DNA of 34,215 bases, from assembly GCA_005776365.1 (NCBI GenBank), contig SXPK01000069.1:1-34215 (forward strand). Direction: 5' to 3'. The notes below the pieces were generated by a model, which was given only the letters and a program-made list of their open reading frames with translations, had not been told where the DNA came from and made no database searches. This document shows, one piece after another, positions 1 through 34,215 of the stretch; the first letter of the stretch is position 1; each line of letters opens with the position of its first letter. The position numbers and the translations under genes were made by a program. This DNA comes from Planctomycetia bacterium (GTDB taxonomy: Bacteria; Planctomycetota; UBA1135; UBA2386).

Positions 1-536
1 ACCACCGGCACGCCCGCAAGCAGCGCGCAGGCCATCTTCTCTCCCATTCCCCAGGCTGGGAAGTTGAACGCGTTGATGTGCAGCGCGACTCCGGGCCTTG
101 GTGTGAAGATGTGTTGCCCAAAAAAACGAGGGGTGCGGCCGAGTTGAATGCCATCGCCGTCGAGCCAAGCCCCAGCTGCAGGCAACACAGACCCGAGGCC
201 GCCGTAGTAGGCGAGGGTGCCAGTCATGCCATCGAGGTCGAACTTCGCATCGCCTCGAGTGTTGCCCCCGTTTTGCGTGCTGATCGCGATGAGTTCATCG
301 CGCTTTTCGTGCAGTAGCTTCGACAGCGATTTCAAAGCGTCACCGCGCTGCGCGAAGGTCATGGACTGCAGTGCCGGCAGCCCCTTGCTTCGGGCATGGT
401 CCAGCATCGATTGAAGGTCGATGCCGCCCTCGTGTGCCTGCGCAAGTGCCGCCTCGGTCGACGGATCGTGGAGCGTCTTGGTGGCGCCGCCACCTGCTTG
501 CCAGCTGCCGCTCACGTAGTTCTGGATCACGTTCAT
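1..536 (-). CDS. Partial PaaZ-like bifunctional phenylacetic acid degradation / aldehyde dehydrogenase family protein (N-terminal part; continues beyond left edge)
   Basis: Reverse-strand translation from ATG at 536: [33 protein letters not shown]...[85 protein letters not shown]. The [11 protein letters not shown](x)EK signature is typical of PaaZ/ALDH. Open to the edge, so absent from the ORF track. Confidence 0.88.
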   Translation of the reverse strand, partial: [178 protein letters not shown]

Positions 537-646
537 CAGGTCCAGACTAGCCAAGTGGCCATCTGCGCGCCGCAGCCCTGTGCGGCGAATTCGATGGATG
601 GCGGGCAGCGCGTTGACCCTGGCCTGACCCCAGCTAACTTCGCTGC

Positions 647-1084
647 ATGACAGCAGCACGGCACCTGTGTTGGATCTTCGCCTGCATGTTGGCCTCGTGC
701 GGTATCTCCCGCATGGAATCCAACGATCCGATCAGCGCCGAGGCCGTGCGTTCTCTGGTGCCCTGGCGAACAACCGCACGCGAAGTCGTCGAGAAGCTTG
801 GTGCGCCGACGGAGGTCGTGCAGTTGGGCCGACGCTCTGCGTATCGCTACGACGCGTCGAGTTCCAAGAGTGCTGGCCTAGTTCTGTTCGTATTCAACAT
901 GTTTGCGCAGGACATGCGAACGGACCGCGTTTGGGCCTTCTTCGACGCAAACGACGTCCTCACGCACATTGGAGCCACCTACGGCACCCATCGCACCCAG
1001 TACGCACTGCCGTGGGAAGACGTGCACGAAGCAGATGACGACGCCCTAAGAGACGCGAAACGACCTGGGGTCCTGGGCAAGTGA
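647..1084 (+). CDS. Putative lipoprotein, BamE/SmpA-OmlA-like fold
   Basis: Signal peptide with lipobox LASC|G; 'W..T.REVVEKLGAPTEVVQLGRRSAYRY' resembles BamE/SmpA-type repeats. Confidence 0.65.
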   Translation: MTAARHLCWIFACMLASCGISRMESNDPISAEAVRSLVPWRTTAREVVEKLGAPTEVVQLGRRSAYRYDASSSKSAGLVLFVFNMFAQDMRTDRVWAFFDANDVLTHIGATYGTHRTQYALPWEDVHEADDDALRDAKRPGVLGK

Positions 1085-1533
1085 AGCTCGAACTCAGTAT
1101 CGCCTTCGCTTTGTGTGCCATGCTGCATGGCTCATGCATGCAGGCTGCCTACACGGTGCGATACGAAGACAATCCGGTCTCAACCGGTGTGCTGGTGCGG
1201 CTGCGCCCAGGTGAAGACGACCTGGAGTCGTGCCTCACATCCCTTGGCGCACCGCATCACGTCTTCGAATACAACTACGACGGGATGGCGTTGCTCTGGC
1301 ACCATGTCGACAGCGCAGCATGGGCAGTGACTGTCAGCATGAATGTCGCCCGCAACGCACCTGGAGCTCGGTTCTCGATGGACTCCGACTCCGCAACCAT
1401 GCCAGGCGCGATGCTGTGGTTCGACCGCGACTGCAGATTGATCAAATGGCGGCAAGGATTGATGCGCGACCTGAAGCCAGGCTTCCGACCTCGTCCAGCC
1501 GACCTCGAACAACAGGATCGGGACGATCGCTGA
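1081..1533 (+). CDS. Putative secreted/lipoprotein, similar in layout to upstream gene
   Basis: GTG start overlaps upstream stop (GTGA, 1081-1084). Hydrophobic N-terminus ending HGSC; 'LRPGEDDLESCLTSLGAPHHVFEYNYDGMALLW' resembles the BamE-like motif upstream. Confidence 0.6.
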   Translation: MKLELSIAFALCAMLHGSCMQAAYTVRYEDNPVSTGVLVRLRPGEDDLESCLTSLGAPHHVFEYNYDGMALLWHHVDSAAWAVTVSMNVARNAPGARFSMDSDSATMPGAMLWFDRDCRLIKWRQGLMRDLKPGFRPRPADLEQQDRDDR

Positions 1534-1552
1534 CTCGTCTCACAAGGGCTGG

Positions 1553-2452
1553 TCAGAACGTGACGAATTGCAGCAGGTCCTGATATCGACGCTCCACGGT
1601 CGCCCGGTCCGCATTCGCAATCGAATCCACGCCGACGGCTTCAACCGTAAGGCTGGCCGCGACGGTCCCGTATGCAACCGCTCGCTTCATGTTCCAAATG
1701 CTGATGGTGTCGCAACTCGCAAGGTAGCCCATGAAACCACCTGCGAAGCTGTCGCCGGCCCCGGTGGGATCGAGGACCTTCTCCGTCGGGTATGCAGGCA
1801 ACGCGTAGTGGAAGTAAGGACTGAAGACGAAGCAGCCATGTTCCCCCTTCTTGACGATCACCAGCGATGGGCCCATGGCAAGCACTGCCTTGCCTGCTTT
1901 GATCAGGTTGCTTTCCCCGGTCAGTTGCTTCACTTCCTGATCGTTCACGATGAGCCCGTTGATGCGCTTGAGGAGCGCACACAAGCCGTCGCGCTCGCGC
2001 TCGATCCACAAGTCCATCGTGTCGGCGACGACGAATTCAGGGCTAGCGACCTGAGACAGCACGGACATCTGCGTCGCTGGCGCGCCATTCGCAAGGAATA
2101 CGAAGCGGGAATCGCGGAACTTCGACGGAACCTTGGGTTGAAAGTCACCAAAGGTATTGAGCTGCACGTCAATCGTCGTGCGCGAGTTCATGTCCGCCGA
2201 GTATCGCCCGTGCCAAGTAAAGGTCTTTCCGGGCTTGGACTCCAAGCCCGCGAGATCGATGCCGCGCGACTCAAGCAGGGACCTGTGTTCTGTGGGAAAG
2301 TCCTGCCCTACCACACTGACCAAACGCACCGAAGCGAACATTCGCGCAGCCAACGCGAAGTAGGTCGACGAGCCGCCGAGACACCGCTTGGCCTCAGCAT
2401 GCGGGGTCTCGATGGTATCGAACGCGGTGGAGCCGACGACGAGCAAGTTCAT
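1553..2452 (-). CDS. PfkB-family carbohydrate/nucleoside kinase
   Basis: N-terminal LVVGSTAFDTIETPHAEAKRCLGGSSTYFALAA and C-terminal DPTGAGDSFAGGFMGYLA PfkB signature. ORF extends to 2512; ATG at 2452 fits family start. Confidence 0.9.
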   Translation of the reverse strand: MNLLVVGSTAFDTIETPHAEAKRCLGGSSTYFALAARMFASVRLVSVVGQDFPTEHRSLLESRGIDLAGLESKPGKTFTWHGRYSADMNSRTTIDVQLNTFGDFQPKVPSKFRDSRFVFLANGAPATQMSVLSQVASPEFVVADTMDLWIERERDGLCALLKRINGLIVNDQEVKQLTGESNLIKAGKAVLAMGPSLVIVKKGEHGCFVFSPYFHYALPAYPTEKVLDPTGAGDSFAGGFMGYLASCDTISIWNMKRAVAYGTVAASLTVEAVGVDSIANADRATVERRYQDLLQFVTF

Positions 2453-2527
2453 GTGATGCGCAGCATGGCGCAGCATGGGAAACCAGACAAGGGCTCCAGT
2501 CCGAGGCAGCACTCTCCGAACTGCCGC

Positions 2528-3739
2528 TCAGGCGGAGTCAGCGGCTTCGCGTCTCACTTCTTCGTCGATGTCTTGCTTGGTTACACGATCCCGCTCGAGC
2601 AGCACCAGGAGCCCCGCTACAAGCGACCACAGGGTTGTGTGGAGTCGGTAGAGAACGGAAAGAGCCACCGCCCTCGTGCCCATGATGCGAGCGGCGCTTT
2701 CGGCAGACGCGGTCCCACCGACGTAGGCGGAACCGTAGGCCGCGAACAGTCTCTGGTACATCGCCTCGCCGAGCCCCCAGCCGTTGGGCATCAAGGGAAC
2801 TGCGCTGATGATGTTGATCACCGGCACGAGAACGAAGTACTCAGTCCAGGGCATTCCGACTCCGAGCGCATCCCCGACAAAGACGACGCTCATGACAGAA
2901 ACGACGTGGTTGAAAACTCCCGCGAGCAGGCTCGCGAGGATCACGTGCTTGTGACCGCGGTAAACGAACACGGCCTCGTCAAGCGTCTTCAGCGCATTGC
3001 CGACGGGGCGCGGCAGCAAGTCGAGCACTTGCTTGAGGTGAACAATGCTTCGAAGCCGCCGGCTGAATGCCACCATGAAGAGCAGCGTGAGTCCGCCGAT
3101 CACTCCCCAGATCGCGACAGCGATGTCGCCGAACCTGTCCAGCGCGAAGAGCACGACAATGGCCCCGAGAATGGCGAGCGAAGCGAGGCCAAGCACCCGG
3201 TCCACGATCACCGACACGATGGCCGGCGCTCGCTGCCCTGGGCAATGCTTCATGATGTATAGCGCTTTGATCAGGTCGCCACCCGTCGCGCCTGGCATCA
3301 CCGTGTTGAAGAACACTCCGATCCAAGTGAACCTCAGCGTTTCCATCAGCGTGACGGAGAGTCCGTTCACACGCAGCAGCCACCACCATCGCGCTCCGGC
3401 AACCAAAACCGTGACGAAGTAGCAAGCGGCACCGAGCGCAAGAAGCGGCAGATGGACGTTGCGACAGTAAGACCAGAACCCAGGCACGACCTCCAGCTCA
3501 CTTCCGTCTGGTTGCCGGCCAGGTCGCACTGTCTGCCCCGATCCGTCAGGCATGCGGAGTTTGATGATGTCCTCCGACCAGCCGCCTTCGATGCGAACTG
3601 GGGATTCGATCTGCTCCAAACCTGTTGGTCGAGTCACCAAGCAGTCGTCCCACTGGACGCTGCGAAACACTAGGGCCATGAGTCCGAGCACGAGCGACAA
3701 CTTCAGGATCCGAAACACCCAGGCCTTGCTCACCGCCAC
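2528..3739 (-). CDS. Lysylphosphatidylglycerol synthase TM region / UPF0104 (AglD-type) flippase-like membrane protein
   Basis: Multi-TM protein with 'WIGVFFNTVMPGATGGDLIKALYI...VIVDRVLGLASL' and 'PLMPNGWGLGEAMYQRLF' typical of this family; GTG start overlapping the upstream stop. Confidence 0.82.
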   Translation of the reverse strand: MAVSKAWVFRILKLSLVLGLMALVFRSVQWDDCLVTRPTGLEQIESPVRIEGGWSEDIIKLRMPDGSGQTVRPGRQPDGSELEVVPGFWSYCRNVHLPLLALGAACYFVTVLVAGARWWWLLRVNGLSVTLMETLRFTWIGVFFNTVMPGATGGDLIKALYIMKHCPGQRAPAIVSVIVDRVLGLASLAILGAIVVLFALDRFGDIAVAIWGVIGGLTLLFMVAFSRRLRSIVHLKQVLDLLPRPVGNALKTLDEAVFVYRGHKHVILASLLAGVFNHVVSVMSVVFVGDALGVGMPWTEYFVLVPVINIISAVPLMPNGWGLGEAMYQRLFAAYGSAYVGGTASAESAARIMGTRAVALSVLYRLHTTLWSLVAGLLVLLERDRVTKQDIDEEVRREAADSA

Positions 3740-4296
3740 TCTCCCTTGGCACGAACCTTACTTCTCGCCACTGCAATGCTCTGCTGCTCCGAGACGGTGC
3801 GGGAGAGAAGCTCCGCTGCAAAGCGCCGCGAATCGATGCTCAGCTCTTCTAGGCACGCAACGCGGACCGGCGCGCCGGTCCGCGTGACATTGAGTGCGAA
3901 GTGAATGAGCGAGCTAACCGGAGATGCCGTCGCGATCGAAATCGATAGCTTTCCTTCTCCCACGTAGATGTCGTCGCCTTCGCGCCGCGCTGCTGCCGTG
4001 GGCGCCAGGGCTCGCAGCACTTCCAGCGCAGTTGCACTCAGCAAGCGCTGGCGGTGCACCGCGAGAAGCAATCCAGTCTCCGTGAAGCACTCCCAGACAA
4101 AATGCAGCATCTGATCGGACGCGATGCCTGGGCCATCCAGATCTGCGAGATCAGCCATCTCGTCTTGAGTAACGCGACATGCGCCAAGGAATGCCACCAT
4201 CGCGTCGCCTGCGATGCCCGTCTCTGCGAGTATCCAGTGCGCACGCAACTGGGAGCCGTCGTACGCGATCTGTCGTTCTAGCCAATGCGCGATCAT
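3730..4296 (-). CDS. DUF366 family protein
   Basis: MIAHWLERQIAYDGSQLRAHWILAETGIAGDAMVAFLGACRV...SDQMLHFVWECF...LLLAVHRQRLL...GDDIYVGEGKLSISIATASPVSSLIHFALNV matches my recollection of DUF366. ATG at 4296 gives a 4-bp ATGA overlap with the upstream gene. Confidence 0.75.
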   Translation of the reverse strand: MIAHWLERQIAYDGSQLRAHWILAETGIAGDAMVAFLGACRVTQDEMADLADLDGPGIASDQMLHFVWECFTETGLLLAVHRQRLLSATALEVLRALAPTAAARREGDDIYVGEGKLSISIATASPVSSLIHFALNVTRTGAPVRVACLEELSIDSRRFAAELLSRTVSEQQSIAVARSKVRAKGEWR

Positions 4297-5522
4297 TGCA
4301 GGGGCCGCTTCTTTCGAAACTCTTCCCACCATGCTGCCACCCAATCACGATCGGAGTCCGAGCCCGGATCCGGCCTAGCGTGCCCATGGAGCAGACAGAA
4401 GGCCAAAGCCTCGCGTGCCGGTATCGAAGTCGTTGACAAGAACGGGTCGCCATCCAATGCCATGCGCGCGAGGTATTCCGCTGGGGCAATCTCCTGCCAC
4501 TCCTCTCGCCCAGCGATCCGAACGGATCGCAGCGCACGACCTTGGTCCAACTGACCGCACATGTGGATCAACCTCAGACGCAACGCGTCCACTTCTTCGA
4601 ACTGCGGTTCCCCTTCCTGGATCTGCTGTGGCGAGGCAGCAACCAAGGCCAGCAAGAGTGGGACGCAATCTGCGCCGCCGGAGCGATGCAGCAATTCCAG
4701 CGCGCAGATGCGGACTTCCGAGAGCTCTCTGTTCCGGCCGGCGGTCGCATCCACGATGCAGCCGCGCACTGCATGGTCGAGTGCGCGGCCGAAGGCATCG
4801 TCCGTCGCGGCTCGCAGCGCCTTCTGCTGTTCTGTGCTAGCGGCGTTCGCAAGGTCCTCCATCAATGCGAGCCTCTGCCGCCATGTCGGCAGCGGCCGCA
4901 AAGTCAGTCCACGGGTAGCACCCAAGTAGATCTGTTCCTCTGCAGGCGACAGCGGACATCCAATCGGCAAGCGAGCAGATGGTCGTAGGCGCGCGAACTC
5001 GTCTCGCCAACCGACGGCGCCCTCAAGCAGCGGGGGCCTCGGCCCCATCTCCGCCAATCCATCTGTAAGGCGAAGTCCACGCGCCGAAGCAATCTGGGCC
5101 AGGCCACTCAGCGCTACGATCCGATTGATTGGCGCCGGATCCATCTCTGCGATCCGCACCAGACGTTGCGCAGCCACTCCGCAGCGCTCAGGGTTCTCAC
5201 CAGCCTTCTCTGCCAAGACACAGGCGAGTTCCCGGACGTAGGCTGATGGATTCTCCAGTTCGCGAACGACACGCTCGCCAAACATGGGGAACAGGCACCA
5301 GCGCAGTGGATTCAGCAGGGACCACCGCGCGATGCCCCAGCTTGCTTCAACCTGAGTCCGATAAACGAGCCGCTCCGAGTCGCCCTCACCTTCCACTTCG
5401 ACAGCGCTGTCGATGTCCGTGACCACCTGGGAATAGCTGAGGTTGTTCACGGAACAACCGAGACAGGCAAGCAATGCCACGGTCTGCGACGACCTCGCCC
5501 AAAGTGCTCGGCGTCCACTCAT
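4293..5522 (-). CDS. Putative lipoprotein with HEAT-like helical repeats
   Basis: N-terminus with VALLACLGC lipobox-like segment; alpha-helical, Arg/Leu/Ala-rich body ('YVRELACVLAEKAG..', 'INRIVALSGLAQIASARG'); coupled to neighbours by 4-bp overlaps. Confidence 0.6.
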   Translation of the reverse strand: MSGRRALWARSSQTVALLACLGCSVNNLSYSQVVTDIDSAVEVEGEGDSERLVYRTQVEASWGIARWSLLNPLRWCLFPMFGERVVRELENPSAYVRELACVLAEKAGENPERCGVAAQRLVRIAEMDPAPINRIVALSGLAQIASARGLRLTDGLAEMGPRPPLLEGAVGWRDEFARLRPSARLPIGCPLSPAEEQIYLGATRGLTLRPLPTWRQRLALMEDLANAASTEQQKALRAATDDAFGRALDHAVRGCIVDATAGRNRELSEVRICALELLHRSGGADCVPLLLALVAASPQQIQEGEPQFEEVDALRLRLIHMCGQLDQGRALRSVRIAGREEWQEIAPAEYLARMALDGDPFLSTTSIPAREALAFCLLHGHARPDPGSDSDRDWVAAWWEEFRKKRPLQ

Positions 5523-6583
5523 CGCTCGAAGACCCTTCTCCGATCCGCCACGACTTGGCGGCGGAACCCTGCGTCGTCCGCCTGTGCAGGTTCTGCCGCG
5601 ATGCCGCTACCCATGGCTGCGCAGAGCCTGGCGTCAATTTCGGCAAATGTGGCTGCCGAGGATTCAGCAGCAAGGGCCGGCAGCAACAAGGGCACTCGTT
5701 CCGCGGCGGACAGGCCGTCGGCACGTCGAGCGCCAGCGGCTCGAACGCTGGCATCGGCATCCGAGAGCGCGACTGCGCAGAACTCCGGCAAGCTCCCCGT
5801 GGGCACCACGGCTCGTAGCACGCCAATTGTTCTCAGCCGCGCATCGGCATCGCCAACTGCGATCATGCATGCTTTTTCCCCAACGTCGTCCTGCTGCTCA
5901 AGCAGGAGCCGCAAGGTCCTGAGACGAGAGTCAGCGTCCGCAGACCCCCGAAGGTCACCGAGCAGGTCGCGGACTTTGCGCGTGCGCGGCGAAGACCTAC
6001 GGGCAACTCCAGCCCGCAATTCAGCCAACGCAACCGGATGCAGTTTCTCGAATGCATCGCCTTCGATGGTCTCTCGAAGGGACGCCAGTGCAGCGGACGC
6101 GGCTTCGAAGTCGCCGCAGGACCACGCGAGTTCCGCCATTTCAAAGATCAGCCCGGGGCCGAAAGCGGATGGGTCGCGGGCTCTTGCATGACAGAGTCGG
6201 TCCAGTGCCTCACGCCGCCGCCCGACGTCCCGGAGTAGGGATGCAATCGCCACGTCCACTGCAGTGCAGGACTGCTTGGCATCGACCTGCGATAGGACGT
6301 GCAAGGCATCCTCATGGCGTTCCTCAGACTCCAGATGCGTCACGAGTTCTAGAGCCTCCGTGACGCGATCACCCTCCGATTGCATCGAGAGCCTCCAAGT
6401 TGCTTCGACTTGTGCCGCTTCCTGGGCCATGGCTCTCGGCTGCGAATCCTCGGCCTGCCCAACTGCTCGGGGCGGACGATTCTGTTCGGACTTCCAGACT
6501 GGGCTCTTAGACGGGTCGTCGTCCATCGGGGAGTGGCACGCCTGCATTGCCGCTAGGGCCAGCCCGACGTGAATCCGTAGCAT
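5519..6583 (-). CDS. Putative secreted/lipoprotein with TPR/HEAT-like repeats
   Basis: From ATG 6583: MLRIHVGLALAAMQAC signal-like start; repeats such as 'ADARLRTIGVLRAVVPTGSLPEFCAVALSDADASVRAAGARRADGL'. Stop overlaps downstream start (5519-5522). The listed ORF begins at 7108, but residues upstream of 6583 look non-native. Confidence 0.65.
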   Translation of the reverse strand: MLRIHVGLALAAMQACHSPMDDDPSKSPVWKSEQNRPPRAVGQAEDSQPRAMAQEAAQVEATWRLSMQSEGDRVTEALELVTHLESEERHEDALHVLSQVDAKQSCTAVDVAIASLLRDVGRRREALDRLCHARARDPSAFGPGLIFEMAELAWSCGDFEAASAALASLRETIEGDAFEKLHPVALAELRAGVARRSSPRTRKVRDLLGDLRGSADADSRLRTLRLLLEQQDDVGEKACMIAVGDADARLRTIGVLRAVVPTGSLPEFCAVALSDADASVRAAGARRADGLSAAERVPLLLPALAAESSAATFAEIDARLCAAMGSGIAAEPAQADDAGFRRQVVADRRRVFER

Positions 6584-7328
6584 GGATCCAAGTTCTAGCC
6601 ACGGCGCATCTGGACGCACCCTAGTTTTCAGTCGCTCGATCGCGACGGCGCGGCGACGCGCATCGCTGCGTCGTCGTAGCCTTTGCTCGCGGCCCTGTTC
6701 GAGAAGGGCAACATCCGGCATCCTCAATCGGAGTCGCAGGCGAAGGACCAGTAGGCCCCCCACGTGCAAGCAGCCGAACTCGAACGACGCCGAGGGTAGC
6801 TTGACGGCTGCGGCATTCGGTGCGAGTGCTGGCCGCGCGAGCGCCAGCCAAACGAGTTGATGGACACGAAGCGTCTGTGCGAGCGGGCCAAACCAATTGG
6901 AGTCCGCCTCACTCCGGTGTAGGCGTCGGCCGGATCGACCGCGCCACGACTCGTGCTGGAAGCACAACTCGCGCTTGAGGATCGCCACAGGAGCAGCAGG
7001 TGTTCCGCTACGGCATGAGCAGCGGGATGCTATTGCCATGAGGTCGACCCTCGCTTCCCACTGATGTCGCACACAAGAGGCTGTGCCGAAAGGGCCGTTG
7101 ACCTGCACTTGTTGTTTCTGGCGCGTAACGCCGAAGCCGGGTTCCGTCGCAGTTCAGCATCTACGCTCGCCAAGGGCTTCGTGTCGTTCTACGCCGCGAC
7201 TCAAGAAACATGCGACACAGAATGGACGGCCTCGTTTTTGCCAAGCAGGCAGCAGCAGGTGCGGTAACCTGCCACCCTCTCATTCACGGTCGGCCAACCA
7301 ACGGCCAAAAGCTCTGGAGCACACGAAC

Positions 7329-9443
7329 ATGAAGAAACTCGCCCTTGCAGGACTGTGCTGCGCCGGCGTCCTGGCGCTGCTTACGCAGGCAGGCAACGCG
7401 CACGGCGGTCAGTACCGTGGCCCTGGTGACGTGGTGCCGCCGAATCCAGGCGGCGGTCGAGGCGCTGGCCCTGGTGGCCCTGCGACTCCCGGTCCTGGTG
7501 GACCTGCGACCCCTGGTCCCGGCGGCCCCGCTGCCCCCGGCCCTGCCGGTCCTGCGACCGGAGGCCCAGCCGGCCCTGCTGCAGGTCGCGGCCCGACCAC
7601 TGGTGGCCGTGGCATCCAACTCGAAGACGATCTGAACAAGTGGGAGTTCTGGTGGGAGTTCAATAAGGACCCCTACATCCGGCTTCGCGATTCGATCCAC
7701 TCCAACACGGCGGTGTCCGGTAGCGACGAGTTCTACCTTGGGGCCACGCGCAAGGTCGATTCGCAGGACACGATGAGCCCTTCGGACGAGGAGAAGCTCA
7801 ACGTAATCCTCCCCGCTTTGAAGAAGGCGATCGACTCCACTGAGGATCGCGACATCACGTCGTCGTGCATGGTCGCCATGGCGAAGGTCGGCCGCAATCA
7901 CAGCGAGTTCAAGCTGCGTGACGTGTTCATCCCGCGCCTGAAGCGCGGCGACCAGGAGATCCGCGAGACTGCTGCGCTGGCACTCGGAATCTCCGCGCTG
8001 CCCGATGCGGAAAACATCGACATGCTGGCTGGTCTCGTTCTGAACAACGACCTCGCCAAGCAGGCTAGCGCTGGCGAAGTGAACGACCGCACGCGCGCAT
8101 TTGCATGCTATGCGCTGGGTTTGGTAGCGAATGCAAACGCTGACGCCGCCCTCAAGCGCAAGGCATTCGACGCGCTGCGTCAAGTCGTCGACGACGACTC
8201 AAAGAGCACACGCAACACGAAGGTAGCCGCGATCAACGCCATTGGCATTCTCAACGCGGCAGGCGTGTCGAGCGCCAGTTCCCCTGCGACGGGAGAGGGC
8301 TCGGGCGGTTCCGCCGAGGGCGACAAGGCTCTCGTCGGTGACGCTCTGAAGTGCCTCGAGGCCTACTACATGAAGGCACTCGGCTCGGGCGATCAGTTGC
8401 TCCAATCGCACTGCCCGCCCGCCATCGCCAAGCTTCTGGGCAAGGACTACGCTGACGCGAAGGTAGTCGAGACCTACAGGAAGCTTTTCGCGGACGATCT
8501 TGCCGACAAGGGCAAGACCAAGCGATCCAGCAACGACATCCCGCGCGCTTGCGTGCTCGCGCTAGGACAGCTCTGCAAGCCGATCGATGACGAGAAATCA
8601 CCGGACGCCGAGTACGGCAAGTTGCTGCTCGAGACGTGGAAATCGCACCGCGACCTGCAGACCAAGTATTTCGCCATGCTGGCGCTTGGCCAGATCGGCG
8701 GAACGTGGTGCCGATCCCAGATGCTCAAGGAGTTTGATAAGGCCGGCAAGTCAATCGAGAAGCCCTGGGTCGCGCTCGCCATGGGCGTCTACGCCTACAA
8801 GAAGTATGAGGCAGACCAGGCGGCCGGTCGCACGGTGGAACTCGAGGAAGAGTTCGGTCGAACCCTGCGTGCGGCACTCGAAGACGTCAAGGATCCGAGT
8901 GCCCAGTCGGGCCTCGCTGTCGGCCTCGGCCTCTGCCGCTACGAATCAGCTGCAGACGACGTCCGCGCGCTTCTGGTCAAGAGCCGCAGCAAGGACGACC
9001 TTGCCGGCTATCTCTGCATCTCGCTGGCACTGATGGGCGACAAGCGGTCTACCACGGACATCCGCGACATCGTGGAAAAGTCGGTGCGCCGTCCAGAACT
9101 GTTGCAGCAGGCCGCGATCGCCCTGGGCAAGCTTGGCGACAAGGGCGTCGCTGACGAATTGCAGAAGCTGCTTGGCGACGGCGACACCAACCTCGCCAAG
9201 CTATCGGCTGTTGCCTCGGCGCTCGGTTTCATCGGCGATCGTCGCACGATTGAGCCGCTCAAGCGAATGCTTCAGAACGAACAGCTTACGCCGCTTTCGC
9301 GCGCCTTTGCCGCCGTCGCCCTGGGTGGAGTCGGCGACAAGGAGAAGCTGCCTTGGAATAGCAAGCTCAGCACGAACATGAACTATCGCGCTGCAGTCGA
9401 CACGCTCACGGACAAGTCCACGGGGATCCTCGATATCTTGTGA
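7329..9443 (+). CDS. Secreted HEAT-repeat protein with mature N-terminal HGGQYRGP motif and Gly/Pro-rich collagen-like linker
   Basis: ATG 7329 MKKLALAGLCCAGVLALLTQAGNA|HGGQYRGPGDVVPP; GPGGPATPGPGGPATP linker; WEFWWEFNKDP; many HEAT-type repeats (QEIRETAALALGISALPDAENIDML); C-term NYRAAVDTLTDKSTGILDIL. Confidence 0.88.
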   Translation: MKKLALAGLCCAGVLALLTQAGNAHGGQYRGPGDVVPPNPGGGRGAGPGGPATPGPGGPATPGPGGPAAPGPAGPATGGPAGPAAGRGPTTGGRGIQLEDDLNKWEFWWEFNKDPYIRLRDSIHSNTAVSGSDEFYLGATRKVDSQDTMSPSDEEKLNVILPALKKAIDSTEDRDITSSCMVAMAKVGRNHSEFKLRDVFIPRLKRGDQEIRETAALALGISALPDAENIDMLAGLVLNNDLAKQASAGEVNDRTRAFACYALGLVANANADAALKRKAFDALRQVVDDDSKSTRNTKVAAINAIGILNAAGVSSASSPATGEGSGGSAEGDKALVGDALKCLEAYYMKALGSGDQLLQSHCPPAIAKLLGKDYADAKVVETYRKLFADDLADKGKTKRSSNDIPRACVLALGQLCKPIDDEKSPDAEYGKLLLETWKSHRDLQTKYFAMLALGQIGGTWCRSQMLKEFDKAGKSIEKPWVALAMGVYAYKKYEADQAAGRTVELEEEFGRTLRAALEDVKDPSAQSGLAVGLGLCRYESAADDVRALLVKSRSKDDLAGYLCISLALMGDKRSTTDIRDIVEKSVRRPELLQQAAIALGKLGDKGVADELQKLLGDGDTNLAKLSAVASALGFIGDRRTIEPLKRMLQNEQLTPLSRAFAAVALGGVGDKEKLPWNSKLSTNMNYRAAVDTLTDKSTGILDIL
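7467..7585 (+). repeat. Gly/Pro-rich low-complexity coding repeat (about 24-nt period, GPGGPATP-like units)
   Basis: In-frame ggccctggtggccctgcgactcccggtcctggtggacctgcgacccctggtcccggcggcccc..., translating GPGGPATPGPGGPATPGPGGPAAPGPAGPATGGPAGPAAG. Confidence 0.8.
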
Positions 9444-9473
9444 GGCTCGACCTCGCTCCTTGAGCAATTCACT

Positions 9474-9509
9474 CGACGGGCAGCCAATGTGGCTGCCCGT
9501 CGTCGTTTT
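9474..9509 (+). terminator. Rho-independent terminator-like hairpin between the two HEAT paralogs
   Basis: CGACGGGCAGCC-AATGT-GGCTGCCCGTCG (12-bp perfect stem, 5-nt loop, 9474-9502) followed by TCGTTTT. Confidence 0.8.
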
Positions 9510-9737
9510 CACCTGATGTTGAGTTCTCTCGGTTTGGAACAGAGGTTGCCAACCTCAGCCATGGAATCACGCACGCCGTCGGCAGACTGCAGGAGGGCGA
9601 CCCCGCCAGTGCATTCACAACTCCTCGGCGATTGCGTCCTGCATCGAGCCCCGCTGGTGGCAGGGCGAGTTCTCTGCAGAAGCCGCGGAATCCACAGACT
9701 CCGCTGCAAGCGCTCGATTCTTCCACGTTCCTCAGTG

Positions 9738-11798
9738 ATGGGCCTCGCTTGCCGACTTGCTGTTCGACCACTTCTGGCTTCGCTGGTGCTGGCCATCCCA
9801 TGCTTCGCACACGGTGGCCAATACCGGGGACCGAGCAATATTGGGTCGCCAAACACTCAGGCAGCAACTGGTGGGAGTAACAGTGGGACAACCTCGGGAT
9901 CGAGTGGAACCTCGCCTGCGGGTTACGGATCCTCCACTTCGGGTGCATCGGCACCCGGCCTGCTCCTAGGTGGCGGCGTTGGCGCAGCGGGCCGACAAGG
10001 AAGCCGTGGTTACGTGATCGACGCCGATCTCTCCAGTTGGGAGTTCTGGTGGGAGTTCCAGAAGGACCCACTGCTTCGGCTTCGCGATGGCATGGAGTTG
10101 CGAAGGGCACTCAACGCAACCGACGCGCTGCTTGGTGGCAGAGGAGCATTGGCGAGGACGCTCGAGCCACCAAGTGCAACGACGGTTCAGACGGTGGTAG
10201 TCCCGGGATTGGTGAAGGCTTTCCGAGAGGCAACGGATCGCGACACCATCAGCTCGACCATGGTCGCGCTCGCCAAGATCGGGCAAGACCCTGCTGGGGC
10301 TCGCCTACATGACCTGTTCTCTCAGAAGCTGTCGAGCCACGATCAGGAGCTCCGAGAGACGGCGGCACTCTGCATTGGCATCTCGCGTCAGTGCCGACGC
10401 GAAGACATTGCCTTGCTTGTTGCACTCTGTGTCGATGCGCCCCTCGCGCACCGGGAGGCGGCACGGACTGAAATCGACCAACGGACTCGCGCCTTTGCTT
10501 GTTACGGGCTCGGACTCTGCCTACCTCGCATTGAACCACATCGCCGACACGCCCCGGTTCGCGCGCTGCAATCACTACTCGAGGCAAGTGATGCCACGAG
10601 CACACAACGCAATGTGACGGTCGCCGCCATCGCGGCACTCGGACAACTTCCGCGCGACACCTCAGCGGCGGGCCGCAGCCTCCTAGACATCGCCGCCAAC
10701 AGCCTGCTGGCATTCTACGACAAGGAACTCGGACCCGGCGCGCAGATTGTCCAGGCCCACTGTCCTATCGCCATTGCAAACCTGATTGGACCGGATCACG
10801 CGCTGAGCGACGTCTGCAGGTCGGAGTTTGCAGGATGCCTCGCAGCGGAGCGCACGTCAGATTCAGGCCCCACATCCAAGGCCAACGACCACGTTGGGCA
10901 ATCTTGTGCAAGTGCGTTGGGCCTGCTCTGCCGCCCATGGGAGAACGAAACCTCACCAGACCACGACATCTGTCTAAGGCTGCTACGCACCTGCCGCGAG
11001 GCCCGCGACCACCAAACGCGCTATTTTGCGGCACTAAGCTTGGGCCGAATTGGTGGGGAGAAGGCGCGAACAGCACTGCTCGACGAAATGCGTGAGGCCA
11101 GTCGTGCGATCGAGCAGCCCTGGATCATGCTGGCGCTCGGCTCCATGATCGCTGCCCGAGCCGACGCTTCTCTCGTTGGATTGGTGACGCCTGACGACGA
11201 CCGCGAGGTTTGTGAATCTCTGCTGCGAACCCTAGACGCAGCCAAGAGCCCACATGCGATTGGCGCAGCAGCGATCGCCTTGGGCCTTTGTCGCGCACCA
11301 GGAAGTGGTGACCGTCTGCGCGCCGCGCTGTCTGAATACGGAGATCGAGAGGACGTCGGTGGGCAGATCGCAATCGGTCTCGCCTTGCTTGAGGAGCGCA
11401 GTGCCGCCCCCCACATTCGAGAGCTCCTCGCGGATTCGGTCCGCAAACCGCAGTTGCTGGTTCGATTTGCCATGTCACTCGGCAAACTCGGCGACGCGGA
11501 AGCAGTGGCGCAACTGACTTCCATGCTGACCGATGCCGAAGGCGGGCTTGCGCGCCTTTCCGCGGTCGCGTCTGGCCTAGGTCAGCTCGGGGACCGTCGC
11601 TGCGTCGATCCGCTCGTTCAGATGCTGCAAAACAAGACGCTGACGCCATTGACGCGCGCCTTTGCTGCTGTTGCACTCGGTGGCGTCTGCGATCCGGAGC
11701 CAATGCCTTGGAACGCACGCTACGCGGCGACTCTCAATTACCGTGCGGCTGTCGAAACCTTGACCGATGGCGCTTCGGGGATCCTCGACATCCTATAG
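9738..11798 (+). CDS. Secreted HEAT-repeat protein, paralog of 7329-9443, with Ser/Gly/Thr-rich linker
   Basis: ATG 9738 MGLACRLAVRPLLASLVLAIPCFA|HGGQYRGPSNIGSP...; LSSWEFWWEFQKDPLLRLRD; C-term LTPLTRAFAAVALGGVCDPEPMPWNARYAATLNYRAAVETLTDGASGILDIL, collinear with the upstream paralog. Confidence 0.88.
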   Translation: MGLACRLAVRPLLASLVLAIPCFAHGGQYRGPSNIGSPNTQAATGGSNSGTTSGSSGTSPAGYGSSTSGASAPGLLLGGGVGAAGRQGSRGYVIDADLSSWEFWWEFQKDPLLRLRDGMELRRALNATDALLGGRGALARTLEPPSATTVQTVVVPGLVKAFREATDRDTISSTMVALAKIGQDPAGARLHDLFSQKLSSHDQELRETAALCIGISRQCRREDIALLVALCVDAPLAHREAARTEIDQRTRAFACYGLGLCLPRIEPHRRHAPVRALQSLLEASDATSTQRNVTVAAIAALGQLPRDTSAAGRSLLDIAANSLLAFYDKELGPGAQIVQAHCPIAIANLIGPDHALSDVCRSEFAGCLAAERTSDSGPTSKANDHVGQSCASALGLLCRPWENETSPDHDICLRLLRTCREARDHQTRYFAALSLGRIGGEKARTALLDEMREASRAIEQPWIMLALGSMIAARADASLVGLVTPDDDREVCESLLRTLDAAKSPHAIGAAAIALGLCRAPGSGDRLRAALSEYGDREDVGGQIAIGLALLEERSAAPHIRELLADSVRKPQLLVRFAMSLGKLGDAEAVAQLTSMLTDAEGGLARLSAVASGLGQLGDRRCVDPLVQMLQNKTLTPLTRAFAAVALGGVCDPEPMPWNARYAATLNYRAAVETLTDGASGILDIL

Positions 11799-13843
11799 GC
11801 CGGAAGGAGCGACAATGCAGCCGCCACCGCCAGCGCTCCGGCGAGCCAGCCATTCCTGCTTGCGACCGCCCGTGCACGCAGGATCGGTTCCAATTGTGCG
11901 GCCAATGACTCGGACTGGGCTGTGAGTTGGGACTTCATCGCAGGATCCGGGGCGAACTCCAGTCCTGCCTGCGTTGCCGACAGCGCGGCTGCTATGCGGC
12001 GCTGCGACCACAACGCGGCACCAGTCAGGTAACAGAGGTAGGCACTTCCGTGCTGGCTTCGAGCGGCGGCGCGGATCGCACCTTCGAAGTCTTTCTTGTC
12101 GTAGGCGGCAAAAGCCGCGGCCTCAGACCACTCGACACTCTGTTCGCCAACAAAACGCAGCGACGCGATTGGCTCCCATGCACTCAAGTAGGACCGATCG
12201 AGCAACAGATCGAGTCTCGGTCGATCGTCCTCAAGCACAGGGGAGGATGCGAGGTCCGGCAGATCCTGGGCATGCCGCCACGGTCCTGCGGCACCCTCCT
12301 GTTGAACCTTCTCCCAAATGGCAGCGTCGGCGGCACAGAGCTGCCATGAACCTACAGTCGCCAGGCTAGCAGTAGACAAGTCCGCATCTCGACGTCCAAC
12401 GAGCAGGATGTTTCGGGAATTGGGCACGCAGAATGCCGCCACGTCCGTGAACACCTCCCGCATCGTCCGTCCGATCGCACAGAGTACAGGGTCTGCGAAC
12501 CCCAGTCCGCCGACGTTGCAAGCGATCACGCCTCTCGGCTTCATGCGTTCTCTGGCCGCGGTGAAGAACTCGCGGCTCGCAAGATGCGCTGGGATGTAGA
12601 CCTGGTGTCGATAAGCATCCACATGAATGCAATGCCACGATTCTCTGGCGCGCGCGACGAACACGCGGCCGTCGAGACCTGTGACGATGGTCCCCGCGAT
12701 GTCCACCTGTGGAAACCACTGCTTGCCCAGTCGGGCGACTTCGGGGTCGAGTTCGACGCCGTCAACTACCGCCTTCGGGTATAGCGCGCCGTAGAGCCTC
12801 CTGAAGGTCCCCGCAGCATCGCCGATCGACAGCGCTCGGAGGCCGTCTGGAGGGACACCATCGCCAGCTAGCAGCGGAACGAGCGCATGGTAATCATAGT
12901 ATGAGCTCGCCTTCGCGGAGGGATTGGAGTCGCTCGTGAACACTCGCCCTGCTACAGCGACCGACTGATAGCTGTCGAGCCCTTCATTGATCTTCAGCTC
13001 CGTTCGGGAGGCCTGTCCGGCAGATTCCGGTGACCTCACAACGCGCAGGTACTGCAGCGTCGATTCATGGGCAGCAAGTAGTTGCTGGCCTTCTGGGGCA
13101 CTGCGCAAGGGCGAGAAGGTCGTCAGCGACAGCATGATGCACGCCGCTACGGTCGCCGCGGCAACAGCCTGGGGACGGACCAGCAGCCAAGCCACACCGA
13201 GCAGTGCAGCGGCAATCCAGATGGCCGCGCGGCAGCCGTAGGTCGGCACCAACCAATGCGTCGCAGCAAACGTGCCAACGAGGCTGCCGAGAGTGCCTGC
13301 GGCGGAGACCATGCCCGCCGCGCGACCCAGCCCTGTGCCAGTTCGGGCTGCGCCAACCACAAGACACGGTGAGACTGCGCCGATAAGCCAGAGCGCAGGG
13401 CCAAACAGACCCAACGTCGCCGCCAGTGAGCCTCGCACGAGAGCAGGCATCGCCGCTTCGAGCGGAAGATCCTGCGGCAAAAGCCAGTCGCACAACAAAG
13501 GCCCCAGTATCGGAGCCAGTGACAACGTCAGAGCGGCCATTGCCAGCAGTGGGACCGCGCCACGAGCGCCTCGATGCTCCGCAAGTCGTCCTCCAAACCA
13601 AGCTCCTGCTGCCAACGCAAACAGGATGACCCCAATCACGTTGGTCCATACGTAGGCGGAATCACCAAAGAAAGGCGCGAGCATCCGCACGGCGCTCAAT
13701 TCAACCGCCATGCAAGCACAACCGGCAAAGCCTGCCGCCCAAGCGGCTCGCCAGGGAACTAAGCCCGCCGCACTTGCTTCACTTCTGGGCACCGGCCTCG
13801 TCCGCCTTCTTCTCAGTCTTTGGCACGTTGACGCGGAACTCAA
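11738..13843 (-). CDS. Fused membrane (MFS-like) + spermidine synthase-like protein with C-terminal TPR-like helices and terminal TM segment
   Basis: AAGFAGCACMAVELSAVRMLAPFFGDSAYVWTNVIGVILFALAAGAWFGGRLAE N-term; 'LSIGDAAGTFRRLYG...VDGVELDPEVARLGKQWF' and 'DAYRHQVYIPAHLASREFF' spermidine synthase-like. Start uncertain: GTG at 13792 is an alternative overlapping the upstream gene less. Confidence 0.82.
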   Translation of the reverse strand: MSSASTCQRLRRRRTRPVPRSEASAAGLVPWRAAWAAGFAGCACMAVELSAVRMLAPFFGDSAYVWTNVIGVILFALAAGAWFGGRLAEHRGARGAVPLLAMAALTLSLAPILGPLLCDWLLPQDLPLEAAMPALVRGSLAATLGLFGPALWLIGAVSPCLVVGAARTGTGLGRAAGMVSAAGTLGSLVGTFAATHWLVPTYGCRAAIWIAAALLGVAWLLVRPQAVAAATVAACIMLSLTTFSPLRSAPEGQQLLAAHESTLQYLRVVRSPESAGQASRTELKINEGLDSYQSVAVAGRVFTSDSNPSAKASSYYDYHALVPLLAGDGVPPDGLRALSIGDAAGTFRRLYGALYPKAVVDGVELDPEVARLGKQWFPQVDIAGTIVTGLDGRVFVARARESWHCIHVDAYRHQVYIPAHLASREFFTAARERMKPRGVIACNVGGLGFADPVLCAIGRTMREVFTDVAAFCVPNSRNILLVGRRDADLSTASLATVGSWQLCAADAAIWEKVQQEGAAGPWRHAQDLPDLASSPVLEDDRPRLDLLLDRSYLSAWEPIASLRFVGEQSVEWSEAAAFAAYDKKDFEGAIRAAARSQHGSAYLCYLTGAALWSQRRIAAALSATQAGLEFAPDPAMKSQLTAQSESLAAQLEPILRARAVASRNGWLAGALAVAAALSLLPAYRMSRIPEAPSVKVSTAAR

Positions 13844-15203
13844 CCGGGAACAAGAAGCCGCTGTCGTTCTTCCGCAGCATTCGTTTCAGCAGGCTGTTGA
13901 AGTCACGGTTTCGCTTTCCTTCTTCCCACGCCTTGTCGTTGACCACGAGCGAGACCGGCTTGTCGAGGTCCACCAGCGCATCGTTGAGTGACAGGGTCAA
14001 TGAGTCCACGCCGACAGCGGTGATCTTGATCCTGTTCTGTGCCCGATCCGCTTCTACGACGACGCGTGGCTTGGCGCCCTCAGGAGCAGTCTGGACCGAG
14101 GACATGTCGAGGATGGAGACCCAGTAGGCCTGTTTGAACCTGTCCTCGAGCGGCTCGATCACGATCTTGGCGCGGTTGACGATGCGTTTGCATCCGGCCA
14201 TCCACTTTTCGATCTCCGGCGCAGCTGCCGCGAAAGGATAGGCGTCTGTTGCCGACAGTATGGTGCAAGTCGCGCCCTCAACCTGGTCGAGTTTCGCCTT
14301 GAACGCAGCGCAGGCCTCGGCCGTCTCGCCAGTCGAGATCAACAGCACATTCACACCGCCGAGGCTCCCCAACCGCAGTGCATCCGCAGAAGGAGGAGAA
14401 CGCAGTACCAGTCCGGTGAAGACGTCCGGGAAGTGACATGCAAGCCTGACGACGAAACCACTGGCGCCCCTGCCGGCGTCCACGAAGCGACGCGATCTCT
14501 CGACGTTGTAGCCGCGCTGCGTCTCGCCGAACGATGAGAAGATTTCCTGGATGCGCTGTATCTCCTGTGCCTCGGCGCCGTCCTTGGAATAGTCAGGCAA
14601 CGCGTCGAGGTCGACAGTCTTGGACACCACGGGAATGTGGACGACCGAATCGCTCACCAGCGCGGACTTGTCGGTCCAAGTCGTGTCGAACCACTTCTTG
14701 CCATCCGTCCACTCCTGCTTGTCGTCGAGGCCAGGCACCAGCAGCAAGGCGCGCGTCGGAGACTCCGCCTTGTAGGCCTTGGGCACCGCAATCCAGTAGG
14801 CGGGGGTCGGGTCCTTCGCTTCGACCTTGCGCAGAGTCAGCGCTTGCTTGCGCTCGTAGGGCAGCGCGTTGGCGAAGATCACGTCGAGGTCGGCGGTCGC
14901 CTTCAGCAGATCGCCATGCTTTTCGCACTGCCGCTTCCAGTCCGTCCAGAACGCGTCTTTGGCTGTGTAGTAGGCCTTCTCTGCCTTCTCGCGCGCTTTT
15001 CCCGTCGTGGCGGGATCGTCGTAGGCGATCTGCGACTCGACCATCTTCGAAAGCTTTGCCTGCAACGACTTCTGGTCGGCTGGCGCGAGTTTCGTCACGG
15101 GGTCCTGTGGCGCCACGGAGACGTTGGCATCTCCCCAAGGCGAAAGACCAAGACAGGCAAACGTAATCGTCGCAAACAGAGGCATCAGCAACTCCGGGAT
15201 CAA
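13779..15203 (-). CDS. Secreted alpha/beta hydrolase-fold-like protein of unknown function
   Basis: Signal peptide, 'AYWIAVPKAYKAESPTRALLLVPGLDDKQEW' and 'VERSRRFVDAGRGASGFVVRLACHFPDVFTGLVLRSPP' resemble a hydrolase core. Confidence 0.6.
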   Translation of the reverse strand: MIPELLMPLFATITFACLGLSPWGDANVSVAPQDPVTKLAPADQKSLQAKLSKMVESQIAYDDPATTGKAREKAEKAYYTAKDAFWTDWKRQCEKHGDLLKATADLDVIFANALPYERKQALTLRKVEAKDPTPAYWIAVPKAYKAESPTRALLLVPGLDDKQEWTDGKKWFDTTWTDKSALVSDSVVHIPVVSKTVDLDALPDYSKDGAEAQEIQRIQEIFSSFGETQRGYNVERSRRFVDAGRGASGFVVRLACHFPDVFTGLVLRSPPSADALRLGSLGGVNVLLISTGETAEACAAFKAKLDQVEGATCTILSATDAYPFAAAAPEIEKWMAGCKRIVNRAKIVIEPLEDRFKQAYWVSILDMSSVQTAPEGAKPRVVVEADRAQNRIKITAVGVDSLTLSLNDALVDLDKPVSLVVNDKAWEEGKRNRDFNSLLKRMLRKNDSGFLFPVEFRVNVPKTEKKADEAGAQK

Positions 15204-15256
15204 CTGCGGCGGTTGGATGGCAAGGCGTCGACCGAGCGTCGACGGGGTCCAGGACC

Positions 15257-16180
15257 TTACCGGCGCCTGGACGCGGTGTCAGGCTCTAGTTGGGCACGTC
15301 GTCGCGGATGCGGTTTCAACACCAGATCGATGGTGGCACGGCGCAGCAGTGCCGCCTCGGGTCGGATCGCAAGCGCGGCACTTGCCAGTTCCAGTGCGCC
15401 GGAACGAGTGGAAGCCGACTGATTGCCCAACGCCGCCTCGAGCACCAAGTTGGTAAGGCCCGGACCGTCACCGCTACGAACGTCGCAGCCAAGGCTTTTT
15501 CGGAACGCCTCGCTGGCGGCGGCGGGTTCGCCGCTCACTCGCAGCAAGAGCCCGTAGTCATTCCAGGCCCATGCATCCATTGGCGCGAGCGCCAACGCCT
15601 GTTCGTAGACCAGTCGCGATCGGGCCAGGTCGCCAGCATGGCGAAGCGCCAGCGCGAGATTGCAAGAGCGGGCTGGATCAGGCGGCGGCAAGGACGCGAT
15701 CGCATCGAAGAGCCAGAGGCCTGCGGCGATGTCTGCATCCCGCATCAATCCATCGGCGACTTCGACGCAGCGCGCTTCTTCAGCCCGAAGCACCGCATCG
15801 ACAACAGCAGGCAGTCGCGTCATCGCGAATTCGGCGGCACGAACGAATGCGCTGGCACGTTGCAATGCCAGCAAGGCACGCAGGCGCGCTTCGACGGTTC
15901 CGAACGGCAGCGGCTCCCGCAGTTCCGCTTCGTCGCTCCAGCGCAGGCAGAGTTCGTGCTCCCCTGCGGCCCATGCACATCGCGCCGCCACGGCCAAGCG
16001 ATCGTCGCGCAAGCGACCTGGTTCCGTGTGCAGGAACGCCTGCACGGCAAGTCGCGCCGACTCGCGGTCCTCGAGACCTTTGGCCACTGCTGCATCGAAA
16101 GCTCCGGCCTGAGCCATCGCAGACGCGAGCAGCGCGAGCGGCAGGAACGCCGAAATGGAAGGGCATCGCATCCGAGTCAT
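15257..16180 (-). CDS. Putative secreted TPR-repeat protein
   Basis: MTRMRCPSISAFLPLALLASAMAQA signal peptide; 'LALALRHAGDLARSRLVYEQALALAPMDAWAWNDYGLLLRVSGEPAAASEAFRKSL' TPR units. Confidence 0.7.
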   Translation of the reverse strand: MTRMRCPSISAFLPLALLASAMAQAGAFDAAVAKGLEDRESARLAVQAFLHTEPGRLRDDRLAVAARCAWAAGEHELCLRWSDEAELREPLPFGTVEARLRALLALQRASAFVRAAEFAMTRLPAVVDAVLRAEEARCVEVADGLMRDADIAAGLWLFDAIASLPPPDPARSCNLALALRHAGDLARSRLVYEQALALAPMDAWAWNDYGLLLRVSGEPAAASEAFRKSLGCDVRSGDGPGLTNLVLEAALGNQSASTRSGALELASAALAIRPEAALLRRATIDLVLKPHPRRRAQLEPDTASRRR

Positions 16181-16297
16181 CGCGCGGCGAGCGGCACGGC
16201 CAGCGCCCAGCGCATTGCTGCATCTTCTACCCGCAGAGTCGCGCCGGCAACCCTGCGCAACCGTGCTTTCCATCCGCTCGCGCTGCATGATCGACGC

Positions 16298-17446
16298 GTG
16301 CGCAAGTCACGAGTAGCGATCCTCGGAAGCACGGGATCAATCGGCACCCAAGCCTTGGACATCTGTCGAGAGCACGACGACCGCTTCGAAGTTGTCGCGC
16401 TGCAGGCAAACTCGTCGGCGGAAGCGCTTGCAGATCAGGCGGCGCGCTACTCCGTGCTCGACGCATGCCTCACTCGTGCGGCGAACCCGCCCGAATCCCT
16501 TCCAGCCGCGACGCGGTTCCACTCCGGCCCAGAAGGCCTGATCGACATGCTGGAGCGATCGGAGCCCGACGTGGTGCTGAACGGAATCACGGGAGCTGCC
16601 GGCCTCCCTGCTTCCGAGTGGACCTTGCGGCACGGGCGGCGGCTCGCGCTTGCGAACAAGGAGTCAATGGTGCTCGCGGGCTCGCTGTTGATGGACCTCG
16701 CCCTGCGGTACGGCGGCGAAATTCTCCCCGTCGACAGCGAGCACTGCGCGATCCATCAGTGCCTACGATCCGGACGTCGTTCCGAAGTTCGCAAGATCCA
16801 CCTGACCGGCTCCGGTGGCCCGTTTCGGAACCGGCACCTCGAGACCTTCGATTCGATCACGCCGAAGGAAGCCCTCAACCATCCGACTTGGACCATGGGA
16901 CCGCGGATTACGGTCGGTAGCGCGACGATGATGAACAAAGCCTTCGAAGTCCTCGAAGCGCGGTGGTTGTTCGATCTCGAGCCCGAGCAGATCCAGGTCG
17001 TCATCCACCCGCAGAGCATTGTCCATTCGATGGTCGAGTTTCGCGACGGCTCCGTGGTGGCGCAGTGCGGACTGCCGGACATGCGGCTGCCGATCCTCTA
17101 CTGCCTCGCCTACCCGGACAGGCTCGAGCACCCGTTCCAGCCTTTTGACGCGACCAAGTGGAGCAAGCTGGAGTTTCTCCCCGCGGACACGAGCCGCTAT
17201 CCGGCCATCAACCTCGCCTACGAAGTCATGCGCTTAGGCGGCGACTCAGGCGCAGTGCTGAACGCAGCCGATGAAGTCCTGACGCAACGCTTCCTGGATG
17301 GAGTGCTGCCGTTTCCGTCAATCACTGGCCATGCCACAACGATTGTGCGGAAGCGGGAAGTCCGCCCGATCCGGAGCATCGCTGACGTGATCGCAGCTGA
17401 CCGCGAAGGTCGCGAACTCGCAGAACGGCTCGTGCCACCCCGCTAG
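16298..17446 (+). CDS. dxr: 1-deoxy-D-xylulose 5-phosphate reductoisomerase
   Basis: GTG start; VAILGSTGSIGTQALDI, NGITGAAGL, LALANKESMVLAG, PVDSEHCAIHQCL, LTGSGGPFR, TPKEALNHPTWTMGPRITVGSATMMNKAFEVLEARWLF, VVIHPQSIVHSMVEFRDGS. Confidence 0.96.
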   Translation: MRKSRVAILGSTGSIGTQALDICREHDDRFEVVALQANSSAEALADQAARYSVLDACLTRAANPPESLPAATRFHSGPEGLIDMLERSEPDVVLNGITGAAGLPASEWTLRHGRRLALANKESMVLAGSLLMDLALRYGGEILPVDSEHCAIHQCLRSGRRSEVRKIHLTGSGGPFRNRHLETFDSITPKEALNHPTWTMGPRITVGSATMMNKAFEVLEARWLFDLEPEQIQVVIHPQSIVHSMVEFRDGSVVAQCGLPDMRLPILYCLAYPDRLEHPFQPFDATKWSKLEFLPADTSRYPAINLAYEVMRLGGDSGAVLNAADEVLTQRFLDGVLPFPSITGHATTIVRKREVRPIRSIADVIAADREGRELAERLVPPR

Positions 17447-17472
17447 ACGAACCAACCACCTCGCCCCGCAAC

Positions 17473-19290
17473 ATGACGGACTTCGGCAACGGCCTGCTCG
17501 TGGCCATCGGCATCGGGCTCCTGATCTTCGTGCACGAGCTCGGCCACTACCTCGCTGCGCGCTTCATCGGCGCCCGTGTCGAAGTGTTCTCGCTTGGCTT
17601 CGGCCCGCGACTCTGTGGGTTCCGGAGGGGGCCGACGGATTATCGTTTGTCGCTCATCCCGCTCGGTGGCTACGTCGCCGTCACGGGCCAAGACCCCGAG
17701 GACCTTCGACATCCTGAGGCGAGTCTCCAGAGCAAGTCGGTCGGAGCTCGATTCATGTTCTTCCTGGGCGGCGTGTTGATGAACTTGCTGTTCGCCCTGG
17801 TTGCCTTCCCGCTGGCCTTTGGCTCAGGCGTCAGCTTTCCGGCGCCAGTGATCGGATTTGTCGCGCCGGGATCGCCCGCTTGGGAAGCAGGCATAGAAGC
17901 CAAGGATCGGGTGCTCTCGATCAACGGCAAAGAGACCTATTCGTTCGAGAACCTGGTCGTTGAAGTTGCACTGGCTGGTGGCCGCTCGGTCGTTCTCGAA
18001 ATCGAACGTGACGGCGAAGTCCGCCATATCGAGGCGACTCCGCGCTTCAGCCGACCCGAAGGCATCTACATGCTCGGCTTCGAGTTGGCGGTCAGCGACG
18101 CGCTTGCCGTGCTGGACGCACCCGAAGGCAGTCCCGCGCACGCTGCTGGTCTGCGTAGCGGAGATCTGCTGGTCGCAGTCGACGGCCGACCAGCGCGCTC
18201 CGACGCCGCGTTCGATGAAGTCACGCAGCAGAAGGCACAAGCCGGCGAGCCTCTCGAGATCACCGCAATCCGAACGGAAGCAGATGGTACGCGGCGCGAG
18301 ATGCATGCCACCATCAAGCCACTGACGCGACCCGCCGAGCGTGCGGTGCTGGGCATCGAGCCCTTGCGCAGTCGTGTGGAAGGCCTTCGCCACAACGCGA
18401 TCATCCAGCGACTAGGCCTGATGCGAGAGGACGTCCTCCTCGCCATCGACGGCGCCGCTTTCTCTGGCCAAAGCTTCGCCGGCACCTCGCCGACCCTCCG
18501 CCTCGCCGTTCGCCGCCGCGGGCTGCAGGTCGACTTGCACGCCGAGGCAACCACCGCAGAAAGACAATCCCTCGAAGGCGCGATCGCGCTGACTGCAGCG
18601 ATGGATGACACGTCGATCCTGCCAGCGCCGGCCAGTGCCGCCGCGACCGCAGGGCTGCGCCCCGGAGACCGGATCCTCTCGATCGATGGCGAGGAGGTCT
18701 CGAATTGGCAGGACTTGCAAGGCCGAGTGCGAGCCGCCGACGGCCGTTCGTTGTCGCTCGTCGTCGAGCGCATCGCCGAGGACCCCACACAGCCTGCGAG
18801 TGTTTCGACGTTCGCTGTGACGCCGCGACGCGCTCCCGTCCACGACTACGGCTACACGCGACAGATCGAGCGCATGCGCCACGAAGTGCGCGCAGACAGC
18901 ATGCAGCATGCAGTCCAACTCGGTGCAGTTTGCGCGCTGGACCTCGTCAAACAGCTCTACGTCACCACGAAACGGCTGCTGACCGGAGAGGTCGCGGCGA
19001 GCAACCTGGGCGGGATCATCCAGATCAGTCGCGTCAGCTACCACAACACGCAGTGGGGTTTCCCGCGGTTCCTCTACTTCCTGGCGCTGCTCAGCATCAA
19101 CCTCGCCTTCGTCAACATCCTCCCGGTGCCCGTGCTCGATGGCGGCCACTTGCTCTTCTTGCTCATCGAGAAGATCAAAGGCTCACCGGTCAGTGTGCGC
19201 GTGTTTCAGTACAGTCAGGTGCTGGGTCTCGTCCTGGTGTTGGCACTGGTCGTGTTCGTGACCTACAACGACATCCTGCGCCTTCTCTGA
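17473..19290 (+). CDS. rseP: Intramembrane site-2 metalloprotease RseP family, with multiple PDZ-like domains
   Basis: HELGHYLAARFIGARVEVFSLGFGP, IPLGGYV, four PDZ-like segments, and C-terminal 'INLAFVNILPVPVLDGGHLLFLLIEKIKG'. Confidence 0.94.
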   Translation: MTDFGNGLLVAIGIGLLIFVHELGHYLAARFIGARVEVFSLGFGPRLCGFRRGPTDYRLSLIPLGGYVAVTGQDPEDLRHPEASLQSKSVGARFMFFLGGVLMNLLFALVAFPLAFGSGVSFPAPVIGFVAPGSPAWEAGIEAKDRVLSINGKETYSFENLVVEVALAGGRSVVLEIERDGEVRHIEATPRFSRPEGIYMLGFELAVSDALAVLDAPEGSPAHAAGLRSGDLLVAVDGRPARSDAAFDEVTQQKAQAGEPLEITAIRTEADGTRREMHATIKPLTRPAERAVLGIEPLRSRVEGLRHNAIIQRLGLMREDVLLAIDGAAFSGQSFAGTSPTLRLAVRRRGLQVDLHAEATTAERQSLEGAIALTAAMDDTSILPAPASAAATAGLRPGDRILSIDGEEVSNWQDLQGRVRAADGRSLSLVVERIAEDPTQPASVSTFAVTPRRAPVHDYGYTRQIERMRHEVRADSMQHAVQLGAVCALDLVKQLYVTTKRLLTGEVAASNLGGIIQISRVSYHNTQWGFPRFLYFLALLSINLAFVNILPVPVLDGGHLLFLLIEKIKGSPVSVRVFQYSQVLGLVLVLALVVFVTYNDILRLL

Positions 19291-19313
19291 TCGAAGGTGA
19301 CCCGACCGACGCG

Positions 19314-20186
19314 ATGACCGTGCTACGCCCCTGGCTCCAGTTGCTTCGCGCGGGAACACTGTTCTCACCCGCAGCGGATGTGCTTGCCGGCAAGTGCATC
19401 GGCGCGGCTGCTTCTGGGTCCGCCGTCTGGGATGGCGACCTGGGCCTTCTGATGGCGGCCAGCGCATTGGTCTACGCCGGCGGCATGGCCTGCAACGACG
19501 CAGCTGATGCAGCACAGGATGCGATCGAACGGCCAGAACGACCGATCCCGCGCGGTGCCATCCGTCGCACAGAAGCGCTTCTGCTCGGATTGTCGCTGCT
19601 CGCCGGCGGCACCCTTCTGTCCCCCATGCCGATGCACCACGGGGTGCTTGCGGCGCTGGTGCTCCTCTACGATTTCTTGCTCAAGCGCTGGACGCTTCTG
19701 GGCGCGACCTGCATGGGGGCGCTGCGCGCGATGAACCTCGGTTCTGCAGTCGTGCTTGGCGGCGGTGCTTGGACGACAGCAGAGCTTTCGGCCTGCGCCT
19801 GCTACGGCATCTACATCTTTGCCGTGACGATTCTCGGCGCATTTGAAGACGACCGTTCCGTGCGCCCTCGAGCGGTTGCAGCGATCCAAGGGGCGCCGAT
19901 ATGGGCTGCCCTCGGCGGGCTGTTTGCCGTTCAGGACGGGCTCTGGCCTGCGCCGGCGGTTGCTCTGCTTCCGGTCCTGTGGTTCGCCCGACGGAACCGC
20001 TTGATCGAAACGTGGACGCAACCACAGATCCGCGCCTCGATGGGCTATCTGCTGCTTGGCACGATGCTCTACACCGGGTTGCTGGCGCTCGCAGCGAACC
20101 GCTCCACGGAGTGCCTTTGCATCGTCGCGTGCATCCCGTTGGCGCGGACAATCACTGCGCGCCTTCGCTTCTCGACGATGAGCTGA
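19314..20186 (+). CDS. UbiA-family prenyltransferase, EboC-like
   Basis: ATG 19314 MTVLRPWLQLLRAGTLFSPAADVLAG; NDAADAAQDAIERPERPIPRGAI first Asp-rich motif; multi-TM. Confidence 0.85.
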   Translation: MTVLRPWLQLLRAGTLFSPAADVLAGKCIGAAASGSAVWDGDLGLLMAASALVYAGGMACNDAADAAQDAIERPERPIPRGAIRRTEALLLGLSLLAGGTLLSPMPMHHGVLAALVLLYDFLLKRWTLLGATCMGALRAMNLGSAVVLGGGAWTTAELSACACYGIYIFAVTILGAFEDDRSVRPRAVAAIQGAPIWAALGGLFAVQDGLWPAPAVALLPVLWFARRNRLIETWTQPQIRASMGYLLLGTMLYTGLLALAANRSTECLCIVACIPLARTITARLRFSTMS

Positions 20187-20197
20187 GGCAGCGACAC

Positions 20198-20228
20198 GAA
20201 CTCAGAAGCGCTTCAGCGCGCTGAGTTC
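20198..20228. terminator. Hairpin between convergent genes (possible bidirectional terminator)
   Basis: GAACTCAG-AA-GCGC-TTCA-GCGC-G-CTGAGTTC; located at tail-to-tail junction of UbiA-like gene (stop 20186) and minus gene (stop 20213). No strong T-tract. Confidence 0.5.
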
Positions 20229-20998
20229 TTGCGCGCAGCCAAGGCCGCGTCGGCCTCAGCGCGCGTCATCTGCCCCTTCTTGACCAGCTTCTCGAGCGCC
20301 TTCTGGAAGCGATCGAGATCACCTTGAGCCTCTCCGCGCTTGGCCGGAGCGCGCTTTGGCGCTGCGGTCTCCGCCACGAGGTGTTCCTCGATGTCCGGTT
20401 TCGCGCCGACGTTCCCTTTCGGCTTGGGCGCCCCGAGGTTTTCTGGAGGCGCAGTCGTCAGGATCAACTCTTCTTGCACCGGGTTGTTGGCCAATCCAGC
20501 CATCAGGTCCTGACGAACTTCCTCCAGGCTCTGCGCCATTGGGTCCAGCCCAAGATGCTTGTCCGCTTTCGAAGTGCCGGCTTTGCGGAACTCGTCGAGC
20601 AGCGAACCGACGAGGTTGTGCATCAGCGGTTCAATCACTTGCTCAGCGGTCGAGTCGGTGTTCGTCTCGAGCACTGCGGTGACGATGTGCTGCATGCGCT
20701 CGATCGACTCGCGGAGGAACTCTGCCATTTCCTCGGACAGGCGGGAGTCCAACTGGACCTTCGCGCTGGTCGCGACCTTCTGCACGATTTCGGCAGCAAC
20801 TTTGGTCGCCGACGAGAAGAAGTCCTGCATCTCGAGGCTGAGTTGACGGTCCCGCTCCTCGCGTCGCTCGACTGCGTCCAGTTCCTGCAACGCATTTGCT
20901 GGACCAGAGAGCGTGCGCTTTTCCGTGATGCCCATGCGGCGCATGCGCTCACGCTCACGACGATAGCTGTCGAATCCGTCCCCGATGCCTTGGCTCAT
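20213..20998 (-). CDS. Conserved hypothetical, predicted coiled/helical soluble protein
   Basis: 261-aa ORF with good coding character, MSQGIGDGFDSYRRERERMRRMGITEKRTLSGPANALQELDAVERREERDRQ...; no family recognised. Confidence 0.7.
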   Translation of the reverse strand: MSQGIGDGFDSYRRERERMRRMGITEKRTLSGPANALQELDAVERREERDRQLSLEMQDFFSSATKVAAEIVQKVATSAKVQLDSRLSEEMAEFLRESIERMQHIVTAVLETNTDSTAEQVIEPLMHNLVGSLLDEFRKAGTSKADKHLGLDPMAQSLEEVRQDLMAGLANNPVQEELILTTAPPENLGAPKPKGNVGAKPDIEEHLVAETAAPKRAPAKRGEAQGDLDRFQKALEKLVKKGQMTRAEADAALAARKNSAR

Positions 20999-21052
20999 GT
21001 CGTTCCTTCCGCGGCATGAGGCCGCGCGAGGTCAGCTATCGGCCAGCGCCGA

Positions 21053-22417
21053 TCAATGCTTGACGTGAGCCGCAGCAAGCTGCGCGAGCATCGCCAGCGC
21101 GTCCTCGCGACTGGGCCCGGTGCCATCGACCGGATCCATGCCGTCGAGGGCCTCGTCCACCGCCCGCAGCAGTTGTCCCACAACGGGACCCTCCGCGATC
21201 CCAAGCGCGCGGACATCGGCGCCGGTGATCAGCGCAGGGCGCACAGGTGGGAGTGCGGCGAGCAGCCGGATGGCCGCCGCGTGAATCGACAGGTCGCCAT
21301 GACTGCCAAGGCAGTCAGCCTTGTGGAAGGCGAGATGCAGCGGAAAGAGCGGATCGCGCAACCACGCTTCGCGTCGCCTGGGCCGCATCTGCAGCAGGCT
21401 GGCGATCCGGATGTGGTCCCGGCAGATTGCCGTGACTGCCATTCGAACTTCCTTTGGTGCCCGAAGGCGCATCAGGATCGACTCGGCCATGGATGCAGAC
21501 AGTTGATCGTGACCGTCGAAGCGAATGCGGTCCTCGGCGACGCGAAACGTGGGCGGCTTGCCGACGTCGTGCAGCAATGCGCTCCATGCCAACTCCGGAC
21601 TCGGCTCTTCAATCCGATCCAGCACCAGGCCAACGTGGGTCAGCACACAGCCTTCCGGGTGGTATTGAGGGGGCTGTGGCACACCCTCCATTGCCGCGAC
21701 TTCGGGCAGCAGTCGCGACGCGAAACCAAGTTCCACGAAGCGACGCAGAGCCCCGCCGCGGCCCTGGCCGGTGAAGGCCTTCGTCAACTCCGAGTAGACA
21801 CGTTCGGCCGACAAGCTGCGGAGGCCATCGGCAGTCATTCGCGCCGCTGCTGCTGCGGATTCATCCGCACGCAGGCCTAGGCGCGCTTCGAACCGAAGCA
21901 TGCGCAACAGCCGCAACGGGTCATCGGCGAAACGGGTTGCAGCGTCCCCGATCACGCGAAGCCGCCGGGTCTCGAGATCTGCCAGCCCACCGCACGGATC
22001 CGTCATCACTCCAGATTCGCAATCGGCGTAGATCGCGTTGCAGGCGAAATCCCGGCGCGAAGCGTCACGAGTGATGTCGTTCACGAAGCGGACCGCGTTG
22101 GGTCGGCGGTGGTCTCTATAATCCCACTCTTCTCGCAGCGTGGTCACCGACACCGGCCACGGCAAACCGTCGATCTTGCAGACGCCGAAACGCGCGTCAT
22201 CCAGCTGCCCGCTTCCGATAGCCGTCGCGACGACTTCGGGCGACAGATCCGTCGCAATATCGTAGTCGACCGGCTCGAACCCCAGCGCCAGGTCGCGAAC
22301 GGCACCGCCGACCAGCCAAGCACCGCCGCCCGCGGCCTTCACGAGCCGGGAGATCTCCCGGACTTGCGCAGGGATCCTCGTAGCGTCGAGCTTTGCCGGA
22401 GCCATGCAGCGCACCAT
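21053..22417 (-). CDS. cca: CCA tRNA nucleotidyltransferase / poly(A) polymerase family with HD domain
   Basis: AWLVGGAVRDLALGFEPVDYDIATD, VTTLREEWDYRDHRRPNAVRFVNDITRDASRRDFACNAIYAD, DDPLRLLRMLRFEARLG, LLHDVGKP HD motif. Start 22417 or 22405. Confidence 0.93.
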   Translation of the reverse strand: MVRCMAPAKLDATRIPAQVREISRLVKAAGGGAWLVGGAVRDLALGFEPVDYDIATDLSPEVVATAIGSGQLDDARFGVCKIDGLPWPVSVTTLREEWDYRDHRRPNAVRFVNDITRDASRRDFACNAIYADCESGVMTDPCGGLADLETRRLRVIGDAATRFADDPLRLLRMLRFEARLGLRADESAAAAARMTADGLRSLSAERVYSELTKAFTGQGRGGALRRFVELGFASRLLPEVAAMEGVPQPPQYHPEGCVLTHVGLVLDRIEEPSPELAWSALLHDVGKPPTFRVAEDRIRFDGHDQLSASMAESILMRLRAPKEVRMAVTAICRDHIRIASLLQMRPRRREAWLRDPLFPLHLAFHKADCLGSHGDLSIHAAAIRLLAALPPVRPALITGADVRALGIAEGPVVGQLLRAVDEALDGMDPVDGTGPSREDALAMLAQLAAAHVKH

Positions 22418-22426
22418 ACTGCCGCG

Positions 22427-23104
22427 ATGCCGAGCCTGCCTGCTGCGCACGCCGACGATTCAAGTGCCGACGCCTGGCGGCTGCCTACTAGGCCACCGGG
22501 AAGCCCGATGCGCTGGTGGTCTTTCATGGCCGCCGCGCTGCTGATCGGCTCCATGGGGCTGATCTTGTTCACGGCGCGTCGTTCGGCGCGCGCAGAGAGC
22601 CGTGCCGACCGGCTCGCTGGGGCCCTGCTGACGGCCGCCCAGCCGATGCTCCCGATCGACTGGACGAGCGAATGGCAGCGAATGCATCTCGAAGCCCGGT
22701 TCTTTGCGGGTGCGCTCGCGAACCAAGTTCCTGTCACCGAGCTTGCCGAAGGTCCCATCCACGACACGCCTGGCTTTTGCTTTGAGAACAAGCACTACGC
22801 CATTGCACTGCGCCCATCGCCTCGGCTCGAGCCGGACCTGCAAACAGAAGCCGGGGACCTGGCGGTCGAATCGCTCGCCTGGCCGCGCGCAACGGTCGGC
22901 CCGGCGAAGTCTGTGTTCTTCCATCCAGAGGATGCGGACCGCGCCTACTCGCGGAATCTGCACGCGGACTACAACGACGAGTCGCCAGGATCTCGACCGA
23001 AGCCCGGTTGGCTGCATCGACGCCAGGATTCGAAGATCAGAGTTTTCGACTACCGTGCGTGGGACGACGAGCGCTTCTTGGTGCCGCAACGCGCCGACAG
23101 CTGA
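22427..23104 (+). CDS. Membrane-anchored protein of unknown function
   Basis: MPSLPAAHADDSSADAWRLPTRPPGSPMRWWSFMAAALLIGSMGLILFTARRSARAESRADRLAGALL: single N-terminal TM segment, then soluble domain. Confidence 0.6.
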   Translation: MPSLPAAHADDSSADAWRLPTRPPGSPMRWWSFMAAALLIGSMGLILFTARRSARAESRADRLAGALLTAAQPMLPIDWTSEWQRMHLEARFFAGALANQVPVTELAEGPIHDTPGFCFENKHYAIALRPSPRLEPDLQTEAGDLAVESLAWPRATVGPAKSVFFHPEDADRAYSRNLHADYNDESPGSRPKPGWLHRRQDSKIRVFDYRAWDDERFLVPQRADS

Positions 23105-23114
23105 AACTGAAGGC

Positions 23115-24833
23115 TCAGAAGAACTCGAACAAGAAGTCCTTCAGCACGGCTCGCAGTGGATCCACGGCGACACCCGGTTGGGCTTCTTGCAATCGCGTCA
23201 GCCTGCGCACGTCGTCCAAGTCGAGCCAGGGGCGAGTCAGTGCGTTGAGCGCTTGGATGCGCAACTGTGGCATCTCGGTCGCATCGAACAGGATCCCGCG
23301 CAGCAGGTCTGCCATCTTCTTGCCCAACCCAGGCTCGGAACGCTCGACCGCCATGCCGGCGATGCTCTGCAGATAGAGCGAGCGCCGCACGTAATCCGAC
23401 TTCGGAATCGCCGCGAAGTATGCGAGGAGTTCGTCCTCTTGACCGCGCAGGTTTGGCAACACGATGGGCACGTAGTGAACGGTGTCGAGTTCGCGTCCCT
23501 GCGAGTCCCTGCTGACCGCGCGCGGATCGGCCAGGAATAGTTCAAACAGCGCCTTCGCGGCATCTTTCGCACGACACAGCGCCAGCCCGATCAAGAACTG
23601 ACGGCCTTCATCGACAGGGGCCTTCTCAAAGCGTTCGCGCAGCAGAGGGACGACACGCGGATCGCCACTGCTGCCGAGCATGCGCAACAGCAGTTGGAGC
23701 CGGGAGCCGGTTGCAGTCTGGATCTGCTCGATCACGACTCCGACGGCATCTGGACGACCTCGCCGAGTCAGTTCGCGCAGGGCGATCGACTTCGCTTCGA
23801 CGAGTTCCTCGCCACCGGCGAGCGTCTCGAACGTGTTCGTCACGTCGTCTCCTTCGACACCGGCCAGCGCTTGTGCCACTGCTAGGCGAACCTCCGGGCG
23901 CGCATCCGTCGACAGCTTCAAGACGGCATCCCGCAGCGAACCCAGCTCGCGTCCGCGCACCTGCTTGAGCGCCTCTTCCTTCTGCTGCGGGTCTGATCCT
24001 GCGAGGGCCTCGGCCAGAACGATGGTGCCCGAGATGCGCCCGGCCCCGTGCAGCACGCCTGCGCAGATCAATCGGAAGTTCCCCACGGAGTGCTCCCAGA
24101 TCGCCTCGAGCGCCACCGCGCCTTGTGATGCTGGCAGTTGGAGGATCTCCTTGAGCACGAGGTCCCGGATCGCAATCGGAGTCTCTGCCCGCATCAAATT
24201 CTGAAACAGCTGCGGACACTCATCCGGGAGCCGCAACCTCGCAGCACGCAGCCACCCGATGCGAGCCTTGCCATCCATGCCCGCCATGAACTGCTGGCCG
24301 GCGGCCCGCACGGTTTCCGCTTTGCCCGAGCCAGCCAAGGCGGCGAATGCAGACTGCCTCACGCCGGGATCAGGATGCTCCATGGCACGGCGCAAGGCAT
24401 CGTCAAACTCGACGCGTTGCATCCGCCCCATCGCCTCGATCGCGTTGCGAACGACGTCAATCAACATCGGTTGCGAGAAGGCGCGATCCATGACTCCGAT
24501 CAAGACGTCGACGGCGTCCTCCGGCGCGCGCGAGAAAAACTCCGTCGCCATCAACCAGACTTCACGACGCGTGTTGCCCTGCAGATTGCCAGCAATCCGC
24601 TCCAGAGCCTGACGCCTGGACCGCACATAGGCCGGCGCCGGATTGGCGAACGGCAGATCGAGCGCCACCGGGAAGTCGTCCTGCCAAGGAACGATGGCCG
24701 AACGGCCCTGCTGCTGCGGGGACTGGCGGGACGGCTCTGCTTGATGCGCAGCAGGCTGGTCTTGCCCAGTGAGCACGCAGGTCGACGCGGACAGGATCAG
24801 GAAGAACGAGAGACGGCGATGGTTGGCGTTCAC
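23115..24833 (-). CDS. Secreted HEAT-repeat protein
   Basis: Signal peptide MNANHRRLSFFLILSASTCVLTGQ; HEAT-type repeats 'DDALRRAMEHPDPGVRQSAFAALAGSGKAETVRAAG', 'DAVLKLSTDARPEVRLAVAQALAGV'. Confidence 0.8.
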   Translation of the reverse strand: MNANHRRLSFFLILSASTCVLTGQDQPAAHQAEPSRQSPQQQGRSAIVPWQDDFPVALDLPFANPAPAYVRSRRQALERIAGNLQGNTRREVWLMATEFFSRAPEDAVDVLIGVMDRAFSQPMLIDVVRNAIEAMGRMQRVEFDDALRRAMEHPDPGVRQSAFAALAGSGKAETVRAAGQQFMAGMDGKARIGWLRAARLRLPDECPQLFQNLMRAETPIAIRDLVLKEILQLPASQGAVALEAIWEHSVGNFRLICAGVLHGAGRISGTIVLAEALAGSDPQQKEEALKQVRGRELGSLRDAVLKLSTDARPEVRLAVAQALAGVEGDDVTNTFETLAGGEELVEAKSIALRELTRRGRPDAVGVVIEQIQTATGSRLQLLLRMLGSSGDPRVVPLLRERFEKAPVDEGRQFLIGLALCRAKDAAKALFELFLADPRAVSRDSQGRELDTVHYVPIVLPNLRGQEDELLAYFAAIPKSDYVRRSLYLQSIAGMAVERSEPGLGKKMADLLRGILFDATEMPQLRIQALNALTRPWLDLDDVRRLTRLQEAQPGVAVDPLRAVLKDFLFEFF

Positions 24834-24919
24834 AACAATGTCCAGCGAGCAATGCGCAAGAACGGATGCATGCCGTTGCTGCCGCGTCGCAAGCTAGCAA
24901 CGCTGCGCCTCTCAGTCAC

Positions 24920-26503
24920 TCAATCCTGTGGCGCCGCCAGCAGCCCCTGCGCGTGGAGCAACCGACTCTGTGCCTTGCGGTAATCCAGCTCGTTGCGTAG
25001 CAGGCGACCGCGCGCTTCCCGCAGCTCCTGATTGCGCCGCTGAACTTCGAATGCAGTCGACGATCCAACGCCGAGCTTGACCTGCTCTGTTTCCAGGTTC
25101 GTCACGGCCAGACGCACCGACTCCGCACTCGCCTGGATCGACTGGGACAAGCTGTCGATGCTGCGCACTGCTTCGCGAACTTCCTTCGCGACCGTCAGCA
25201 TGGACCCGTAGAGAGCGCGCTGCCTCCGCTCGACCTCGAGTTGCGCGTTGCGCTCGCGTGACCGTGCGGCTTGGTTGCCGATCGGCACGCTGAACTGCAA
25301 ACGGACGCCCCAGTCCGGGTACTCCTGCTGCGACGCGTCGTTGAACGAGTCGCGGTAGACATTGTCGCTGACGCCATCCGATGAGTAGGTGCTGACGAGA
25401 TCGAGCTGCGGCAGCAGGTCTCGATTGGCTTTCATGAGCGCGATCTCGGCCTCCGCAACGCTGCTGCGCGCGGCCTTGAGGTCTGGTCGGTTGGCCAATG
25501 CCGTGTCGACGAGCGCGCCGACATCCTCCGCGACTGGCGCGAACGTCGTCTCGATGGCCTCGATCGGCTGCAGGTTCCACCGCCAGATCTGGCCGTCGCT
25601 GTCATCGAAGAGCAATCGTCGCAGCTCGTCCTCGCTGCGCCGGATCTGATTCTCGGCCGCGATGCGTTCTTCGAGTCGCCGGGCAACTTCAGCATCGTCT
25701 GCGACGCGGTCCCGCGGCGCGAGCGCACGCACCCGGATCTGCTCGAGCGTGATGCGCAGTTGCTCCTGCGCGACAGCCAACGCCGACTGCACGATGCGGT
25801 AGTTCTCGCGCGTGTAGACCAGTTCCCAGTAGGCCTGGACCACGAGAAGCAAGGTGTCCTGCACCGAGCGCGCGAACTGCTGGTCGCTGCGCGCGATGCC
25901 TTGCTGCGCCGACTCCATGTCGGCCCGCGCATAGTCCGACCACGCCCCACGCAACAAAGGTTGCGTGTAGGACAGCACCATCTCGGACGTGAACTGCGTG
26001 CCGGGGAAGAACCCGCTCTGGCTGATCGTGTCCAAGCGCGCGGGGCGATACGACAGGTCGAACAAGCCACCTGAGATCACCCGCTGCCGCCAACCCACGG
26101 TCGCATCGATCGACTGGCGTTGGATCGACGGCTGCACAAAGCTCCGCTGCGGCGACTGCGATTCTGCGTAGCCGGTGTCGCCATACAGTTCTGGATTGAA
26201 CACGGCTTCTGCGCCCACCAGCGACTGGCGCGCCTGCTGCGGAACGAGTTCCCCGGCCCTCAACTCGACGTTGTTCGCGCGTGCGAGTCGCAGCGCTTCT
26301 GCCAACGTGAGTTCGCGTCGAGGCAGTCCACGACGTTCCGCCTCCGCGTCGACCGGCAGCGGCTCTTGGGGGATCGCCGGAACTTGGGCCTTCGATTGCG
26401 CGAAGCCAGACCCCGATAGAGCCAACCAGACGGCGCTGGCGATTGCGAGGCCGCGGGAGCGCGCGGCGAGAGCGGACATACGTGGTTCTGCCATGCGGCG
26501 CAT
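24920..26503 (-). CDS. TolC-family outer membrane efflux protein
   Basis: Signal peptide; 'LTLAEALRLARANNVELRAGELVPQQARQSLVGAEAVFNPEL', 'VLSYTQPLLRG', 'RPDLKAARSSVAEAEIALMKANRDLLPQLDLVSTYS', 'GVRLQFSVPIGNQAARSRERNAQLEVERRQ'. ORF can start at GTG 26539. Confidence 0.9.
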   Translation of the reverse strand: MRRMAEPRMSALAARSRGLAIASAVWLALSGSGFAQSKAQVPAIPQEPLPVDAEAERRGLPRRELTLAEALRLARANNVELRAGELVPQQARQSLVGAEAVFNPELYGDTGYAESQSPQRSFVQPSIQRQSIDATVGWRQRVISGGLFDLSYRPARLDTISQSGFFPGTQFTSEMVLSYTQPLLRGAWSDYARADMESAQQGIARSDQQFARSVQDTLLLVVQAYWELVYTRENYRIVQSALAVAQEQLRITLEQIRVRALAPRDRVADDAEVARRLEERIAAENQIRRSEDELRRLLFDDSDGQIWRWNLQPIEAIETTFAPVAEDVGALVDTALANRPDLKAARSSVAEAEIALMKANRDLLPQLDLVSTYSSDGVSDNVYRDSFNDASQQEYPDWGVRLQFSVPIGNQAARSRERNAQLEVERRQRALYGSMLTVAKEVREAVRSIDSLSQSIQASAESVRLAVTNLETEQVKLGVGSSTAFEVQRRNQELREARGRLLRNELDYRKAQSRLLHAQGLLAAPQD

Positions 26504-26572
26504 CACAGGGCCGGACTTGGTAGCCGATCGAGCCTGCACGATCCAGCCTCCCTGGTCCTGCCTCTCCTGACT

Positions 26573-26589
26573 AGCTCGAACTTCGAGCT
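26573..26589. promoter_or_regulatory. 17-bp palindrome AGCTCGAA-c-TTCGAGCT upstream of the TolC-family gene
   Basis: Perfect 8-bp arms with 1-nt centre, in the only intergenic gap between stop 26594 and the TolC-family start. Confidence 0.4.
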
Positions 26590-26593
26590 CCTG

Positions 26594-28045
26594 TCAGAGC
26601 CCTGCAAGTTCTTGACGAGGAGCCGACGCCAGCAGGCTGTCCGTCAGGCATCGCGACAACGCCGCGCGCCCATGCAACGTCGCCGGATCGGCCAGTGCCG
26701 CAACCCGGCGAAGTTCGAGTTGCCAGCGCGCGAAACCCAGCAGATCCGGGCGCCGCGTCGCGGCGAACATTTGCAGCGAGAGATAGTCCGGGGCGAGCGC
26801 CTCAGGACGCCAGCGGCGGAGGGACCGCTCGACTGCAGCCAGCGCTGCTGGTGAAAGCAGGTCCTGAAAGCCGTAGGCCATTGCCGTCGGGACATCGGGA
26901 GTTTCGACCTTGCCCAGGCGCCGCTCCTCCAAGTGCCCGAGCATCAACAGGCGAACCGCCCGGGCCTGGGTCGGATCGACGCCGAAGGCCGCAGCCATCC
27001 GCAAGAATCGACCTGCAGCCGCGAGGTTGGCCGCAGGTTCGGCGGCCTGCAACATGCGCGGTCGCCGCCGACCCCAGACCTCGTCGCCGACCACCAGGAC
27101 GCCGGCGATCAACCGGTCGCCGTGCACGCGCAGCAATGCGCCGTCGACTCGTCCGTTGGCTCCAGCCGCCTCGGCGAGTGCGCACAGCGCCATGGCGAGA
27201 TCTCCACCGTCCAACTTTGGCAGCCCGGCCTGAAGTCGATCGACAATCGACCTCGCGCTGCCGTCGAATTGCGAGCCAGCGCCCAACAACGCGCGGAGCG
27301 CCAGCGCGAGGTCGCGCAACGGCAGATCGCTCGCCGCTGATTGCTTCGCAACTTCCGCCGCGAGGCAGTTGGCGCGCCCGGACAGAGAAGCTACCAGCGC
27401 ATCATCGCGCAACGCACGCCGACGCAACTCCGCGGTGTCCCGCAGTTCTCGGTCAAGGCGCAAGTACGACACCGCGTTCTCAGGGGCGACCCATTCCGTC
27501 AGATGCCCTGCGACAGGAGCTTCCGAGAACCTCGTCCATGCATCGGTGAGCGGTGACCCCGGTGCGAAGCGTTGCGTCGCATCCATCGCCTTCGCGATCG
27601 TGGATGGCATGGGCGGCGTCGGAAATGGCTGCGGTGCGGCCAGGACCGGTTCGTCCTGGGTGTCGCCGCGGACTGGCAAGCCGATGACACGACGCAAGCC
27701 GAGCGGATCCGTCGCCGCGAGAAGAGCGAACCCGATCCATGCTGCAGCCGCCGCCAGCGGCCAGCCGCGCGGCAGCATCCGGCGCTGGGCAGGCCCCCCG
27801 CGGCGCCGCGTGCCTTCGCTCAGCTTCTGCATGCGCGAGGCAAAACCAGCGCTCGGCTCGCATCCCAGTTCGCGAAACCGCTCGACCAGATCGCGAGTCT
27901 CAGCGAACTCGACCGCGGCAACCGGATCGGTGGCCATGCGGTCGCGCAGAGGCTGCAGGTCCTTTTGCAGGCCTTGGCCCAACGCCAGGTCGATCCAAGT
28001 GACCGGGCCATCTTCGCCGCGCTCACTCATGCCCGCTGCGCTCAT
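26594..28045 (-). CDS. Putative membrane anti-sigma-like protein coupled to ECF sigma factor
   Basis: ATG 28045 overlaps sigma stop 28042 (ATGA). N-terminal cytoplasmic part, single TM (GWPLAAAAAWIGFALLAA), large C-terminal domain. Confidence 0.6.
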   Translation of the reverse strand: MSAAGMSERGEDGPVTWIDLALGQGLQKDLQPLRDRMATDPVAAVEFAETRDLVERFRELGCEPSAGFASRMQKLSEGTRRRGGPAQRRMLPRGWPLAAAAAWIGFALLAATDPLGLRRVIGLPVRGDTQDEPVLAAPQPFPTPPMPSTIAKAMDATQRFAPGSPLTDAWTRFSEAPVAGHLTEWVAPENAVSYLRLDRELRDTAELRRRALRDDALVASLSGRANCLAAEVAKQSAASDLPLRDLALALRALLGAGSQFDGSARSIVDRLQAGLPKLDGGDLAMALCALAEAAGANGRVDGALLRVHGDRLIAGVLVVGDEVWGRRRPRMLQAAEPAANLAAAGRFLRMAAAFGVDPTQARAVRLLMLGHLEERRLGKVETPDVPTAMAYGFQDLLSPAALAAVERSLRRWRPEALAPDYLSLQMFAATRRPDLLGFARWQLELRRVAALADPATLHGRAALSRCLTDSLLASAPRQELAGL

Positions 28046-28668
28046 CGCTCCCCCGCTGTCTTTCGGCCCTGGTCCGCATCCGTCGAGTCGCCTGACTGTG
28101 CCAACAGGACTTTCAAGGCGCTCACCGCGTTGTGCATGCGCGATTTCACGGTGCCCACCGGGATGCCGAGAAGCTGGCCGATCTCGGCGTAAGGTCGCTC
28201 CTGGTAGACCGCGAGTTCGAACACGATCCGATGCGGCGCGGTGAGCGACTCCATCGCGCGGCGTAGCTGCGCCTTCTCCTCGTCCTCCACTGCGCTCATC
28301 CAAGGCGCTTGCTCATGTCCCACTGGCTCGAGAACCGGCGCGTCGAGCGTTGTCTGGTCCAGTGAAAACAACCTTCGATGCGGGCGCTGCGAACGGTAGT
28401 GGTCGATCCAGAGATTGGTCGCCACGCGGTAGACGTAGGTCGAGAGCTTGCCTTCGGGTCGGTAGCGACGTCGGGCCTGCATAAGCTTGAGGAACAGTTC
28501 CTGACAGAGGTCCTCGGCTCGGTCTCGGTCCCAGCAAAGGCGGTAGAAGAACTGGACCATGCGCGCCTGGTAATGCTCGACCAGGGCCTGAAACGCCACC
28601 GGGTCGCCGTCGCGGTATGCGAGCAGCAAGTCTGGATCGCGGTCAGGGTCTGCGATGCGCTTGCGCAT
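28042..28668 (-). CDS. RNA polymerase sigma factor, sigma-70/ECF family
   Basis: FQALVEHYQARMVQFFYRLCWDRDRAEDLCQELFLKLMQAR (region 2), STYVYRVATNLWIDHYRS, 'ERPYAEIGQLLGIPVGTVKSRMHNAVSALK' (region 4). Confidence 0.95.
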   Translation of the reverse strand: MRKRIADPDRDPDLLLAYRDGDPVAFQALVEHYQARMVQFFYRLCWDRDRAEDLCQELFLKLMQARRRYRPEGKLSTYVYRVATNLWIDHYRSQRPHRRLFSLDQTTLDAPVLEPVGHEQAPWMSAVEDEEKAQLRRAMESLTAPHRIVFELAVYQERPYAEIGQLLGIPVGTVKSRMHNAVSALKVLLAQSGDSTDADQGRKTAGER

Positions 28669-28720
28669 GATCGGATTTTAGTCGGGACAGGCGCCGCAAC
28701 GGCCGGCCAGCCGCTCCGGT

Positions 28721-29236
28721 TCATCCACCTATCGGGTTTTCGCCGAGAGTTTCGATCCAGGGGAAGGCTCGGGCCTCTGCACAACGAAATCTGCAGGCAC
28801 GGCCGCCGTCCGGCATCGGGATCAGTTCTACCCACAAGGTGCCGGCTGGCATCAGGCTCAGGATCCGGTCGGCCCACTCGACACACGCGATGGCATCGGG
28901 CTGGAACAAGTACTCCAGGCCACCGTCGGCGAGGAAGCCTTCGAGCTTCGCCGGCAGGTAGGCGTCGGCATGCAGCAACCGCGTGACCCCAGGATGCTCG
29001 ACGACCAGCAGGTAGGTCGGACTGGCGACGTCTTCTGGAGCGTCGATCGCAAGGCCGCGGGCCAATCCGCGGACCAGCGTTGTCTTGCCGGCGCCGATCT
29101 CGCCCACCAGACCGAGCGCATCGCCGGGCTGCAAATGGGCGCCGATTGCTGACCCAAGCGCCTCCGTCAATGCCGCATCCGCCGAGAGCCGGAGTTCGCG
29201 CCGCACCGGCGGCAGATCAGCCGAGTCCGATCGCAT
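28721..29236 (-). CDS. tsaE: tRNA threonylcarbamoyladenosine biosynthesis ATPase TsaE
   Basis: GLVGEIGAGKTTLVRGLARGL Walker A, 'VASPTYLLVVEH', 'LLHADAYL', 'IACVEWADRI'. Confidence 0.92.
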   Translation of the reverse strand: MRSDSADLPPVRRELRLSADAALTEALGSAIGAHLQPGDALGLVGEIGAGKTTLVRGLARGLAIDAPEDVASPTYLLVVEHPGVTRLLHADAYLPAKLEGFLADGGLEYLFQPDAIACVEWADRILSLMPAGTLWVELIPMPDGGRACRFRCAEARAFPWIETLGENPIGG

Positions 29237-30161
29237 GCTGATGCCCCCTTGGCGCGATGGGAACCCGCGTATCGCCCTTGCAGATCCAAAGCCCCGGCTG
29301 GCGCACGATGCGACCAATCGGCCGACGCGCGCGGTTCGTCAACGGCCCGCCTGTCGGCAGCGCCTTCCCGCGCGCAACCGTGAACAACAGTTCATGGTCT
29401 TCGCCATCGCCTAGCGCGCGCAGCAGCGCCGCCTCGCGGTCCCCCTTTGCCAGTCGCTTCGCCGCAGTTGACACGGGGACCGCGGCTGCGTCGATCTCCG
29501 CGCCCAGTCCGCCGGACGCCTCCAGCAGAGTCGCGAGGTCGAGCAGCAGTCCGTCGCTGATGTCCATGCATGAAGTGCACGGCGTCGAACGGCGCCCGAG
29601 CCAGGCACCCTCGATCAACGCTGGACGGAAGTGAAGGTGTCGCCCGGCGATGCTGCCGCCCAGTGCTCCAGTGACGTGGATCGCGTCCCCGACCCGCGCG
29701 CCGCTGCGAAGCAAGGCGCGATCGAGCACGTGCCCCACCGCCGTCACCGTGGCGACCAGCGGGCCACGAGTCGCGGAGACATCGCCGCCGACGACAAAGC
29801 ACTTGCCGCGACGCGCCGCAGCGCGGATGCCCAGCAGCAATCGGTGCAATCGTGATTCTGCGAGCGTTCTGGGCAACAGCAGCGAAACGAGCAAGTAATC
29901 AGGCGCAGCGCCCATCGCCGCGAGGTCCGACAGGTTGCGGTTGACAGCCTTCTGCCCGACGAAGAACAGGTCCTCGCCGGACTCATAGTGCTCGCCTTCC
30001 ACGATCGGATCGACGCAGAGCACCGAGTCGCGGCCGCGGTTCTTGCAGATTGCAGCATCGTCGCCGATGGCGACGACGGCGTCCTTTGGCGCGGGGAACC
30101 ACCGCTGCAAGCGGCGAGTCAAATCGCGCTCACCGGTCACGGGGAATCTCGGCCTCCGCAT
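29217..30161 (-). CDS. thiL: Thiamine-monophosphate kinase
   Basis: GDDAAI, 'VDPIVEGEHY', 'VGQKAVNRNLSDLAAMGAAPDYLLVSLLLP', 'GGDVSATRGPLVATVTAVG', 'MDISDGLLLDLATL'. ATG 30161. Confidence 0.93.
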   Translation of the reverse strand: MRRPRFPVTGERDLTRRLQRWFPAPKDAVVAIGDDAAICKNRGRDSVLCVDPIVEGEHYESGEDLFFVGQKAVNRNLSDLAAMGAAPDYLLVSLLLPRTLAESRLHRLLLGIRAAARRGKCFVVGGDVSATRGPLVATVTAVGHVLDRALLRSGARVGDAIHVTGALGGSIAGRHLHFRPALIEGAWLGRRSTPCTSCMDISDGLLLDLATLLEASGGLGAEIDAAAVPVSTAAKRLAKGDREAALLRALGDGEDHELLFTVARGKALPTGGPLTNRARRPIGRIVRQPGLWICKGDTRVPIAPRGHQHAIGLG

Positions 30162-30573
30162 CCGCGCCAAAGACCACCAGGACAACGCCGCGCACCGCAT
30201 CGCGCATCACGGGGCCGAAAACGCGCGAATCCGGCAGACGGGATGCAGCATAGTCGTGTCGCAACACCAAGCGGTCGTCGGCGGTGACTTCCTGCACGCG
30301 GGACAACACCGTGCCGCCATCCGGCACCTCGCAGAACACTTCGTGCCCAACCTTTGCTGTCTTGCCGCTCCTGGCAACAAGGCAAACAGAACTAGGTGCG
30401 ATGTGCGGCATCGTGTCCATGCCTGCAGGCACACGGATCACTGCATACATTTGCCAGAACACGATGCCGGCGATCACCGCGACTGGCAGCGTGAGCCGGC
30501 GCAGTGCCGAGGCGATTTTTTGCGGCTCGAAGCCAGCGGAGGCACCGCTCATCACGCGCGCACTTGCCGTCAT
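30130..30573 (-). CDS. Membrane protein resembling signal peptidase I (S26)-like fold, possibly inactive
   Basis: MTASARVMSG...LTLPVAVIAGIVFWQMYAVIRVPAGMDTMPHIAPSSVCLVARSGKTAKVGHEVFCEVPDGG: TM followed by 'P.GMDTMPHI..SSVCLV' reminiscent of S26 'xSMxPTLxxGDxVLV'. Confidence 0.5.
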   Translation of the reverse strand: MTASARVMSGASAGFEPQKIASALRRLTLPVAVIAGIVFWQMYAVIRVPAGMDTMPHIAPSSVCLVARSGKTAKVGHEVFCEVPDGGTVLSRVQEVTADDRLVLRHDYAASRLPDSRVFGPVMRDAVRGVVLVVFGADAEAEIPRDR

Positions 30574-30604
30574 GCGCGCAGGATCGCACGAAGCGAGGCC
30601 GGGC

Positions 30605-31282
30605 TCAATCGCACAGCGACGCAGGATCCGCCGCCGAGAGCGAAGCAGCCCACGCTTGGACCAGATGCTGCGCCGCCGCACGCGGATCCTCTGCTCCTGC
30701 AATCGCCGACATCACGGCGACGCCGATCGGCCGACGTGCGCGCGGCAAGGCTGCAACCTGCGCTGCATGCCGCGCTTCGACCCCGCCGAGCCACAGCGTC
30801 GGCAAGCCACCCATCAAGGTCCATTCGCCAGCGAGTTCGATGCCGAGGCCCGGATGCCCTGGCTTGGAGCGCGTCGGCCATACCGGCGACAAGCAGGCGA
30901 CATCCACCAACGCAGCCTTCGCCCGCGCCAGTTGCTCAGGATCGTGGCACGAGGCTCCGAGCCAGCCCGTGCCGACCGCTCGGCGTGCAAGGCTCGGCGA
31001 CAACGAATGGCAGCCCACCTGCGCGCCGTCGCAGCAACCTGCCGCGACGAGATCGCACCGATCATTCACGAAGAGCAGGCCAGAAACCGGCTCCAGCAGG
31101 GTGCGCACATGCGCGCACAGTTCGGCGAGCGTGGCAGCGTTCAGCGTCGGCTCGCGAAGCTGTATGGCCCGAACGCCGCCCGCCACCGCCGATTCGACGA
31201 GCCCCAAGATCCGCGCACAGTCGCCGGTGCCGTCGGTCACGAACAACACCTTCAGTGCGTCCAGCGGCAGCGCTCTGCTCAC
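30605..31282 (-). CDS. Thiamine phosphate synthase / TenI-like
   Basis: GTG 31282 overlaps corA-like stop (GTGA). 'LKVLFVTDGTG', 'AVAGGVRAIQLREP', 'LLFVNDRCDLVAAGCCDGAQVGCHSLS', 'WLGASCHDPEQLARA', 'DVACLSPVWPTRSKPGHPGLG', 'ALGG-like WLGGVEARHAAQV'. Confidence 0.88.
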   Translation of the reverse strand: MSRALPLDALKVLFVTDGTGDCARILGLVESAVAGGVRAIQLREPTLNAATLAELCAHVRTLLEPVSGLLFVNDRCDLVAAGCCDGAQVGCHSLSPSLARRAVGTGWLGASCHDPEQLARAKAALVDVACLSPVWPTRSKPGHPGLGIELAGEWTLMGGLPTLWLGGVEARHAAQVAALPRARRPIGVAVMSAIAGAEDPRAAAQHLVQAWAASLSAADPASLCD

Positions 31283-32304
31283 AGCCACCCGCGCCTTCTG
31301 TAGAAGACCAGCATGCCAATGACCATCGTCAGCATCGCAGCAAGGACGCCGGGGTAGCCGTACTCCCAACGCAGCTCCGGCATGTGGTCAAAGTTCAGTC
31401 CGTAGATGCCGACCACGAAGGTCAACGGAATGAAGATCGTCGCGATCAGCGTCAGCACCTTCATGACCTCATTGAGGCGGATGCTGGCAGACGCCAGATG
31501 CAGTTCCGTAAGGCTGGCGCCGAGTTCGCGATAGTTCTCGAGCAGATCGAGCAATTGCACGACGTGGTCGTGCACGTCGCGGAGGTAGATGCGTGTCTCA
31601 GCGCTGATGCGAGCAGAGTCGCCTCGCATCAACAGCCCCATCACATCGCGCAGAGGCCACAGCGCGCGGCGGGCTCCCAGTAGTTCTCGGCGCGCATGAT
31701 GCAGTTCCCGCACCACCGCGGCAGGTGCGCCGCCGGCGACGACTGCCTCTTCTACCGACTCGAGTCGGTCGCCCAGCGATTCCATCGCCGGGAAGTAGGC
31801 ATCGACGATCGCATCGACCAACGCATAAGCGAGGTAATCGGGACCGTGCTTGCGCAGGCGCGACAGCGGATCGCGCGCGCGCGCGCGCACTGGATCGAAG
31901 CAGTCCCCTGCGTGCTCTTCGAAGGTCAGCACAAAATCGTCGCCAAGGAACAAGCACATCTGTTCGGTCTCGCCAGGATGCGCCGTGTCGAGCATCCGCA
32001 GCACGAGGAACTGATGCTCTGGATAGTCCTCCAACTTGGGCCGCTGGTGCGTGTGCACTACGTCCTCGAGCGCGAGGCGGTGCAGCGAGAAGGCCTCGCC
32101 GAGTTTGCGCAGCAGTTCCACGTCACCGAGCCCAGCAACCGCGAGCCAGACGACGCCGCCTTGGCGACGCAGTTCCAAGGCGCGATCGAGCGTGACCCCT
32201 CGCTCTTCGACGCATCCCCCGTCATGCATCCGCATCACGGACAACACCGGTCTCGGCGCGTTTGGATCGTCTGCAATCGTGCCCGGCGGCGCGCCGATTG
32301 GCAC
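31279..32304 (-). CDS. CorA-family divalent cation transporter
   Basis: GAPPGT, 'LALEDVVHTHQRPKLEDYPEHQFLVLRM', 'MKVLTLIATIFIPLTFVVGIYGLNFDHMPELRWEYGYP', C-term RRRGWL; aligns by eye with the Thermotoga CorA pattern. Start uncertain (GTG 32304; ORF to 32463). Confidence 0.93.
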   Translation of the reverse strand: MPIGAPPGTIADDPNAPRPVLSVMRMHDGGCVEERGVTLDRALELRRQGGVVWLAVAGLGDVELLRKLGEAFSLHRLALEDVVHTHQRPKLEDYPEHQFLVLRMLDTAHPGETEQMCLFLGDDFVLTFEEHAGDCFDPVRARARDPLSRLRKHGPDYLAYALVDAIVDAYFPAMESLGDRLESVEEAVVAGGAPAAVVRELHHARRELLGARRALWPLRDVMGLLMRGDSARISAETRIYLRDVHDHVVQLLDLLENYRELGASLTELHLASASIRLNEVMKVLTLIATIFIPLTFVVGIYGLNFDHMPELRWEYGYPGVLAAMLTMVIGMLVFYRRRGWL

Positions 32305-32398
32305 CCGTGCCTTATGTGGTTTACGGCACGGCCTCTTTGCTTCCGTGGTGCTTCGCCGTGGCTGCCTTGCTGGTTGATCGTGCACTTCGGAATCGAAC

Positions 32399-34215
32399 CT
32401 AGCCGCGATGCGCCCACTCCTCCAGGCTGTAGAGCACGTTCTGCGGCACCGGCACTCGCGCACGATCGGTCAGTTCGCGCAGAACTTCGTCGAAGGTCAG
32501 GCCCTCGGCGAGCCCAGCGCGCAATGACGCTGCGTCGAGCTTGAACTGGTGGACATGGTCGCTCTTTAGCCGTTTGGAGAAGCGATCGAAGGCGTGCACT
32601 GCCTCGTGCACATCGTCGCCCGGAAACAACAGGACCTCGAAGTCCGGGTTCACGATGACCATGCTTCGCGTGCCTCCCACCTTTGCAGCCGGCTCGGCTT
32701 CGAGCAGTTCGGATCCGAGTTGCGACAATCGCAAGGCAACTGGCCTGCCGTCGCGAAGGCCGATGTCGACGATACCAAGCGGATAAAGCCTTCGTTTCAC
32801 CCACAACAGCAGGTTCATCGCCAACTGCTGCAGCGACTCAGTGGGCGTGTAGCCCGATCCGGCGAACCGAGCTGCGAAGAACTCCTCCGCTTGTTGCCCG
32901 TCCAGTTGCGCCAGATACGCGTTGCGCGCCAGCATCGGCAGGCACGTCATCTCCTGCCAAACGAGTGGCTCGCCGCGCTTCAGCAAGCGGAGCAGCACAC
33001 GCCGCATGCGGACCTGGTGGAATGGCTCGCCGGGCAAGGTCCGGTCCTCGACGAAGTTCTGCAGCAGCAACTTCTGCTGCTCTGCAAGCGGCGCACGATC
33101 GAAGTCCATCCCTTGCGGCGTCGGTCGCAGCGCGCGCTCGCCCTTGCGGTCGATGAACCTGCGGAAGAGGCAGAACTTGTAGATCAACTCCAACTGCGCA
33201 TCGCAGCCAAGGAATCCACCAGGCAACAGCAGCAGAGAAGAAGCGATGCGCTTGTGGCTTGCTTTGAACAGATCGCCTTCGGAGGTGAACAGCACCTTGC
33301 TCTGATGCAGCTCCCGCAGAAACCGCCCGACGTTGCTCGCGAGGTTGCCGCCACAAGAAAGCGTCTCCTGCACGACGACAGGGTGTGATGCGACGTGCTT
33401 CAGCAGCTCTTCGAGCACCACTTCGTGAAACAACACGAACGCGGACTCGACGGGCTGGATGCCGAGGCGAGCGAGTTGGAGCGGCGCTACGGTCCCCAGC
33501 ATCGACTCCTCGAGGCACTTCTGGCACAGCTCCCGATCGGGCTTCTGGCCGTCCTCGAACTCAGCGGCCAGATCGTCCCACGCGGAGATGCCGCCGTGTT
33601 TCTGCATCGACGCCAAGAACGCCTCGGCAACTGCGGCCGGCAGCTTGGCTCGTCGCGCCGCGATCGAGGAGCCCATCGCGTAGAGCTTGTAGATCTTGCG
33701 CGCATGGTCAGCCGCCCTTGCGTCGGCGGGAGGCGCAGGCCGGATCCCTTCCTTCGCTTTTTCGGCACGCGCGCGAAAGTGACGAGCATCGAGGAAGCCT
33801 TGCAGCGTGACGAGGTCCTTGAGCGCATGCCGTGACATCCGCCGATGCTCAACGACGCACTTCGCCAACTCCGCGGGCACCGCGTAGCTGAGTCCGTCAA
33901 AATCCGTCCATCGCCGGTCGGAGCAGCCGAATAGAAAACCTTCGCGCTGCAACGAGGCAAGGCAGGCCTCGAGGTCGAAGCGACTCTTGAACACCCGGGC
34001 CTGCGTGGCGAACAACTGCGTCACGGACAACGCGGCTCTTGGCTCGCAGAAGAATGGTTCGAGCAGGTCCTGCAACTTCCGCGGCAGTGACTGCAGCCGC
34101 TGCACGGTCTTCTCCTCGTTCTCCATCGCTGCTGCGATCGCAGCGATTGTGGCACTGCGCGACGGCGCCTTGCCTGGGACCGGCGCGGGTTCGGCGCCGA
34201 GCCAGGCGACCGCGG
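32399..34215 (-). CDS. Helicase-associated (XPB/Ssl2-like, Helicase_C_3-type) domain protein; open through right edge
   Basis: Listed ORF ends at ATG 34126, but the frame stays open to the edge (AVAWLGAEPAPVPGKAPSRSATIAAIAAA-MENEEKTVQRL). C-terminal 'RSMVIVNPDFEVLLFPGDDVHEAVHAFDRFSKRLKSDHVHQFKLDAASLRAGLAEGLTFDEVLRELTDRARVPVPQNVLYSLEEWA' is typical of this domain. Confidence 0.72.
   Translation of the reverse strand, partial: AVAWLGAEPAPVPGKAPSRSATIAAIAAAMENEEKTVQRLQSLPRKLQDLLEPFFCEPRAALSVTQLFATQARVFKSRFDLEACLASLQREGFLFGCSDRRWTDFDGLSYAVPAELAKCVVEHRRMSRHALKDLVTLQGFLDARHFRARAEKAKEGIRPAPPADARAADHARKIYKLYAMGSSIAARRAKLPAAVAEAFLASMQKHGGISAWDDLAAEFEDGQKPDRELCQKCLEESMLGTVAPLQLARLGIQPVESAFVLFHEVVLEELLKHVASHPVVVQETLSCGGNLASNVGRFLRELHQSKVLFTSEGDLFKASHKRIASSLLLLPGGFLGCDAQLELIYKFCLFRRFIDRKGERALRPTPQGMDFDRAPLAEQQKLLLQNFVEDRTLPGEPFHQVRMRRVLLRLLKRGEPLVWQEMTCLPMLARNAYLAQLDGQQAEEFFAARFAGSGYTPTESLQQLAMNLLLWVKRRLYPLGIVDIGLRDGRPVALRLSQLGSELLEAEPAAKVGGTRSMVIVNPDFEVLLFPGDDVHEAVHAFDRFSKRLKSDHVHQFKLDAASLRAGLAEGLTFDEVLRELTDRARVPVPQNVLYSLEEWAHRG

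Follow-up and report, generated by a model that had tools for sequence, protein, structure and literature searches.

A short HGGxYRGP motif at the predicted mature N terminus of HEAT-repeat proteins in Planctomycetota, a candidate docking or sorting tag

In the LPXTG/sortase and PEP-CTERM/exosortase systems, many exported proteins whose folds are unrelated, VIT-vWA proteins included, bear a small tag at one terminus. The HGGxYRGP motif described here shares this kind of distribution, but the LPXTG and PEP-CTERM tags are C-terminal and are accompanied by a membrane helix and a basic tail, whereas HGGxYRGP is mostly N-terminal. The Bacteroidetes lipoprotein export signal (LES), K-(D/E)2 or Q-A-(D/E)2 (Lauber et al. 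2016, PMC5080379), is likewise a short N-terminal element common to unrelated exported proteins, and it acts as an address label. However, LES is acidic and found on lipoproteins, whereas HGGxYRGP is an unrelated motif with His at +1, can be internal, and is never preceded by a lipobox (0/154 tagged proteins), on which ground a lipoprotein reading was rejected. In histidine-brace proteins (LPMO, CopC) and in the "signal-strapped" N-terminal-His metalloproteins (PMC12537917), signal peptidase frees a His at mature position 1, as is predicted here. The tagged HEAT proteins differ from these in their alpha-solenoid fold, the lack of a second conserved His, the RGP that comes after the His, and the existence of internal copies.

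The window analysed, a stretch of 34,215 nucleotides from a Planctomycetia bacterium, carries two tandem paralogous genes on the plus strand, HEAT1 and HEAT2, whose products share 42-43% identity and the same layout of signal peptide, HGGQYRGP, Gly/Pro-rich linker and HEAT solenoid. HEAT1 (704 aa) extends from the ATG at 7329 to the stop at 9443. Its predicted signal peptide, MKKLALAGLCCAGVLALLTQAGNA (7329..7400), ends in GNA and is followed by the tag at the predicted mature N terminus (7401..7424), a disordered Gly/Pro-rich linker (7425..7640), and a WEFWWEFNK helix with the HEAT alpha-solenoid (7641..9440), which closes with the conserved extreme C terminus GILDIL (9423..9440). HEAT2 (686 aa) extends from the ATG at 9738, with GTG 9735 as a possible alternative start, to the stop at 11798; its predicted signal peptide, MGLACRLAVRPLLASLVLAIPCFA (9738..9809), ends in CFA and precedes the tag (9810..9833), a Gly/Ser-rich linker (9834..10037), and a WEFWWEFQK helix with a solenoid also ending in GILDIL (10038..11795). 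The open reading frame starts listed by the program (7083 and 9489) are mechanical; the two ATGs yield ordinary 24-residue signal peptides. As the sequence-only reading had described, the eight tag residues are identical and the two proteins then diverge up to WEFWWEF; the linkers in between hardly align. A third paralog with an identical tag lies elsewhere in the source genome (G000:C20). The HEAT repeats of both window proteins pass the Pfam threshold (PF13646, 72 bits against a cut-off of 27.7, E 4e-20 for HEAT1; also PF03130), and Pfam and NCBIfam score the tagged HEAT proteins only as HEAT repeats. Across 80 relatives the C termini read [GE]xLxIL, with Leu at -1 in 73, Ile at -2 in 71 and Leu at -4 in 74. 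Conserved beside the HEAT genes are a convergent fused MFS/spermidine-synthase-like membrane protein (11738..13843, minus strand; ortholog L099 matches NF037959, E 1e-50) and a secreted protein with no Pfam or NCBIfam match that looks alpha/beta-hydrolase-like by eye (13779..15203, minus strand); sdhCAB also occurs among the neighbours.

In the AF2 model of HEAT1 (mean pLDDT 81), helices from residue 105 to 681 form a confident alpha-solenoid, residues 17-99, which hold both the tag and the linker, are disordered (pLDDT <50), and the tag is left undocked on the protein's own solenoid, an observation that counts against the docking reading given below. Disorder was modelled for HEAT1, and the other tagged proteins were judged by their low-complexity sequence. 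Foldseek with this solenoid retrieved peptide-binding ARM/HEAT proteins at E about 1e-5, a likeness in shape only. Importin-alpha, PP2A-A and similar solenoids are therefore of the same fold class as the tag-carrying domain, but TM-scores of 0.2-0.4 and 11-17% identity leave only the repeat architecture in common, and unlike them the HEAT carrier is predicted to be exported.

The exact tag pattern occurs in 84/101 genomes of the source order, where the reversed pattern gave 0 matches, and in 83/393 genomes of a scan of the phylum, where the reversed pattern gave 6; with a loose pattern there were 114 matches against 15 for the reversed control. Because the controls stay this low, the tag occurs more often than chance allows. 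Ala or Gly occupies position -1, directly ahead of the His, in all 154 distinct tagged proteins, compared with 6% at -2 and 7% at -4, which upholds, as a prediction, the claim that the tag begins the mature protein in essentially the whole family. His +1, Tyr/Phe/Trp +5 and Pro +8 are present in all 154, but picking these proteins with the loose pattern fixed the HGG, the Pro and the class of aromatic residue in advance; the conservation of Ala/Gly at -1, Arg (139/154) and Gly7 (149/154) is not fully determined in this way. Of the family members found by profile and lacking the exact 8-mer, 17/19 retain HGGx[YF]. Where the rest drifts, His1, Gly2, Gly3 and the aromatic residue at 5 vary least, a pattern that a metal site predicts as well and that weighs against docking. 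Almost all HEAT paralogs of the family have the tag, and it precedes the domain by 28 to 100 residues. True copies were found only in a subset of Planctomycetota, the strains Poly30 and Pla86 included; matches in other phyla (named scan) lack both a signal peptide and a HEAT domain and were rejected as chance. A literature search for the motif found no paper mentioning HGGxYRGP in the library covered.

The motif also extends beyond this HEAT family, which could not be visible to the sequence-only reading, and it can be internal. Standalone VIT-like Cys proteins bear it N-terminally, VIT-vWA proteins and membrane-anchored vWA/YfbK_C proteins bear it internally, and a second HEAT family carries it at the C-terminal end, opposite to the main family, where the tails of orthologs align only at HGGSYRGP. 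The standalone VIT-like proteins match VIT in Pfam below threshold (13.5 against 26.5 bits), and the evidence relating them to VIT is that one of them, A2, hits the VIT part of genuine VIT-vWA proteins at 1e-6 to 1e-9. Internal copies lie in linkers or tails and are preceded by Gly or Ala in 4/5; they amount to five proteins in total, a small number that speaks against docking. Within the window's own order no internal motif and no tagged architecture other than HEAT was seen, which also tells against that reading. At the level of sequence, the motif, its position and its occurrence in five or more architectures are established.

In HEAT1 and HEAT2, 6/8 tag codons differ, all synonymously, and with the synonymous sites scrambled in this way a recent gene conversion was rejected. 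Tagged proteins of one genome also share a dialect: HGGxFRGPNGG[VI]PP is found in the HEAT and VIT-vWA proteins of genomes G112 and G157, and EVPPDSRxPxDP in the HEAT, VIT-like and vWA proteins of G126/G439. Within one genome 19-22/26 residues are identical, and third positions match at 8/19, 9/22 and 8/20 in three of four same-genome pairs and at 14/19 in the fourth (G112). Recent copying of a module was rejected on these scrambled third positions, which are less scrambled in the G112 pair. Most residues are thus kept although the third positions of their codons have largely been shuffled, so the codon comparison establishes selection on the peptide itself.

The same peptide occurs on unrelated domains, in apparently disordered segments and under selection, as would be expected of a docking or sorting linear motif. 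With moderate confidence we read HGG-x-[Tyr/Phe]-Arg-Gly-Pro as a portable extracytoplasmic docking or sorting motif with a putative reader, which agrees with the sorting or assembly tag that was one option of the sequence-only reading. In the window proteins, we infer that a Sec signal peptide is removed right before the His upon secretion, so that the motif becomes the free end of a disordered Gly/Pro tether, roughly 70 residues long, that carries the HEAT solenoid. A partner common to the tagged proteins, located in the periplasm or on the cell surface, would capture this tip, and the tagged proteins would thereby be placed, retained or assembled; in other lineages the same motif would have been grafted onto VIT and vWA proteins, at times within a linker. 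The first candidate for the putative reader would be a groove for peptides on the HEAT solenoids themselves, which are always present.

It is unlikely that the tip is instead a copper or nickel site, in which the amine and imidazole of the freed His1, the Gly-Gly amides and Tyr5 would chelate a metal in order to buffer, deliver or sense it. Transition metals are chelated by a free N-terminal His irrespective of fold (PMC12537917), and the least variable positions are the ones such a site would use. However, Arg-Gly-Pro and the conserved residues after the tag are unexplained by ligation, the neighbouring genes (sdhCAB, spermidine-synthase-like, hydrolase-like) include no recognised metal genes, and the internal copies have no free N terminus unless processed. 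A histidine brace requires a second His (PMC7529816); in 80 HEAT relatives the best other His column reaches 59% and there is no strongly conserved Cys. The missing second His, together with the internal copies, led us to reject an LPMO/CopC-type copper site. Nor would every case need a free N-terminal His, since VIT-vWA, membrane-anchored vWA and other HEAT proteins hold the motif internally, with identical residues after it, unless these proteins are cut before the His. The sequence-only reading was thus right on the feature and half right, or partly supported, on its meaning.

Quite doubtful is processing or covalent attachment, whereby a dedicated enzyme would recognise HGGxYRGP and trim, modify or couple the new N terminus, cutting internal copies before the His too. 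The Gly or Ala ahead of most internal copies fits such an enzyme, and sorting transpeptidases typically act on VIT-vWA proteins; one of these proteins, L365, matches the sortase-target model TIGR03788 (E 7e-82, below that model's cut-off), with weaker matches to XrtN/PEP-CTERM VIT models. Sortase was rejected since PF04203 is found in 0/41 relatives while control genomes are positive. Exosortase/PEP-CTERM was rejected as well: PF09721 is present in 34/41 and absent from seven tag-bearing genomes, and the HEAT proteins, which finish in GILDIL, lack a membrane anchor at the C terminus. We consider it very unlikely that the N-terminal residues fold back as a cap onto their own solenoid and are conserved for stability alone; nearly every HEAT paralog has the tag, but it lies well ahead of the domain and, in HEAT1, within modelled disorder (residues 17-99); VIT and vWA proteins bear it too, and another HEAT family has it at the other terminus. 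That the tag has no function and is merely inherited from the common ancestor of the HEAT family, of which the window genes are tandem paralogs, is extremely improbable, given scrambled synonymous sites under a kept peptide, linkers free to change around it, and its presence on unrelated domains.

These results correct what one would naturally guess first, a copper site. Exported-protein tags known from sequence alone, such as PEP-CTERM, have opened up whole sorting systems, and this tag is open to bench experiments, being near-universal in an order to which the cultured strains Poly30 and Pla86 belong; an eight-residue peptide is a ready bait for the putative reader. The lineage concerned, Planctomycetota, includes the shapeshifting "Saltatorellus" clade. 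As a speculative extension that we hold to be rather unlikely, exported HEAT solenoids might bind each other's HGGx[YF]RGP tips and those of VIT/vWA proteins, forming a tethered cell-surface meshwork with a class-specific dialect of tag and groove, a surface assembly system of Planctomycetota. The tag offers a handle on the organisation of the unusual planctomycete envelopes.

The two tandem HEAT-repeat genes lie on the plus strand, with HEAT1 running from its ATG at 7329 to the stop at 9443 and HEAT2 from 9738 to 11798, in a planctomycete assembly of 3.66 Mb that is 65% complete (G000; the window is its contig C42). Both products show the same order: a Sec-type signal peptide, HGGQYRGP, a Gly/Pro/Ser-rich linker, a WEFWWEF helix, a HEAT solenoid and a terminal GILDIL. 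As the sequence-only reading had claimed, the octapeptide (the tag, its His being +1) stands directly after the predicted signal-peptide cut in both paralogs (7401-7424 and 9810-9833, plus strand). Six of its eight codons differ between the two genes, every difference being synonymous, and a third tagged paralog is encoded on contig C20 of this assembly. Pfam and NCBIfam scans of HEAT1 and HEAT2 gave HEAT-type matches only.

Comparison of 154 distinct tagged proteins supported this placement. Residue -1 is Ala in 116 and Gly in 38, with no exception, while Ala and Gly together make up 6% at -2, 44% at -3 and 7% at -4. Such a pattern is what signal peptidase I leaves when it cuts right before the His; cleavage there and export are both predicted. 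Within the tag, the selection of sequences fixed HGG and Pro8 but did not individually require Tyr (147/154), Arg (139/154) or Gly (149/154); the exact motif nevertheless brought in most loci, and its use as bait for part of the HEAT family inflates these conservation figures.

In the suggested motif search, 84 of the 101 genomes searched from the window's order contained exact HGGxYRGP and none the reversed control pattern; across the phylum the exact pattern occurs in 83/393 genomes, with six reversed matches. Among the matches listed in named GTDB contigs, signal-peptide copies come from Planctomycetota-labelled records (among them the complete genomes Poly30, CP036434, and Pla86, CP036296, and the lake clade CL500-15), unassigned bins and a few labels such as Singulisphaera, Phycisphaerales and Kuenenia, and the listed matches from other phyla lacked signal peptides and HEAT domains alike. 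The sequences are largely from metagenome bins. A HEAT-family profile found members in 61/61 relatives. Twenty members were fetched for having no exact tag listed, of which one proved exact; the other 19 give a fairer picture of tag variation than the motif-baited set. Behind their signal peptides, 17 of these retain HGGx[YF], for example as HGGTYKGP, HGGQFRGP or HGGQYLGP; one has VGGRYLGP and one no recognisable tag. The tag is lost in a few diverged tandem copies, as in Pla86, where two downstream copies of a four-ORF array show no recognisable tag.

Applied to 22 genomes from other classes of the phylum, the loose pattern [A/G]HGGx[YF]xxP gave 114 matches against 15 reversed, adding many more HEAT proteins (with tags such as HGGAYQPP and HGGRFQGP). 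In these classes, proteins different from the main HEAT family also bear the tag. One such carrier (L076, L084, L086) is secreted, VIT-like and Cys-containing, measures about 300 aa and has HGG[TV]YRGP behind its signal peptide; a profile built from the three matches HEAT proteins over the first 50 residues (E down to 1e-13), while over the domain it matches true VIT-vWA proteins. This standalone family (eight loci) had no Pfam match above cut-off and shows a CxCx4CxxC-type segment immediately after the tag. Its cousins (f20) still have A|HGG, but in most of them the rest of the tag is gone. The few internal cases, five in all, comprise two VIT-vWA proteins with HGGAFRGPNGG[IV]PP in the Gly-rich linker that follows their vWA domain, a membrane-anchored vWA/YfbK_C protein with HGGNYRGPEGEVPPDSREPSDP between membrane helix and vWA domain, and a second secreted HEAT family (L367, L369; 36% identical) with HGGSYRGP in C-terminal low-complexity tails, of which the tag is the only alignable part.

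On unrelated proteins of one genome the likeness extends past the eight residues, 19 to 22 of 26 being identical: HEAT and VIT-vWA proteins share HGGxFRGPNGG[VI]PP in G112 and G157, and HEAT, VIT-like and vWA proteins share EVPPDSRxPxDP in G126 and G439. At agreeing residues, third codon positions match in only 8/19, 9/22 and 8/20 (14/19 for the G112 pair), so selection acts on the peptide; fresh DNA copying is ruled out in at least three cases.

A convergent pair at 11738-15203 encodes a membrane protein of fused MFS/spermidine-synthase-like type and a secreted protein that no Pfam model matches. Both are conserved neighbours, with homologs at 18 and 19, respectively, of the compared HEAT loci. 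In related genomes, tagged HEAT genes are directly downstream of or close by sdhC-A-B (succinate dehydrogenase) at five loci and near it at three more; no such linkage was seen in the window. The HEAT-family extreme C terminus is conserved too ([G/E][I/L/V]LxIL-COOH; 9423-9440 and 11778-11795), with Leu -1 in 73, Ile -2 in 71 and Leu -4 in 74 of 80 relatives, and AlphaFold2 models it at lower confidence; it is possibly a second terminal recognition element.

Tag and domain are separated by 28 to 100 residues (median 78; linker Gly 27%, Pro 23%), and AlphaFold2 predicts for HEAT1 a confident solenoid with tag and linker disordered (pLDDT below 50 at residues 17-99). Among the roles suggested earlier, we somewhat favour the sorting/assembly tag: in the simplest account, a partner common to the tagged proteins would recognise, outside the cytoplasm, a linear motif that is usually displayed at the tip of a tether. 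HEAT solenoids are candidate readers, because they occur in every order genome searched and ARM/HEAT solenoids bind extended peptides; the best solved-structure matches are such solenoids (importin-alpha, PP2A-A), in shape likeness only. A metal site, the main rival, agrees with the least variable core, HGG plus an aromatic residue, and with metal chelation by a free N-terminal His (PMC12537917), but it appears unlikely, given no second conserved His and no strongly conserved Cys, an unexplained Arg-Gly-Pro and following residues, and internal copies that have no free N terminus unless cut. Covalent sorting appears about as unlikely: exosortase (PF09721) occurs in 34/41 genomes searched, including the window's (G000:C119:8834-9586), but is missing from seven genomes with the tag, and sortase was found in none of 41 relatives.

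Poly30 is a member of the 'Saltatorellus' clade. That clade has been described as shapeshifting (PMC11481906), to which any link of the tag is speculation. No paper containing HGGxYRGP was found in the library searched, and in the scanned proteins the tag-bearing head lies outside every Pfam and NCBIfam model. In function the tag can be likened to the Bacteroidetes lipoprotein export signal (PMC5080379) and to sortase/exosortase tags but lacks the defining features of each, and we place it, putatively, among the tags by which exported proteins are addressed or docked.
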